Both the position numbers and the translations under genes were made by a program. From the NCBI GenBank assembly GCA_003133225.1, contig PKWL01000112.1, forward strand, positions 1-64,000: DNA of 64,000 nucleotides. Reading direction: 5' to 3'. This document shows positions 1 through 64,000 of the stretch, piece by piece. Each line of letters begins with the position of its first letter. Within the stretch, counting starts at the first letter, position 1. Source of the DNA: Janthinobacterium sp. Lineage in GTDB: Bacteria; Pseudomonadota; Gammaproteobacteria; Burkholderiales; Burkholderiaceae_D. The notes beneath the pieces were generated by a model. It saw only the letters and a list, made by a program, of their open reading frames with translations. It did not search any database and was not told where the DNA came from.

Positions 1-54
1 AAGGAAATACGCGCGGGCGACCGGGAGCGCCGCTTCGCGCTCGCCTGCCACTAA
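1..54 (+). CDS. 3' end of an unidentified upstream gene (partial)
   Basis: The frame starting at base 1 is open for 17 codons and ends with TAA at 52-54. Third positions are rich in G and C, as in the real genes nearby. This fits the C-terminus of a gene cut by the window edge, lying 58 bases before the aldehyde dehydrogenase on the same strand. Too little is present to name a family, and chance openness is possible. Confidence 0.35.
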   Translation, partial: KEIRAGDRERRFALACH

Positions 55-112
55 ATTGTGGCTCTTGTTTCACTATTTTGCACGCGCCTAGGCGCATAAA
101 AAGGAAATCACT

Positions 113-1549
113 ATGAGTCAGGAAAAGATCGCCCCAAGCAGCAGCAATCAAGCGGATCCAAAGCAGGAAATCGGCGAACTCATCAAACGAGCGCGTGCGG
201 CGCAAAATGCGATTGCGCAGTATACGCAGGAGCAAGTTGATGCCCTGGTTTTGGCAGTGGGGTGGAATGTCGTGAAACATCGCGAGGAATTGGCGCGTGC
301 TACTGTGGCCGAGGGTGGATTTGGCAACTTTGACGCGAAAGTGATGAAAATACGTAATCGCGTCACGGGCACGATCAAAGATATGCTGGACGTGAAGACG
401 GTTGGTGTGGTGGAAGAACTTCCAGAAAAAGGCATCGTCAAAATTGCCAAACCAGTTGGCGTGATCGCGGCATTAATTCCCACTACCGGCCCCGACGCCA
501 CCCCCCCGGTCAAAGCGTTGGCGGCACTGAAGGGAAGAAATGCGATCATCGTCGCCCCTCACCCGAGAACATGGCATTCGTCGGCGTTGGCCGTGGAAAG
601 AATGCGCCAAGGGTGCGTGCAAGCGGGAGCACCGGCCGATCTGATCCAAATCGTTGCCCAGCCTTCCATTGCGAAGACCTCAGAGTTAATGAAGCAGGCC
701 GATCTCATCGTCGCCACCGGCGGCGAATCCATGGTCAAGGCGGCGTACAGTTCGGGCACGCCTGCGTTCGGTGTCGGTGTCGGCAACAGCGTTCATGTGG
801 TCGACGAAACCGCTGATCTCGACGATGCGGCAGCGATGATCGCGCGCGCCAAGACGTTCGACTTCGCGACAAGCTGTCTCGCCGATAACTCGGTGGCAGC
901 GCATGAATCGATCTATGACAAATTGAAAGAAAAGCTGGTCGCTCTGGGCGGCTATGTACTAAAAAGTGAAGAAAAGGCCAAGCTGCAGGCGACGATGTGG
1001 CCGAATCCCGATCAGCATATCCCTTCTCTGGAAGTGATCGCCAAGGCGGCGCAACACATTGCCTCCCTGGCGCAGATCGACTTGCCGGAAGGCCGTAGTT
1101 TTTTGATCGTGGAGGAGAATGGTACAGGTCCTGCGCATCCATTCTCGGGCGAAAAACTTTCGGTTGTTTTAGCACTTTATAAGTACGCCGGAGGCATTGA
1201 AAGCGCGATCGACTTGGTCAATGCGATCACCGGTTACCAGGGATTGGGACATACGTGTGGCATACATTCTGCGAGCGAGTCAAACATAAGCGCCCTGGCC
1301 ATGCAGACTAAGACGGCACGGGTGATGGTGAATCAGGATCTTAACGAAGGTGCCGGCAGTCCCCGCAACGGACTACCTTACACGCTCTCCCTGTCATGCG
1401 GCACCTGGGGCGGCAATATCACGACGGAGAATGTGAACGTCCGCCACTTTCTCAATTACACCTGGGTATCAAGGCTGGTCAATCCGAAGGCGACAGCGGT
1501 AAGCGACGAGGAGCTTTTCTCGATGCACTGGGCGAAACATGGGAAATGA
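113..1549 (+). CDS. CoA-acylating aldehyde dehydrogenase, sulfoacetaldehyde dehydrogenase-like
   Basis: The 478-residue protein has the aldehyde dehydrogenase fold of the CoA-acylating branch, which oxidises an aldehyde with NAD(P)+ and CoA to an acyl-CoA. The predicted catalytic cysteine is Cys255 in the TSCLADNS context, and the Rossmann region VIAALIPTTGP lies near residues 117-127. It is soluble and has no signal peptide. The closest described family I recognise is SauS of sulfonate catabolism (sulfoacetaldehyde to sulfoacetyl-CoA), but acetaldehyde or another short aldehyde cannot be excluded. The start has an AAGGAA ribosome site 7 bases upstream. It is followed 66 bases later by a CoA-disulfide-reductase-like gene, possibly in one transcript. 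No sulfonate transporter or other Sau gene is visible. Confidence 0.85.
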   Translation: MSQEKIAPSSSNQADPKQEIGELIKRARAAQNAIAQYTQEQVDALVLAVGWNVVKHREELARATVAEGGFGNFDAKVMKIRNRVTGTIKDMLDVKTVGVVEELPEKGIVKIAKPVGVIAALIPTTGPDATPPVKALAALKGRNAIIVAPHPRTWHSSALAVERMRQGCVQAGAPADLIQIVAQPSIAKTSELMKQADLIVATGGESMVKAAYSSGTPAFGVGVGNSVHVVDETADLDDAAAMIARAKTFDFATSCLADNSVAAHESIYDKLKEKLVALGGYVLKSEEKAKLQATMWPNPDQHIPSLEVIAKAAQHIASLAQIDLPEGRSFLIVEENGTGPAHPFSGEKLSVVLALYKYAGGIESAIDLVNAITGYQGLGHTCGIHSASESNISALAMQTKTARVMVNQDLNEGAGSPRNGLPYTLSLSCGTWGGNITTENVNVRHFLNYTWVSRLVNPKATAVSDEELFSMHWAKHGK

Positions 1550-1615
1550 AGTGAATTACATGGTGGGGATGGCCAATTTGGCACCCCAATCTGGCGCAAG
1601 CACGGGAGAGAATTC

Positions 1616-3016
1616 ATGCGTATCGTAATCGTTGGAGGGGTTGCTGCTGGTATGAGTGCAGCGAGTCAGGCACGGCGCCGTAACCCGAAGGCCGAAGTCA
1701 TTGTGCTCCAGCGTGGAGGCTACATTTCCTATAGTGCATGCGGTATGCCATACAACATCGGCAATCCGGATCGGAATATCGAGGATCTTGTTATTTTAGG
1801 TGTCGACAGCGCCCGCAATGAACGCGGTATCGATGTCCGTACCGGACATGACGTCGTCTCTATTGATCCTGTCGGAAAAACGGTCGCTGTGCTGCAGATC
1901 GACGATGCGCGCGGCTACGAACTGGCCTGGGATAAGCTGATCCTGGCGACCGGGGCCTCGGCAGTCCGCCCGAAACTGCCAGGGGTGGATTTGCCAGGTG
2001 TATTCGTTGTACGCGAGCTCGAGGATGCGGATGCGATCAAGTCCTACCTCCAAAAAACCGCAGTCACGAAGGCAATTATTGTGGGTGCCGGATATATCGG
2101 TCTCGAGATGGCCGACTCACTGCATGGGCTCGGAGTCGAAGTCGCGCTGCTCGAAAAAGGCGGGCAAATCCTTCCGGGATTTGCATCAGCGATTGTCGAC
2201 GCGGCGGGGCAGGAGTTAGTGCGTCATTCGATCAGTGTTCGCACCGGCGTCGACTTGCGGTCCATCGAGGCCATGGGCGCCGATTTGGTGGTGAATACTG
2301 ATGCGGGATCGGTAAGTGGCCAGATTGTGATCGTTGCAGTAGGCGCGCGTCCTAACGTCGAGTTGGCTGAATCGTGCGGCGTCAGGCTTGGCATAACGGG
2401 GGCAATTGCAATCGACGACGGCATGCGCACCAACGTGCCCAACATCTTTGCTGCCGGAGATTGCGCGGAGGCGCGCCACCTCGTGCTTGAGCGGCCAGTT
2501 TGGATCCCCTTAGGCACCACCGCCAACAAGCAAGGTAAAGTGGCAGGGGCGAATGCCGCGGGTGCGGACGAGGTCTTTGGCGGAATCGTCGGCTCCGCCG
2601 GATTCAAGCTCTTCGATCTGGAAGTCGCTCGCACAGGGCTGGGGGAGAAGGATATTGCTGGCGCCGGCATTACCGCTGTGACTGCCGTCTCGCATCACCA
2701 CACACGGGCCCGCAATTACCCCGGGGATAAACCGATCACCACCGTGATCTTCGTTGAAGCCGGCAGCGGTCGCTTGCTAGGCGCTCAGATGATTGGCGCT
2801 GAATCATCAGTTGCCAAGCGGGTAGATGTGTTCGCTACAGCATTGCACGCAAAAATGACTGTCGGACAAGTCGAATCGCTCGATCTTTCTTACGCGCCGC
2901 CATTTTCGCCCGTATACGATCCCATTTTGATTGCGGCTAGCGTGGGTCTGAAAGAGCTTGCAAAAAATCGTGTTGCGGATAAGCCAACGAGCGCTCGGTT
3001 GCCTGAACCGATCTAG
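1616..3016 (+). CDS. FAD-dependent pyridine nucleotide-disulfide oxidoreductase, CoA-disulfide reductase/NADH oxidase type
   Basis: This is a 466-residue flavoprotein of the CoADR/Nox/Npsr group. An N-terminal FAD-binding motif (VGGVAAG, residues 6-12) is followed by Cys42 in the YSACGMPY context, the single redox cysteine that defines this group. A second dinucleotide-binding motif (VGAGYIG) lies near residue 160, the FAD-contacting NIFAAGD motif near residue 280, and a C-terminal dimerisation domain ends the protein. Enzymes of the group reduce CoA disulfide, persulfide or oxygen with NAD(P)H. The sequence alone does not tell which. A GGGAGAG ribosome site precedes the ATG. Pairing with a CoA-dependent dehydrogenase suggests a linked role in CoA or sulfur metabolism. 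Confidence 0.85.
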   Translation: MRIVIVGGVAAGMSAASQARRRNPKAEVIVLQRGGYISYSACGMPYNIGNPDRNIEDLVILGVDSARNERGIDVRTGHDVVSIDPVGKTVAVLQIDDARGYELAWDKLILATGASAVRPKLPGVDLPGVFVVRELEDADAIKSYLQKTAVTKAIIVGAGYIGLEMADSLHGLGVEVALLEKGGQILPGFASAIVDAAGQELVRHSISVRTGVDLRSIEAMGADLVVNTDAGSVSGQIVIVAVGARPNVELAESCGVRLGITGAIAIDDGMRTNVPNIFAAGDCAEARHLVLERPVWIPLGTTANKQGKVAGANAAGADEVFGGIVGSAGFKLFDLEVARTGLGEKDIAGAGITAVTAVSHHHTRARNYPGDKPITTVIFVEAGSGRLLGAQMIGAESSVAKRVDVFATALHAKMTVGQVESLDLSYAPPFSPVYDPILIAASVGLKELAKNRVADKPTSARLPEPI

Positions 3017-3086
3017 GGCGTGAGCGTCATTTCCGCTGCCGAGAGCGAAGTTTGAACGGGCCGTCCGTTTAAAATACAAACGCGAA

Positions 3087-3127
3087 CACCCGTTGCGGCC
3101 GCTCGAGACGAACGGGCGCAACGGGTG
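3087..3127 (-). terminator. inverted repeat between convergent genes, possible terminator
   Basis: An 11-base perfect inverted repeat (3087-3097 and 3117-3127) with a 19-base loop lies between the flavoenzyme and the convergent regulator gene. Read on the minus strand, the stem is followed by a moderately T-rich stretch (GTTTGTATTTT), so it could end the regulator transcript. The U-tract is poor, so an operator or other hairpin function is possible. Confidence 0.4.
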
Positions 3128-3142
3128 AAGGGGATTAACTGC

Positions 3143-3943
3143 TTATCTGGGATGGGCGGGTTGGAAATATCCGGGAACAAACCGATCAGGCAATTGCACA
3201 TGCGGATGACTGCAAAGTGCGCCGAGGGTTGTCGTCGCATTAAGGCGGGAAGTGTCGTAATGGCACGCGACCGTTACATTCGGATAGCGGACGAGGAGAT
3301 CATTGAGTTGGCATTCATATTCAATCATGTTTTCAACACCCGGGGCACCCGACAAGTACCATGTCATTTCACCAGAGATCAGTATTTGACTATGGTTGGA
3401 GGCACGCCAAGAGAGGATCGCGGCCTCCATGAAGTCGATCATGCGCTCGGGCACGAAAGCGCCATTACGCAAATAGGCTTCGGACGGGGCCAAGAGTTTA
3501 AGCATCCCGTCCGCAATGAGGCGGTCTGGATCCCAGCCTTCGTCGCGAAAGCGCGTTAGCATATCAGCCCGGGAGTTTTCATCGTGGATGCATAAAATTG
3601 GAGCGCCAGCCTCCAGATGATCGGCTACGTATGGACGAAACAGTTTCCAAAATTCGTCACGATCATGAAAGCAAAGCGCAACGTGGCGTGCCGCTTTGCG
3701 TCCCACGGCATCTGCGGAGGCTCGGTCTGGTAAGTTCGCGCCAGAAAACACGGCCGGCTCTACGGAATTTACTGAGCTGGATAAAAACTGATCGAGATCG
3801 CTTTGACGAAAACGACGCTCTTCGCGCACTCCCACCCGCAGGCATGGAAGCCTATCGGCTTTGGTCCAGCGGCGAAGCGAAGTTTTGCTTACGTTCAGAT
3901 ATTGAGCGGCTTCCTCAATCGTAAGGAGTCGGTCTTCAGACAT
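3143..3943 (-). CDS. HTH (MerR/excisionase-type) regulator with MEDS sensory domain
   Basis: The 266-residue protein has two parts. Residues 1-55 form a MerR/excisionase-like winged helix (LLTIEEAAQYLNVSKTSLRRW). Residues 85-260 match the MEDS domain (methanogen/methylotroph DcmR sensory domain), with the typical ALCFHDRDEFW opening, an HDEN segment and a late CHYD segment. DcmR-type proteins regulate C1 or halogenated-substrate catabolism, but the ligand here is unknown. I chose the ATG at 3943 because a GAAGGA site lies just upstream. An in-frame TTG one codon earlier is less likely. It converges on the flavoenzyme gene and may control the two genes to its left. Confidence 0.8.
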   Translation of the reverse strand: MSEDRLLTIEEAAQYLNVSKTSLRRWTKADRLPCLRVGVREERRFRQSDLDQFLSSSVNSVEPAVFSGANLPDRASADAVGRKAARHVALCFHDRDEFWKLFRPYVADHLEAGAPILCIHDENSRADMLTRFRDEGWDPDRLIADGMLKLLAPSEAYLRNGAFVPERMIDFMEAAILSWRASNHSQILISGEMTWYLSGAPGVENMIEYECQLNDLLVRYPNVTVACHYDTSRLNATTTLGALCSHPHVQLPDRFVPGYFQPAHPR

Positions 3944-4824
3944 CAATTTCCTTCATCATGAAACAATATTTTTTGACCAAGGTTTCGGAGTAATGGGGTA
4001 AATGGAATTACAGCAAGCATACATTAGCTATATCTTACCTTATCTTAATTGGACTTGTCCAGCAATTCCGCCGTTACTGGGCTAGCGTAATTTGCGGGAG
4101 ATGGCCGGTGCAGCGTCTCGTTATTAAAGGCCCTGCATTGGCGAATCTGCTCGTGGTGATTAATTTGCCAGATCATGCATTCGCTTGGCTTCTCGTATCG
4201 CATTAATTGGCTATTACGCCATCGCGATATGTGGCATGTCACCCACAACGTTTTAACGCGTGACCAGTGATGCACTGAACTTGACGTTGCAAAGGATATT
4301 TTTTGACGTTATAGACGCCTGAGTGCGGCATCCGGCAAGGCCGTTAACAGCGGCGAAGTGAGCGTTTTTTTCGCTCTTGTTTTTTGGTTCTTTTTTTCGC
4401 TTCTTTATCCAGAACCTGCTTTTTCTTCGTTTCCCGGTCGTCTCCTGCTTTTCGTATCTTATTTGATTGCCTTTTAAGCAATTTTTTTGCGGCGCATCAT
4501 GACGCCTCGGCGACACCGCAAAGGCGCCAAGAGTTGCGAATGCTTCGTCTGCCAGATGTCTTTTGAAGGGGGGAGCCTGGCAACGTTCGTCATCAGAAAT
4601 ACTGCTCAAACCCAATTTGTAAAAAAGTATCCAAAACGGAGAGTCCGTCGCGCGGGAGGACAACCATCCGGCGTCGTTGCTGATGATCGCCACCTTCTTG
4701 GGATAGGCAACAAACTGAGGCCGCAGCCTCCTCGCGATTTTGCGATAGCGGGGCGTGTTCGTCCCGGCCGGCCAGGTTCGGCTCGCAATGGCTAGCTTAC
4801 AGTTCCTTTGCCAGCGCTTGCCAA
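3944..4824. other. 881-base stretch with no supported gene
   Basis: No reading frame here has convincing codon use or a recognisable product. The left half (about 3960-4500) is clearly richer in A and T than the flanking genes and contains T-runs. A weak hairpin (GAGCG, T loop, CGCTC) lies near 4360-4380. It probably holds the upstream region of the MEDS regulator and the end of the hpn operon transcript. The low GC could mark an old insertion remnant. Confidence 0.5.
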
Positions 4825-6192
4825 TCAGGCATGTTCACGCGTCCACAGCCCTGCCGCGGCCAGGACGCCGCTGCGTACGGCCGATTCAATGGTCGCCGGG
4901 TAATCGCTTGCCGTATAGTCGCCGGCGATGCAAAGGCCGGGCAGGCCGGTGGCGTTCCGTGGCCGCTTCAAATGGGGCACACAGGCGAAGGTCGCACGCT
5001 TTTCCGTGATCACCTGAAACCACAGCGGCGTTGCCAATTCGGGGCGCCGAAAAACGCCGGCAAGTTGCCGTGCCGTGGCTGCGGCCAGCAGCGGCTGGTT
5101 CAAGCTTGCCGCCTGGCCCGAGGCGCTGACAACGACGGCCAGCAGTCCTGCCTGATCGGCATCGAGTTGCCCGCGGTCGAACACGAACTGGCCCCACTCA
5201 TCAGCTAGCGGGTCATCGATCAATGCAAAAAAAGGCTGCGGAAGGCGGACTCCGGAGCCGTACTCCAGGTAGCAGGTGGTGATCGCTTCCGTGTCCAAGG
5301 CCCCCAATTGGGCCACGATGGCCGCCGTTTCGGGCTTTTGCACCTGACCTAGCAGCAAGGCGGCCTGAGCGGCGGGGGCCGCCAGCACGACGCCGTCGAA
5401 AGACGCGGGCCAGCTGCCGGCAGCGCCGCGCGCGCCCACCTGCCAGCTGCCATTCACCCCTTGCCGCAGCAGTGAGACCCGGGCCCCGGTGTTGACCGTG
5501 CCCCCATGCTTTTCGATAAAGGCGGCCGCGCTCAGGGGGAAGAGGGCGCCCAGGTCCACTCTTGGCAGCAGCATGTCGGAGGCGCTCCGCTTGGCGCCTA
5601 AGCTGTCGCGCAGAACGTTCAAAAAAATCTGCGCCGAGGCGCGCTCGGGTGGCGTATTAAGGGCAGCTAGGCAGAGGGGACGCCACAACAGCCGGGTCAG
5701 GCGCGATGTCTGATCAAAACGTTCTAGCAATTGACTGACGCTGCAATCGGCATGCACCTGCCAGTCCATCCAGCGTGCCGTGGTGGAAAATCGGGCCAGC
5801 GCCATCTTGTCGGAAAACGCCAAGCCTTTGGCGCGCACTAGGGCGCCGATCAGGTGCAGCGGCGCCGGCCAGCGCGCAGCGACGAAGTCGATGCCGTTTG
5901 CCCCTTGCGGGTAGCACATCTGCAATGGAAGATTGAGCAAGACGCGCCGGCGGTCGATGCCGACCCGCTGCAACAGACGCAAGGTTTCGCGATAGGCGCC
6001 CAGCAAGATATGCTGGCCATTGTCGAGCACCCGGCGCGCCGTCTGCACTTGGCGCGCGCGCCCACCCAAGCTGCGCGCCGCTTCAAACACAGTGACTTTG
6101 TGGCCGCGGCCGGCCAGTTCGACGGCCGCTGTGCAGCCGGCCCAGCCGGCGCCGATGACCGCGACCGTCTTCGCCGGCGCCACTTTAGCCAC
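4825..6192 (-). CDS. hpnE: hydroxysqualene dehydroxylase HpnE
   Basis: The 455-residue FAD-dependent amine-oxidase-fold enzyme has an N-terminal dinucleotide motif (VIGAGWAG, residues 12-19), the GGRAR flavin motif near residue 44, and a C-terminal GLCIAGDYT segment typical of the family. HpnE reductively removes the hydroxyl of hydroxysqualene to give squalene, the last step of the three-enzyme bacterial route. The start overlaps the end of hpnD by 8 bases, so translation is probably coupled. No hopene cyclase or other hopanoid gene lies in this window. Confidence 0.92.
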   Translation of the reverse strand: MAKVAPAKTVAVIGAGWAGCTAAVELAGRGHKVTVFEAARSLGGRARQVQTARRVLDNGQHILLGAYRETLRLLQRVGIDRRRVLLNLPLQMCYPQGANGIDFVAARWPAPLHLIGALVRAKGLAFSDKMALARFSTTARWMDWQVHADCSVSQLLERFDQTSRLTRLLWRPLCLAALNTPPERASAQIFLNVLRDSLGAKRSASDMLLPRVDLGALFPLSAAAFIEKHGGTVNTGARVSLLRQGVNGSWQVGARGAAGSWPASFDGVVLAAPAAQAALLLGQVQKPETAAIVAQLGALDTEAITTCYLEYGSGVRLPQPFFALIDDPLADEWGQFVFDRGQLDADQAGLLAVVVSASGQAASLNQPLLAAATARQLAGVFRRPELATPLWFQVITEKRATFACVPHLKRPRNATGLPGLCIAGDYTASDYPATIESAVRSGVLAAAGLWTREHA

Positions 6193-7018
6193 GGATGTAG
6201 GTCTTCCAGACCAGCCATAACTTACGCAGCGGCGTCAACGAAATGCGTTGCGCGAGCACATGGTAGCCATCGCGTTCGACTTCGCTTAGCAAGGTGCGGT
6301 AAATGGCCGCCATCATCAGGCCGGGGCGCTGCGCGCGCCGGTCCGCGCCGGGCAGCAGAGCGAATGCTTCGTCGTACGTGCTTTGCGCGCGCGCTACTTG
6401 AAAGCGCATCAGGTTCTCAAAGTTCTCGCTGTGGCGGGCACTTAGCAGATCGGCCGCCGTCACCCCAAATTGTTGCATTTCATTAATCGGCAGATAAATG
6501 CGGCCTTTGCGCGCATCTTCGCCTACGTCGCGGATGATATTGGTCAGCTGGAAGGCATGGCCCAGCTTTTCCGCATAGGCCAAGGTCGCTTGGCTGGATG
6601 CGCCAAAAATACTGGCCGATAAAATTCCCACCACGCTCGCCACGTGCCAGCAATAGCGCTGCAGGGCCGGATAATCGAGGTAACGGGTTTGGTTCAGATC
6701 CATTTCCATGCCGTCGATGATGGCCAGCATGTATTTCTGGTCCAAACGGTAGGCTTGCAGATGGGGCTGCAATGCCTTCGTCACCGGGTGGCTGGGCGCG
6801 CCCTCGAACAAAGCCGCGATTTCGTTGCGCCACCAGCTGAGCTTGATGCGTGCGACCGACTCGTCGGTGCAGTCATCGACGGTATCGTCCACTTCGCGGC
6901 AAAACGCATACAAGGCGGTAATGGCGCGGCGCCGCTCGGGCGCCAAAAACAGGAAGCTGTAATAAAAACTGGAACCGCTCTGAGCGGTTTTTTGCTGGCA
7001 ATATTCGTCGGGAGACAT
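6185..7018 (-). CDS. hpnD: presqualene diphosphate synthase HpnD
   Basis: This 277-residue member of the squalene/phytoene synthase family condenses two farnesyl diphosphates to presqualene diphosphate. The first Asp-rich metal-binding motif is VDDTVDD at residues 43-49. The second region, NIIRDVGEDARKGRIYLP, lies around residue 165. I chose the ATG at 7018. A TTG five codons upstream is also in frame, and neither has a strong ribosome site. It is the middle gene of hpnCDE and is followed by hpnE with an 8-base overlap. Confidence 0.92.
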   Translation of the reverse strand: MSPDEYCQQKTAQSGSSFYYSFLFLAPERRRAITALYAFCREVDDTVDDCTDESVARIKLSWWRNEIAALFEGAPSHPVTKALQPHLQAYRLDQKYMLAIIDGMEMDLNQTRYLDYPALQRYCWHVASVVGILSASIFGASSQATLAYAEKLGHAFQLTNIIRDVGEDARKGRIYLPINEMQQFGVTAADLLSARHSENFENLMRFQVARAQSTYDEAFALLPGADRRAQRPGLMMAAIYRTLLSEVERDGYHVLAQRISLTPLRKLWLVWKTYIRG

Positions 7019-7097
7019 ATTTAAAAAGAGCAAGAGTGGCAGGTCGAACTCGCTATTCTAGCGCCGAAGAGACGCGGCAGTGGAATCGGGAAACGGG

Positions 7098-7904
7098 CTA
7101 CATGCGCCAAGCGCGCCATAACATGAGCGCCCAGTCGCGTTTTCGCAGCTGCGGCCGGTGCCGGAACACATCGTAATCAACTTCCTCGATGCATTCGAGA
7201 ATGCGGAGGCCGCCTTGCACCACGAGGCGCAGTTCCCATCCCAGGCGTCCCGGCAAGCGCCAAACCAGAGCGCTGCCCGATTTCATCAAGGCGCGCGCCC
7301 GGGCAACCTGGAAGCTCATCAAAGCGCGCCAGTTCTCGTCCGGCACGCCCGGCTCGAGCTCTGCCGGCGCAAGGCCAAAGCGCGTCAAATCTTCCAGCGG
7401 CAAGTAAATACGCCCTTTTTGTTGATCGATCGCCACGTCTTGCAAAAAATTGATCAGTTGCAGCGCCGAGCAAATGGCGTCCGAATCGCGCCTGTTGACG
7501 GCACTGGCCGCCCCGTACAAGGTGAGCATCAGGAAACCGACCGGATTGGCCGAACGCCGACAATAGTCAAGCAGTGCGTCATAGCTCGCATAACGCGTCG
7601 TGACAACATCTTGTTTAAAGGCGGAAAGTAGCTCATAAAACGGCGTCATGGGCAAGCCGTATTGGGCGATGACGACGCCAAGACGGGCGAACGGCGGGCC
7701 GCATGGCAGGCCGCGCTCGAGTTCATGCAAGGCGGCCTCATAGGCGGCCAGGGCCGCTAACCGTTCGCCAGGGCCCGCCTCGCCCTCGTCAGCGAGATCG
7801 TCCGCCGCACGGGCAAAGGCGTAGATGGCCTCGACAGCGGGAACCAGCCGGCGGGGCAACAAAATCGAGGCCACCGGAAAATTTTCGTAATGGGTTTTGG
7901 GCAT
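7098..7904 (-). CDS. hpnC: hydroxysqualene synthase HpnC
   Basis: The 268-residue squalene/phytoene synthase-family protein is paralogous to the adjacent hpnD. The first Asp motif is AADDLADE at residues 33-40, and the second (INFLQDVAIDQQKGRIYLP) is in the middle of the chain. HpnC converts presqualene diphosphate to hydroxysqualene. It is first in the operon hpnC-hpnD-hpnE, with a 79-base gap before hpnD. No strong Shine-Dalgarno sequence precedes its ATG. Confidence 0.9.
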   Translation of the reverse strand: MPKTHYENFPVASILLPRRLVPAVEAIYAFARAADDLADEGEAGPGERLAALAAYEAALHELERGLPCGPPFARLGVVIAQYGLPMTPFYELLSAFKQDVVTTRYASYDALLDYCRRSANPVGFLMLTLYGAASAVNRRDSDAICSALQLINFLQDVAIDQQKGRIYLPLEDLTRFGLAPAELEPGVPDENWRALMSFQVARARALMKSGSALVWRLPGRLGWELRLVVQGGLRILECIEEVDYDVFRHRPQLRKRDWALMLWRAWRM

Positions 7905-8499
7905 AAACGCAATTCATTGGAGTGGGGCGGGCAGTCGCCGACGGTCCGGTGCTACAGATACCGTCGGGGACGCCTCACCTTGAAGCGGCAAAGGAACGCG
8001 GCTTGCGCCTACGGACGGCGCGGATGGCGCGATGCTAGCACGTTGCAGCCATACCCATCCGCTCATTTTGCTCGGCTGTGCCTGGGCGCAGGCCGCCTTG
8101 AACAGGCATCGATCGCAGCCGTTGGCGGCGATGTTGCCGGTCCCAATATTGCTCGGCACGGGCGCGCGCCCCGCTAAATGACGGCAAAGCGGGGCCGGTG
8201 CTGGAATTTGGCGCCAAGCCCCTTGCGTCGGACCCGGCGCAAGGGGCGCTTCCGTCCTCACGCTCTTTGGCCGCGCCCCCTTTAAAAAACCGCCGCGTGG
8301 GAGCTAAATTGGCGCGATGTTTAAGAAGCGACCAAAAAACGTCCGCGTTTTGCTGAAAAATCCAGTAAAATGGTGCGTTGAAAGTTGAAATCTACTGACA
8401 AAGGCATTGCAGGGCGGCCGCTTCACTGATGGCGCGCCCTTTGCTTTTATGTGAATTCAGGTTTTCCCCGCTGCCGGGGGCGACCGAATGCAAATTCCC
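7905..8499. other. 595-base intergenic region before tRNA-Leu
   Basis: No convincing gene is seen. Short frames here lack ribosome sites and recognisable sequence. The region should contain the hpnC promoter (leftward) and the tRNA-Leu/tig promoter (rightward), but I cannot fix either. A terminator-like hairpin at 8411-8448 is listed separately. Confidence 0.5.
8411..8448 (+). terminator. terminator-like hairpin upstream of tRNA-Leu
   Basis: The arms AGGGCG (8411-8416) and CGCCCT (8435-8440) can pair, with extra pairing inside, and are followed by TTGCTTTT. It resembles an intrinsic terminator on the plus strand, but no upstream plus-strand gene is seen. It would end either an unrecognised small transcript or read-through. 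Confidence 0.35.
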
Positions 8500-8586
8500 G
8501 CGAGGATGGCGAAATTGGTAGACGCACCAGGTTTAGGTCCTGACGCCAGTAATGGTGTGGGGGTTCGAGTCCCCCTCCTCGCACCA
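8500..8586 (+). tRNA. tRNA-Leu (anticodon UAG)
   Basis: The 87-base cloverleaf has acceptor arms GCGAGGA and TCCTCGC with an encoded CCA end. The anticodon loop is TTTAGGT, giving anticodon UAG, which reads CUN leucine codons. The T-arm is GGGGGTTCGAGTCCCCC, and a long variable arm is present as expected for a class II leucine tRNA. It lies just upstream of tig, as in other Betaproteobacteria. Confidence 0.97.
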
Positions 8587-8617
8587 ACAGTATTTTATTT
8601 TTTTGGACGATTTTTAC

Positions 8618-9964
8618 ATGGCAACTGCAGTCGAAACCTTGGGCAAACTCGAACGTCGTATCACGATTTCATTTCCGCTGACTGACGTCCGCACGGAAGT
8701 GGAAAAGCGCCTGAAAGTGCAGGCCCGCACGGCCAAGGCACCGGGCTTTCGTCCAGGTAAAGTGCCGCTAAAAATGGTCGCGGCACAGTACGGTTATCGG
8801 ATCGAGACCGAAGTGTTGAATGACAAAGTGGGGCAAGCATTCAACGTTGCCGCCAATGAAAATAATCTGCGCGTGGCCGGTTTTCCCAACATCGAGCCAA
8901 AGCAAGATTCGGCCGAAGGAGTGCTGGCGTTTGACGCGACTTTCGAAGTCTATCCGGTGGTTGTCATTGGCGACCTTGGCGGCGTCGAAATTGACACGGT
9001 AAAAGCCGAAGTGTCGGACGCGGAAATCGACAAGACGATCGACATTTTGCGCAAGCAACGCGTGCACTACCACACCAAGGGTGAGGCTGGCGCGCACGGG
9101 GATGGCGGCGCCGAGCAAAGCGCGCAAGATGGCGACCGGGTCGCAGTCGATTTTATCGGAACCATCGACGGCGCCGAATTTCCGGGCGGCAAAGCGGACG
9201 ACTACACATTCGTACTGGGCGAGAAGCGCATGCTGCCCGAGTTTGAAACGGCCATCATCGGCTTGAAAGTCGGCGAAGCGAAGACCTTTCCCCTGGCCTT
9301 TCCGGCCGACTATCACGGCAAGGACGTGGCCGGCAAAACGGCCTCGTTTACGATCACACTGAAAAAGCTGGAATGGGCGCACCTGCCCGCAATCGACGCT
9401 GAGTTTGCCAAGTCGCTGGGGGTCGCCGACGGCGACCTGGCCAAGATGCGCGACGACATTAAAGTTAACTTGGAACGAGAAGTGGCCGGCCGCGTCAAAG
9501 CCCGCAATAAGGAAAGCGTCATGGACGCCTTGATCAAGGTGGCCGAACTGGACGTGCCAAAAGCGCTGATCGCACAAGACAGCGCGCGCCTGGCGGAAAT
9601 GACCCGCCAAGACATGTCCAAGCGCGGCATGAACGTGAAGGATGTGCCGTTTCCGCCCGAACTGTTTGCGGAAAAATCCGAGCGCCGGGTGCGCCTGGGC
9701 TTGATCCTTTCGCAACTGGTGGGCGACAACAACCTGCAAGCGACGCCGGAGCAAGTGAAGGCCCAGGTCGAAGAATTTGCGCAAAGCTATGAAGACCCGC
9801 GTGAAGTGCTGAAATACTATTACAGTGACCGCAATCGCCTAGCCGAGGTGGAAGCCCTTGTATTGGAAGAAAACGTCGTCAACTACGTCCTGGGCCTGTC
9901 AAAAGTAAAATTGAGCGCGGTCGCGTTCGACGAATTGATGGGAAGCAACGCTCAACAGGCGTAA
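8618..9964 (+). CDS. tig: trigger factor (ribosome-bound peptidyl-prolyl isomerase chaperone)
   Basis: The 448-residue protein has the three trigger factor parts: an N-terminal ribosome-binding domain with the GFRPGKVP signature loop near residues 43-50, a central FKBP-type isomerase domain ([14 protein letters not shown]), and a helical C-terminal chaperone domain. It binds nascent chains at the ribosome exit. The frame stays open upstream through the tRNA, but the ATG at 8618 gives the family N-terminus ([14 protein letters not shown]). It starts the tig-clpP-clpX-lon block. Confidence 0.97.
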
Positions 9965-10002
9965 TCCGGCTTGCAATGCAAGCTGCTTCACAAGGAAAAG
10001 GC

Positions 10003-10629
10003 ATGACAGGTATGAACCGAAATCCGGCGCTGAACACAGAAATGCTCGGCCTGATCCCGATGGTGGTGGAACAGAGCGGCCGCGGCGAGCGTTCTTATGA
10101 TATTTACTCGCGCTTGCTGAAGGAGCGCGTCATTTTCATGGTCGGCCCTGTCAACGACCATATGGCGAACTTGATCGTGGCCCAGTTGCTGTTCTTGGAG
10201 AGTGAAAATCCCGACAAGGATATTTCGCTCTACATCAACTCGCCCGGTGGTTCGGTCTCGGCCGGAATGGCCATTTTCGACACGATGCAATTCGTCAAGC
10301 CGGACGTGTCCACCCTGTGTACGGGGATGGCGGCATCGATGGGTGCTTTCTTGCTGGCCGCTGGCGCCAAGGGCAAGCGCTTCTCCTTGCCCAATTCGCG
10401 CATCATGATTCACCAGCCGTCAGGTGGCTCGCAAGGCCAGGCCTCCGATATCGAAATCCAGGCGAAGGAAATCTTGTATCTGCGCTCGCGCTTGAACGGG
10501 ATCCTGGCCGAACAGTGCGGCCAGTCGATCGACCAGATCGCCAAGGACACGGACCGGGATCGCTTCATGTCGGCCGCCGAGGCCGCCGAATACGGTTTGA
10601 TCGACAAAGTGTTGACCAGCCGAGCTTGA
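10003..10629 (+). CDS. clpP: ATP-dependent Clp protease proteolytic subunit
   Basis: The 208-residue serine peptidase has the catalytic triad Ser112 (TGMAASMG), His137 (MIHQP) and Asp186, which matches E. coli ClpP spacing. Fourteen copies form the barrel that degrades proteins fed by ClpX or ClpA. I chose the ATG at 10003, which has an AAGGAA ribosome site 6-8 bases upstream. An in-frame ATG at 9976 would add nine residues and lacks such a site. clpX follows after a terminator. Confidence 0.97.
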
Positions 10630-10654
10630 TGTACCCCAAGCGGCATTGCTAAAA

Positions 10655-10695
10655 AACGCCCGGGCGCCATAACGTTCGGGCGTTTCGTTTTTATT
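10655..10695 (+). terminator. intrinsic terminator after clpP
   Basis: The arms AACGCCCG (10655-10662) and CGGGCGTT (10677-10684) form an 8-base perfect stem followed by TCGTTTTTATTT. This should end the tig-clpP transcript or lower read-through into clpX. Confidence 0.8.
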
Positions 10696-10789
10696 TCAGG
10701 TAGCATGGAGCCTGCGCAGGCGTTTTTATCTCTGTGCAACTGCCGTAGCCTGCAATACCTGTTAATGCAATACCAACGAAAACTGCCCC

Positions 10790-12061
10790 ATGTCAGACAA
10801 AAAATCCTCTAGCGGCGAAAAATTACTATATTGCTCGTTTTGCGGCAAGAGTCAGCACGAGGTGAAAAAACTCATCGCCGGCCCTTCCGTGTTCATTTGC
10901 GATGAGTGCATCGACCTTTGCAACGACATCATCCGCGATGAAACTTCCGGCGTCGAGTCGGTCAACGGTACCAAATCGGACCTGCCGACGCCGCACGAAA
11001 TCGCCGCCTTGCTCGACCAGTACGTGATCGGCCAGCAAACGGCCAAGCGCATCTTGTCGGTGGCCGTCTACAACCACTACAAACGCCTTAAGCACTTGGG
11101 CAAGAAGGACGATGTCGAGTTGGCCAAGAGCAATATCTTGCTGGTTGGCCCGACCGGCTCGGGCAAGACCTTGCTGGCCCAAACCTTGGCCCGCATGCTC
11201 AACGTGCCGTTCGTGATCGCCGACGCCACCACCTTGACCGAAGCCGGTTACGTGGGCGAAGACGTGGAAAATATCATCCAGAAACTGTTGCAAAGCTGCA
11301 ACTACGATGTCGAGAAGGCGCAGCGCGGCATCGTCTACATCGACGAGATCGACAAGATTTCGCGCAAGTCCGACAATCCGTCGATTACGCGCGACGTTTC
11401 CGGCGAAGGCGTGCAGCAAGCCTTGCTCAAACTGATTGAAGGGACCATGGCCTCGGTGCCGCCGCAGGGAGGGCGCAAGCATCCGAATCAGGATTTTGTG
11501 CAAATCGACACCACCAACATCATGTTTATTTGTGGCGGCGCCTTTGACGGCCTCGTCAAAATCATCTCGAACCGGTCGGAAAAAGGCGGCATCGGTTTCT
11601 CGGCCTCGGTCAAGAGCCAGGCCCAACGCGCCAGCAGCGATGTGCTGCTGGAAGCGGAGCCGGAAGATCTGATCAAATTTGGCCTCATTCCCGAGCTGGT
11701 TGGCCGTCTGCCGGTCGTCGCCACCTTGAGCGAATTGACGGAAGAGGCGTTGATCCAAATCCTGATCGAACCAAAAAATGCCTTGATCAAGCAATATTCG
11801 AAATTACTCGAAATGGAAGGCGCGGAATTGGAAATCCGGCCGGCCGCGCTGCATGCGATCGCCAAAAAGGCCTTGGCGCGCAAGACGGGTGCGCGCGGTT
11901 TGCGCTCCATTTTGGAACATGCCTTGCTGGATGTGATGTACGAATTGCCGAATCAGCAAAACGTCGTCAAGGTGGTCATCGATGAAAATACCATCAGCAG
12001 CGGCGCCAAACCTTTGCTGATTTACCAAGAGCCAGCCAAGGCTGCCGGAGAAAACCGATAA
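10790..12061 (+). CDS. clpX: ATP-dependent Clp protease ATP-binding subunit ClpX
   Basis: The 423-residue AAA+ unfoldase begins with a zinc-binding domain whose cysteines are Cys15, Cys18, Cys37 and Cys40. The Walker A motif is GPTGSGKT (residues 120-127) and Walker B is VYIDEIDK. The IGF loop that docks on ClpP is present (GGIGFSASV), as is the sensor 2 motif GARGLRS. It unfolds tagged substrates and delivers them to ClpP. Length and motifs are complete. A strong terminator follows. Confidence 0.97.
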
Positions 12062-12150
12062 GCGCAGCCACAAACGCGTAAAAAGGCTTTTGTATCCGCA
12101 ATGCTTGGCGGTACAATTTAAATCAATAAGAGATTGCAGGCTTCATTCGA

Positions 12151-12190
12151 AAAGCCACGCGGGGCACAGCTGCCGCGCGTGGCTTTTTTA
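12151..12190 (+). terminator. intrinsic terminator after clpX
   Basis: The arms GCCACGCG (12154-12161) and CGCGTGGC (12176-12183) form a perfect stem flanked by AAA and TTTTTTA. It separates clpX from lon. Confidence 0.85.
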
Positions 12191-12282
12191 TTTGAAATTT
12201 GTATATCATTTAGAATAAACCGGGTGCGGAGACTGAATATTTGCTGTTTTCTGGAATTATTTACGCTCACCGGTCTTGTGTT

Positions 12283-12310
12283 TTGACGGCGAGCGCCAAC
12301 ATCTTAAATA
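12283..12310 (+). promoter_or_regulatory. candidate sigma-70 promoter for lon
   Basis: TTGACG (12283-12288) and TAAATA (12305-12310) are separated by 16 bases, with the lon ATG 22 bases beyond the -10. The resulting leader would be very short. I do not see a clear heat-shock sigma-32 promoter pair in this gap. Confidence 0.4.
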
Positions 12311-12331
12311 CCGTTTTCCATAAGGTACACC

Positions 12332-14743
<2,412 letters not shown>

Positions 14744-14757
14744 GGATTTTGATCTTG

Positions 14758-14798
14758 CAATAGGCAAACAAGCGCTCCTGTAGCGCTTGTTTGCTATT
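14758..14798 (+). terminator. strong intrinsic terminator after lon
   Basis: A long, nearly perfect inverted repeat pairs GCAAACAAGCGCT with AGCGCTTGTTTGC around a 5-base loop. It is flanked by AATA and TATT, which extend the stem. The U-tract is weak, but the stem is very stable. Confidence 0.75.
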
Positions 14799-14824
14799 GG
14801 AGCTTGGCCGAATCGTCAAAGCGC

Positions 14825-14854
14825 TTGACACAAAAGAGCGTGGCTGTTTAATAT
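14825..14854 (+). promoter_or_regulatory. sigma-70 promoter for the HU gene
   Basis: A consensus -35 TTGACA (14825-14830) and near-consensus -10 TAATAT (14849-14854) are separated by 18 bases. The HU start lies about 85 bases downstream. This is one of the best matches to sigma-70 in the window, as expected for an abundant nucleoid protein. Confidence 0.75.
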
Positions 14855-14945
14855 GCGTGGACGATTTTTTCCGCCGCAAAATGGTCGCGCCAACGCAGCG
14901 TCCTTCAGCGGCAAAACGATAAGAACTTTTGTAACGAGGATGCGA

Positions 14946-15218
14946 GTGAATAAGACTGATTTGATCGACCATATTGCCATTACCGCTGACATTTCGAAAG
15001 CAGCTGCAGCGCGTGCGCTTGATGCGGTGATCGGCGGCGTCACCACGAGCTTGAAAAAGAACGACAACGTGACTCTGGTTGGCTTTGGGACGTTTTCCGT
15101 CGGCCTGCGCGCCGAGCGTAGCGGGCGCAATCCGCGCACCAAAGAAGTGATCACCATTGAAGCGGCGAAAGTGCCGAAATTTAAAGCTGGCAAAGCTTTA
15201 AAAGATGCTGTAAACTAA
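14946..15218 (+). CDS. nucleoid-associated DNA-binding protein HU
   Basis: The 90-residue protein has the standard HU length and fold: N-terminal helices ([10 protein letters not shown]), the VGFGTFSV beta turn and the beta arm with the GRNPRTKE motif that wraps DNA. I chose the GTG at 14946, which has a GAGG site six bases upstream and gives the family N-terminus. An ATG two codons earlier overlaps that site. It follows lon, as hupB does in many Proteobacteria. Confidence 0.95.
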
Positions 15219-15323
15219 ATACCTCAGTGTGGTGACAAACACTTGATCGTAAATTGGCAGCTGGGGACGTTGTTAAAGCCGCGTGCCCATCGCCTCGGTT
15301 AATACGCGCTATCTGTATGTTTT

Positions 15324-15400
15324 GGAGCGGTAGTTCAGTTGGTTAGAATACCGGCCTGTCACGTCGGGGGTCGCGGGTTCGAGTCCCGTCCGCTCCGCCA
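15324..15400 (+). tRNA. tRNA-Asp (anticodon GUC)
   Basis: The 77-base cloverleaf has acceptor arms GGAGCGG and CCGCTCC with an encoded CCA. The anticodon loop is CTGTCAC, giving GUC, and the T-arm is CGGGTTCGAGTCCCG. Confidence 0.97.
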
Positions 15401-15585
15401 AAATACCTTGCAGCGCCATTCGCGGCGCCATTGCCCTAAAATAAGATCTCGGCGCTTGTTGCCGTCGTTCTCGATAAATTTCAATTTTCTTCAGCCTGCC
15501 TAGCCGTCGCCGCCGGGGCCCGCATCATGCCGCTGCGCCCGTTGCGCAAGCACTCCGTACGGCCCATTTTGTCCATGATTGACTC

Positions 15586-15614
15586 TTGCTATAGAGCGGG
15601 TGGCGCTGTAAAAT
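15586..15614 (+). promoter_or_regulatory. candidate sigma-70 promoter of a possible small RNA
   Basis: TTGCTA (15586-15591) and TAAAAT (15609-15614) are separated by 17 bases. No open reading frame follows before the strong terminator at 15722, so a short non-coding transcript is predicted. Confidence 0.4.
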
Positions 15615-15620
15615 TCAATG

Positions 15621-15754
15621 GCGTTGATTTTGCGCCAGCTCGCTTGATTTCGCCTACAGGGGCATCAAATTTTAAGGGGGGAGTGGATCGGTTTTGCCGT
15701 TTCGTCCACTTCCGCCGGAATAAAAAAGGCGAACGAAAGTTCGCCTTTTTTATT
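15621..15754 (+). ncRNA. candidate small RNA between tRNA-Asp and ppiD
   Basis: A transcript of about 130 bases would start after the promoter at 15586-15614 and end at the GAAA-loop terminator. It contains a second stem-loop near 15680-15710, pairing AGTGGA with TCCACT and CGG with CCG inside. No ribosome site with a sensible frame is seen. It could instead be a processed tRNA-Asp trailer or a leader of ppiD. I do not recognise a known RNA family. Confidence 0.35.
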
Positions 15755-15756
15755 TT
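15722..15756 (+). terminator. strong intrinsic terminator with GAAA tetraloop
   Basis: The stem pairs AAAAAAGGCGAAC with GTTCGCCTTTTTT around a GAAA loop, followed by further T-rich sequence. It is symmetrical enough to work in both directions. It ends the tRNA-Asp or candidate small RNA transcript. Confidence 0.9.
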
Positions 15757-16099
15757 ATTTTTTGGGGCGGCAACGCGCCGCAGAGCGCATGGCCGCCCGA
15801 TGTGGGAAATAGATATGAAGAGCCGGGGCGGGCGGACGAAAAATGGTAGGATGCGCATGCGGCAAACGGTGCAAAGTCGAATTCAAGGGTTGATGGCGGA
15901 GAAACTGCGGGTCCCAACCGCGTATTCGTCAAGTTTGGGACTGGTTTCGTTTCTGGAGCGCTCAAGAACGAAGCCGCCCGCGAGTATTGAACGTCGTATG
16001 CGGGAAAATGCCCACACGATGTGATGTGAGAGGGCGGGATCACTCCATGCCCTACTCGATTGCAAGTCGATCGTAATCCAAATTCTAAATTGGCTGACC
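15757..16099. other. intergenic region upstream of ppiD
   Basis: No gene is supported. One long frame spans this stretch but also crosses the strong terminator at 15722, so it is unlikely to be coding. The ppiD promoter should lie here, but no clear pair of hexamers stands out. Confidence 0.5.
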
Positions 16100-18034
16100 A
16101 TGTTTGAATTTATTCGTACCCATCAACGTTTGATGCAGATTTTTCTGATGCTGCTTATCGTTCCATCGTTCGCACTGGTCGGTATCAGCGGCTATAAGAG
16201 TTTTGGCGACGACGCCAATACGATCGCCAAAGTCGGCAACCAAAGCATTACGCAGCAGGAATTGGAAAGCGCGCAGCGCCAGCAATTGGAGCGTTACCGC
16301 CAGATGATGGGCGCGCAATTCGATCCGAAAATGTTCGATACGCCACAAGCCAAACAGGGCATCTTGGATAACTTGATTGCCGAGCGCGCGGTCAGCGCCG
16401 AGGTGGCGCACAGCCATTTAACCATCAGCGATGCGGTCCTGCAAAGGGAGATCAGGCAAATCCCCGGCCTCCTCATGGCCGACGGCAAGTTCGACTTCGA
16501 GCGCTACAAAATGCTGCTGGCGGCCCAAGGCTTGACGCCGGAAATGTACGACGCGCGCCTGCGCCAAGACATGGCGATGCAACAGGTGAGCGGCGCCATT
16601 CAAGGCAGTGCGTTTGCGCCCCGTGCCGTGGCCAAGCACCTATCCGACATTCGCGACCAGGAGCGTGAAGTGCAGGAACTGGTGCTGCCGGCGGCGGAAT
16701 ATTTGCCCCAGGTGAAGGTCACGGATGCGATGATCAAAGCCTTTTACGACAAGAACAGCAAGTTTTTTATCGTGCCAGAGCAAGCCAAAATCGAATATGT
16801 CGTGTTCGATAGTGCCGCCGTCGCCAACCAGGTCAGCGTGAGCGACGCCGACGTCGCCGCATATTACGCGCAGAATCAAAAACGCTTCACTAGCGACGAA
16901 GTGCGCCGCGTCAGCCACATTCTCATTGCCGTAAAAAAAGATGCCAGCGCCGCCGATAAAGCGGCCGCCAAAGCAAAGGCGGAAGCCTTGCTCGCGCAAG
17001 TTCGCAAGGCGCCGGGCGATTTCGCCAAGATTGCCAAGGCACAGTCGCAAGATCCGGCATCGGCTGAACTGGGCGGCGACTTGGATGTGATTGAAAAAGG
17101 AGCCTTGCCAAAGCCGGTGGAAGATGCGGCGTATAAACTAAAGAAGGGCGAGATCAGCGATTTGGTGGCGTCCGACTTCGGTTTTCATATTCTCACCGTC
17201 ACCGCGCTCACGCCAAGCAGCGTGAAGTCGCTCGATGACGTTAAGGGCGTGATCGCCGCCGACCTTAAAAAGCAAATTTCGGCCAAAAAATATTCAGAGC
17301 TGGCGGAACTATTTACCAATACGGTCTACGAACAGGCAGATAGCTTGAAGCCGGTCGCCGACAAGCTCAAGTTGAAGATCGAAAGCGTGGCCAACCTGGC
17401 GCGCACGCCCTCGCCCGCATTGGCCAGCGCGCCATATAACAACGCCAAGTTTCTGAAAGCCATCTTCGCAGACGAGACGCTGAAAAACAAACGCAACACG
17501 GAAGCGATCGAAGTCGCGCCCAACACCCTGATCGCGGGCCGCTTGCTTGAATTTAAGCCGGCCAGCAAGCGTCCACTGGCCGAAGTCGAGAGCACCATCC
17601 GGCAACGTGTGGCGCAGGAAGAGGCGCTCAAGCTCGCCGACGGCGCCGGCCGCAGCAAAATGGCTGCCTTCAAGGCCTCCGGTGCTGCCACGGGATTTGG
17701 CGCCAGCAAGCTGGTATCGCGCGGCAACGCGTTGGGCTTAAATGCCGTGGCGCTGGCCGAAGTGATGAAAGCCGATGTCAGCCGGCTGCCAGCCTACGTG
17801 GGGGTCGATCTGCCAGGCCAAGGGTTTGCCCTTTACCGCATCGCCAAAGTGCAGCAACCGGCGCAACCCGATGTGGCCCGCCGCACGGCGGAACAAGAGC
17901 AAATCGGCAACGTGGTGGCGCAACAAGAATTGTTCGGTTACGTTGAAGTGCTCAAGTCAAAAGAGAAAGTGAAAATCATCAAACCTGTGGCCGCCGTCGC
18001 GGACGCCAGCAGCGACGCCGCCGACGTCAAGTAA
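16100..18034 (+). CDS. ppiD: periplasmic folding chaperone PpiD (SurA_N plus parvulin domains)
   Basis: The 644-residue protein has one N-terminal membrane anchor (residues 12-30, IFLMLLIVPSFALVGISGY) and a periplasmic body. The body has a SurA_N-like chaperone domain, a parvulin domain near residues 260-370 (VSHILIAVKKD to DFGFHILTV) and a C-terminal helical domain. PpiD sits at the Sec translocon and helps newly exported proteins fold. Its position after lon and HU matches gene order in many Proteobacteria. Confidence 0.93.
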   Translation: MFEFIRTHQRLMQIFLMLLIVPSFALVGISGYKSFGDDANTIAKVGNQSITQQELESAQRQQLERYRQMMGAQFDPKMFDTPQAKQGILDNLIAERAVSAEVAHSHLTISDAVLQREIRQIPGLLMADGKFDFERYKMLLAAQGLTPEMYDARLRQDMAMQQVSGAIQGSAFAPRAVAKHLSDIRDQEREVQELVLPAAEYLPQVKVTDAMIKAFYDKNSKFFIVPEQAKIEYVVFDSAAVANQVSVSDADVAAYYAQNQKRFTSDEVRRVSHILIAVKKDASAADKAAAKAKAEALLAQVRKAPGDFAKIAKAQSQDPASAELGGDLDVIEKGALPKPVEDAAYKLKKGEISDLVASDFGFHILTVTALTPSSVKSLDDVKGVIAADLKKQISAKKYSELAELFTNTVYEQADSLKPVADKLKLKIESVANLARTPSPALASAPYNNAKFLKAIFADETLKNKRNTEAIEVAPNTLIAGRLLEFKPASKRPLAEVESTIRQRVAQEEALKLADGAGRSKMAAFKASGAATGFGASKLVSRGNALGLNAVALAEVMKADVSRLPAYVGVDLPGQGFALYRIAKVQQPAQPDVARRTAEQEQIGNVVAQQELFGYVEVLKSKEKVKIIKPVAAVADASSDAADVK

Positions 18035-18045
18035 GACCCGCACGG

Positions 18046-18063
18046 GTGGCGCCGCGGCGCCAC
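18046..18063. terminator. GC-rich palindrome between convergent ppiD and mnmH
   Basis: An 18-base perfect palindrome (GTGGCGCCGCGGCGCCAC) lies between the stop codons of two convergent genes. It lacks a T-run on either side, so if it ends transcripts it is not a classical intrinsic terminator. Confidence 0.3.
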
Positions 18064-18098
18064 GTCCATGCCGGGCGTCGAGGTTCGCTTCTTCTTGC

Positions 18099-19157
18099 TC
18101 ACGGCGCCTGATGCAGGCGCCGAGCCAGCGCTAGGTAGGACTCGTCAGAGATGCCGTCTAGCTGTTCCACGTCGGCTTGCAAAAACAGCGCGAAATTGCG
18201 CTCGATCGAGCGCAGATAGGCCGGGTCGTAATGGTCGGCCAGTACTTGCTCGACCAATTCTGGCATCTGAGCCGTATCGATCAGAGCATGCCAGCGCCCG
18301 ATTTTTTCCCGGCCATGCAAACTGAGCAGGCAGTCGAGCTGGGCCTTCAGGGCGGCCGGATGTTGGGTAAAGTGGGCGTAATCCTCCAGCAGCAGGCGGA
18401 CCCGATTTTGGCGCGATAATCTCAAGGAGATGCACGGCGAGCGGCGCATTTTGTCCATCAAGGCGGCGGGCACGTTCAAGTTGCCAATTTTCTTGCTTTC
18501 CGATTCCACGAAAACGGTGCGGCCGGCGTCAAATTGGCGCAGCTGCTGCCAGATCGCGCCCTCGAACGCTTTTTGGGACGGCTGCGGCTGGTTTGGCATG
18601 TGTCCCAGGACGGACCCGCGGTGGGCCGCCAGTTGCTCCAAGTCGAGCACTTGGGCGCCGAGCCTTCGCAACACCTCGAGCAGACGGGTTTTGCCACTGC
18701 CGGTGGTGCCGCAGACGACTTTGAAAGAGGGTGCCGGTGGCAAGGACAGGGCGGCGTTGACGTAATTGCGGTAGGCCTTGTAGCCGCCGTCGAGTTGGAT
18801 TACGGGCCAACCGATTTTGGCCAGGATGTGAGCCATGGCGCCGCTGCGGTTGCCACCGCGCCAGCAGTAAATCAAAGCATGCCAGTCGTGCGGCTTGTCG
18901 CGCCACAAGGTCTCGATGTAATGGCTGACGTTTTTCGCCACCATCGGCGCGCCCACTTTCCTCGCTTCGAATGCATTGACGTGATTGTGCAGCGTGCCGA
19001 CTTCGGCCCGTTGGGCATCGTCTAGAACGGGACAGTTGATGGCATGGGGCAAGTGGTCAAGCGCGAACTCGGACGGACTGCGCACATCGATGATGGCGTC
19101 AAAACGATCGAGCCGGGCTAGCACCTGGTCGAAGCTTAAGAGTGCGGGATACTTCAT
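18099..19157 (-). CDS. mnmH: tRNA 2-selenouridine synthase MnmH (SelU)
   Basis: The 352-residue protein has an N-terminal rhodanese domain whose essential cysteine is Cys98 in YCWRGGNRSG. A P-loop domain follows with GTTGSGKT at residues 150-157. MnmH replaces sulfur with selenium at the wobble uridine of some tRNAs, by way of a geranylated intermediate. A selenophosphate synthase (selD) is required but is not in the window. I chose the ATG at 19157. An in-frame TTG at 19190 would add 11 residues. It overlaps the end of tesA by four bases. Confidence 0.93.
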   Translation of the reverse strand: MKYPALLSFDQVLARLDRFDAIIDVRSPSEFALDHLPHAINCPVLDDAQRAEVGTLHNHVNAFEARKVGAPMVAKNVSHYIETLWRDKPHDWHALIYCWRGGNRSGAMAHILAKIGWPVIQLDGGYKAYRNYVNAALSLPPAPSFKVVCGTTGSGKTRLLEVLRRLGAQVLDLEQLAAHRGSVLGHMPNQPQPSQKAFEGAIWQQLRQFDAGRTVFVESESKKIGNLNVPAALMDKMRRSPCISLRLSRQNRVRLLLEDYAHFTQHPAALKAQLDCLLSLHGREKIGRWHALIDTAQMPELVEQVLADHYDPAYLRSIERNFALFLQADVEQLDGISDESYLALARRLHQAP

Positions 19158-19834
19158 TTTGGGTTGATCAAAGGGAGTAAATGGGGCCAAATATTGGCTA
19201 AAATGATCGGATGCGCGGCCGCAGTCGGATGCAGGCGGTCGGCCTGAAATAGCTGCGCTTTATCGGCCACGCCGTCGAGCATGAACGGCACCAGCGGCGC
19301 CTTCGACTCGCGGGCCAGTTTGCCATACATGGCGAAGAACTTGTCGGCGTAATCGCGGCCGTAGTTGGGCGGCAGATGCATGCCGACCAACAACACTTGG
19401 GCGCCGGCATGGTTGGCTTGGGCAATCATGGCGCGAAAATTGGCCGCTGCCGCATCCACCGGCAACCCGCGCAGGCCGTCGTTGGCACCGAGTTCGATCA
19501 CGACCACGGCCGGGTGGTATCGGGTCAGCAGGGCCGGCAAGCGCGAGCGGCCGCCGCTCGACGTTTCACCGCTGATGCTAGCGTTGATGATCACGGCATC
19601 GATTTTTTGCGCCTGCAAGCGTTGCTCGAGCAAGGCGACCCAGCCCGTGCCACGGCTGAGGCCGTATTCCGCGGACAGGCTGTCACCTAGCACCAGCACC
19701 GATTTCGGCGCAGAATAGCCGATGGCTGCCGTGGCCCCAAAGATGAGGGCAAGCAACGGCAGAAACGACCAAACGCGCCAGGGCGGCGCCAGTCGCTGCC
19801 CCGCTTCATGAATTTTTTTAAGATAGATCAACAT
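19154..19834 (-). CDS. tesA: GDSL-family esterase/thioesterase TesA-like, exported
   Basis: The 226-residue SGNH hydrolase has a hydrophobic N-terminal export segment (residues 22-38). The catalytic Ser52 lies in VLGDSLSAEYG, followed by the oxyanion Gly and Asn blocks (GANDG) and the DRLHPTA motif with the Asp and His of the triad. It hydrolyses acyl-CoA or lysophospholipid esters in the periplasm. Its start codon overlaps that of the divergent ybbA-like gene, the same arrangement as tesA/ybbA in E. coli. Confidence 0.9.
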   Translation of the reverse strand: MLIYLKKIHEAGQRLAPPWRVWSFLPLLALIFGATAAIGYSAPKSVLVLGDSLSAEYGLSRGTGWVALLEQRLQAQKIDAVIINASISGETSSGGRSRLPALLTRYHPAVVVIELGANDGLRGLPVDAAAANFRAMIAQANHAGAQVLLVGMHLPPNYGRDYADKFFAMYGKLARESKAPLVPFMLDGVADKAQLFQADRLHPTAAAHPIILANIWPHLLPLINPK

Positions 19835-20579
19835 GCCCGAATTTCCCGACGTGACTTCGTCCCATTTTCTACCCAGCACAGCAGCCGAACGCCGCCTGCC
19901 GGCCGAGGCAAACGGGCAGCCCATGATCGACGTCATCGCGCTGTCTAAGCGGGTGGCCGACGCCAATGGCGAACTAACCATCTTGGACCAGGTGAATTTT
20001 ACCGTGCAACGGCGGGAGACGCTTGCCATTGTCGGCGCCTCCGGTTCCGGAAAATCGACGTTGCTAGGCTTGCTGGCCGGTCTCGACACGCCGTCCAGCG
20101 GCAAGGTCATCCTCGACGGCAGCGATATTTTCGCGTTGGATGAGGATGGCCGTGCCCGTCTGCGTAAGGTCAAACTGGGTTTTGTGTTCCAGTCCTTCCA
20201 GTTGCTAAGCCATTTGTCGGCGCTGGAAAACGTCATGCTTCCGCTCGAATTGCGGGGCGACCCTAAGGCCAAGGAAAAAGCGGTGGCCATGCTGGGCCGG
20301 GTGCAACTGTCGAGTCGCCTGAAGCATTTTCCGAAATACCTATCCGGCGGCGAACAGCAGCGTGTGGCCTTAGCGCGCGCCTTCGTCACGGAGCCGCCGT
20401 TGCTGTTCGCCGACGAGCCGACTGGCAGCCTGGACGCGACCACTGGCGAGGCCGTGATCCAGCTGATGTTTGCACTAAATCGAGAGCGCGGCTCGACGCT
20501 GGTCCTGGTGACACACGATCCGTCGATCGCGGCGCGCTGCGCTCGCACCATCACGATTGCCGGCGGGCGCCTAGTGTGA
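19833..20579 (+). CDS. ABC transporter ATP-binding protein, YbbA/LolD-like
   Basis: The 248-residue ATPase has Walker A GASGSGKST, Q-loop FVFQSF, ABC signature LSGGEQQR, Walker B LLFADEPT and the switch His in VTHD. It resembles YbbA of the LolD/MacB group, which acts with a FtsX-type permease at the inner membrane. A partner permease normally follows in the same direction, but here nnr lies convergent and overlaps its last nine bases. The start is uncertain: the ATG at 19833 overlaps the tesA start, and the ATG at 19923 gives the more usual family N-terminus. Confidence 0.85.
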   Translation: MPEFPDVTSSHFLPSTAAERRLPAEANGQPMIDVIALSKRVADANGELTILDQVNFTVQRRETLAIVGASGSGKSTLLGLLAGLDTPSSGKVILDGSDIFALDEDGRARLRKVKLGFVFQSFQLLSHLSALENVMLPLELRGDPKAKEKAVAMLGRVQLSSRLKHFPKYLSGGEQQRVALARAFVTEPPLLFADEPTGSLDATTGEAVIQLMFALNRERGSTLVLVTHDPSIAARCARTITIAGGRLV

Positions 20580-22079
20580 GTTCGAGCGCTGCAGCAGGCG
20601 GTTGATGGCAAGCCGGATCGCGGGGATCAGTTCGCCGGCCGTCAGGCCGAGCGGGCCTGCGCCTTGGCGCACCAGATCATCGGCGGCCAAGCCGTGCAGC
20701 CAGACTGCGCCCAAGGCCGCTTCCCATGCCGGCCAGCCTTGCGCGAGAAGGGCGCCGCCTAGGCCCGACAGCACGTCGCCGGTGCCGGCGGTCGCCAGCG
20801 CCGGATTGCCTGTCGTGTTGATGACCACGCTGCCGTTGGCGGCGGCGATGACGCTGCCGGACCCTTTCAAGACGACGGTCAGCCCCATTTGCGCGGCTAG
20901 TTGGCGGGCGGCTGCCAGGCGGTCGGCCTGCACCGCACCGACCGCGATGCCGAGCAGGCGCGCCGCCTCGAGCGGGTGCGGCGTGAGCACGGTGGGCATC
21001 GAACGTTGCGCCAAGGCCGCTTGCAATTCGGGCTCGGCCGCCATCAGGTTAAGCGCGTCGGCGTCCAACAGCAGGGCGCTGTCGCTGCCAATGGCACGCG
21101 CTAGCAGGTTGCGTGCATGGTGCGTGGAACCCAGGCCCGGCCCCACCACCAGTGTGGCCGAATTGAAATCGAAGTCGGAGGCCAGGCGGCACATTAATTC
21201 GGGCTGCCCGCTGTCATAGGCGGGCGCCGAGTCGGCAAAGGCGATATAGACGCGGCCGGCGCCGCTAAACAAGGCGCTGCGCGCGGACAATATGGGCGCC
21301 CCAGTCATGCCATGGGCGCCCCCCAGCACCGCCACATTGCCGAAGCTGCCTTTATGCGTATTTTGGCGCCTTGCGCGCAGCTGACGCGCAAAAAAACCGC
21401 TGCCATTGAGATGGGCCTTGGCCGGCGGAAAGTGGCGCGCGTCGATGTCGAGGCAGGCCACCTGAACCGTGCCGGCGTAATCGCGCCCATCGCAGGTGTG
21501 CAGGCCGGGCTTGTCGCCGATGAAGGTGACGGTGTGGCTGGCGCGCACGGCAATGCCGTCGAGGCCGACGATAGCGCCCGTGTCGGCATTGAGTCCGCTT
21601 GGCACGTCAAGCGCCAAGACCGGGCATGTCAACTGGTTGACGGCTTCGGTGATGTGGCGCAGTTCGCCTGTCAGCGGCCGCTCTAGGCCGATGCCGAACA
21701 GGCCGTCGACGACCAAGTCCCAGTCGGTCGATGCGATCGCCGCCGCGCCCCGCTCTTCGAAACGGGCCGGGCTCGCTTGCGCGCGCGCCAGTGCCAGCTG
21801 ACGTTCTTGGGAGAGGCCGCGCGCGGTATCGCCCATCCATACCGACACCGCGGCGCCAGCATGGGCCAGATGCGCTGCCATCTCCAGCGCATCGCCGCCA
21901 TTGTTGCCGGGCCCGGCTAGCAGCAGTACCTTGGTCTGCGCCGGTGGCGCCGGCAGCAGGCTGAGCGCTGCCTGCGCGCCAACCTGTCCTGCCCTTTGCA
22001 TGAGCGCGCCTGGAGGCAGCGCCAGTGCGGCAGCCTGTTCGATCGCGCGAATCTGGGCGACGGTATAAAGTGGGTTCAT
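20571..22079 (-). CDS. nnr: bifunctional NAD(P)HX epimerase / ADP-dependent NAD(P)HX dehydratase
   Basis: The 502-residue fusion repairs hydrated NADH and NADPH. The N-terminal YjeF_N domain (about residues 1-205) epimerises R-NAD(P)HX, with the GPGNNGGDAL motif near residue 60. The C-terminal ribokinase-like domain (about 230-495) dehydrates S-NAD(P)HX, with GPGLG and the GTGDVLSG motif. I chose the ATG at 22079 because GGAG lies six bases upstream. It converges on the ybbA-like gene with a nine-base overlap. Confidence 0.93.
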   Translation of the reverse strand: MNPLYTVAQIRAIEQAAALALPPGALMQRAGQVGAQAALSLLPAPPAQTKVLLLAGPGNNGGDALEMAAHLAHAGAAVSVWMGDTARGLSQERQLALARAQASPARFEERGAAAIASTDWDLVVDGLFGIGLERPLTGELRHITEAVNQLTCPVLALDVPSGLNADTGAIVGLDGIAVRASHTVTFIGDKPGLHTCDGRDYAGTVQVACLDIDARHFPPAKAHLNGSGFFARQLRARRQNTHKGSFGNVAVLGGAHGMTGAPILSARSALFSGAGRVYIAFADSAPAYDSGQPELMCRLASDFDFNSATLVVGPGLGSTHHARNLLARAIGSDSALLLDADALNLMAAEPELQAALAQRSMPTVLTPHPLEAARLLGIAVGAVQADRLAAARQLAAQMGLTVVLKGSGSVIAAANGSVVINTTGNPALATAGTGDVLSGLGGALLAQGWPAWEAALGAVWLHGLAADDLVRQGAGPLGLTAGELIPAIRLAINRLLQRSNSH

Positions 22080-22419
22080 TTTTTCTCCAGGATGGCCCTT
22101 CATATCCTCAACAACGGCACCGGCGCAGCGCGGCGACCTCGTGGTTCTTGGCGCGCCCGGCAGGCACCTTCTGCTTCGGCAAGGAACCCGTTTTTCCCCG
22201 ATGGCCCATCATCCGGTTGCCCAAGGCGCCTGGGTGGCTCCGTTTAAGGCAATGGGCGCAGCCTAGGTGACCCATGTTACCAACCTTGCCAATGGCATGC
22301 AATGCGGGGCGAGAAAAGGGGCCGATTCCGATCCGCCGCAAATATACTGCGGCGCCGTGCAGGCCATGCGCGGCAGCAGCGCTACAATCAATTTCTCTAC
22401 GACTTTGGCGGGGCCGACA
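22080..22419. other. 340-base region between divergent nnr and oxoprolinase genes
   Basis: It must contain the promoters for nnr (leftward) and the oxoprolinase (rightward), but no clear promoter, hairpin or gene is seen. The oxoprolinase frame is open upstream to 22267, but the family N-terminus starts at 22420. Confidence 0.45.
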
Positions 22420-25400
22420 ATGGACTGGCAATTTTGGATCGATCGGGGTGGCACCTTTACCGACATCGTTGCGCGCCGGCCGGATGGACGGCTCGTCAGC
22501 CACAAGTTATTGTCCGAAAACCCCAAGCAATACCCGGATGCAGCCATCGCCGGCATCCGTCATCTGATGGGGCTGGGCGCCGCCGCGCCGATTCCGGTGG
22601 CGCAGATCGAAGCGGTCAAGATGGGCACCACCGTCGCCACCAACGCATTGCTCGAGCGCAAGGGTGAACCGACGGCGCTGGCCATCACGCGCGGCTTCGG
22701 CGACGCCTTGCGCATCGCCTACCAAAACCGGCCCCGTTTATTTGAGCGCCACATTGTGTTGCCTGAGCTTTTGTATCGCGCAGTGATCGAAATTGAGGAG
22801 CGGCTGGGTGCGCACGGCGAGGTGATCGTCGAGCTCGATGTCGAGCGCGCGCGGGCCGCACTGGAAGCTGCCTACGCCAGCGGTCTGCGCTCCTTGGCCA
22901 TCGTCTTCATGCACGGCTACCGTTATACGCGGCATGAAGCGGCCGTGGCCGACCTGGCGCGCGCCATCGGCTTTACCCAAGTGTCGGTGTCGCATCACGT
23001 TAGTCCGATGATGAAGCTGGTCGCGCGCGGTGACACCACCGTCGTCGATGCCTATGTGTCGCCCATCTTGCGCCGTTATGTCGACCAGGTCGCTTGCGAA
23101 ATGCCGAACGTTAATTTGCAATTCATGCAGTCCAACGGCGGCCTGACCAATGCCCGAACCTTTCAGGGCAAGGACAGCATTTTGAGCGGCCCGGCCGGCG
23201 GCATCGTCGGCATGGCGCGCGCGAGCCAGTTGGCCGGTTTCGAGCGCGTGATCGGTTTCGACATGGGTGGCACCTCGACTGACGTGTCGCATTTCGCGGG
23301 CCAATTCGAGCGCGTCTTCGAAACCTTGGTCGCTGGCGTACGCATGCGCGCGCCGATGATGAGCATCCACACCGTGGCTGCCGGTGGCGGCTCGATCCTG
23401 CACTTTGACGGCAGCCGCTACCGCGTCGGCCCGGACAGCGCGGGTGCCAATCCGGGTCCGGCCAGCTACCGCCGCGGCGGCCCCTTGGCCGTCACCGACT
23501 GCAACGTCATGCTCGGGAAAATCCAGCCAGGGCATTTTCCGAAACTGTTCGGCGCGGCCGCCAACGAGGCGCTCGACGTGCAGGTCGTATGCGAAAAATT
23601 CAAGGCGCTGGCGGCACAAATCGGCGCCGCCAGCGGCAAGCCGGCGCCGCCGGAGCAGGTGGCGGCCGGCTTCATCGAGGTCGCCGTCGGCAATATGGCG
23701 AACGCGATCAAACAGATTTCCGTGCAGCGTGGCCACGACGTGACCGAATATACCCTGACCAGCTTTGGCGGCGCGGGCGGCCAGCATGCCTGCCTCGTCG
23801 CCGATGCGCTGGGCATGAAAACGGTGTTCATCCACGCCATGGCCGGCGTCATGTCGGCCTACGGTATGGGCCTAGCCGAGCAGTGCGCGATGCGCGAAGC
23901 AGCCGTGGAAGCCAAGCTGAGCGAGGAAACCGATCTGGCGCCCGTGCTGGCTGCCTTGGCCCAACTGGCGCGCGCCGATTTGCTCGGACAGGGCGTCGCC
24001 GACGCGCGCATCAAGCTAATTTGCCGCGCCCATCTGCGCTATGAAGGGACTGACTCGGCACTGCTTGTATTACACGGCAGCGCCGAGCGCATGAAGGCGC
24101 AGTTCGAGGCGGCCTACAAAAAGCGCTTTTCCTTCCTGATGCCGGGCCAGGCCCTGATCGTGGAAGCGGTCTCGGTGGAGGCGACCGGCACCTGCGAGGC
24201 GCCGGCCGAAACCGCGCCCGAGGCGCCCGCGCGCGCGGGCGCTCTACAAGCGCTGACGGTGCTGCCCATGTATTGCCAAGGCTGCTGGCGCGACAGCGGC
24301 CTGTTCCCGCGCGCATCGCTGCAGGTCGGCGACATCATCCAAGGCCCTGCCATCGTCGCCGAGCCCGACACGACCATCGTGGTCGAACCGGGCTGGCAGG
24401 CCGAGGTGACGGCGCACGGCCATTTGGTCCTCAGGCGCATCGAGGAGATGCCCGCACGGCGTGCCATCGGCACCAAGGCCGACCCGGTCCTGCTCGAGAT
24501 CTTCAATAATCTCTTCATGTCGATTGCCGAGCAAATGGGGGCCCGTTTGCAACAGACGGCGTATTCCGTCAACATCAAGGAGCGGCTCGACTTTAGTTGC
24601 GCCATTTTCGATGCCGGCGGCAGCTTGATCGCCAACGCGCCGCATATGCCCGTGCATCTGGGCTCGATGGGCGAGAGCATCAAAACGGTGATGCACAGGA
24701 ACGCTGGGCGCATGCACCCGGGCGACGTCTTCATGCTCAACGACCCTTACCACGGCGGCACCCACCTGCCTGATATCACCGTCATTACGCCCATGTTTGA
24801 CGAGCCGGGCGCGACCATTCTCTTTTACGTCGGCGCGCGCGGACACCATGCCGACATCGGCGGCACGACGCCCGGTTCCATGCCGCCCGACTCATGCCGC
24901 ATTGAAGACGAGGGCGTGCTGATTGACAATTTCAAGCTGGTCGATGGCAGCCGAAACGCCGCCCACCTGCGCAGTGCCGAGGTCCGAACCTTGCTCGCTG
25001 GCGCCAGATATCCGGCCCGCAACCCCGAGCAGAACTTGGCGGACTTGCGCGCTCAGGTCGCTGCCAACCAGAAAGGCGTCGATGAATTGCGCAAGATGGT
25101 GGCCCATTTTGGCCTTGACGTGGTACAGGCTTATATGGGCCACGTGCAAGATAATGCGGAAGAGGCGGTGCGCCGTGTCATCAAGGCGCTCACGAACGGC
25201 GCGTATACCTGCCGCCTTGACAACGGGGCGCAGATCGAAGTTGCGATCCGTGTCGATGCGATTACGCGCAGTGCCGAGATCGATTTTACGGGAACCTCGG
25301 AACAGTTGCCGAACAATTTCAATGCGCCGTCGGCAGTCTGCATGGCGGCCGTGTTGTACGTGTTTCGCACCTTGGTCGATGACGAAATTCCCCTTAACGG

Positions 25401-26022
25401 GGGGTGCCTGAAACCGCTCAGGGTGAAAATTCCGCCCGGCTGCATGCTCAATCCACGCTATCCGGGCGCGGTCGTGTCGGGCAACGTGGAAACCTCGACT
25501 TGCATCACGAATGCCCTCTACGGCGCGTTAGGTGTCATGGCCGCGTCGCAGGGAACGATGAACAATTTCACGTTCGGCAACGCCAAATACCAGTATTACG
25601 AAACCATCTCGGGCGGCTCGGGGGGCGGGTTCGGCTTTGACGGCACCGATGTGGTGCAAACGAACATGACCAATTCGCGTTTGACCGACCCTGAAATTCT
25701 CGAATTTCGTTTTCCCGTGCGCCTCGAGAGCTACGCGATCCGGCATGGGTCGGGCGGAGCGGGGCGTTGGCATGGTGGCGCTGGCGGCGTGCGCAAGGTG
25801 CGTTTCCTGGAGCCGATGACGGCGGCGATTTTGTCGAACGACCGCATCCATGCGCCGTTCGGCATGGCGGGCGGAGCGCCCGGCGCCGTCGGGCGCAACC
25901 TGGTCCTGCGTGCCGATGGCCGAATCGAACGGCTGGGCCACGTTGGCAAGATCGAAATGCAAGCAGGGGATCTGTTTGTGATTGAAACACCGGGCGGTGG
26001 CGGCTATGGCCGCGCCGAATAA
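22420..26022 (+). CDS. hydantoinase/5-oxoprolinase family protein (HyuA-HyuB fusion)
   Basis: The 1200-residue protein joins an HyuA-type ATPase half ([14 protein letters not shown] at the start, [12 protein letters not shown] near residue 285) to an HyuB-type half beginning near residue 690 ([20 protein letters not shown]). Length and order match ATP-dependent 5-oxoprolinases, which open 5-oxoproline to glutamate. Related fused enzymes act on hydantoins or acetophenone, so the substrate is inferred. The ATG at 22420 gives the conserved N-terminus. Confidence 0.88.
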
Positions 26023-26246
26023 TTGGCAATGGCTGGCCCGCTCAATGCTCTATGTGCGGGGGATGCACGCCGCTGCCGAGACAGAAAAAATTGTTCCTGT
26101 GGCACGTTTGAATCCTGCCCGGTGCGCCAAGCCAGCCCAATAGGGGGGTGAACAGGTATAATTCTACCTAAGAAACTTGCGCAGGACCTTCTCGTGCGCG
26201 ACCTACTTTTAACCCGCAGCCACGCTGCATCGACCACCTTCTAACC

Positions 26247-29200
26247 ATGTTGATTCTGCCGGGTTCTAATGCCCTGTCCGTATTTCGGCGCCAACGCCTG
26301 TTAATCCAACTTCAAGCCGTGCTGCCTTCGATCGATGCGCTGCAAGCCCGCTTCCTTCATTTCATCGATTCCGCGCAGCCTGTGACGGACGCCGACAGGA
26401 GTCGCCTGGTTGCCCTCTTGACCTACGGCGATACGCAGGCAGACGAGCCGGACGACGGCGTGTGCGAAGAGTTTTTCGTGATCCCTCGATTGGGCACGAT
26501 TTCACCTTGGGCCTCGAAGGCGACTGACATTGCGCATCACTGCGGCATGGGCCACATCTTGCGCGTCGAACGCGGCGTCGCGTTTCGTATCCACTTGAAA
26601 GGGGGCGTACCGGGCGGCGGCGTGGCGCAACGCCTTTCCGAGCACCAAGTGCAAGAGGTCGCGGGTCTGCTGCATGACCGCATGACCGAATCCGTTTTGC
26701 GCCATCCGGACCAGGCCGCCGACCTGTTTCGCACGCTAGATGCGCCGGCTCTCGAGTCAATCGACCTAATTGGCATGGGCAAGGCGGCGCTGGAACGGGC
26801 TAATACCGATCTCGGCCTGGCCTTGTCGGACGATGAGATCGATTATCTGCAGGCCGCCTTCGAGCGCGCCCGGCGCAACCCGACCGATGTCGAGCTGATG
26901 ATGTTTGCGCAGGCCAACAGCGAACATTGTCGCCATAAGATTTTCAACGCCGACTGGATCATCGACGGAGTCGTCCAGGACAAGTCATTGTTTTCAATGA
27001 TTAAAAATACCCATCAATTGCAGCCGAAGGGCACCATTGTGGCCTACAGCGACAATTCGTCGATCATCGAAGGGGCAACGGTGGCCCGCTTTTATCCGCG
27101 CGGCGCGGCGAGCGGGCATGAATACGCGACATCGACTGAACTGACCCACATCTTAATGAAAGTCGAGACGCATAACCACCCGACGGCGATCTCGCCCTTT
27201 CCAGGCGCCTCGACCGGCGCTGGCGGCGAAATTCGCGATGAGGGCGCGACCGGGCGCGGCGCCAAGCCGAAGGCCGGGCTAACGGGTTTCACCGTGTCCA
27301 ACCTGATGTTGCCGGGCGCCCACCGGGCATGGGAAAATGAGGGCAGCGTGACCGCACCGCTAGACGGGCGCAGCGCGGCCGTTGACTACGGCAAGCCGGA
27401 CCGCATCGCGTCTGCGCTGCACATCATGATTGAAGGCCCGCTGGGCGGCGCCGCGTTTAACAATGAGTTCGGCCGCCCGATATTGGGCGGCTATTTCCGC
27501 ACCTACGAGCAGAACATCGGCCGTCGGTGCGGAGCGGCCAGCGACACCGTGATCGGCTACCACAAGCCGATCATGATCGCCGGTGGCATCGGCAACATCG
27601 GGGCCGGACACACCCACAAGAACGAGATCCCGGTCGGCAGTTTGTTGATCCAGCTGGGCGGCCCTGGCATGCGGATTGGCATGGGCGGCAGCGCCGCGTC
27701 CTCGATGATGACCGGAAGCAACACCGCCGATCTCGATTTCGATTCGGTTCAGCGCGGGAATCCGGAGATGGAGCGGCGTGCGCAGGAAGTCATCAACGCC
27801 TGCTGGCAGATGGGCGATGCGAATCCCATCATTTCGATCCACGACGTCGGTGCGGGCGGCCTGTCGAACGCCTTCCCGGAGATCACGAACGACGCCGGGC
27901 GTGGCGCCGTGTTCGATCTGCGCAAGGTGCCGCTGGAAGAAAGCGGCATGGCGCCCAAGGAAATCTGGAGCAACGAGTCGCAGGAACGGTACGTGTTGGC
28001 TATTGCGCCGGGCAACTTGGGGCTGTTTCAAGCCTTATGCGAGCGCGAGCGCTGCCTGTTTGCGGCCGTCGGTGTCGCCACTAAGGAGCGCCAGCTGAAA
28101 CTGATCGATCCGGACCATGGCAACGAGCCGGTCGATATGCCCATGGAGGTCTTGCTCGGCAAACCGCCAAAAATGCAGCGCGACGTGTGCCGCGTGCCAA
28201 ATGAATTTCCTGCGCTCGAGCTTAGTGGTCTCGATCTGGCCGATGTGGTGCAGCGCGTGCTACTGCTGCCGGCCGTGGGCGACAAGTCCTTTCTCATCAC
28301 CATTGGCGACCGCAGTGTCGGTGGCATGAGTGTGCGCGATCAGATGGTAGGTCCATGGCAAGTTCCGGTGGCCGATTGCGCCGTCACGGCGATGAGTTTT
28401 GAAGGATATCTGGGCGAAGCGATGGCCATGGGCGAACGCACCCCGCTGGCCGTCATTAATGCGCCGGCGTCGGGCCGGATGGCGGTCGGCGAGGCGATCA
28501 CCAATATTGCTGCCGCGCCCATCAAGAAAATCGCCGACATCAAGTTGTCGGCCAACTGGATGGCCGCGTGCGGCCATCCAGGCCAGGATGCCGCCCTGTT
28601 CGATACCGTGAAGGCGGTCGGGATGGAACTGTGCCCGGCGTTAGGCATCAGCATCCCGGTTGGCAAGGATTCTCTGTCGATGCGCACAACCTGGCGCGAC
28701 GGCGACGAGAACAAGGCTGTCACGTCGCCAGTGTCATTGATTGTCTCGGCCTTCGCGCCCGTGTATGACGTGCGCAAATCGCTGACGCCGCAAATTAAGA
28801 CGGACGCCGGCGCAACCGTCCTCATCCTAATTGACCTTGGTCGCGGCAAGAACCGCCTCGGCGCTTCCGCGCTGGCGCAAGTGACCGGCCAGCTCGGCAA
28901 TGAGACGCCGGACGTGGACAGTGCGACCGATCTGAAAGCCTTTTTTGCCGCGATCCAGGAATTAAACAGCGACGATATGCTGCTGGCCTACCATGACCGT
29001 TCCGATGGCGGCCTGTTCGCGACCCTAAGCGAGATGGCATTCGCGGGCCACAGTGGCTTGTCGATTGAACTTGCCGCCTTAACCCGAGGCAGCGAACATG
29101 CTGCCGATTGGGGCGACGCCAAAAACTGGGCTGGCCAGGTCGCCGAAAGGCACAACGAACTGACCTTGCACGCCTTATTTAGCGAGGAACTGGGGGCCGT

Positions 29201-30293
29201 GATCCAAGTGCGCGGCGCGGATAAATCGACGGTGCTGTCGATCTTGCGCGCATACAATCTGGGCGCCTGCAGCCATGTCATCGGCACACCGAACGATGGC
29301 GACGTCATTGAGATCTCGCGTGACGCTCAGCTGATCTATAGCGAGAGGCGCTCCGTTTTGCACCGTTGGTGGAGCGAGACGAGCTGGCGCATCGCGCGCC
29401 TGCGCGATAACCCCGCTTGCGCTGACGCCGAATACGATCGATTGCTAGACGACAGCGACCCTGGCATCAGCCCGACACTGACGTTTGACCCTGCTGCAAG
29501 CGTGGCGGCGCCGTTCCTGCTGACGGGCGTACGTCCGCGCGTGGCAATCTTGCGCGAGCAGGGCGTAAACTCGCATGTCGAGACGGCGTACGTGATGCAC
29601 CGGGCCGGTTTCGCGGCGATCGATGTGCACATGAGCGACCTGATTGCAGGCCGCATGCGCCTCGACGATTTTCAAGGCATCATCGCTGTCGGCGGCTTCT
29701 CTTACGGCGACGTGCTAGGTGCCGGCGAAGGATGGGCCAAGACGATCTTGTTCAACGCCGGCCTGGCCGAACAGTTCGCCCGCTTCTTCGCCCGCGCCGA
29801 CAGCTTCGCCCTTGGCATTTGCAACGGCTGCCAGATGATGAGTAATTTGAAGTCGATCATACCCGGCGCGCAAGCATGGCCCAAATTCACGCGCAATAAG
29901 TCGGAACAGTTTGAAGGACGGTTCGCAATGGTTGAGGTGCTCGACTCGCCCTCGATTTTCTTCCAAGGCATGGCCGGCACGCAGGCGCCGATCGCGATCG
30001 CCCATGGCGAAGGTTTTGCCGATTTCTCGCAAACGGGCGACCTCGGCGAGGTGACGGCGGCGCTGCGCTTTGTCGATCACCGCGGCCAAGCCACGGAAGC
30101 CTATCCGTACAACCCGAATGGCTCGCCGCAAGGCTTGACGGCGGTGACTACGGCGGACGGCCGCTTCACTGTCTTGATGCCGCACGCCGAGCGTGTGTTC
30201 CGCTCCGTGCAGCAATCTTGGCATCCTGATTCGTGGGGCGAGGATTCGCCCTGGATGCGCATGTTCTGCAACGCCCGGCGCTGGGTAGGGTAG
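26247..30293 (+). CDS. purL: phosphoribosylformylglycinamidine synthase (single-chain PurL)
   Basis: The 1348-residue enzyme makes FGAM from FGAR, glutamine and ATP, the fourth step of purine synthesis. The N-terminal domain, two AIR-synthase-like halves ([16 protein letters not shown] near residue 308) and a C-terminal class I glutaminase are all present. The predicted glutaminase nucleophile is Cys1192 in GICNGCQMM, with a late PHAER supplying the His-Glu pair. Length is typical of the large proteobacterial form, which needs no PurQ or PurS. Confidence 0.97.
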
Positions 30294-31049
30294 CTGCCTT
30301 GCCGCCCCAAACGAAAACTGCTGTTGGGCTAGCGGGACGGGTTCGATTCTAAAAAAGGCAGGCGCGGCCGTTCGCCTAATATCTGGCGCCAGCCGCACCC
30401 GCGCAGCCATCCATTCGTGTTTCAATTGGGGCTGGCGGCGCGGCGCCGGCGCAACAGCCGCCGCCGTGGTTTTTTTCGCTCGGACATGGCTTGCATTCGA
30501 TTGCTGCCCATCTGGCCGCGATCAAACCGGACTTGGATTTGCCAAAACGTGCCGGTGGTCGGTGCTACGGCTCATCGCGTCGGTCACTGCCTGCCTGTTA
30601 CGCCCATCTGTTCAAACTGGCGCTGCAGTTGATTATCCTGGTCCGGCAGATGGCGCTATGGATTGCCCGGAAAAGACGAGCGGATTGGAGAACGCCAGGT
30701 CGGCGAGACGCAACACGCAGCGTATTTTCGGAAAGCTGCGCGTTGCCCGAAATGCGTCCGCGGATGTGCGCTCGGCGGGCGGAGTAAGGCTCCAGCGTCC
30801 AGTACGCTGCCGGCGCTGACGCCGGTCAGGGCGCGCTGGAAAGCGTCATCACGAACCTGCTGCGGCGCCACACCGTTGCATGTCGGCTGGCTGTGCGCCC
30901 GCGCCAGTCGGGGGCGAACTGCGCCGCACCATCACGAGGACAGCATTGCGTCCTGACACGACAGCCCGACGACGTCCGCCATGAATTGGGCCGACCTTGG
31001 CGCTAAATTGGTGAGTGGCGACGCGCCCGGTCGCCGCTGGACCCGCCTA
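30294..31049. other. 756-base region with no recognised gene
   Basis: Several short overlapping frames exist on the plus strand, but none has a ribosome site with a family I recognise. The sequence is GC-rich like the coding DNA around it, so it may hold degraded gene remnants. I cannot assign any. Confidence 0.45.
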
Positions 31050-31087
31050 AGAAAAAAGCCCTCCGACCGTTGGGTGCAGAGGGCTTC
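31050..31087 (-). terminator. intrinsic terminator of the parvulin gene cluster
   Basis: On the minus strand AAGCCCTC pairs with GAGGGCTT (31079-31086 and 31056-31063) and is followed by TTTTTTCTT. It lies 75 bases after the last parvulin gene and should end the selO-to-parvulin cluster. Confidence 0.88.
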
Positions 31088-31161
31088 CACGCCAGCTGAT
31101 AAAGTGCCCAACGCGTCGCCTGCGGCTGGCCGCAGGCACGTCAGATTCACTCGATGGGGGA

Positions 31162-31938
31162 TTATTTGATGGACGCTTTTTTCACCAATTCTTCGCGGAA
31201 GATGGCGACTTTTTTCTGCTGCAACGCTTCTGCAACCTTGCCCTTGACTTCTTCCAGAGGCGGGATCTTGGCAGCGCGATTGTCTTCCAGTTTGATCACA
31301 TGGTAACCAAACGAGGTCTTGACCGGGGTTTCGGTAAATTGGCCATTTTTCAGGGCCACCATCGCGTCCGAGAATGGCTTCACGTACGAACCGGCATTCG
31401 CCCAGCCCAGATCGCCCCCATTGGCGGCCGAACCGTCTTTCGATACCTTCGCCAATTCTTCGAACTTGGTACCCGCTTTCAGCTTGACGATGATTTCCTT
31501 CGCTTCCGCTTCAGTGGCGACTAGAATGTGACGCGCGTGGTATTCCTTGTCGCCCACCTGCGCCTTGTAGCGGTCGTATTCAGCCTTGATCTCGGCATCC
31601 GTGACCGGGTTTTTCTTCAGGTAGTCCGCCAGCATGGCATTGATGATGATGCTTTGACGCATGTTTTCGACCTGTGCCTTCACTTCAGGACGCGTGCCGT
31701 AACCTTTCTTGTCCGCTTCCTGGATCAGCACTTCGCGCCCGATCAAGTCCCTCTTAATGGCTTCGCGCAATTGCGGTGAATCAGGTTGTTTGCCTTGGGC
31801 GACAACTTGCTTGACTATTTGATCAAGGCGCGAAGCAGGAATGACCTTGCCGTTGACGGTGGCAACATTTTGCGCCATCACAGGCATAGCGGCGACGGCG
31901 AGTAAGACTAGTAATAGACGGGCTGGCTTCAAAATCAT
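31162..31938 (-). CDS. exported PpiC-type peptidyl-prolyl isomerase, copy 1
   Basis: The 258-residue protein has a signal peptide (about residues 1-22, LLLVLLAVAAMPVMAQ), an N-terminal helical region and a parvulin domain near residues 120-230 (YHARHILVATEAEAKEI to FGYHVIKLED). It probably catalyses proline isomerisation and assists folding in the periplasm. I chose the ATG at 31938, preceded by AGGA; a longer frame upstream is not family-like. It is a close paralogue of the next gene. Confidence 0.92.
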   Translation of the reverse strand: MILKPARLLLVLLAVAAMPVMAQNVATVNGKVIPASRLDQIVKQVVAQGKQPDSPQLREAIKRDLIGREVLIQEADKKGYGTRPEVKAQVENMRQSIIINAMLADYLKKNPVTDAEIKAEYDRYKAQVGDKEYHARHILVATEAEAKEIIVKLKAGTKFEELAKVSKDGSAANGGDLGWANAGSYVKPFSDAMVALKNGQFTETPVKTSFGYHVIKLEDNRAAKIPPLEEVKGKVAEALQQKKVAIFREELVKKASIK

Positions 31939-32018
31939 TTCAAATCCTATCAATAAACAAAAGAATGTGGGGGCAGTATACATCCATCGTCAAATACCGG
32001 CGCGCTAAGGAAGTACGA

Positions 32019-32798
32019 CTACTTGACTTTGGCTTTCTTGACCATTTCTTCCTGGTACGCCTGCAATTTTTTCTGTTGCAGCGCTTCAGTAATCTGCGGT
32101 TTCACTTCTTCCAGTGTCGGCAACTTGGCGGGGCGTACATCGTCTAGTTTGATGACGTGGAAACCGTTAGGGGTATGGACGGGGGTCTGGGTAACTTGAC
32201 CTTTTTGAAGCGCAACAAAAGCATCCGAGAATGGCTTAGGGAAGGAGGACGGCGTGGCCCAGTCCAGATCGCCGCCATTGTTGGCCGAGCCCGTGTCTTT
32301 CGATGCCTTGGCCAAGTCTTCAAACTTGGCGCCGCCCTTCAGCTTGGCGATGATGTCCTTCGCTTCGGCTTCCGTGCTCACCAGAATATGGCGCACATGA
32401 TATTCCTTGTCGCCAGCTTGCGCGGCGAAACGGTCGTACTCGGCTTTAATATCGGAGTCCTTGATCGGGTTCTTTTTCAGGAAATCGCCGACCATGGCAT
32501 TGATGATGATTGCTTGCCGCGCATTTTCAATTTGCTGCTTGACCGCCGCGTCCTTGCCGAAGCCTTCTTTTTCCGCTTCCTGCATTAACACTTCACGGCC
32601 GATCAGGTCCTTCTTGATCATTTCGCGCAGTTGCGGCGAATCCGGTTGCTGGCCTTGGGCGACGACTTGCTTGACAACAGCATCGGCGCGGGACGAAGGA
32701 ATTGGCTTACCGTTAACGACAGCGATATTTTGCGCTACGACAGGCAAGGCGACGGCGGCGAGAAGGGTGATCAGCAGGCGGGCTGGCTTAAAAGTCAT
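32019..32798 (-). CDS. exported PpiC-type peptidyl-prolyl isomerase, copy 2
   Basis: The 259-residue paralogue of copy 1 has a signal peptide ending near VALPVVAQN and the same parvulin domain (YHVRHILVSTEAEAKDI to NGFHVIKLDD). The ATG at 32798 gives an N-terminus (MTFKPARLL) parallel to copy 1 (MILKPARLL). The two copies are 80 bases apart in tandem, which points to duplication. Divergence lies mainly in the region before the parvulin domain and in its last third. Confidence 0.92.
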   Translation of the reverse strand: MTFKPARLLITLLAAVALPVVAQNIAVVNGKPIPSSRADAVVKQVVAQGQQPDSPQLREMIKKDLIGREVLMQEAEKEGFGKDAAVKQQIENARQAIIINAMVGDFLKKNPIKDSDIKAEYDRFAAQAGDKEYHVRHILVSTEAEAKDIIAKLKGGAKFEDLAKASKDTGSANNGGDLDWATPSSFPKPFSDAFVALQKGQVTQTPVHTPNGFHVIKLDDVRPAKLPTLEEVKPQITEALQQKKLQAYQEEMVKKAKVK

Positions 32799-32859
32799 TA
32801 TTAGTTCCAATTAGGGGAAAGTTCGTGAAAAATAGCGTTCAAACTAGATGCGTTCAATT

Positions 32860-33150
32860 TTAGTCAGGCGCGCAGCATCCTATTTCGGACGGTGCCAATG
32901 CGACGATGGCCAGGGCGTGAATCTCAGTATGCATCATATCGTGCACGGAATCATACACGAGTCGATGTCTTGTGACGAGTTTGAGGCCTTCAAACTGACT
33001 GCAAACAATGCGTAAATTATAATGCCCGCCGCCCGAGGCGGCACCGGCGTGCCCGGCATGTTTGGCCGATTCGTCGTCGAGCACGCACTCAAGAGGGGCC
33101 AAGGCCGCTTGCAGACGGCTGCGGATGCGTTCGAGGCGGCTATCGTTCAC
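32860..33150 (-). CDS. BolA family protein
   Basis: The 96-residue protein has the BolA fold signature: an N-terminal RIRSRLQAAL helix, the GGGHYNLRIV strand and the HRLVYDSVHDMMHTEIHALAI stretch. BolA proteins work with monothiol glutaredoxins in iron-sulfur handling and affect cell shape. It starts with GTG in a GTGA overlap with the yciB stop, so translation is coupled. Confidence 0.93.
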   Translation of the reverse strand: MNDSRLERIRSRLQAALAPLECVLDDESAKHAGHAGAASGGGHYNLRIVCSQFEGLKLVTRHRLVYDSVHDMMHTEIHALAIVALAPSEIGCCAPD

Positions 33151-33776
33151 GACTCGTCCTTAATGTACTTGGAGAGGAACAAGGTTTGGCCGATGACGAA
33201 GATGAAAAAAATGGCGGTGATGCCGAACAGCTTGAAGCTGACCCAGGCGCCGGTATCGGATTTGAACACGACAAAGGCGACAAACAGGTTGAGAAAGCCG
33301 AGCGAAAAAAAGAATGCGGTCCAGGCGTAACTGACCTTGGTCCAGATTTCCTCGGGCAGCTTGAGCTGTGCTTCAAGCGCTTTGCGCATCAGGTTTTTTT
33401 TGAAAAACAACTGGCCGACCAAGAGGGACAAGGCCAGGAACCAATACAGGATGGTTGGCTTCCATTTGATGAAATCGTCGTTGTGGAAGTAAATAGTGAG
33501 GCCGCCAAATAACGCCATGATCAAGGCGGACACCCACAGCAGGCCATCAACCTTCTTGCCCCGGGCTAATAAATAGGCGATTTGCAGCATCGTCGCGACG
33601 CACAAGGCGATGGTGGCAAGCAAGATCGGCGATTGCGCCGGCTGCACAGCGCCGCCCGCGATCAATCCGCTCATATACTGGTCTACCAACGAGTGGGCCG
33701 CATTTTGATGGCCCTCGCCCCATTTGAATATGGTAAAAAACAGGATGACTGGAATCAGGTCTAACAGAAATTTCAT
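33147..33776 (-). CDS. inner-membrane septation protein A (YciB/IspZ)
   Basis: The 209-residue polytopic protein starts MKFLLDLIPVILFF and has about five membrane segments. It carries the conserved IYFHNDDFIKWKPTI stretch and KKNLMRKAL motif of the YciB family, linked to cell-envelope synthesis and division. I chose the ATG at 33776 for the family N-terminus. The frame upstream to 33884 is not conserved-looking. It overlaps bolA. Confidence 0.93.
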   Translation of the reverse strand: MKFLLDLIPVILFFTIFKWGEGHQNAAHSLVDQYMSGLIAGGAVQPAQSPILLATIALCVATMLQIAYLLARGKKVDGLLWVSALIMALFGGLTIYFHNDDFIKWKPTILYWFLALSLLVGQLFFKKNLMRKALEAQLKLPEEIWTKVSYAWTAFFFSLGFLNLFVAFVVFKSDTGAWVSFKLFGITAIFFIFVIGQTLFLSKYIKDES

Positions 33777-33786
33777 AGTTTTCTTT

Positions 33787-34182
33787 TTATTTTGGATCAA
33801 ACCGCAACGAAGCCGAATTGATGCAATACCGTAATCCCGTCGGCGGCGGGCCGTCCGGGAATACGTGGCCCAGGTGGGCATCACACACGGCGCAGATTAT
33901 TTCGGTGCGCAGCATACCATGGGTGCGGTCTGTTTTCTCAATGACATTGGCCGGGTCAAGGGCCGTAAAATAGCTCGGCCAGCCGCAGCCGGAGTCGAAC
34001 TTGGCGTCCGACGCGAACAGGGGCGTGTCGCAGCAGACGCAAGTGTATACACCATTCTCCCGGTGATCCCAATATTTGCCCGTAAACGGGGGTTCGGTTG
34101 CGCCATGGCGTGTGACTTGATATTGCTCCGCATCAAGCATGGCGCGCCATTCCGCATTTGTTTTTTGCATTTTGTCGGCCAT
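33787..34182 (-). CDS. msrB: peptide-methionine (R)-S-oxide reductase MsrB
   Basis: The 131-residue enzyme reduces methionine R-sulfoxide in proteins. The catalytic residue is Cys120 (RYCINSASL). The structural zinc cysteines are Cys48, Cys51, Cys97 and Cys100. Two adjacent ATG codons exist at 34185 and 34182. The AGGA site is too close to the first, so I chose the second. It lies 12 bases after selO, which also has a redox-linked role. Confidence 0.95.
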
Positions 34183-34194
34183 CATAATCCTATT

Positions 34195-35625
34195 TTAGGA
34201 AGAACAACTAACTTCAACATGGCTGGCCCAGTCTGGCGGCAGCGCCGCGTATCGTTCAAATTCTTTTTGTTCGTCGAACGGGCGCTCCAATACTTTCAGC
34301 AACTGCGTCACTTCGGTAAAGTCTTTATTTTGCGCCTTTTCGATGGCAATTTGCGCCAGATAGTTGCGCAAAATGTATTTTGGGTTGACGGCATGCATGG
34401 CAAGCCGGCGACTCGCATCAACGCTCGCTTCGCTGCGCAAACGCTTGCGGTACAAAACGGCCCAGGCATCGAAGGCGGGGCGGTCGAGGAAGAGCCCGCG
34501 CAGCGGATCTTGCGCTGTGGCCGTAGCGGGCGCCTCGACTTGCAGGTCGCCCAGATGGCGAAAAAACAAGGTGAAATCGACGTGATTTGCTTGCATCAGC
34601 GCAAACATGCTGTCGAACAAGGCGACGTCGCCTTCCTGCTGCGTCGTCAACCCCAGCTTTCCGTGAAGCAGTTCGTCGATTTTGCTGGCGAACTCGGCTG
34701 GATAAATGGCAAGCGCTTGTTGCACCGCCTCTACTTCGCCGATCAGGGGCAACAGGGCTTGACCAAGAGCGCAGCAGTTCCAGTGCCCAATTCGCGGTTG
34801 CATCGTATAGGAATAACGTCCTAGCTGGTCGGTATGGTTGCAGATGTGTTGGGGATCGAACGCTTCCATAAACCCGAAGGGGCCGTAGTCGAGGGTGAGA
34901 CCGAGGATCGACATATTATCCGTATTCATGACCCCATGCATGAATCCGACGGCTTGCCAATGGGCGATCATGTGCGCAGTGCGGCGCGTGACTTCCGCCA
35001 GGAACGCCTGGTAGGGATGGTCTGCTTCCCGCAATTTTGGAAAGAAGCGGTCGATCACATAGTCGGCCAAAATCTTCAGCTCGGCGTGTTTGTTGTTATA
35101 AAACCAGTGCTCAAACGAACCAAAACGGACAAAAGTCGGCGCCAGGCGGGTCACTACGGCTGCCGTTTCCATGGTTTCGCGCAGCACGCCTTGGTCGGAG
35201 CCGACCACAGCTAGGGCACGGGAAGTCGGAATGCCCAGTGCCGCCATCGCTTCCGAGCAAAGAAATTCGCGAATCGATGAACGCAGCACGGCGCGCCCGT
35301 CGCTCATGCGCGAATAAGGGGTGACCCCGGCCCCTTTTAGCTGCAATTCCAAGGGACCCGCCGCGGTGGCGATTTCACCTAGCAAAATAGCGCGGCCGTC
35401 ACCCAACTGGCCGGCCCAGAGCCCGAACTGGTGGCCGGAGTACACGGCAGCTAACGGTAGTGATCCGGCCGGAATGCGGTTGCCGGTCAAGAGGGCGATA
35501 AAATCGTCGCTCTCTAGCATCGTTGGGCTAAGCCCGATCAGGGCGGCGGCGGACTGGCTGGCGGCGACCAAGTAGGGCGAAGGTAGGGGCGTCGGCGTCC
35601 AATGCGCAAAAAAGCTCGAGGGCAA
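34195..35625 (-). CDS. selO: protein adenylyltransferase SelO (YdiU), start uncertain
   Basis: The pseudokinase-fold enzyme transfers AMP to Ser, Thr or Tyr of partner proteins. The chain ends VEVSCSS; the Cys-Ser-Ser end is the place where some eukaryotic SelO have selenocysteine. Typical segments include YSGHQFG, GDGRA, LKGAG and HGVMNTDNM. The listed start is a TTG giving 476 residues, but family-like sequence ([13 protein letters not shown]) continues upstream in frame to the TGA at 35728. No ATG, GTG or TTG occurs in that extension, so the true start may be a rare codon such as ATT. Confidence 0.88.
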
Positions 35626-36061
35626 TGTCGCAAATGAATTGTCGAGAGTGAGATTAGCTGCAGTAATGGCAATTCCCGTTTCGCGGTTGTCTGCTTGGCC
35701 AATAATTTTACCGCACTGGTGAATTCTTCACAGGGCCAGCGATTTTTTTCGGCCATTGCGCCGGCAGCATCGCGCTTTCATATTTTTTCCCAGAAACTAT
35801 AGCTTGAACTTGAAAACAATGAGCCGTGCATAAGCGGAGATAATTGTTTTCCCATGCTTGCTTCTTAATCAATTATGGTAGGATAAAATCTATGCAAACC
35901 GGCAGACGCTTGCGCCCCCTCGGCCCCATCCTATGGGCCTGGTATAGGGCTAAGCGAGCCGCAGCCGTGGCAGTCGCGCATGCGTTGACTGTGTCGGTAC
36001 AAGCTGTGCCAGTACCGGTGCGCAAAACCGAGTTCCCTATTGGCCGCCAGCCGGAGGATCC
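35626..36061. other. 436-base region upstream of the acyl-CoA ligase
   Basis: Its left part probably encodes the first residues of SelO on the minus strand (see the selO entry). The middle (35760-35890) is AT-richer and likely holds promoters. A short plus-strand frame at 35892-36080 is listed separately. Confidence 0.4.
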
Positions 36062-36080
36062 ATGTCGCCATACCCGATAA
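35892..36080 (+). CDS. possible small leader protein before the acyl-CoA ligase
   Basis: A 62-residue frame starts ATG with AGGA eight bases upstream and ends 19 bases inside the acyl-CoA ligase gene. The product is basic at the start (MQTGRRLRPLG) with a hydrophobic middle. No family is recognised. It could be a coupled leader or chance. Confidence 0.3.
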   Translation: MQTGRRLRPLGPILWAWYRAKRAAAVAVAHALTVSVQAVPVPVRKTEFPIGRQPEDPCRHTR

Positions 36081-37735
36081 GCCCGTTGATGGGGCAAATG
36101 ATGAGCCAGCCTTTGCTCATTTCCGGCATCATTGAATTTGCCGCGCGCCACTATGGCGGCAATGAAATCGTCTCGCGCCGTATCGAAGGCGATTTACATC
36201 GCTCAAGCTATCGCGAATGCCATCGACGCTCGCGGCGCCTGGCCAAAGGCTTGCAGGCGCTGGGCGTAAACATGGGCGATCGGGTCGCCACGCTGGCTTG
36301 GAATGGCTACCGTCACATGGAAGCTTATTATGCCGTGTCCGGCTCGGGCGCCGTCTTGCACACGATTAACCCGCGTCTATTCCCCGAGCAAATCGTTTAT
36401 ATTTGCAATCACGCGGAGGACCAGTTCCTATTATTCGACCTCACCTTCCTCGCGCTAGTGGAAGATGTCGCCGCCCGCTGCAAGAGCGTGAAAGGTTTCA
36501 TCTTGATGTGCGACCGCGAGCGCATGCCGGCGAAAACCAACATTCAAAACCTTCTGTGTTACGAAGACGTGATCGACGCTCATACCGACGACTACGTCTG
36601 GCCCATGTTCGATGAGAACTCGGCCGCCACCTTGTGCTACACCTCCGGCACCACCGGCCATCCGAAAGGGGTGCTGTATTCGCATCGCTCAACCGTGCTG
36701 CACGCCTACGCATCGGCGTTGCCGAATGCCCTCAATGTCGGCTCCTTTGACACGGTGCTGCCGGTGGTGCCCATGTTCCACGTGAATGCCTGGGGCTTGC
36801 CGTATTCCGTGCCCCTGTCCGGCGCCAAGATGGTGTTTCCCGGTGCCGCGCTGGACGGTAAATCGCTGTACGAGCTGTTCGAAAGCGAAAAAGTGACGTT
36901 TTCGGCCGGTGTGCCCACGGTCTGGCTTGGGCTGATCAACTTTATGTTGCAAAACCAGCGCACCTTCTCGAGTTTGCGGCGCATGGTGATTGGCGGCGCG
37001 GCCTGCCCGCCGGCAATGATGGCTACCCTGATCGACCACTTTGGCGTACAGGTCATTCACGCCTGGGGCATGACGGAAATGTCGCCGCTGGGTACGGCGG
37101 GGGGCTTGCAAGTCAAACATTTGGCGCTGCCACCGGATCAACAACGCCAGATTTTGCTGAAACAAGGGCACGCAATTTACGGCGTCGATTTGAAAATAGT
37201 CGGTGACGATGGCATGGAACTGCCCTGGGACGGCGTTACCTGCGGCCACTTGCTGGTCAAGGGGCCGTGGGTGATCTCCTCTTATTTCAGGCACGAGGGC
37301 GCAGACGTGTTGCAAAATGGCTGGTTCCCGACCGGCGACGTGGCCACGATCGACGCCGACGGTTACCTTCAGATAACCGACCGCAGCAAGGACATGATCA
37401 AATCCGGCGGCGAGTGGATCGGCACCATCGAGCTTGAAAACTTGGCGATGGGGCACCCGGCTGTGTTGCAGGCGGCCTGTATCGGCATCCGGCACCCGAA
37501 GTGGGACGAGCGCCCGCTGCTGCTCTTGGTCAAACGTCCTGGATTAGAGGTGACGCGCGAAGAGATGTTGCAGTTTTTCGAAGGAAAAATCGCCAAATTC
37601 TGGATACCCGACGACGTGCTGTTCATCGACGCATTGCCGATGGGCGCAACGGGTAAAATTCAAAAAAACAAACTCCGCGAGCAGTTCAAAGAGTATCGCC
37701 TGCCGACAGCGGGAATGGAAAGCAGCGAGCCTTGA
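36062..37735 (+). CDS. fatty-acyl-CoA ligase (AMP-forming)
   Basis: The 557-residue ANL-superfamily enzyme activates a carboxylic acid as acyl-AMP and then forms acyl-CoA. The P-loop-like motif YTSGTTGHPKG starts at Tyr193, GMTEMSP follows near residue 337, the GWFPTGD motif near residue 423, and the catalytic Lys lies in ATGKIQK near the C-terminus. Chain preference is inferred as medium or long; the related DmdB group acts on methylthiopropionate. A strong GGAGG site precedes the ATG. The beta-oxidation fusion gene follows on the same strand. Confidence 0.88.
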   Translation: MSPYPISPLMGQMMSQPLLISGIIEFAARHYGGNEIVSRRIEGDLHRSSYRECHRRSRRLAKGLQALGVNMGDRVATLAWNGYRHMEAYYAVSGSGAVLHTINPRLFPEQIVYICNHAEDQFLLFDLTFLALVEDVAARCKSVKGFILMCDRERMPAKTNIQNLLCYEDVIDAHTDDYVWPMFDENSAATLCYTSGTTGHPKGVLYSHRSTVLHAYASALPNALNVGSFDTVLPVVPMFHVNAWGLPYSVPLSGAKMVFPGAALDGKSLYELFESEKVTFSAGVPTVWLGLINFMLQNQRTFSSLRRMVIGGAACPPAMMATLIDHFGVQVIHAWGMTEMSPLGTAGGLQVKHLALPPDQQRQILLKQGHAIYGVDLKIVGDDGMELPWDGVTCGHLLVKGPWVISSYFRHEGADVLQNGWFPTGDVATIDADGYLQITDRSKDMIKSGGEWIGTIELENLAMGHPAVLQAACIGIRHPKWDERPLLLLVKRPGLEVTREEMLQFFEGKIAKFWIPDDVLFIDALPMGATGKIQKNKLREQFKEYRLPTAGMESSEP

Positions 37736-37928
37736 GCCGGGCCAAGGTGCCATCGGGGCGACGGCGCACGGTCGTGACCACGCCATCTTGCGTGCGGCTC
37801 CGGGTGCGCATTGCGACAAGTCAACCGTCAAACCCGTGGCCAAGGACGGCGCCACCCAGACGCGCACGCCCTGATGCGGCGCGAACTTGCCTATACTTAG
37901 ATTTTCATTTCAACTAAAAGGAAGATAC

Positions 37929-40010
37929 ATGAGCGCCGAATATGAAGTCAAAGGCTCTGTCGCCGTCATTACGCTCAACAACCCCCCCGTCAATGGGCTG
38001 GGCTTTGCGACCCGTACGGCAACCGTTGACGGCATCGAAAAGGCGCTGGCCGACGACGCCGTCAAGGCCGTCGTCATTATCGGCGCCGGCAAGGCCTTTT
38101 CCGGCGGCGCCGACATCAAGGAATTTAACTCGCCCAAAGTCCTCGCCGAGCCTACGCTGCGCACCGTAATTAGCGTGATCGAGAGCGCGAGCAAACCGGT
38201 GATTGCCGCCATTCATTCAATCTGCATGGGCGGAGGCCTGGAATTAGCGCTCGGCTGCAACTACCGCGTCGCCGCGCCAGACGCCCAGATAGCGCTACCG
38301 GAAGTCAAACTCGGGCTGCTACCGGGGGCCGGTGGCACGCAGCGTCTGCCGCGCATGGTGGGCCTTGAAATGGCGCTCAACATGATCGTATCGGGATCTT
38401 CTGTGGCAGCGGAAAAACTGGCAAAGACGGCCCTGTTCGATGAAGTGATCGCCTCCGGCGCAGACCTGCTGGCGTGCGCTCTCGCCTTCGCCAACAAGGT
38501 CTCCAACTTGCGTCCGTTGCCGAAAGTGCGCGAGCGCAAGATCGACTATCCGCAGCACGAAGCCCTCTTGCAATCAGCGCGCCACGCCGCGATGGCTGGC
38601 CCGTTTCCGGCCCCCTTGCAATGCGTCAAGGCCATAGCGGCCGCGGTCACCATGAATTTTGATGAGGGCCTGAAGTGCGAACGGGACTTGTTCTTGCAAT
38701 TGATCCAGAGCGCCGAATCGAAAGCGCTGCGCCACGCTTTTTTTGCTGAGCGCGTGGCCTGCAAAGTGGCCGACGTGCCACCCGAAACGCCGATCCGGCC
38801 CATCTTGCGTGCGGCCGTGGTCGGCGCCGGCACCATGGGCGCTGGCATTGCGATGAGTTTCGCCAACGCCGGCATTCCCGTCATGTTGCTGGAAACGGGA
38901 CAGGAAGCGCTCGACAAAGGCATGGCGACGATACGAAAAAATTATGAAACTACGGTGGCAAAGGGCAAGCTGACGCAGGAGAAGTTGGATCGGCGCCTGT
39001 CCCTAATTGGCGCGACGCTGGCGTATGAGGATATTGCCACAGCCGACATCGTAGTCGAGGCCGTATTTGAAGAGATGGGCGTTAAGCAAGCCGTATTCAA
39101 GAAGCTCGATGCCGTGATGAAGCGGGGCGCGATACTAGCGTCAAACACCTCGACCCTCGACCTCGATGAGATCGCCGCTGTCACGCAGCGCCCGCAAGAC
39201 GTGATTGGCACTCATTTTTTCAGTCCCGCCAACGTCATGAAACTACTGGAAATCGTGCGTGGCGCAAAAACAGGCAAGGACGTGCTCGCTAGCGCCTTGG
39301 CCTTGTCCAAGCAGATCAAGAAGACCGCCGTCGTGGCCGGTGTGTGCGACGGCTTCATTGGCAACCGCATGCTCGAGCAATACAGTCGCCAGGCCGGCTT
39401 CCTGCTCGACGAAGGCTGCCTACCGCAGCAGGTCGATCAAGCCATTGAAAAATTCGGTTTTGCAATGGGCCCATTCCGCATGGCTGACTTGGCCGGCAAT
39501 GATATCGGCTGGGCCATCCGCAAGAGGCGTCGTGTTGCATCGCCCGCCAACAGCGACTCGACGACGGCCGACCTTTTGTGCGAAATGGGGCGTTTCGGCC
39601 AGAAAACCGGAGCCGGTTGGTACGACTACAAGGCAAACGAGCGCAAGGGCTATCCATCGGCGCTCGTTGGTGAAATGATTGTCAAGCAGGCGGCCGCTAT
39701 GGGCGTGCCGCGCCGGGAGATAGGGGAACAGGAAATCATCGAGCGTCTAGTGTATTCCCTGGTCAACGAAGGGGCGCGCATCGTGGAGGAGGGGATCGCC
39801 ATGCGGGCCTCCGATATCGACGTCGTCTACTTGGCCGGTTACGGTTTCCCCTTGTTTCGGGGCGGCCCCATGTTTTACGCCGATAGCGTCGGATTGCCGC
39901 AGGTGCTGGCCAAGGTCGAGAAGTTTGCTCGTGGGCGCCACGGCCACGCCTGGACCCCAGCGCCGCTGCTGGTGAAGCTGGCCGCGCAGGGCAACACCTT
40001 CCACGGGTAA
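37929..40010 (+). CDS. bifunctional enoyl-CoA hydratase / 3-hydroxyacyl-CoA dehydrogenase
   Basis: The 693-residue protein joins an N-terminal crotonase domain (about residues 1-190, oxyanion motifs [12 protein letters not shown] and [10 protein letters not shown]) to an NAD-binding hydroxyacyl-CoA dehydrogenase ([12 protein letters not shown] near residue 298) and two C-terminal helical domains. It carries out the middle steps of beta-oxidation in the cytoplasm. The domain order matches FadJ/FadB-type and peroxisomal multifunctional enzymes. The ATG at 37929 has AAGGAAG upstream. No thiolase gene follows. Confidence 0.9.
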
Positions 40011-40316
40011 GGTTTCAAGCATTCGGCGCGGCGGAGCGACATTGCTTTTGCCATCGATGTCGGCCCCCAGCCGCGCCAATATTTTACGACCGTATTGAAT
40101 ATGCTATTCTCTTTTTTTAAAAATACCGAGAGCGTGGGCGCGGTGCTGGTCTAAGACGCGCGCCTCGGCATCCTCAACGACCTGTTCGTTGCTTGTAAAA
40201 CCTTGGGGCGCTTGATGCCCTGCAGTTCGAGTCCATGCCCGAGCCCGCTGAAACGTTGTCTATGCAGTGGTGGGGCGCACGCGACAGCGGTTATACCTCA
40301 TTTGAAACGGAAAAAT
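40011..40316. other. 306-base gap before the Dabb gene
   Basis: I see no gene or clear regulatory element. An AT-rich tract with T- and A-runs near 40110-40126 could be promoter-related. Confidence 0.4.
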
Positions 40317-40673
40317 ATGATCAAGCACATCGTAATGTGGAAACTGAAGGAGCAGGCGGAAGGCAATCATCGCGCCGCCAACGCAATAAAGATGAAACAG
40401 TTGCTTGATTCCTGCGCCGCTCTGGTGCCGGGCATGTTGAAGTATGAAACGTCGCTGGCGCAGCCTGGTCTGGAATCGACTTACGACGTGGTACTGTATT
40501 CCGAGTTCGCCAACAAGGAAGCGCTGGACGCTTATCAGGACCATCCCAGCCATCTCGCCATCAAGGCGTTCATCGGGGCCGTGCGGGAAGCACGCCAGTG
40601 CATGGATTACGGCGTCGCCGATGATGCGCAAACAAAAGCACCCGGGGCTGCGGCGGCCGAGATTGCCGCCTAG
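40317..40673 (+). CDS. Dabb (stress-responsive A/B barrel) domain protein
   Basis: The 118-residue protein opens with MIKHIVMWKLKE and has the family segment DVVLYSEFANKEALDAYQDHPSH, the ferredoxin-like alpha-beta dimer fold of the Dabb family. Members include small stress proteins and a few cyclases, and the role here is unknown. The ATG at 40317 is preceded by a weak ACGGA site. The last 20 residues are Ala-rich and not part of the domain. Confidence 0.88.
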   Translation: MIKHIVMWKLKEQAEGNHRAANAIKMKQLLDSCAALVPGMLKYETSLAQPGLESTYDVVLYSEFANKEALDAYQDHPSHLAIKAFIGAVREARQCMDYGVADDAQTKAPGAAAAEIAA

Positions 40674-40869
40674 AGCCTGTGGCCGTTGCAGCTGCCAGGA
40701 GACACGGCGATACGGCAACGTATCGTCCCAGCCGCCCGCCACCGGCGCCAACGTCAAGGCTTTTACCTTGAAAACGTCAAAAACGCCGGCGTAATGAAGA
40801 ATGCCCGGGCTTGAGCGCGGCGTGCGACAATGCCGGAATGGCTCTTTCAAACATCTATCCTCGCCCCGC

Positions 40870-41301
40870 ATGAGCTGCGCGCATGACATTCGTTTTGGCG
40901 ATTGGGACGCCTTGCGTGCCGACGCGCAAACTATCCGTTTCGAAGTCTTCGTGCGTGAACAGCACGTCCCCCCCGAGATCGAGCTCGACGATATGGACAG
41001 GCTGTGCGTGCACGCGGTGGTGTATGACAGCGCGGGTGCGCCAATCGCCACCGGGCGCTTGTTGCCGGATGGCCACATCGGCCGCATGGCGGTCAGGCAC
41101 AGCGCGCGCGGCCGCGGCATTGGAGGCGCGCTGCTGCGCGCCTTGATGGCGCAGGCCAAAGAGCGCGGCCACGAGCGCGTGGTGCTGAGTGCGCAAACCC
41201 ATGCCGCGCCGTTTTACGCGCGCCATGGGTTTATCAGGGACGGTCAGGAGTTTTACGAAGCGGGCATTGCCCATATCCAGATGGCTTATGTCTTTCCCTA
41301 A
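40870..41301 (+). CDS. GNAT family N-acetyltransferase
   Basis: The 143-residue protein resembles the YjcF/ElaA-like GNAT group. It carries the early VFVREQHVPPEIELD motif, the acetyl-CoA-binding loop RGRGIGGALL near residue 80 and the late FYARHGFIRDG motif. The substrate is unknown. The start is uncertain: the frame opens at 40801, but the ATG at 40870 fits the usual length. Neither has a good ribosome site. Confidence 0.85.
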   Translation: MSCAHDIRFGDWDALRADAQTIRFEVFVREQHVPPEIELDDMDRLCVHAVVYDSAGAPIATGRLLPDGHIGRMAVRHSARGRGIGGALLRALMAQAKERGHERVVLSAQTHAAPFYARHGFIRDGQEFYEAGIAHIQMAYVFP

Positions 41302-41387
41302 AAAACAGGACAGGCTGAAAAAAACAGGGACAGGCCTGTTTGACATGACCTCGTCTTTGGCCGGCACCACCGACGCCAGCCCGGGCG

Positions 41388-42125
41388 TTATTGAATCAGC
41401 ACTTCACGCAGCTCGGCGGCGCCGTCGGCGTACAGCTTGACCACGCTCGAGCTGCGCGTGCCGTAGTCGGGAGACTCGATGCGAACGGCCGACAAGACCC
41501 GCTCCAACTCGAGTCGAACGCCGGTCTCGGGCAGGCGGCAATCCGGCGCATGCGCGGTGTCGGCGAGCATTTCGAGATAGGCTTCATAGGGCGCGCCTTG
41601 GCACAATAGGCTCGCCAACTGCGCCTTGGTTTTGAGCACTTTCGGCCATGGCGTATCGAGCAGCGCGTTCGACAAGCCGTAGATCCCCGGCGCCAGTGGT
41701 TTGCCGTTGCGCGCATCGCTCTGGCCCCGGTTGGAAAACCAAATCAGCGTATTGGCGTCGCCCAGCAGCAGATTGTAGCCATTGTAGGCTGCGCTGGCGG
41801 ACGCAATTTGCGCGACATATTCCTGCGCCGTCATGGTCCCGGTTAAATAATTAGCTACCAGCATCCCGCGTGAAGGCGCGTCGGCGCGATGCTCTTGCGG
41901 GCAGCGGATATTGGTGAGCGCCGCAAAGCGCGAGGCGTTGGCGTTGCTTTTCGTAATTCCCATCCAGCTGCCGCCGGCCTGCAAATCGCGGCCGGCGTAC
42001 ACCTGCGGGTGCCCGGGCCAGGCCGTTGCCGGCGCACTGGGTCGGGCATAAAATTCATCGCGGTTGGCGGCAGCGAACAAAGGCATGCCAGGGACAATTC
42101 GCCAGGCAAAAACGATCAAGCACAT
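41388..42125 (-). CDS. NRDE (TANGO2-like) family protein
   Basis: The 245-residue protein starts MCLIVFAWR and has the defining NRDEFYARPS motif near residues 21-30, followed by the GGSWMGI and FAALTN blocks. The family occurs from bacteria to human TANGO2, which is tied to lipid and haem handling; its biochemical role is unsettled. It is transcribed leftward, separate from ygfZ by 63 bases. Confidence 0.92.
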   Translation of the reverse strand: MCLIVFAWRIVPGMPLFAAANRDEFYARPSAPATAWPGHPQVYAGRDLQAGGSWMGITKSNANASRFAALTNIRCPQEHRADAPSRGMLVANYLTGTMTAQEYVAQIASASAAYNGYNLLLGDANTLIWFSNRGQSDARNGKPLAPGIYGLSNALLDTPWPKVLKTKAQLASLLCQGAPYEAYLEMLADTAHAPDCRLPETGVRLELERVLSAVRIESPDYGTRSSSVVKLYADGAAELREVLIQ

Positions 42126-42188
42126 GAGATTAGATCCTATTGATTCCCTATGATGGACGGTGTTAGGTCGCGACTCCCATTTTCTGCG

Positions 42189-43220
42189 CTAGAGTTCGCC
42201 AATTGCGTACGGCAAGCTGAGAAATTGCAGGACCACACCGCTGGCCGAGCCGAGGCGCGCGTCGCCTTCCCCGATGGCGGTCATTTTCATTTCGACTAGC
42301 GCGTCAACGCCGCCCGCACCATTGGCGGCCGCATTGACGACCATGCCGCATGGCTGAGCAGGGTCCGAGGGCGCGAACACCTCGTCGCCGGCCTTGGCGG
42401 TGGCGTCTGGAATGGTCACTAGCGTCGTGCGGCGTTTCAGTTTGCCCAGATACTGGCTGCGTGCGACAATTTCCTGACCCGGATAGCAACCTTTTTTAAA
42501 GTTGACGCCGCCCAGGAGTTCGAAATTGACCATTTGCGGCACGAACTTTTCCTGAGTGGCCGGCTCGATTTGCGGCACGCCGGCATGCACTTGCGATAAA
42601 TGCCAAGCCTCATTGCCGCCCGTGGCCAACGCGGCCGTCAGTGGCGGCCACACGCTGTGGGCGGTCGCGGCCGACGTTAACCATTGAAAACGCGGCGAGC
42701 CGAACGCATCGGCCACGCGAATTAGCGTACCGAGCGCGTGCTCTTGCTTGCTATAGGGCGTCGGTGGGAGCGTGTCGAACATTGACTTCAAGACATTTTC
42801 AGCCTTGGCGCCGCCGAGGCCGAAAACGACCTGGTCACCGCTCGCATCGAACAATTTGGCCTTGGCGCGCAGCACAAACATGTGCAAGCGCTGTTGCAGG
42901 GGCGCCTGAATGGCCCGCGGCAGCTGCAAGAAGATCGAATCGGCGTCGCGCCACATTAAGAAGGTGGCCATCAAGCGACCCTTCGGCGAGCAGTAACCAG
43001 CCAGGCGTACTTCATTGTCGCCCAGATGTTCGACGTCGTTGGTCAATTGATTGTGCAAGAAGCGGCAGGCGTCCTCTCCCGTTACGGCGATCAAGCCAAG
43101 ATCGGTGAGCGGCGCGACGAAGCCGTCAGCGAGGTCGGCCACCGTAAGGGCGGATGCGCAGTCGCCCGCAGCGGCGCCCCGTGCCGCTAGAAATTGATTC
43201 CATTTATCCATAAAATCCAT
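42189..43220 (-). CDS. ygfZ: folate-binding YgfZ/GcvT-like protein
   Basis: The 343-residue protein has the tetrahydrofolate-binding GcvT fold and the signature KGCYPGQE, with the cysteine needed for its role in repairing or assembling iron-sulfur clusters. I chose the ATG at 43220. A second ATG three codons later is possible, and the ribosome site is weak. In related bacteria ygfZ is usually next to a divergent mltG. Here the prophage integrase lies 141 bases upstream instead. Confidence 0.9.
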   Translation of the reverse strand: MDFMDKWNQFLAARGAAAGDCASALTVADLADGFVAPLTDLGLIAVTGEDACRFLHNQLTNDVEHLGDNEVRLAGYCSPKGRLMATFLMWRDADSIFLQLPRAIQAPLQQRLHMFVLRAKAKLFDASGDQVVFGLGGAKAENVLKSMFDTLPPTPYSKQEHALGTLIRVADAFGSPRFQWLTSAATAHSVWPPLTAALATGGNEAWHLSQVHAGVPQIEPATQEKFVPQMVNFELLGGVNFKKGCYPGQEIVARSQYLGKLKRRTTLVTIPDATAKAGDEVFAPSDPAQPCGMVVNAAANGAGGVDALVEMKMTAIGEGDARLGSASGVVLQFLSLPYAIGEL

Positions 43221-43361
43221 TCGTTTGACGATTCGAGCTTTATCATTAGGGACCAATGATGCCAGTAGGCCGGAGAGTGAGCATCCATGCGGGTCTTGGG
43301 TTTTCTCTGAAAATTTTAGTAATAGATTAGTAAAGCGGATAATTAACACCTTCGGGCGCCG

Positions 43362-44465
43362 TCATTTTGCCATGATAACCTGCCAGCCGCTTCCCCGCAG
43401 ATCGTCGTACTTCGCCGTCATCTTCGCCGTCTTATGACCCAGCATGACCTGGGCAAATTCGGGGCCGTACTGGTCCCGGTACAGGCGCTCGGACAGGCTG
43501 CGGATTTCATGGAATGACGGCGCGGTGCGCCCGGCCGCCGCCACGATACCCGCGGCCTCGACCGCGTCCTTGAATGCATTCGACAAACCGCTCACCGAGA
43601 TGCAGTCGCCGGGCAGCGCCGTCGAGCGCTTGACCCGGTGGTGAATCATGAACTGGCTGACCACGTCGTCGCGGCACTGGCGGACGGCGTCGGCAATCGA
43701 CATGCCGACGACAGCCAAGCTGATCGCCGCGTCCTGCTGCAGTCGCACTTTGCCTTGGGACTTGCCCTGCACCACGAACAGGTAGCCGTCGCGGTAGTCG
43801 GCGAATTTTGCCGTGGCGATGTCCTCGCGCCGCTGCGCCGTCATCAAAGCGAGGTCCATCGCGTTGGCCAGCCACACGGGGGCCTCGGCTTTGACTGCTA
43901 GGTACTGCTCGAAGGTCAGGCGTTCGCGCTTGACTTCATGGTCTGGAGTATAAGTGGCCGAGACGGGGTTCTTGCCGGCGTCGATCAGACCCTTGGTCTC
44001 GGCCATGCGGAACAGGTCAGAGAAACGCGAGCGCATGTTGGTGGCCGCACTGCCGCCGCTGGTTCTCTCCACTTCAGATAGGAACTCGGCAGCGTGCGCC
44101 GTGGTGATCGCTTTTAATGGCATCCAGGCAAAACTGGCAGACAAGATGCGCTTCAGAAACCCTTCCGCGTTGGCTACGGTGCCGGGCACAGGCTTGGCCT
44201 GGGCTATCCATTTTGTCTTATACTGCGGAACCCACTGAGCCAAGGTAAGTTGTTCCACGCCGGAGACCCACACGGCGAGAGAGGAGGGCGTCATGTTCGC
44301 CAGCACGGCATTGGCGGCTCGGGCTTCACGGAACGCGACGGCCTTATCCTTTCCAATTCCTTTCCTTTTTCCGCTCACAGGATTTCGATAAGTAAAATAT
44401 CCTTTAGGGTCCAAGTAAAGGTTCGGAGGAAAACCTTTTCTTTTAGGGGCTCGTACGGAACTCAT
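43362..44465 (-). CDS. int: tyrosine site-specific recombinase (lambda-type integrase)
   Basis: The 367-residue integrase has an N-terminal arm-binding domain like that of lambda Int (FPPNLYLDPKGYFTYRNPVSGK, residues 12-33), a core-binding domain and a catalytic domain. Catalytic residues visible are Arg in TAQRRED, His-x-x-Arg in HEIRSL, the LGHKT box and Tyr in AKYDDLRG. I chose the ATG at 44465, preceded by GGGAG that overlaps the end of xis. It integrates and excises the prophage. Confidence 0.95.
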   Translation of the reverse strand: MSSVRAPKRKGFPPNLYLDPKGYFTYRNPVSGKRKGIGKDKAVAFREARAANAVLANMTPSSLAVWVSGVEQLTLAQWVPQYKTKWIAQAKPVPGTVANAEGFLKRILSASFAWMPLKAITTAHAAEFLSEVERTSGGSAATNMRSRFSDLFRMAETKGLIDAGKNPVSATYTPDHEVKRERLTFEQYLAVKAEAPVWLANAMDLALMTAQRREDIATAKFADYRDGYLFVVQGKSQGKVRLQQDAAISLAVVGMSIADAVRQCRDDVVSQFMIHHRVKRSTALPGDCISVSGLSNAFKDAVEAAGIVAAAGRTAPSFHEIRSLSERLYRDQYGPEFAQVMLGHKTAKMTAKYDDLRGSGWQVIMAK

Positions 44466-44467
44466 CT

Positions 44468-44659
44468 CTAATCTCCCTGGTACTTCGCTTCTCGTTCGAC
44501 AAAGTACAGCTTCCCATACTTCACGGGTTGAGGAGTGATGCGGCCTTCTCTGGCCCATCTTCGGAGCGTGTTGACACATGGAGCATGTTCTCCGAGGAGC
44601 TGCTTCGCCCAGTCCACAAGAGTGAGAAGACGTGGAGATAAAGAGAGATTTTCGTTCAT
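44468..44659 (-). CDS. xis: excisionase (Xis-like winged-helix protein)
   Basis: The 63-residue basic protein has a MerR/Xis-type helix-turn-helix (VNTLRRWAREGRI) followed by a short wing (PVKYGKLYFVE), as in lambdoid excisionases. It is immediately upstream of int, and its stop lies three bases before the int start. It would bend attachment-site DNA and direct the integrase to excise. Confidence 0.88.
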   Translation of the reverse strand: MNENLSLSPRLLTLVDWAKQLLGEHAPCVNTLRRWAREGRITPQPVKYGKLYFVEREAKYQGD

Positions 44660-44718
44660 AAAGTTCTCGATAGTTCTGAGCTACTTATGAGCGAGTTCTT
44701 AGCTTCAGCCCATGTTCG

Positions 44719-45123
44719 CTATATTGTTGTCTGCACGGTGATTACAAACCTAGGAAGTTCGATTCGTATCGATCCCCCGCTCTCCGTAATAAGTATGTTG
44801 GGTCTTTTTAGCAGTGTCTCTTGACTACCTGCTTGAGGTTCGTAAATAATCTGTTCGCCCTCGGCCCGGACTGACTTCTCAGCCCCCTGTCTCCACGAGT
44901 ATGCCCAGCGCGAACCATCGTTCGCCGTCTTGGACACCGCCGGAGTTCTTGCTACCTTGCCCTTGCGCCACAACCCTCCGAGATAGTCCGAGACCCGGTT
45001 TGGACTCTTGGCTTGTCCTCGCACATCCTCACGGTCGTACAACTCGACGCAAGTGACTGGGTGATCTGCTTCCTTCAAAAGAGTCTCAAGCAACTCATAA
45101 AGTCCTGACTCTATCTTGCTCAT
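44719..45123 (-). CDS. phage protein, probable winged-helix DNA-binding
   Basis: The 134-residue protein has an N-terminal region that looks like a winged helix (LYELLETLLKEADHPVTCVE to VSDYLGGLWRKGKVAR), a linker and a beta-rich end. A strong AGGGGG ribosome site precedes the ATG. I do not recognise a named family. It could regulate the adjacent int-xis genes, but this is inference. Confidence 0.7.
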   Translation of the reverse strand: MSKIESGLYELLETLLKEADHPVTCVELYDREDVRGQAKSPNRVSDYLGGLWRKGKVARTPAVSKTANDGSRWAYSWRQGAEKSVRAEGEQIIYEPQAGSQETLLKRPNILITESGGSIRIELPRFVITVQTTI

Positions 45124-45147
45124 GAACTACCCCCTAAACGCCGGGGG

Positions 45148-45372
45148 CTACTCACTCCCCCGGTAATACTTACCATGGCTTTCAATTCGCTCCTGACAGG
45201 GAACGCAGTTGTAGTATCCTGCTTCGACCCTGGCCGGTTGAATGACTGCGCCACATGAACAGTCACCCTCGAAATCTTTAGGACGCTTTTGCGGCAGACG
45301 TGCTCTACTAATTCCGGCCTCTATTATAGAGTTCGTTAGCGCGTCTGCCAGTTCCAGAACCTTCTCGTCCAT
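45148..45372 (-). CDS. TraR/DksA-like zinc finger protein
   Basis: The 74-residue protein has a short N-terminal helix and a four-cysteine zinc finger (CSCG then CVPCQERIE), with the CQERIE ending typical of the TraR/DksA family. TraR proteins bind the RNA polymerase secondary channel and mimic DksA with ppGpp. The ATG at 45372 is preferred over a TTG two codons earlier. Confidence 0.8.
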   Translation of the reverse strand: MDEKVLELADALTNSIIEAGISRARLPQKRPKDFEGDCSCGAVIQPARVEAGYYNCVPCQERIESHGKYYRGSE

Positions 45373-45430
45373 CTTCAACCCATTTCTAAGTATATCAAGA
45401 ATCGACTAGCGTAGAACCATGAACCTTTTC

Positions 45431-45583
45431 TTAATGAAGGAGTTCATCAGCGCGTCGGCTAAGGCGAGGTGCATCCCGTCTATCGCTGATGCGCTTGGCT
45501 AAGTAAAGCAAGAGCAGGATCGTCGAGACGATACGGTAGGTCGCAGTGAGAACCCGGGCCGTTGTGAAAAGTGGCTCAAACAT
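45431..45583 (-). CDS. small phage membrane protein
   Basis: The 50-residue protein has one hydrophobic segment (residues 14-28, TYRIVSTILLLLYLA) and a basic tail. Its ATG overlaps the stop of the nuclease gene in TAATG, and GGAGG lies nine bases upstream. The frame upstream of this ATG is a shadow of the nuclease gene. Function unknown. Confidence 0.65.
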   Translation of the reverse strand: MFEPLFTTARVLTATYRIVSTILLLLYLAKRISDRRDAPRLSRRADELLH

Positions 45584-45987
45584 TAAGGGGGACCTCCGGT
45601 GGCGTTGGTAATCCACAGCGCAATCTCTGCACGGGATCGAATTTGTTTTTTGAACTGGAGGCAAGAGAGAGGTTTGAGCCAGTCCTTGTTCTCCAGGATG
45701 ACTCCGCCTTCCTTGCAGCCGACGATGACAGCGAGATAGCGCCCCTCCTTGATGCGCCCGTCGCCCCACTCGACTTGGAGCTTGGACAAGGTCACGTCGA
45801 CCTTCGTGGAGTCGCGCTTGGGCAGGATGACCCACTTGTATTCCACCCACAGGTCATCGTCCTGTCCAGAGAACCAGAAGTCCCACGGGCCGCCCAGGTA
45901 TGGGTTGAATGTCTTCATCCGGTACAGGCTCGGCGGGAGATGCTTATGCACCCCCGTGTAGAAGACGGTTTCAGACTTGGACGCCAT
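45583..45987 (-). CDS. putative PD-(D/E)XK phage nuclease
   Basis: The 134-residue protein has a region that reads like a restriction-endonuclease-fold core: PWDFWFSG with an Asp, then WVEYKW (Glu-x-Lys), then a helix with SKLQVEW. VRR-type and T7 endonuclease I-type nucleases share this layout. The assignment rests on motifs only. It starts two genes after the exonuclease gene, inside the coupled operon, and its gene is followed by the small membrane protein. Confidence 0.6.
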   Translation of the reverse strand: MASKSETVFYTGVHKHLPPSLYRMKTFNPYLGGPWDFWFSGQDDDLWVEYKWVILPKRDSTKVDVTLSKLQVEWGDGRIKEGRYLAVIVGCKEGGVILENKDWLKPLSCLQFKKQIRSRAEIALWITNATGGPP

Positions 45988-46313
45988 CAGCGCTTCTTCG
46001 GAACGAGCTGGCCGTTCTTCATCTCGGCGGGGATGACAAGCCCGATTGGCGGCAAGTCGGCAATAAGCCGGGTCTCGACCAGCTTGGAGTAGCCGATGAT
46101 GTCGTGCCAGTTGTCGATATAGTTCGGGTCGCCGTTCAGCATTCTGGCGATCTTGTCGGCAACAACGGTCAGCGCCTGCTTTTGGTCCGGTGCCAGCTTG
46201 GCCCAGCCAGCAGGAGCGCGCATGGCATCCTGGATGTTCTGGGCGATCACGGCATGGTCTTTGAACGCGCCGTAACGCGCGCCCCGTTCGGCTAGGGTGG
46301 CGTCGATGTTCAT
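45987..46313 (-). CDS. conserved phage protein, DUF6378-like
   Basis: The 108-residue protein carries the segments LAERGARYGAF, DKIARMLNGDPN and DNWHDIIGYSKLVE, which I associate with a common phage family (DUF6378) of unknown role. The ATG at 46313 overlaps the upstream stop by ATGA, and AAGG lies just before it. Confidence 0.75.
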   Translation of the reverse strand: MNIDATLAERGARYGAFKDHAVIAQNIQDAMRAPAGWAKLAPDQKQALTVVADKIARMLNGDPNYIDNWHDIIGYSKLVETRLIADLPPIGLVIPAEMKNGQLVPKKR

Positions 46314-46504
46314 ACCACCACCTTGTTCGTGTTCAGCCATTCCAGGAGGCCAGCCTTGTCGGTGGGAATCTCCTGCTCGGCGGTCTGGACATTCGTGAGG
46401 CCGTCTTTTTTCATGGCGACGCGGTGCTTGCTGGCGTCGGCCTGCGAGCCGGCCCAGTTCGATTCGACGGAGCCGTTCTCCCCCGTGGTTTGGTATAAGC
46501 GCAT
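46310..46504 (-). CDS. small phage protein of unknown function
   Basis: The 64-residue protein starts MRLYQTTGENG, with AAGGAG about 11 bases upstream. Its start overlaps the stop of the exonuclease gene (TAATG), and its stop overlaps the next start (ATGA). No family recognised. Confidence 0.65.
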   Translation of the reverse strand: MRLYQTTGENGSVESNWAGSQADASKHRVAMKKDGLTNVQTAEQEIPTDKAGLLEWLNTNKVVV

Positions 46505-47067
46505 TATGCTGCTCCTTTCTTCATCTCTTTGTAATATTCCTGGAGCTGACGGGCCTGGGTGACGGCATCGGTCAGCGCATTGTGTTTCAATACGTTCTCG
46601 ACCTTCGCCGCGTTCTTGGCGAACGGCAGTTTTTTCATGGTGCGAAAACAATTGGTGTTAAAAAACTTCCACGGCGCGTTCAAGCCGTGCGTGTGGTAGG
46701 CGTGCGCCAGCATCGGAATATCGAAGTCGGCGCCATTGCTCCAGACCTGATAGTCGGGCCGGTCGAAGAACGCCTGCAGCTCATCTAACGCCACGCCGAG
46801 CACGATCTTGGCCTCGCGGAACACGGCCTGCGCTGCCGGCGACTGCCCCATCCACCACAGCAGCGTGTCCTCGCCGATGTGCCTGCCGGCCTCGGTGTTG
46901 CTGTCGATCGACACCGACGCATAAAAGCCGTCGTTGTCGAGCGCATCCGAGTCAGGGTCGAACTTGACCGCCCCGATGCTGATGATCACCGAGTCGGCCC
47001 GTGTCCCTAAAGTTTCGAGATCAATCATTACGGCCGGCAGTTTTTTCTTACTTGCTACTTTACTCAT
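46504..47067 (-). CDS. 3'-5' exonuclease, DnaQ fold (RecE/exonuclease VIII-like)
   Basis: The 187-residue DEDDh exonuclease has Asp16 and Glu18 in MIDLETLG, an Asp in SNGADFDIPML near residue 114, and a final His-x4-Asp in HNALTDA. It resembles the phage exonuclease VIII-like group. It may process DNA ends for recombination or proofread for the polymerase, though the polymerase has its own exonuclease domain. A terminator lies just upstream of its start, so it may have its own promoter. Confidence 0.88.
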   Translation of the reverse strand: MSKVASKKKLPAVMIDLETLGTRADSVIISIGAVKFDPDSDALDNDGFYASVSIDSNTEAGRHIGEDTLLWWMGQSPAAQAVFREAKIVLGVALDELQAFFDRPDYQVWSNGADFDIPMLAHAYHTHGLNAPWKFFNTNCFRTMKKLPFAKNAAKVENVLKHNALTDAVTQARQLQEYYKEMKKGAA

Positions 47068-47077
47068 TTTTTGCCCG

Positions 47078-47109
47078 TAAAAAAGTCCCTGCGCTTTTGG
47101 CAGGGACTG
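47078..47109 (-). terminator. intrinsic terminator within the prophage operon
   Basis: On the minus strand AGTCCCTGC (47108-47100) pairs with GCAGGGACT (47092-47084) around a 7-base loop and is followed by TTTTTTA. It lies between the Ala-Lys-rich protein gene and the exonuclease gene, so it should lower transcription of the int-proximal genes. Confidence 0.88.
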
Positions 47110-47137
47110 TTCATCAGTACGACTGGGATCGCCGGTA

Positions 47138-47479
47138 TTACGCTGCTGCTTTTTCTTCCTTGTCGTTGCTGGCAGCGGGCATCGCCTTCTCGGCGGCGGC
47201 GACGGCCTTGTCAGCAGCGGTGACAGCCTTGCCCAGTTCCTTGATGTTGGCGGCGTGCGCCTTGGCGGCGGCGGTGAAACCCTTGGCCATTTCCTTGGCA
47301 GCGGCGTCGGCGGCCTTGACGGCTTCCTTGTCAGCCTTGGCGAACTCCTTCTCTGCCGCAGCGACGATTGCCAGTGCCGACTTGCGCGCTGCCTGAGCGT
47401 CTTTCAACGCGGTGGCTGCAGCCTTGCCAACTGCTTTGATTTCGGACTGGGACAAGATTTTCGATTGGATGCGTGCCAT
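47138..47479 (-). CDS. Ala/Lys-rich phage protein, histone H1-like composition
   Basis: The 113-residue protein is dominated by Ala, Lys and Glu in a long predicted helix (for example AAAEKEFAKADKEAVKAADAAA). The composition recalls histone H1-like and phasin-like proteins, so DNA binding or coiled-coil assembly is possible but unproven. The ATG at 47479 has AAGGAA upstream. A terminator follows, which suggests it is made in excess of the genes further left. Confidence 0.7.
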   Translation of the reverse strand: MARIQSKILSQSEIKAVGKAAATALKDAQAARKSALAIVAAAEKEFAKADKEAVKAADAAAKEMAKGFTAAAKAHAANIKELGKAVTAADKAVAAAEKAMPAASNDKEEKAAA

Positions 47480-47519
47480 GATGTATTTCCTTTTATTGTT
47501 TGTGCCCAAGCTGAAGGAT

Positions 47520-47744
47520 TCAGCCCGGTGCGCTATGTTTGTTGCGTAATCCCAACACGTACCCCAGCTCGTTGAGCCTTGCGGCCCGCGAGATGAGACG
47601 GTCGATGATCGATTTACGACGAGCAGACTGGGATTCGAGATCGAGGCATGCCAAGACCTCTTCCTCAGTCAGCTCGGGCAGAATTTTGTTCAGCCTAGCA
47701 ACCGAATCAAGGGCTTGTGACACATACCAATTTCGGACAGCCAT
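47520..47744 (-). CDS. small helical phage protein of unknown function
   Basis: The 74-residue protein starts MAVRNWYVSQALDS, with AGGAG upstream, and is predicted to be all helical, including LTEEEVLACLDLE. No family recognised. Confidence 0.65.
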   Translation of the reverse strand: MAVRNWYVSQALDSVARLNKILPELTEEEVLACLDLESQSARRKSIIDRLISRAARLNELGYVLGLRNKHSAPG

Positions 47745-47846
47745 ATTTGCTCCTGGGAAAGTGCGGTAATCCTACTCCTACATCTGCGGTTCGTCTACGT
47801 TAAATCTACTAGTTATCGTGGCAGACCTAACGTAGACAAAAGACTA

Positions 47847-48620
47847 CTATTTCCGCCGAGCAGGCATTGCGGCCTTTTTCTGCGGCGCGGGCGCTTCGTA
47901 CTGCGACACGTCCGGTTCCGTCAGCAGCCGGGCCATCGCTTCTTCCTTGCGGGCGAAGCAGGCTTCCAGGTTGTCGTTCGGCTGCGGATCGCCAAAGCGC
48001 AGCGAGGCGTAGGTCACGGAATCATCAAAACTGATTTCCGTGATGACCGAGACGGGCGGCAACTGGAAGCTGCGCACGACCGAGGTCACGTAGGCGTCGA
48101 ACGATTTCAACGCGGTCGGGGAGACCTTCAAAATCCACAGCGGGGTGTCCGCCGTGGCGCCGGGGGGCAGGACGGCCAGGACGCGGCCGTTCTTGCAGGC
48201 TTTGCCCTTGCCGTCGGAACCGAACTGGTTCATCGGACAGGCAGCGCAGCCGGCACTCTGCTTGACGGGGCTGTTGTCACTGGCGACGAGCGCGGTTGGA
48301 TTGCTGCCGATGGCGAAACAGGCTGGTGGGGAGATGTTGTCCTTATCGTAAGGGCCGTCATAGAACTGGTTCATCGACACGAAGTCAACAATGACCAGAT
48401 TGATCGGGCCGTTCGATTTGGTGCCGTCGGGGAACTCGAACTTCTTGTCCTGCGTGATGCGGATCGCATCGCCGCCGGGAGCACCGACGCGCGAGGCCAT
48501 ATCGGCGACTTCCTTGGCGAGCTGGGCGCGGATGTCGACGACCTGACCGCCGACGGCTTTCTTGACGGCAAGGGCCGTGCCGGTGGTCTTCGCGGGTGCT
48601 GCTGGTTTTTTCGTTGCCAT
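47847..48620 (-). CDS. conserved phage protein, possible ssDNA-binding
   Basis: The 257-residue protein has a basic Ala/Lys-rich N-terminus, a central region with CFAIGSNP and a cysteine cluster (CAACP, then KGKACKN), and a basic C-terminal tail. Such proteins occur near phage polymerase and helicase genes. A role as single-stranded DNA-binding protein is a guess from context. The four clustered cysteines could hold zinc. Confidence 0.65.
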   Translation of the reverse strand: MATKKPAAPAKTTGTALAVKKAVGGQVVDIRAQLAKEVADMASRVGAPGGDAIRITQDKKFEFPDGTKSNGPINLVIVDFVSMNQFYDGPYDKDNISPPACFAIGSNPTALVASDNSPVKQSAGCAACPMNQFGSDGKGKACKNGRVLAVLPPGATADTPLWILKVSPTALKSFDAYVTSVVRSFQLPPVSVITEISFDDSVTYASLRFGDPQPNDNLEACFARKEEAMARLLTEPDVSQYEAPAPQKKAAMPARRK

Positions 48621-48669
48621 AATTTCTTTCTTGGATTTTGCGGATTGAGTGGATTTCGCGGATTGAGAA

Positions 48670-49284
48670 CTACGCCTTTGCAGCCAGGCTGCGCAGGTTG
48701 ATCTTTCGCTTGGGAACTACGACATGAGCCCATGACTGGTTCGTCGCAATGCGGCTCATCTGGGTGTTACTGATACTAAATTCACGGGCTAGCTGGGTCT
48801 GGCTGCAAGAACCCAGCCTCCGTTTTATTTCTACTACTTGCTGCTGGGTTAATTTGGCGGTCTTGGTGATCTCTCCGTGGGAATGGCGCTTCTTCGAGAT
48901 CATGTCGTCGGTGTTATCCTGGGGAGTACCCAGGAATAGATGGCTCAGTTCGATGCAACGCCTGTTGTCGCACTCATGCAGCACCCATATACCCAGCGGG
49001 ATAGGGCCATTTGCGGCCTCCCAAACCAGCCGATGCACTATTTTTGTCTGATGGTTAAAAGTGGATTTACCGTAGCCGCCCTTGTTTAAGAGCCCAGTCC
49101 ATTCGAGACACCCGTTAGGTGCGCGTACGGCATACTTATCGATACGTGACTGCAACGATGGGATGACGCCCTTACTAAAGTGGCCCTTCCGATATTTCCG
49201 ATAGGTCCCAGCGACAAGCCCATTGGCCCTGTCGTTATATTTAATAAGGGAAGTGGCCGCTCCACAGCCGCATGCACAGATCAT
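48670..49284 (-). CDS. HNH homing endonuclease 1 with copied target C-terminus
   Basis: The 204-residue protein has an N-terminal cysteine cluster (CACGCG), an HNH nuclease core (IVHRLVWEA, VLHECDNRRC, HLFLGTPQDN) and a C-terminal helix-turn-helix (QTQLAREFSISNTQMSRI). Its last residues, RKINLRSLAAKA, repeat the C-terminus of the gene directly upstream (RKINLRSLAK). Its ATG overlaps that gene's TGA (ATGA), and its ribosome site GAGGAG lies inside that gene's final codons. It looks like a homing gene inserted into the 3' end of its neighbour. Confidence 0.88.
   Translation of the reverse strand: MICACGCGAATSLIKYNDRANGLVAGTYRKYRKGHFSKGVIPSLQSRIDKYAVRAPNGCLEWTGLLNKGGYGKSTFNHQTKIVHRLVWEAANGPIPLGIWVLHECDNRRCIELSHLFLGTPQDNTDDMISKKRHSHGEITKTAKLTQQQVVEIKRRLGSCSQTQLAREFSISNTQMSRIATNQSWAHVVVPKRKINLRSLAAKA
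48682..48708 (-). repeat. copied C-terminal coding segment, HNH gene 1
   Basis: This segment encodes nine residues, RKINLRSLA, identical in protein to those at 49287-49313 in the upstream gene. Seven of nine codons differ between the copies, all synonymously, with 8 base changes in 27. The copy here is GC-rich like the rest of the phage and is probably the original gene end. The copy in the upstream gene uses ATA, TTG, AGG and AGT. Confidence 0.85.
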
Positions 49285-49694
49285 TTAGCCAAACTCCTCA
49301 AATTTATTTTTCGACGTACAAACGGGGTGAGGCCCGGCAGAACTCCCTTTTGCTCGAAGATTTCTCGGGCGGCTACTTCTGATACACGGCGCTGGAACAA
49401 GTGGAAATACTTGGTCTTGGCGACGTACTTCGCAAACGCATCGAAGTCGGTGATGTTGAAACTGGTGGCCGAGCTGATCGACACGGAAGCCGACTTGCCC
49501 TTGCCAGTCTCCGATTCCTCTGCGTCCAGTCTTTCAAAGACGATAGACTCGGCGGCCGCAAGTTTCACCTCGATCTCCTTGACCTCGGCTTCCTTCGCCC
49601 GCTTCTGTTCCCGCAACTCCCATAGGGTGTCGATGGCTTTGCCGAGGGTGACGGCCTTGAGTGCGAGGACTTTTGTTACTGCTGCTGTTGCCAT
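49281..49694 (-). CDS. conserved phage protein, target of HNH gene 1
   Basis: The 137-residue protein has an N-terminal coiled coil (about residues 20-55, LWELREQKRAKEAEVKEIEV) and a C-terminal mixed domain (DFDAFAKYVAKTKYFHLFQRR). Function unknown. Its last ten codons, which encode RKINLRSLAK, look replaced: they use rare, AT-richer codons, and the presumed original end is now on the downstream HNH gene. Confidence 0.7.
   Translation of the reverse strand: MATAAVTKVLALKAVTLGKAIDTLWELREQKRAKEAEVKEIEVKLAAAESIVFERLDAEESETGKGKSASVSISSATSFNITDFDAFAKYVAKTKYFHLFQRRVSEVAAREIFEQKGVLPGLTPFVRRKINLRSLAK
49294..49299 (-). promoter_or_regulatory. ribosome binding site of HNH gene 1 inside recoded codons
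   Basis: GAGGAG spans the Leu-Arg-Ser codons TTG-AGG-AGT of the upstream gene and lies nine bases before the HNH ATG at 49284. In the other copy the same residues are encoded CTG-CGC-AGC, which has no such site. The recoding therefore created it. Confidence 0.75.
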
Positions 49695-49765
49695 GAATTG
49701 TACTCCGATCTAAGTTAGATTGTGTAAGATTGTTGTTTAAATCGTAGACTCAAGTTTGATGAAAA

Positions 49766-50092
49766 TCAGGTATGTACGGACCATGAGTGCTTGCTCTGGT
49801 CCCTGTCCAGGCTCACCGTGAACGCCGGGGCGCTGCCATCCAACGGCTGGCCCGGGCCGGAATAGATCAGGCCGCCATTGAACCAGCGGGAACCGTCCTC
49901 CCTCATCATCAGGAACTCGAAACTGTTGGGCGCGAAGTCGGCGTGCAGATGGCAGACGTTCTTGCCCGCGTTGTCGCCCCCGTACTGGGCCAAATAGTCG
50001 AGCCGCTCGGCGAACTTCAGGACGCAACCGTTGTCAATGGCAAACGCCATGACTTTGTCGAAACGCTCCTGGCAGTGGATGATCATGCTCAT
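49766..50092 (-). CDS. phage protein resembling DUF4120
   Basis: The 108-residue protein starts MSMIIHCQERFDKVM and has DFAPNSFEFLM and FNGGLIYSGPG segments that recall DUF4120, a family of unknown role. Its start overlaps the previous stop in ATGA. Confidence 0.65.
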   Translation of the reverse strand: MSMIIHCQERFDKVMAFAIDNGCVLKFAERLDYLAQYGGDNAGKNVCHLHADFAPNSFEFLMMREDGSRWFNGGLIYSGPGQPLDGSAPAFTVSLDRDQSKHSWSVHT

Positions 50093-50283
50093 TGTTCACT
50101 CTCCCATTCGTCAAGTTGGTCGGCAACCCAATTCCAGTAACCAGCGATCGTTTCATCGAGCATTACTGCCTCGCGCCAATCCTCCCGCGAGAAGTCTTCG
50201 CTGGGATGTTGACCATCACCCTGCGGACTGTACATGCGCTCCAACTGCTCGCCCGTCATGCCATAGTCTTTATGCTCGCTCAT
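50089..50283 (-). CDS. small acidic phage protein
   Basis: The 64-residue acidic protein ends NWVADQLDEWESEQ. It is linked to both neighbours by ATGA overlaps. No family recognised. The acidic charge is compatible with an inhibitor or DNA mimic, but nothing specific supports this. Confidence 0.65.
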   Translation of the reverse strand: MSEHKDYGMTGEQLERMYSPQGDGQHPSEDFSREDWREAVMLDETIAGYWNWVADQLDEWESEQ

Positions 50284-50966
50284 GCGAACTCCTTGAATTG
50301 GACGGTTGCGGTCGCGCCGATCTTCTTGGCGAACCAGTGGCCGGCGCCCACATATATCTTGTGCGGGTCCTTGGTCGGGTAAGGGGAGTAATCAACCTCG
50401 TCGAGCGGCACATCGAGGTTGTGCTCTACCCAGGCGAAAGTTAGGCCGTATCTGCCGCTCTTGACGCCGATCTTGAAGCGCAGCAGCAACTGGTCGCACA
50501 ACGCCTTGGCTTTCTTCTGCGCCCGGCGCACGGCGGGGATGTCAGTGATGGTCTCCAGCGCGATGGCCTTGACACTCGCCTTGTCGACCTTGCCGGCCGG
50601 GTCGAACCGCAGGTAGCCATTGACGCCGTTGAAGACGACACCATCGACCATGTACGCTTTCTCCGGGTAGGGTTTGCGCCCGTTGTAGAGCGGCAGGTTT
50701 TCCCGCCATAGCTGCTTGCCCGTCAAGTTGCCGATGGCGTTGAGCGTGGTCTGCGAAGCCCAGCCGGTGCAAATTTCGATCGACCCATCCGCGTAATAGC
50801 GCACGATGTCGGTGCGGTACTGCTGCACGGCCAGATGCGTGCCGCGGTCGAAGATGCGGATGCCGCCCGGAAGCGGCTTGCCCGCGCTTTTGTCCCGCGC
50901 GTGGCTCATGGCCTCGACGCAGTCCTTGTAGTTCATCCGGCTAAGATTGTTACCGCCTGATCCCAT
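50280..50966 (-). CDS. conserved phage protein of unknown function
   Basis: The 228-residue, probably mixed alpha-beta protein has an early SHARDKSAGKPLPGG segment and a repeated beta pattern (FDRGTHLAVQQYRTDIVRYYADG). The start is uncertain: ATG at 50966 or the Met ten residues later. An AAGGAG site lies upstream. It follows the polymerase gene in the operon. Confidence 0.65.
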   Translation of the reverse strand: MGSGGNNLSRMNYKDCVEAMSHARDKSAGKPLPGGIRIFDRGTHLAVQQYRTDIVRYYADGSIEICTGWASQTTLNAIGNLTGKQLWRENLPLYNGRKPYPEKAYMVDGVVFNGVNGYLRFDPAGKVDKASVKAIALETITDIPAVRRAQKKAKALCDQLLLRFKIGVKSGRYGLTFAWVEHNLDVPLDEVDYSPYPTKDPHKIYVGAGHWFAKKIGATATVQFKEFA

Positions 50967-51008
50967 CCCATATCTTTCTCCTTAGTTATGGTTGCTACGT
51001 TGAAAAAT

Positions 51009-53087
51009 TTACTTGCTGTAATTAAAGTCGTGGCCACCTTCGGACGACATTGGCAGCGCTGCACACCAGGCCGGCGCTGCGCACATGACCTTGGTCAAGG
51101 CCCTGAAAGCCGTAGGGGCCGAACGGGTTTTTGCGATGAGGGATATCTCGTCATGAGTTGTCATAACGACACGGTACTTTCGTCCGATCTCGATCATCTG
51201 GTCCATGACGATGATCCGCGCCAGGGCCTGCACGATGTTCTCGCACAGCAGGCCGCCATAGATTTTCTTGCGCGACAGCTTGGACTGGTACGACCATTCA
51301 TCCCAGCCCTTGTCGCCCATCTTTTTCTTCAGGTCGGGATACTTCAGGCACATGCCGTTCGGGAGCCAGATTTTTTCCTTCTCCCACGACAGGCACTTGT
51401 ACGAGCCTTCCCTGCCGGCAGCCATGTCTTCGATGATGCCCTTGCAGATTTCCCAGCCGCCCACGATGCGGTTGTTCTTGCGCCGGTACATATTGACGAT
51501 GGTCTTGCATCGGTCTAGGTCGAAAAAGATGGGCGGGCCGCCGAGAGCGCCCTTGGCCAGAGTGATCTGGAACTTGGCGGCGCCCATGCTGAACCCCAAT
51601 CCTAAAACGCAAACCTTTCCTAGAAATCTTTCCAGTTTATCAACTTTATTAATTTCACGCCCGTACACGAGGTCGGCAAAGTTGCAATAGGCATCGCGCC
51701 CGGTGCCCGCATCGGCGGCCCTAAAGGCGGCGATCAGGTCATCCTGTCCCCATAGCCAGCCGTTGACCCGGGCCTCGATCTGCCCCGAATCGCCCACTAC
51801 AATTTGATGTCCCTTTGGTGCCAAGATTGACAGGCGCAGCTCGCCGCCCCTCGTCAGATTCTGCATGTTCATCTTGTTGTTGCCCCCGAACCTGCCGGTG
51901 TGCGCACGGTAGTAGGCATAGCCGACCGGAAGCTGCATGCCGTTCGCCCCCGCCGTCAGGAAGCGCTCAGCCCGTGTCACGTTGGTGGTCGATTTCACGG
52001 CCAGCCGGCAGTCGACCAGGGCGCGAATGCGCGCCTGCCGCACGACCAGCTTGGCGACATCGGCTTTCTTGTTGAGGTCCAGGTCGCCCGACCACTCCTC
52101 ATGGTCGTCAGGCAGATTGATGAACTCGGTGTCGTCCTTGGCAAACGCATACGCCCACTTGTCCTCGTCCAGCCGTTCCTCCTTCGGCTTCTTCATCCAC
52201 GCCGGGCTGATCTTGGTGGGCGGCTCGATGCCTTCAACGCGCAAGAGGTCGGCGAACTTCTCGTTGCTGCCGAAGATGCGCTTGACCATCAGCATGGTGC
52301 GCTCGACGCCGACCAGGGCGCGCTCGGCTGGCCCCTTTAATAATTCCTTCTCGGGGTACAGGGTGACGTCGACGATGTTCGTCATCAACTCTTCCCGGTA
52401 AGCCAGCTCCCTTGCCAGTTCTTTTTCCACGCGCGGGATATCGACCAGCAGCACCGGGTCGCAAAACATCCGCACCGTCATGTCGATCAGGGCCAGTTCG
52501 GTGGCCGGGTAGTCCTCCAGCATCTTGACGAAGATGGCGAGGCACAGGTCGACATCGACGCCGCAGTATTCGGCCATGTCCTTATAGAGCTGCTTGGGCA
52601 GATTGAGGATGCCCTTGGATTGCTCAAGGACATTGTGGATTTTGTTGCCTAGACCAAGGTACTGAGCCACTTCGTCAAGGCCAGCGCCGATGTCATTGCT
52701 ATACAGGCCACGAGCCATACTGAGCGTGTCGTAATAAAGACGAGGAACAACACCATGGTGATGGCTAAGGATAAAGCCGTCGAAAGCAGTATTGTGGCAA
52801 AGAAGATCATGAGTTTTCCAGTCGATCGTTCTGAGCATGGCGCGGATTCTGGCGTGCGGCACGACCTTCGTCTTGCGGCGGCCGATCTTGATGCCGACCA
52901 TGTGTTCCTTGAAGCGCGCGTCGCGCACGTACTCGGACGTGGACAGCTTCGACAAGGTGTAGTCGGCGTCCCAGTACGACTCGTAATCCAAGACGACGAG
53001 GTGGGCCCAGTCGATCTTGGCGCGGACGAAAGCAGGGCGGTTGAAGGTGGCGGGCGGTACGGCTTTGATTGCGTTGGACCAGCTCAC
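51009..53087 (-). CDS. family A DNA polymerase (phage type)
   Basis: The 692-residue polymerase has a 3'-5' exonuclease domain (Asp34 and Glu36 in VLDYESYWD) and a polymerase domain, but no 5' nuclease domain. Motif A is GDSGQIEAR with Asp433, and motif C is HDE at residues 645-647. An RFLGKVCVLGLGFSMG stretch serves as motif B. It starts with GTG in a GTGA overlap with the gene upstream. It should replicate the phage genome. Confidence 0.93.
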   Translation of the reverse strand: MSWSNAIKAVPPATFNRPAFVRAKIDWAHLVVLDYESYWDADYTLSKLSTSEYVRDARFKEHMVGIKIGRRKTKVVPHARIRAMLRTIDWKTHDLLCHNTAFDGFILSHHHGVVPRLYYDTLSMARGLYSNDIGAGLDEVAQYLGLGNKIHNVLEQSKGILNLPKQLYKDMAEYCGVDVDLCLAIFVKMLEDYPATELALIDMTVRMFCDPVLLVDIPRVEKELARELAYREELMTNIVDVTLYPEKELLKGPAERALVGVERTMLMVKRIFGSNEKFADLLRVEGIEPPTKISPAWMKKPKEERLDEDKWAYAFAKDDTEFINLPDDHEEWSGDLDLNKKADVAKLVVRQARIRALVDCRLAVKSTTNVTRAERFLTAGANGMQLPVGYAYYRAHTGRFGGNNKMNMQNLTRGGELRLSILAPKGHQIVVGDSGQIEARVNGWLWGQDDLIAAFRAADAGTGRDAYCNFADLVYGREINKVDKLERFLGKVCVLGLGFSMGAAKFQITLAKGALGGPPIFFDLDRCKTIVNMYRRKNNRIVGGWEICKGIIEDMAAGREGSYKCLSWEKEKIWLPNGMCLKYPDLKKKMGDKGWDEWSYQSKLSRKKIYGGLLCENIVQALARIIVMDQMIEIGRKYRVVMTTHDEISLIAKTRSAPTAFRALTKVMCAAPAWCAALPMSSEGGHDFNYSK

Positions 53088-53320
53088 AGCGGGTACTCCT
53101 TGCAGATTTCGATGACTTTGTCGACGTGTTCACTGGTCGCATCCGCACCGTCGTCGCAGCCAGCGGCAAGGAGCGAGATGTAGTCGGCCACTTCGTCGCC
53201 GGCCCGATCGGAGTAACCGTTTGGCGTGACCAGCTTCTCCAGGCTGTACAGCGCGTCCCAGTAATCCAGCCTGACGCCGACGGCGCGCTGAAGGGCTTTG
53301 AGTTGAGCTGGCGTACTCAT
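53084..53320 (-). CDS. small phage protein upstream of the polymerase
   Basis: The 78-residue protein has a helical N-terminus and a segment (LDYWDALYSLEKLVTPNGYSD) that resembles the DYESYWDADYTLSKLSTSEYVRD stretch of the adjacent polymerase. This may be a partial duplication of the exonuclease active-site region without its key Asp-x-Glu. Its stop overlaps the polymerase GTG. Confidence 0.65.
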   Translation of the reverse strand: MSTPAQLKALQRAVGVRLDYWDALYSLEKLVTPNGYSDRAGDEVADYISLLAAGCDDGADATSEHVDKVIEICKEYPL

Positions 53321-53508
53321 GCCGTCACCGTGTAGCTGAGCCCGGACAAGTTCTCCATGGCCACTTCGAGATTTGAATTGGTCATCGCGTCGAAGCCAAT
53401 GCGGCCCTTGTGCAGAACCTCGCGCACGAAACCGTGCTGCTGCTCATAGACCTCGACCAGACCGTCGACGAGGCGTTCGATCGCTTCCTTGCGTGTAATG
53501 GCGTGCAT
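53317..53508 (-). CDS. small phage protein of unknown function
   Basis: The 63-residue protein starts MHAITRKEAIERLV. A strong AAGGAG lies six bases upstream, and its stop overlaps the next start. No family recognised. Confidence 0.65.
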   Translation of the reverse strand: MHAITRKEAIERLVDGLVEVYEQQHGFVREVLHKGRIGFDAMTNSNLEVAMENLSGLSYTVTA

Positions 53509-53527
53509 GTATTTCTCCTTGGTTTAA

Positions 53528-53641
53528 TTATTTAACCGTTGTGCTGTCGAGGACCAGACAGAGGAAGCCGACGGTCCACCAACCGATCCCGGCGTCGAAG
53601 TGCATGCAGGCGAAGAGGGCGAAGAGGGCAGTCCCGCTCAT
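53528..53641 (-). CDS. very small phage membrane protein
   Basis: The 37-residue peptide starts MSGTALFALFACMHFDAG and continues with a hydrophobic WWTVGFLCLVLD stretch, so it is probably membrane-inserted. Its ATG overlaps the helicase stop in ATGA. The longer open frame upstream is a shadow of the helicase gene. Confidence 0.5.
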   Translation of the reverse strand: MSGTALFALFACMHFDAGIGWWTVGFLCLVLDSTTVK

Positions 53642-54999
53642 GCTGCAAACAGGCTCAGCAAATTGCTCATCTTCATGTCCTTCTCCAGTAACCGTTGATA
53701 GACTTTTTCCTCGATCGTGCCTTCGGCCAGGATCACGATGATCTCGGTCTTGTCCGTCTGCCCGGCGCGCGCTTGGCGCTTGTTGCCCTGGTTGAAATGC
53801 TCCAGGTCGTAGGTGGGCGAGGCCCAGATCGTCGATGACCCTTTGGTCAGGGTCAGGCCGTGCGCGGCGGATTTCGGGTGCGCGAACATCACGTCGTAGA
53901 ACCCGGCCTGATAGTGCTTGACCATCGCCGTGCGCTCGGAATCGCTCGCGTTGCCGTCCAACACGCAAAATTTCAAGCCGCGCTTCTCGGCCAGGGCGAC
54001 GAGCTGGTCGCGCTGGTGCTTCCACAGGAAGAACACGAGGGGGTGCTTTCTGTCTTCGACGAGGTCGAGCACCAGCTCGTAGCGCCCAGGGTCGACGATG
54101 TGGTACTTGTCGGCATGCTCATAGACGGCGCCGGAGGCGATCTGCAGCAGCTTGGTCGTCACGGCCGCCGCGTTGATGGCCGTCACGGAAGCCTTGCTGC
54201 GCAGCGTCATGATCTGGGTCTTTTCCATCTCCAGATATGCTTTTTTCTGCTTGGCGCTCATGTGGTACATCATCGTGTAGCTGTGCGTGGCCGGAATGTC
54301 GATGCAGTCCTCGAACCGATGCCGGATCGTGATGTCGGCGATCAGGCCGTACACCACTTCCTCGATTCCCTCCTTGTCGCTCCACTTGACCATGTTCGGC
54401 TGCGGGCCGACCTGCTCGGGGGAGCAGGCGACGGAGCGGAAACCGTAGAACTGGGTGCCCAGGCGCTTGCCGTTGTCCAGGATCTGCACCGGGTTCCAGA
54501 TGTCGCAGATCGTGTTCGAGTTAGGAGTACCGCTCATGGCCGAGCGGTACTGGAAATACTTCTTGATCTTGTTCAGGGCCTTGGAGCGCGCGCTCGTGTG
54601 GTGCTTGAACGCGCTGACCTCGTCGATGATTAGGGTGTCGAAGCGAGCAAAAAACGCTGGCTTCTGTTTGAGCAGCCACACGACGGCGTCGATGTTGGTG
54701 ATGTAGACATCGGCATCCACCGCGAAGGCTTTCTCCCGGTTCTCCGCATAGGCGACCGAGCAAGTGATTGCCGGCGCGAACTTGTTAAAATCGTCTTCCC
54801 AGGCGCTGCGCAAGAGCGACTTGGGGGCGATGACGATGGCGCAGCCGCCGGGTCGCAGTTTGCGCTTCCTGCGCTTGGCGAACGCCATGATCTGCACGAA
54901 GGTCTTGCCTGAGCCGGGGTCGCTCATGTCGAAGACGACATCGGTTTTCTCCATCGCCTTCAAGGAGATGGTCTGGTGTTTCATCGGCTTGTAGATCAT
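53638..54999 (-). CDS. SNF2-family DEAD/DEAH-box helicase
   Basis: The 453-residue superfamily 2 protein has Walker A DPGSGKT (residues 27-33), a DEVS Walker B (Asp126, Glu127), motif III SGTPNSN, and a C-terminal RecA lobe ending with the QARAGQTDK arginine-finger motif. SNF2 proteins translocate on DNA. In phages they accompany family A polymerases, in place of a replicative helicase. The ATG at 54999 follows a GGAG and overlaps the upstream stop. Confidence 0.92.
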   Translation of the reverse strand: MIYKPMKHQTISLKAMEKTDVVFDMSDPGSGKTFVQIMAFAKRRKRKLRPGGCAIVIAPKSLLRSAWEDDFNKFAPAITCSVAYAENREKAFAVDADVYITNIDAVVWLLKQKPAFFARFDTLIIDEVSAFKHHTSARSKALNKIKKYFQYRSAMSGTPNSNTICDIWNPVQILDNGKRLGTQFYGFRSVACSPEQVGPQPNMVKWSDKEGIEEVVYGLIADITIRHRFEDCIDIPATHSYTMMYHMSAKQKKAYLEMEKTQIMTLRSKASVTAINAAAVTTKLLQIASGAVYEHADKYHIVDPGRYELVLDLVEDRKHPLVFFLWKHQRDQLVALAEKRGLKFCVLDGNASDSERTAMVKHYQAGFYDVMFAHPKSAAHGLTLTKGSSTIWASPTYDLEHFNQGNKRQARAGQTDKTEIIVILAEGTIEEKVYQRLLEKDMKMSNLLSLFAA

Positions 55000-55145
55000 T
55001 TCGCCGGCTCCTCCAGCTCTGCTACCCACCAGTCGGTCTTGACGCTGTCACCGTGCTCCATCGCGTCTTCGTTGCTAGGGAACGGGCCGACGAACTCGAA
55101 GCCGTCGACGGGATTGCCCTTGATGAGAATGAAATCAGTAGCCAT
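54996..55145 (-). CDS. small phage protein (49 residues)
   Basis: This short gene starts MATDFILIKGNPVDGFEFVG and ends ELEEPAK. It fits exactly between its neighbours: the ATG directly follows the upstream TAA, and its TGA overlaps the helicase ATG in ATGA. The pattern with FVGPF and an acidic tail is reminiscent of short phage proteins, but no family is recognised. Confidence 0.65.
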   Translation of the reverse strand: MATDFILIKGNPVDGFEFVGPFPSNEDAMEHGDSVKTDWWVAELEEPAK

Positions 55146-55421
55146 TTAGTGAACCTCTTTGGGGTTGATGACCGGCTGCGCCGCGTTCACCCGGCACGTC
55201 TCGACGAGCTTGTCGTAGGTGGCGGTGGTGGCGAAGTCAGCGTGGGTAGCGAAACCGATCTGCATTGACAGCAGCAGGACCGCTGGATCGGTGATCGGGT
55301 CTTTTTCGTAGGTGATGGCCTCCAACACCGCGCCGTACAGATTGCTGGAGAGCATGACCATGTCCGGCGCCGGGATGTTGAGCGAGGCGAGGGCGGCGGC
55401 GAAGCGGTTGGTATGGCTCAT
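55146..55421 (-). CDS. small phage protein of unknown function
   Basis: The 91-residue, mostly helical protein includes DPAVLLLSMQIGFATHADF. It overlaps its upstream neighbour by ATGA. No family recognised. Confidence 0.65.
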   Translation of the reverse strand: MSHTNRFAAALASLNIPAPDMVMLSSNLYGAVLEAITYEKDPITDPAVLLLSMQIGFATHADFATTATYDKLVETCRVNAAQPVINPKEVH

Positions 55422-55732
55422 GGATTCACCGGCGAGAACCGTTGAGTCAGGTTGCCCGCTATGAGCCTTGCTTTCGCCGAACGGACCATCTCAAGAGTCA
55501 GGAATGGTCTTGGTATCTCGGTCAGCCGCTTGAACACGATCATCGAGATGATCTTGTCCTTGGCCAACTTGACCGTGGCGACGTAACCGATCTCGCCATG
55601 AAAGCGCCACTCGGCGCGGTTCCTGCCATTGATGGCGACGATGCACACGGCCCCGTTGAGGCGGTAGGTGTGTTTGACCTTGCCAAATTTCTGGTCCCAC
55701 TTGGTCGTGTGGACCCATTTAAGGATGGCCAT
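55418..55732 (-). CDS. phage protein of unknown function
   Basis: The 104-residue, beta-rich protein starts MAILKWVHTTKWDQKFGK. The start ATG overlaps the stop of the Cas4-like nuclease in TAATG. The longer frame upstream is a shadow of that nuclease gene. Confidence 0.65.
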   Translation of the reverse strand: MAILKWVHTTKWDQKFGKVKHTYRLNGAVCIVAINGRNRAEWRFHGEIGYVATVKLAKDKIISMIVFKRLTEIPRPFLTLEMVRSAKARLIAGNLTQRFSPVNP

Positions 55733-56457
55733 TACCAAACACCCCGTTCGCAATGCCCTGTGCCCCCTGGGCGGTTGGAGAAAAAACAAAAACGGCAGGA
55801 AAAAATGTTTGGCGAAGGCGGGAAGTCCGTGCAGTCGGTCAGCGCATGCCCCTGCCGTTCGATGCTGTGTTTGAACTTCAGCCCCTGGGCGCGCGTGAAC
55901 GACGCCTGAGTGATGGCCTCGTCGTTCTGGTCGAGATAGAACAACTCGACCGTGATGTGTTCTAGCTTCGGGTAGCGTAAGAAGGTGATGAGCTGGTAAA
56001 TCTGCATCTGCTGCATGTGGCTGACTTCGTTGCCGAACTTGCGCCCGGTTTTGAAATCTATTACTACGGCTTCGTAATCCGACAGGAACACGAGGCCATC
56101 TAGTTTGGCCCGCAGCCAAGCGTTAGGCGCGGTCCACGCCACAGGTACCCAGCCTTTGTCGTATGCCCAGTCTTCCTCCAGCAGAACTTTGCCCTCCGCA
56201 AATAGCTGCTTCATCGAATCGAACTCTGCCCGGAATTTTTCCAGATCAGGGGTAAATTCTCCAATCCCGCGTACAAAGTGCTCAGCCTCAAGATGGATGC
56301 GTGTGCCGCGGTCGTTGGCAAACTCTGTTTTCCCTTTCGGTAGTTCACGTTCCGGTTCCTTGACCTTTTGGCCGTACTGAAGCTGGGCTCGGAATTTGCA
56401 CTGGCTAAAAGTCTTTAGCTTCGATGCACTCCACTGAGTAATAGGGATGATTTTCAT
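55732..56457 (-). CDS. Cas4/AddB-like PD-(D/E)XK nuclease with iron-sulfur cysteines
   Basis: The 241-residue RecB-family nuclease has His60, Asp120, and Asp134-x-Lys136 (VVIDFKTGRK), followed by the QMQIYQ helix. Four cysteines fit the 4Fe-4S pattern of Cas4 and AddB: Cys20 near the N-terminus and Cys221, Cys224 and Cys236 near the C-terminus. It likely resects double-strand ends. No Cas1, Cas2 or CRISPR array is nearby, so it is a phage recombination nuclease. Its ATG overlaps the stop of HNH gene 3. Confidence 0.9.
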   Translation of the reverse strand: MKIIPITQWSASKLKTFSQCKFRAQLQYGQKVKEPERELPKGKTEFANDRGTRIHLEAEHFVRGIGEFTPDLEKFRAEFDSMKQLFAEGKVLLEEDWAYDKGWVPVAWTAPNAWLRAKLDGLVFLSDYEAVVIDFKTGRKFGNEVSHMQQMQIYQLITFLRYPKLEHITVELFYLDQNDEAITQASFTRAQGLKFKHSIERQGHALTDCTDFPPSPNIFSCRFCFFSNRPGGTGHCERGVW

Positions 56458-56951
56458 TGCTGTCCTTGTGGAGCGGTAGGGTGATAGATGCACCGGGCCG
56501 CGCTATATGCGGCGGCAGCTTGATCGATGTTCTCGAATGTGCCGAGGTTTAGATTTTTGTAGCCGACCGTAATTCGGGCGATCCAACTATTCCCATTGGG
56601 GGTTCGTGACACGCCAACATATCCAGACGTATTCGTGCACCGTTTTGGCCCGTTATGCATGTTTTGCATGTGGGTCAACGGCACCAAGTTCTTTAGTCTG
56701 TTGTTTGCCCGCTTCAGGTCGCGGTGATCAACCTCGTCTTCGGGCCAAGCCCCATACACCCAGAACCAGATAACTCGGTGCAGCCGATATTTCTTGCCGT
56801 CGATCCAGACTTGCAGATAACCGTTACCGTCGTCGCTGCCGACCACGGCGCCTTTCTTTGCCCTGGAGCCCACAGTGATACGCCGCGTTACAATCCCAGT
56901 CTCCGGGTCGTAGTCGAATAGCTCCTTCAGTCTTTGCTGCGTTAGACTCAT
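56454..56951 (-). CDS. HNH endonuclease 3 with AP2-type domain
   Basis: The 165-residue protein has an HNH_3-type core (YRLHRVIWFWVYG, EVDHRDLKRANNRLKNL, TNTSGYVGV) followed by an AP2-like DNA-binding fold (SWIARITVGYKNLNLGTF). It is typical of free-standing phage homing endonucleases. Unlike the other two HNH genes, its C-terminus shows no copy of the upstream gene end. Its stop overlaps the Cas4-like start by ATGA. Confidence 0.9.
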   Translation of the reverse strand: MSLTQQRLKELFDYDPETGIVTRRITVGSRAKKGAVVGSDDGNGYLQVWIDGKKYRLHRVIWFWVYGAWPEDEVDHRDLKRANNRLKNLVPLTHMQNMHNGPKRCTNTSGYVGVSRTPNGNSWIARITVGYKNLNLGTFENIDQAAAAYSAARCIYHPTAPQGQQ

Positions 56952-56972
56952 CTTAGATTCCTGGACGTGAAA

Positions 56973-57050
56973 AGGGCTCCACCTGCGCACTCTTCCCTGG
57001 GGGAAGTTGGTCGAACGGGGTAGTACCCGCCAGTGCGCATGTGGAGCCCT
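56973..57050 (-). terminator. long imperfect hairpin before HNH gene 3
   Basis: Two 19-base arms (56973-56991 and 57032-57050) pair with one mismatch and enclose about 40 bases that can form inner hairpins. On the minus strand the stem is followed by TTTTC. It could be a terminator, an attenuator, or a structured RNA in the only non-coupled gap of this part of the operon. Confidence 0.6.
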
Positions 57051-57095
57051 ACTAACTTATCTGCGACCAAGCAGTTAATCTATTATAGCTCTATT

Positions 57096-57800
57096 TTAGA
57101 GCGCAGAGCCGAACTCGTCAAAAATGCAATCGTTGTTCTTGATATCCTCGTCCACGTACTCGTCGCTGTTCAGCCAGTCGCTCTCGGCCTCCAACTGCTT
57201 ATAAATCCAGTCGGCGAAGTCGGAGACGTACTCGTTCATAGCGTCCTCGATCTCCTCCGGGGCATTGTCCAGATCAACCGAGGTGGTATAACAACTGCGC
57301 TCCTTGCCGTGGATAGCCGTACTGGTGGTGAGCAGGACCTCCTCGAAGTCGGTGTAGTCGGGGTCGTTAATATCGACACCCTGCGGCCGCAGCGTGAACA
57401 GCCTCAGTGCAATCTGATCGTACAGCGCCTCACCCCGGGCCGCTAGGGCGAACATGGTCTCGTCCTCGCCCACATGGGTCTTGACGGCGGCCACGCAGCC
57501 CTTCAGCTTGGCGATGTTCAGGGTACCGGAATAGCAGCAGCCGTCGCCTTGGGAGCAGAAGCCGGAGAAGCTGATATCGGGGTACTGGCGCGTCTTGCCG
57601 CTGTGGAGTTGGACCGTGGTTGTACCGATCTCGATGCCGATCAGGTCGCCGACGGTGGTGGCGTTTTCATATGTGCAGTCCCACCAGTCGTACTGGATGC
57701 CACCTTCTCTCCATTTATCGCGGGCTTTGTTCTTGGCGGATTCATCCAGTTCGTCGAACTTGAACTCGGTTTTTTCTTCTGTATCTTTATCAAGTTCCAT
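57096..57800 (-). CDS. conserved acidic phage protein
   Basis: The 234-residue protein has an N-terminal segment FKFDELDESAKNKARDKWREGG and a cysteine-containing FSGFCSQGDGCCYSG block. I recognise this pair as a recurrent phage protein family of unknown role, sometimes loosely labelled antitoxin-like. The C-terminal third is very acidic. It is followed by a structured gap rather than a coupled gene. Confidence 0.7.
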   Translation of the reverse strand: MELDKDTEEKTEFKFDELDESAKNKARDKWREGGIQYDWWDCTYENATTVGDLIGIEIGTTTVQLHSGKTRQYPDISFSGFCSQGDGCCYSGTLNIAKLKGCVAAVKTHVGEDETMFALAARGEALYDQIALRLFTLRPQGVDINDPDYTDFEEVLLTTSTAIHGKERSCYTTSVDLDNAPEEIEDAMNEYVSDFADWIYKQLEAESDWLNSDEYVDEDIKNNDCIFDEFGSAL

Positions 57801-57812
57801 GACCAGCTCCTA

Positions 57813-58761
<949 letters not shown>

Positions 58762-58783
<22 letters not shown>

Positions 58784-59139
58784 AATTCCTCCGGTATGTC
58801 GATTTCTTCGCCTAGTTTAGCACAACAATAACAGCGCATGGCGGCGATGAGGTAAGTAGGGCCAGCAGCTTCGATTTCACACATGCTGCTAAGAGCCGCA
58901 CACTCATGACGCAGCACTGAAGGGCCACATACGGCAATCTTCTCCTGCTCGATGATCGGCCCACCTTGCGCCCAGTTGGTTGATGGCCTAAACCCAGAAA
59001 GCGGACGCTCATCAAACAGGTATGGTTCATCAGGAATTAGCCAAGGACCACTTACCACATCGTCAAACTGGCAGGTGTACCCTTCGCACTTCGCCACCGC
59101 CCAGTCAAGTGCGGGGCCGATCAGTTCTGATGTTTTCAT
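58762..59139 (-). CDS. NinX/DUF2591-like phage protein, target of HNH gene 2
   Basis: The 125-residue protein starts MKTSELIGPALDWAVAKCEG and has PSTNWAQGGPIIEQE and GPTYLIAAMRCY, all typical of the DUF2591/NinX family of lambdoid phages. The role is unknown. Its C-terminus (AKLGEEIDIPEELCQQQNS) departs from the native-looking end found on the downstream HNH gene. The last 22 bases overlap the HNH start. The ATG at 59139 has a GGGGA site and an ATGA overlap. Confidence 0.82.
58788..58792 (-). promoter_or_regulatory. ribosome binding site of HNH gene 2 within the target gene
   Basis: GGAGG lies in the Pro-Glu-Glu codons of the NinX-like gene, four bases before the HNH ATG at 58783. The same PEE codons in the other copy (58108-58112) serve the Gly-rich gene. 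The site was thus duplicated along with the gene end. Confidence 0.75.
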
Positions 59140-59348
59140 TTCGATTCCCCGCATATTTGTTTTCCACCAGCATCCAGACGCGGTGTGATTCCCGAGAATG
59201 GCGCTCTTACATACTGGCATCCAGTCAAGTGGTCGGTGTATAAGGCCAAGCCGCTACGCCCATCTGGTCCATCAGTGTTGTCGTACGCTGTGAAGTGCTG
59301 TATGAGCACGATCACCACGCTGAGCGCTATAAACAGGCTGGTTTTCAT
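59136..59348 (-). CDS. small membrane-anchored phage protein, DUF6440-like
   Basis: The 70-residue protein has an N-terminal hydrophobic segment (SLFIALSVVIVLI) that anchors or exports it, then LYTDHLTGCQYVRA and GITPRLDAGGK, which recall DUF6440. It is coupled to both neighbours by ATGA overlaps. Function unknown. Confidence 0.7.
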   Translation of the reverse strand: MKTSLFIALSVVIVLIQHFTAYDNTDGPDGRSGLALYTDHLTGCQYVRAPFSGITPRLDAGGKQICGESK

Positions 59349-60472
59349 TTAATCTCGATCTCAACGGTTTCGCCAAACGGCCCGATCTGCTCGTTCGTGC
59401 AGCACCACAGGGTTGGATACTCGGGCGGCGTAAAATCCGTCGGGCCGTATAAATCCGTCAAGTAGACAAGACACACGGGGCGGATGTTGTTCTCCTCGAC
59501 CCAAGAAAATACTGGTTCAAAACGAGTTCCCCCGCCGCCGACAGGATTTAATTTAAACTCGTCGTGGCGGGCGAAGTGCTGCGATCCAGCCACTTGGCTA
59601 TCGCAGAAGACGACATGCACGTTGGCCGGCTGCACCTCGGCGATGATCGCTTCAATTTCTGCACTGAATGCATCGAGCGTCGTATCGTCGATACTTCCCG
59701 ACACGTCGACGCCGACGACGATATCGCCGACACTCTCGCTGTACAAGCTCGGTATGTAGATGCCGTGTCCGCCCAGCATCATCTTGTTGGGACGCGCCCA
59801 CGAATAGTCGTTCTTCGACACGTCCGTGATGAAGCGGCGCAGCGCCGCCTTCCAGTCGACCTGCGGCTTCATCAAGCCGTCGATGAAGCGCTCCAACTCG
59901 CCCGGCAACTGGCCCATGGCCTTGGCGCCGTTGGCCGCCTGGATGGTGGCGACCTTCCATTCGCGCGCCATCTCGGCCTTGGCGGCAGGGTCGGGATCGG
60001 CGCTCTCCATCTCGTCGAGCGGATCGCCGGGGGACGAGCCTCCAGGTCCGGTCCCGCTCCCATCCGGTTCAGGCTCGGGCAGCAGGTTGTATATTTCGTC
60101 TGCGCTCATGCCCTTGAACCCCGGGTTGAGCAGCCAGCCTTCGCCGATCTCGAAGCCGGAGTCGGCCAGGAGCTGATTTAAGGCATAGTCGCACGCCTGA
60201 TTCCATTTCTTCGGGTGGCGCTCGGCCAGCCGGTCCATGTGCGAGAGCACGCAGTGCATGACCTCGTGCGCGACGGCGGACTTGACGAGGCTGGCCGACA
60301 GCTTGTTGACGAAGTCCGGGTTGTAGAAGATGTTCTTGCCGTTGACGCACAAGGTCTTGATGCTCGGCTTTTCGATGAGAGGAAGTCTCAAGGCCAGGGC
60401 GCCGAAGAACGGCTGGTCGAGGATCAGCGTGGCCCTGGCCCGGGTGAGTTTGGTGGCGGCTTCTTGGTTCAT
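59345..60472 (-). CDS. putative metallopeptidase fused to a VWA-like domain
   Basis: The 375-residue protein has an N-terminal metallopeptidase-like domain with HEVMH (His69, Glu70, His73), a Gly/Pro-rich acidic linker near residues 130-165, and a C-terminal VWA-like domain with the metal-site motif DVSGS (residues 256-260). Related bacterial and phage proteins pair with MoxR/CobS-type AAA+ ATPases. None is in the window, but one could lie further right. The ATG at 60472 follows AGGAG. Confidence 0.85.
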   Translation of the reverse strand: MNQEAATKLTRARATLILDQPFFGALALRLPLIEKPSIKTLCVNGKNIFYNPDFVNKLSASLVKSAVAHEVMHCVLSHMDRLAERHPKKWNQACDYALNQLLADSGFEIGEGWLLNPGFKGMSADEIYNLLPEPEPDGSGTGPGGSSPGDPLDEMESADPDPAAKAEMAREWKVATIQAANGAKAMGQLPGELERFIDGLMKPQVDWKAALRRFITDVSKNDYSWARPNKMMLGGHGIYIPSLYSESVGDIVVGVDVSGSIDDTTLDAFSAEIEAIIAEVQPANVHVVFCDSQVAGSQHFARHDEFKLNPVGGGGTRFEPVFSWVEENNIRPVCLVYLTDLYGPTDFTPPEYPTLWCCTNEQIGPFGETVEIEIK

Positions 60473-60687
60473 TGTCCTAGCTCCTTGATTTTCTTGAATG
60501 TCGCCCACGGCGTCGTTCGGTGGTATGCGCCGCGATGTTCGGTCAGTCTGCGCAGCCGCACCAACTGGGTGACGATGGCGTTGCCGGTGCGCTCATGGCT
60601 GGCGACCAGTTCGTCGATTGTTGCTCCGGCGTCGAATGCTTCAGCAAGTTTTGCATTCTCTTCTGCGGTCCATGGAGCGCCCTTCAT
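60469..60687 (-). CDS. small phage protein with SANT/Myb-like helix-turn-helix
   Basis: The 72-residue protein starts MKGAPWTAEENAKLAEAFDAGATIDELVASHERTG, a Myb/SANT-like helical repeat followed by a possible recognition helix. It may bind DNA. It is linked to both neighbours by ATGA overlaps. Confidence 0.7.
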   Translation of the reverse strand: MKGAPWTAEENAKLAEAFDAGATIDELVASHERTGNAIVTQLVRLRRLTEHRGAYHRTTPWATFKKIKELGQ

Positions 60688-60836
60688 TCTTTCTCTCCTG
60701 TTAAGACATACACCCAGGCCGCGACCCAGGCGCCGCCTTCATCGTTGCGGCTGACCACGGCGTCCTCGTCAATGGTCGTCTCGTCGCCCAGGCCATACTG
60801 CTCGATGGCGCGCTGCCTGATTTCATCGTCTGTCAT
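60684..60836 (-). CDS. small acidic phage protein (50 residues)
   Basis: It starts MTDDEIRQRAIEQYG and has a central acidic stretch followed by GGAWVAAWVYVL. The ATG overlaps the upstream TGA. The frame upstream is a shadow. Function unknown. Confidence 0.65.
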   Translation of the reverse strand: MTDDEIRQRAIEQYGLGDETTIDEDAVVSRNDEGGAWVAAWVYVLTGEKE

Positions 60837-61111
60837 TTCGTCATCCTTATAAACAATGCCCGGCTCATGAGCTGCTCGGCCATCGGTAAGCCTTGCGCTG
60901 CTTGTTTCTCGATGTAGGCGATCCACTTGAGGCGCTGCGCATGGTCCCACCGCATGAAGGCTCTGTAGTTCGACTTCCAGCGCTGCTCGGCGTTAAGCTC
61001 GGTGAGAGCCGCTAAATACAACCTGAGCATGCGGGCGTTCTCGGCCATTTGCTCATTCCATTTGGCAAGACGATGTGCGAACTCCTCATCGGTTCCGGGT
61101 TGCCCATTCAT
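60833..61111 (-). CDS. phage protein, paralogue of the next gene upstream
   Basis: The 92-residue helical protein has a C-terminal half (AFMRWDHAQRLKWIAYIEKQA to RALFIRMTK) similar to the adjacent upstream gene. It starts MNGQPGTDEEF three bases after that gene's stop. No known family. Confidence 0.65.
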   Translation of the reverse strand: MNGQPGTDEEFAHRLAKWNEQMAENARMLRLYLAALTELNAEQRWKSNYRAFMRWDHAQRLKWIAYIEKQAAQGLPMAEQLMSRALFIRMTK

Positions 61112-61113
61112 TC

Positions 61114-61494
61114 TTATGCTCCCATGCGGACCGCTATCACCGCCGCGATCAGCTCCTCCGCCCTTGAACAGCCACCCGCCTTTGCGGCGTTCTCCATGCA
61201 GGTTATCCATTCCGTGCGACGCGGACTGCCCCACAATTCAAAATGCCGGTTCGTGGCCTGCCACGCCTTGCTGGTCGGGGCGAGGCGTTTGAGTGCTTCG
61301 ATGTAGCGCATCATCTTCCTGGCGGCTTCGGTCGGCTCGGCGGGCTTAAATGAAGACCATTCGTCGAGTATGAGTCTGCCCGCATCGGGCTGGTCATCGT
61401 GCAGCTTCGAGTTGTAGAAGTCCCAGTCGGCCCACTGCTTCGGGCTCTTAGCGGCCGTCCCTCTCTCCCAAAACTTATCCGAAGGAGGTTTCAC
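61114..61494 (-). CDS. phage protein, tandem paralogue
   Basis: The 126-residue protein starts at a GTG in a GTGA overlap with the gene upstream. Its C-terminal half (HFELWGSPRRTEWITCMENAA to VIAVRMGA) parallels the following gene, which points to tandem duplication. Function unknown. Confidence 0.65.
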   Translation of the reverse strand: MKPPSDKFWERGTAAKSPKQWADWDFYNSKLHDDQPDAGRLILDEWSSFKPAEPTEAARKMMRYIEALKRLAPTSKAWQATNRHFELWGSPRRTEWITCMENAAKAGGCSRAEELIAAVIAVRMGA

Positions 61495-62318
61495 AGGTGC
61501 CCTGCGATCATGCGCAGCATGTCGGCAGTTTTTGCCGCCAGATGCGCGCGTGCACCGGGGTGCTTGCGTAGTTCCGCTGGTGACTCGGGCACATGGCAGA
61601 ACTTGCACGCTTCATTTAGCGCCTTGTCGTTCGTGATGTTTAGCTTCGGCAGCAGCTCGATCAGGTCGGTCACATTGCTGACGATCGAATCGCGGAAGAT
61701 CGGCTTGTCCTTGAGCATCATGACGTGCAGCTTGCCCACCACGTCATTCAGCCTCGTCCAGCACTCTTTCACCGCGCCCGCCTGGCGCTCGGCCACGGAG
61801 TCGTTGATGCTGCGCTTGATCTCGGCCAAGGCTTCATCGCCGACATCGACCCTGAAGTCCTTGGCGTCGGGTACCGGCAGAAAACCGACGTTGACGCCGA
61901 AGCGGCCGGCGATGTCGGAGACGGGCGGGTAGTCGCTGGCGTCGTACAGCGTGCCCAGCCGCCCGCGCGCATCGGCGACGAGGTTCGGGTAGGCGGCGAC
62001 GAAAGTGCGCGTCAGGGTCTCGCCGTCGTTCTTGTAGCTGCGCATCGCCTTCGTGTATTCGAGGTACGACTGGGCCGGCAGCAGGCGGTCGCCGTTGTCG
62101 CCCCACGGCAGCGTCATCTTGTAGTGGTAGTCGCGCGTCTGCCCGGCATGTTTGGCGAGCGGATCGAGCGCGGCCTTGTCGATCAGCAGCTTGTTGTAGC
62201 GCCCGCCGTCCTTGGCGCCGTGGTTTGAATCGACCTCGTCGCTGATGGCGCGGTCGTGCTTTCTGGCCGTCCAACTGCGGATGTTGAGGTTGGCGATCAT
62301 TGCTTTGTCGTGCAGCAT
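61491..62318 (-). CDS. conserved phage protein, possibly DUF3150-like
   Basis: The 275-residue, mainly helical protein starts MLHDKAMIANLNIRSW, with AAGGAG upstream. It has segments such as HDRAISDEVDSNHGAK and YLEYTKAMRSY that recall the DUF3150 group of phages, which often sits near a VWA protein and a MoxR/CobS ATPase. The VWA-type gene lies a few genes downstream, which supports the idea weakly. Confidence 0.65.
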   Translation of the reverse strand: MLHDKAMIANLNIRSWTARKHDRAISDEVDSNHGAKDGGRYNKLLIDKAALDPLAKHAGQTRDYHYKMTLPWGDNGDRLLPAQSYLEYTKAMRSYKNDGETLTRTFVAAYPNLVADARGRLGTLYDASDYPPVSDIAGRFGVNVGFLPVPDAKDFRVDVGDEALAEIKRSINDSVAERQAGAVKECWTRLNDVVGKLHVMMLKDKPIFRDSIVSNVTDLIELLPKLNITNDKALNEACKFCHVPESPAELRKHPGARAHLAAKTADMLRMIAGHL

Positions 62319-62467
62319 GTCTGCTCCTTCTCTTTTCGTTGTTTCAAAACACAGGCCGCGTGAATTACGCGCCAGTGGCCCGGACCTTGGTGTTTTTCGA
62401 AGTGGCCGGCGCCCGGGGGCACCAGCTTTGCGCAGTAGTAGCAAACTCCGGCAAATTTATTCCGCAT
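62297..62467 (-). CDS. small zinc-finger-like phage protein
   Basis: The 56-residue protein reads MRNKFAGVCYYCAKLVPPGA, then GHFEKHQGPGHWRVIHAACVL. Two Cys pairs and His residues (CYYC, HAAC) suggest one zinc site. It overlaps the next gene by 22 bases and starts six bases after the Gly-rich gene B. It is too short to stand out otherwise, but the spacing and motifs support it. Confidence 0.7.
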   Translation of the reverse strand: MRNKFAGVCYYCAKLVPPGAGHFEKHQGPGHWRVIHAACVLKQRKEKEQTCCTTKQ

Positions 62468-62472
62468 GTTAA

Positions 62473-62691
62473 TTACCCCCCGTCCCCGTACCCGTACCCG
62501 TTCCCGTCCCCGTACCCGTCCCCGTTCCCGTTCCCGTTCCCGTACCCGTTCCCGTACCTGTTCCCGTACCCGTACCCGGACCCGGACCCGTTCCCGTACC
62601 CGTCCCCGGACCCGCCCCCATCAAGAGTGATCAGCCGGCCGTCGGTCAGGCCCAGCAGACGGCGGGTTAACTTAAAGAGGAGGGCGTTCAT
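62473..62691 (-). CDS. low-complexity Gly-rich phage protein, copy B
   Basis: The 72-residue near duplicate of copy A has the same N-terminus ([19 protein letters not shown]) and a shorter Gly-x tail ending GYGYGDGG. The ATG overlaps the upstream stop in ATGA. The shared block includes the Asn-Arg-Tyr break. Both copies end just before the same GGTAATTAAC sequence. Confidence 0.75.
   Translation of the reverse strand: MNALLFKLTRRLLGLTDGRLITLDGGGSGDGYGNGSGSGYGYGNRYGNGYGNGNGNGDGYGDGNGYGYGDGG
62477..62618. repeat. hexanucleotide-like array B encoding the Gly-rich tail
   Basis: About 24 six-base units of the same type as array A, in the same orientation and 4.6 kb away. The flanking gene starts are also duplicated (58026-58098 and 62618-62691). 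The pair forms direct repeats around HNH gene 2 through the DUF3150-like gene. Confidence 0.9.
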
Positions 62692-63008
62692 CCTTTCAGG
62701 TGGGGTTCCCACTTCGCTTGGTTGCAGGCGATGGTGAACATCACGGCCTTGAGCTGCGGGCGCACGGTACACTTTGCGTCGAGCTTGGTTTCGGTCAGGG
62801 GGCCGTTGGCTAGCTGGCCAAGCCCCTCCTCGGTGCCCCACTTGCGGATGCAGCGCGCATCGTCGATGTACATCTCAGTGTCGGTCCTCGTGACGCGGCC
62901 GACGAAGACGAAGCCGCGGTCGAGGACGACGATCTGAATTTGTCCTTGGGGTTGGGATTGAGTGGCCCGCTCGTATTCGGCAGGCGTTTCGTGATCGTTG
63001 GTCTTCAT
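62688..63008 (-). CDS. phage protein of unknown function
   Basis: The 106-residue protein has a beta-rich core (IQIVVLDRGFVFVGRVTR) and two late cysteines. Its stop overlaps the start of the Gly-rich gene B. No family recognised. Confidence 0.65.
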   Translation of the reverse strand: MKTNDHETPAEYERATQSQPQGQIQIVVLDRGFVFVGRVTRTDTEMYIDDARCIRKWGTEEGLGQLANGPLTETKLDAKCTVRPQLKAVMFTIACNQAKWEPHLKG

Positions 63009-63011
63009 GAT

Positions 63012-63311
63012 TTAGCTCCCTGTCAGCCTCGCGGCCATAAATTCGTTCCAAAACCCGATGGCGACGAGGTTGCCCTCTTCGGCCAGTTTCTTGATCTTGC
63101 GCATGCCGTCCGGGCCGATGGTCGCCAGATTGCACACCATGTACGAGCGCTCGACGGCCAGTTGCCAAGCGCGCTGTTCTTCTTTAGAGCCAAATGACAT
63201 ATCCGCCTCGGTGGTTCCGTTGATGTAGACTGTGCCGGGATGGTGCCTATTAAGATACGTCCGCTGGTGCAGGTACGATTCATTGTCCAGATATATGGGC
63301 CGGTCGCTCAT
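63012..63311 (-). CDS. phage protein of unknown function
   Basis: The 99-residue protein starts MSDRPIYLDNESYLHQR and has a helical second half. It is coupled to the upstream gene by ATGA. No family recognised. Confidence 0.65.
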   Translation of the reverse strand: MSDRPIYLDNESYLHQRTYLNRHHPGTVYINGTTEADMSFGSKEEQRAWQLAVERSYMVCNLATIGPDGMRKIKKLAEEGNLVAIGFWNEFMAARLTGS

Positions 63312-63583
63312 CCCTGCATCCTTTCAAAAATCAGCCGGGCGATGACCTCACCCTGGCGTTCTTCGTACACCTGCAACACTTCATGCGGTGGCTCGTCGGC
63401 GGAATCCTCAAAACCCTGGCCCGGTAGTGAGAGCGCCCACTCGCCCAGGTAGGCTGTCTTCTCATCCCGGTCGTAGGTGGTCTGGAAGCGCCAGATGGTG
63501 CCAGCCCAGTCTCCCGATATCGCAACCTCGAAATACACGTCGATGTAATCTAGCCCACGCCGGACCGTGATTTCGGTTTTCAT
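63308..63583 (-). CDS. phage protein of unknown function
   Basis: The 91-residue protein has a beta-rich N-terminus (YIDVYFEVAISGDWAG) and ends FERMQG. The last codons hold an AGG ribosome site for the next gene. No family recognised. Confidence 0.65.
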   Translation of the reverse strand: MKTEITVRRGLDYIDVYFEVAISGDWAGTIWRFQTTYDRDEKTAYLGEWALSLPGQGFEDSADEPPHEVLQVYEERQGEVIARLIFERMQG

Positions 63584-63777
63584 CCTTGCATCCTCTTCAG
63601 CATGTACAGCGCCCAGTGCTTCTCGGCGCGTTCGACGCCCGCTTCGGCTTCCGCCTTGCAGCGCAGGAAGCCACTTTCATTATCGAAGTAATATTCCTCG
63701 CCCTTGACTTTCAGCTCGGCGTAGACTTCCGCCCATGCAATGCGCCTGCGTATCTCACTTAGCCGGTCGGTCATCAC
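63580..63777 (-). CDS. small helical phage protein
   Basis: The 65-residue charged helical protein ends LKRMQG, like its downstream neighbour. The start is either GTG at 63777 (GTGA overlap) or the adjacent ATG at 63774. Function unknown. Confidence 0.65.
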   Translation of the reverse strand: MMTDRLSEIRRRIAWAEVYAELKVKGEEYYFDNESGFLRCKAEAEAGVERAEKHWALYMLKRMQG

Positions 63778-63989
63778 TCAATCCTGAACCGTGTCGGATC
63801 GCGCTTGTAGGAGATATGCAACTCGCCCGTCACGCTGCGGGTGATCGTTGCGTGCTCCTCGGCCGTGTTGGTGTCGAACACGACGCACACGGCCGCGGCG
63901 TAGTCGTTCATGGACATGTGGTCGGTCGCGCGCATGATGGCGCTGCGCTCGTACTTGGCCAGATTGATCTGGACCACCTCTTTGGCCAT
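63774..63989 (-). CDS. phage protein of unknown function
   Basis: The 71-residue protein starts MAKEVVQINLAKYERSAIM and contains AAAVCVVFDTNTAEEHATI. It is the rightmost gene fully inside the window. No family recognised. Confidence 0.6.
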   Translation of the reverse strand: MAKEVVQINLAKYERSAIMRATDHMSMNDYAAAVCVVFDTNTAEEHATITRSVTGELHISYKRDPTRFRIE

Positions 63990-64000
63990 GCCGTAGTAGG

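Follow-up and report, generated by a model that had tools for sequence, protein, structure and literature searches.

A free-standing HNH homing endonuclease gene has probably entered the 3' end of its target gene along with a short replacement of that end. Both genes lie in a 64,000-nucleotide stretch of DNA (hereafter, the window), which is part of a 144,408-base contig (C21) and whose genes have relatives in phages, viral contigs, and a Herminiimonas genome. As shown by sequence comparison, the target is uninterrupted in its relatives, its native end, now displaced, forms the tail of the HNH open reading frame (ORF), and the C-terminus of the target protein is kept intact by the replacement. 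The replacement is spelled in codons that are unusual for the phage, its GC content is below that of the displaced end, and the ribosome site of the HNH gene lies inside it.

Organization of the target gene and the HNH gene

The target gene (49281-49694, minus strand) encodes a 137-residue protein of PHROG 13900, annotated "minor head protein," which matches the Pfam family DUF7307 only below the cut-off of that profile. The gene as it stands is a hybrid whose 3' end (49281-49313, minus strand) is a replacement with a GC content of 0.30, a GC3 of 3/10 and phage-rare codons. This end encodes the C-terminus RKINLRSLAK, i.e., an ending in VRRKINLRSLAK before the stop codon. The C-terminal end is conserved throughout the target family, and its being kept here fits the proposal in the earlier note that the replacement restores the host protein. 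Residues 122-134 are modeled as a β-strand in a predicted structure whose pTM of only 0.47 makes this a hint only.

The stop codon of the target is overlapped, as ATGA, by the ATG of the HNH gene (48670-49284, minus strand), which encodes 204 residues. The product passes the Pfam HNH_3 cut-off (PF13392; 49.2 bits vs. a curated 24.8), with a profile match for the catalytic domain at 48913-49041 (minus strand), and belongs to PHROG 59 (E-value of 2.6e-28). The HxCD...H...N core is present, H103, C105, D106, H115, N124, and R133 being invariant across 37 sequences, and a predicted model (mean pLDDT of 85) places C-terminal helices between residues 147 and 180. A PDB sequence search with the HNH protein returned nothing at an E-value of 0.01. 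Two further HNH_3 genes are found on the same contig, at 56658-56789 of the window (minus strand) and at 80451-80579 of C21 (plus strand); both (L166 and L168) were included in the survey described below, and neither is among the 14 shared-end rows listed there.

Beyond the WxHV with which its family usually ends, the HNH protein has a 16-residue tail (48670-48720 with the stop codon, minus strand). Family alignments end at residue 179-191 in 36 of the 40 matches listed (of 1,911 records), and at 199-201 in four. Among 89 HNH proteins with a terminal WxH[VILM], 58 finish no more than one residue past the motif, and eight, including that of the window, have at least 10 extra residues. The few HNH alignments running to residue 204 were considered as candidates for a shared tail and rejected; the two that represent single ORFs end in WRHVLLE and WKHVN. 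Across the 230 HNH ORFs from all loci collected, the KRKINLRSLAAKA tail has three carriers, all copies of the window's own gene, and the next-best ORF scores 23 vs. 74. Independently of the target relatives, the HNH family thus marks the tail as foreign to it, since the listed alignments all end before residue 204, most WxH[VILM] proteins end at the motif, and no other HNH ORF in the loci collected has it. The earlier note had set against its own reading any HNH homologue elsewhere that ends in this way with no such target nearby, and none occurs among the 230 ORFs.

Comparison with relatives identifies most of this tail as the displaced native 3' end of the target (48670-48711, minus strand), KRKINLRSLAAKA and the stop codon being fused in frame to the HNH gene. 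The inserted stretch, which comprises the replacement end and the HNH gene minus its displaced tail, is best estimated at ~605 bp (48712-49316, minus strand), with boundaries uncertain by ~10 to 25 bp (junction scores: 140 for the best, 132 to 128 for the next-best). After the HNH stop codon comes a spacer (48621-48669, minus strand), followed by a 257-residue gene (47847-48620, minus strand; PHROG 27714, unknown) that lies directly after the target in HNH-less relatives.

Target relatives were gathered by protein, by alignment, and by neighboring gene. The loci collected hold 34 target-family ORFs, of which 14 are distinct by their last 70 residues: that of the window and 13 others, KPP25 and L046 being nearly identical and L007 remote. 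In all 13, no HNH gene follows the target within 900 nt on its strand (the sequence of L043 covers only 72 nt there), and by the same test a homologue of the 257-residue gene directly follows the target in eight of them, to which reading adds L017. The nearest relative, an HNH-less Herminiimonas prophage (L001), is 86% identical over residues 11-136 and ends in KRRINLRSLAVKA. The spacer after its uninterrupted target resembles the one that follows the HNH stop codon in the window (local score of 29, shuffle p of 0.0005). When the target through codon 126 is joined to the final 13 HNH codons, the score against L001 is 140, vs. 112 for the target's own end. This ending, the related spacer, and the better fit of the joined gene together show that the target's native end was displaced to become the HNH tail and that its present end is the replacement, in line with the insertion near the 3' end that the earlier note had envisaged. 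That note had also looked to an uninterrupted homologue as a check. Such a gene exists in L001 with the same protein pattern, but the exact RKINLRSLAAKA codons were not found in an uninterrupted gene among the target relatives compared.

Over the nine shared residues RKINLRSLA, seven codons and eight of the 27 bases differ between the two copies, all synonymously: the target reads CGA AAA ATA AAT TTG AGG AGT TTG GCT, and the HNH tail CGA AAG ATC AAC CTG CGC AGC CTG GCT. Past these residues the ends diverge, the target closing with K and its stop codon and the HNH tail with AKA and its own. The two ORFs and their codons bear out the description in the earlier note of two overlapping ORFs that share an end with synonymous differences only.

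The composition of the replacement sets it apart, since its GC content of 0.30 compares with 0.56 in the target body (GC3 of 0.69) and 0.59 in the displaced end. Under phage codon usage, estimated from the 3,223 codons of ten ORFs on the minus strand in this region (target included), its spelling falls within the least likely 0.01% of all RKINLRSLA spellings (P = 0.0001), and the log10 likelihood is -8.0, vs. -4.1 for the displaced tail. The codon divergence of the two copies is unremarkable by itself, a random spelling sharing at most two of nine codons with the tail at a P of 0.11. Within the replacement, nine nucleotides ahead of the HNH ATG, is a GAGGAG Shine-Dalgarno site (49294-49299, minus strand). 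Its pairing with the anti-Shine-Dalgarno sequence amounts to -8.8 kcal/mol, vs. -1.5 for the displaced native codons and -2.7 for the codons of L001, which agrees with the earlier suggestion that the new end supplies the translation signal of the HNH gene. A Shine-Dalgarno-like string is expected in 3.9% of RKINLRSLA spellings.

Recurrence among HNH genes

We surveyed the ends of HNH genes against those of their upstream neighbors at 295 loci with 221 HNH ORFs, 207 of them distinct. An upstream ORF was available for 193 HNH ORFs, giving 374 pairs, which were compared with a null of 37,171 mismatched pairs (maximum score of 41). The set excluded duplicates, loci of the target family, and loci retrieved as relatives of one particular target, along with upstream ORFs matching an HNH profile. 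End-to-end peptide scores reached 50 in L236, 49 in L241, 43 in the window, and 38 (p of 2.7e-5) in L121. L060 and L075 were added by a DNA flank test (200 HNH genes) and a six-frame test (195 HNH genes), and L078 by the six-frame test. Convincing gene-end replacements thus number 6 among the 207 distinct HNH genes when the window is included, or 5 among 206 when it is not, with L241 and L172 as further, weaker cases. The GC content of the replacement end is below that of the displaced end in six of the seven cases measured (the window, L121, L236, L172, L241, and L078), the two being equal in L075. The mirror test, in which the N-terminus of the HNH protein was compared with that of the next gene's product, gave a best score of 27, for a null 99.9% level of 31 (256 pairs).

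In L121, the upstream gene ends in WRLLFLESRERRKRYGNRK, in AT-rich codons that enclose the HNH ATG. The HNH gene itself closes with PRRKRYGKR, in different codons; the ATG of the next gene lies inside this displaced end, in the same frame position. An HNH-less relative (L128) ends in WRLLFLEARERRKRYGLRK, with the ATG of the next gene at the identical position. Since the joined empty site of L121 scores 32 against this relative, below the 44 of its own end, the evidence in this case is the overlap and position of the genes. In L236, the target ends in NKRLSNQELEKLTS and the HNH gene in PKRLPNAELEKLTS; both have a stop-start overlap, TCATGA, which at the HNH end leads onto the next ORF. A distant relative of the target, an S-CAM4 protein annotated without an HNH gene behind it (L302), ends in PKRLTNAQLQLLTS. 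In L060, a diverged end of ~67 nt is found before the HNH start and again from the HNH stop codon, and the second, displaced copy reads on, with no stop codon at the matching place. The HNH gene is antisense to the target in L075 and L078, where one end is kept by the target and the second copy lies beyond the HNH gene. Amino acid differences between the two copies also occur in L060, L078, and L236.

The weaker case L172, in which the target is NinB, scores 26 (p of 0.008), and a relative without that HNH gene (L181) ends in RFRANPNETRFAA. In L121, L236, and L172 alike, the HNH start is preceded by a pairing of -4.3 to -6.9 kcal/mol, and the displaced end overlaps the start of the next gene; because of this overlap, the displaced end may be kept. 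The ends in L241 share CG(D/E)TLNxFY and are not recoded, the HNH frame looks broken, and there is a third copy downstream; its relative L301 is identical across all 6,582 bases. At ~2760-3582 of L241, CGxTxNxFY closes three successive ORFs around the broken-looking HNH gene, possibly a repeated end replacement. Searching a phage collection by tblastn with the L121 and L241 targets gave no matches. In Caldibacillus phage CBP1 (L030), a gene and the HNH gene that follows it share the ending GGTTACTGATG (2469-2479 and 3077-3087); with a p of 0.024 in the DNA flank test it was kept as weak, and may be a short end replacement.

Several high-scoring candidates were rejected. L138 (peptide score of 82) consists of two neighboring, paralogous HNH proteins with similar ends, presumably of the AP2 label, and had slipped past the exclusion of HNH-like upstream ORFs; it also stood out above the null in the flank tests. 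In L071 (p of 0.004) the paired ORF is doubtful by eye, and L206, L109, and L085, although above the six-frame null (59-62 vs. a maximum of 57), are Arg/Pro-rich frames by eye. The DNA null was also exceeded by L102, where the right copy lies inside the HNH ORF, and by L215, where no replaced gene end is visible. In the latter, the HNH gene lies between two nearly identical 24-nt repeats, at 810-833 upstream of it and at ~1454-1476, at the start of the next long open frame. Elsewhere in the collection, the DNA polymerase ORF of a relative (L016:1-2925; IMGVR_UViG_3300045971_000247) has what look, by eye, like two intein-like insertions (starts CVAGDTLVLTNHG and CLGAGTQVLTDNG; ends in HNC). Over the later of them, an ORF in another frame looks HNH-like by eye. 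In L002:2277-2921 (IMGVR_UViG_3300045972_000131), which is without the window's HNH gene, a different HNH ORF overlaps the DNA polymerase region.

Origin of the replacement end

Chance, or a functional tail shared by two proteins that both end in a basic motif, has next to no probability as an explanation of the repeated end. The motif is indeed basic and short, and the window is inconspicuous in both flank tests: it is absent from the top 12 of the DNA test across 200 HNH genes, the repeat being short, and its six-frame score of 43 is not significant among 195 HNH genes (p of 0.054). However, its end-to-end peptide score exceeds the maximum of 37,171 mismatched pairs (43 vs. 41), the motif is the conserved end of the target family and is absent from the other HNH proteins collected, and the HNH-less relatives contradict a coincidence. 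A local duplication of the native end, as in a target-site duplication, whose upstream copy then drifted synonymously under selection on the protein, is improbable. It would account for a second copy in the same order and fits the codons of L001, which over INLRSLA encode the same protein pattern and lie four bases from each copy, siding with neither; nor was a donor of the replacement end found among the relatives compared. Drift of this kind sits poorly with the composition of the upstream copy, which is unlike that of the gene body (GC of 0.30 vs. 0.56) and has a 1-in-10,000 spelling, and with L060, L078, and L236, where the amino acid differences between copies resemble those between homologues of different phages.

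A further possibility concerns what maintains the spelling, which could be kept solely for the ribosome site and the stop-start overlap of the HNH gene, cleavage escape having no part in it. This is unlikely. The gain in pairing (-8.8 vs. -1.5 kcal/mol) and the pairing ahead of the HNH start in L121, L172, and L236 speak for it, but only the L-R-S codons form the site, yet the codons for K, I, N, and the second L differ too. Moreover, in the antisense cases L075 and L078, the replacement end is on the other strand and unable to serve the HNH gene in this way, so that replacement in general cannot be explained by the supply of a ribosome site.

The main reading is entry of the HNH gene together with a replacement end. 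The nuclease would cut or nick the recipient gene near its end, and repair would copy the homologous end of a donor phage plus the HNH gene, homology guiding the left side and a short join to the remainder of the native end closing the right. The resulting allele would encode a whole protein in DNA no longer matching the nuclease target, and nuclease and rescued target would spread together, much like a natural home-and-rescue drive. Since the replacement differs in DNA and hardly in protein, the carrier's copy would no longer be cut, i.e., the new spelling would confer immunity to cleavage. Instead of having been recoded for the purpose, the replacement may stem from a foreign homologue, because the codons of L001 are equidistant from both copies and the L010 group ends in RSLSK in GC-rich codons, resembling the RSLAK of the replacement in protein only. 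The codons of L001 and L010 neither give nor exclude a donor, and the exact pre-insertion sequence did not turn up among the relatives compared.

Relation to known systems and significance

MobA and the bypass segment of T4 gene 60 form a mobile cassette, an endonuclease with an adjacent sequence thought to protect the target. That segment differs from the window in being inserted and bypassed, rather than a replaced gene end. The T4 seg and mob genes resemble the window element in that they are free-standing HNH or GIY-YIG genes beside their targets, several overlapping the upstream ORF; in contrast, the excerpts consulted describe no carried replacement end, and the MobA and MobE insertions split genes (PMC2988022). 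Likewise, excerpts of a study of lactococcal HNH genes mention no such replacement ends (PMC12724721).

The closest parallels are fungal mitochondrial mobile ORFs that make gene hybrids, which the portions consulted report for atp6, atp9, cox2, and nad3 of Glomus and atp6 of Allomyces (PMC3630166). As in the window, an endonuclease ORF lies near the 3' end, the gene has a replacement C-terminus, and the native C-terminus remains behind the ORF; for the two ends of the atp6 hybrid, an identity of 63.5% is given at the DNA level and of 91% at the protein level (PMC3630166). A second fungal paper mentions that the C-termini of atp6 and cob are duplicated next to endonuclease ORFs (PMC6279837). 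The window has the marks of a gene hybrid, a replacement C-terminus joined in frame and a native one still behind the ORF, and that of a homing endonuclease, an HNH gene present here and absent at the same site in relatives. However, the fungal ORFs, as portrayed in those portions, are of the LAGLIDADG or GIY-YIG type, mitochondrial, and carry inserted ends of ~50 to 240 nt (PMC3630166), whereas the phage cases involve HNH genes with ends of ~33 to 70 nt, the native end is often fused to the nuclease, and, in the window, the ribosome site lies inside the replacement.

According to the sections consulted, the first 11 residues of the insertion in the ShiLan methylase resemble the first 11 of the host gene after the site, the DNA less so, a likeness that its authors weighed as an intron-like sign and not as a replaced stretch; unlike the window, ShiLan has a hidden HNH gene in mid-gene position with in-frame read-through (PMC11855218). 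The engineered drive HomeR, in the parts consulted, likewise carries a recoded C-terminal stretch of 22 or 27 residues of the invaded gene, whose function is kept, but it is synthetic, Cas9-based, and made for Drosophila (PMC7968924); for the phage element it offers a working analogy. Replacement gene ends carried by phage endonucleases are not reported in the open-licence literature searched, which is not proof of absence.

The window element is real and recurrent, a variant of the free-standing homing endonuclease. On balance, we lean toward the view that phage HNH genes include a recurrent, unnamed natural home-and-rescue class, which would enter the 3' end of a gene in either orientation, bring a cleavage-resistant and protein-preserving end, leave the native end behind, and seed hybrid genes. 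If so, the 11-residue likeness in ShiLan would be a mid-gene form.

A selfish gene can thus enter a compact phage operon without breaking it, repaying the end that it damages with a copy of its own, and that copy may also shield it from its own nuclease and provide its translation signal. The same process would account for certain hybrid genes in phages and for unusual C-terminal tails on HNH proteins. Pairs of native and replacement ends offer ready-made test pairs for the cut sites of free-standing HNH endonucleases, and the element may be, by analogy, the natural counterpart of engineered home-and-rescue gene drives.
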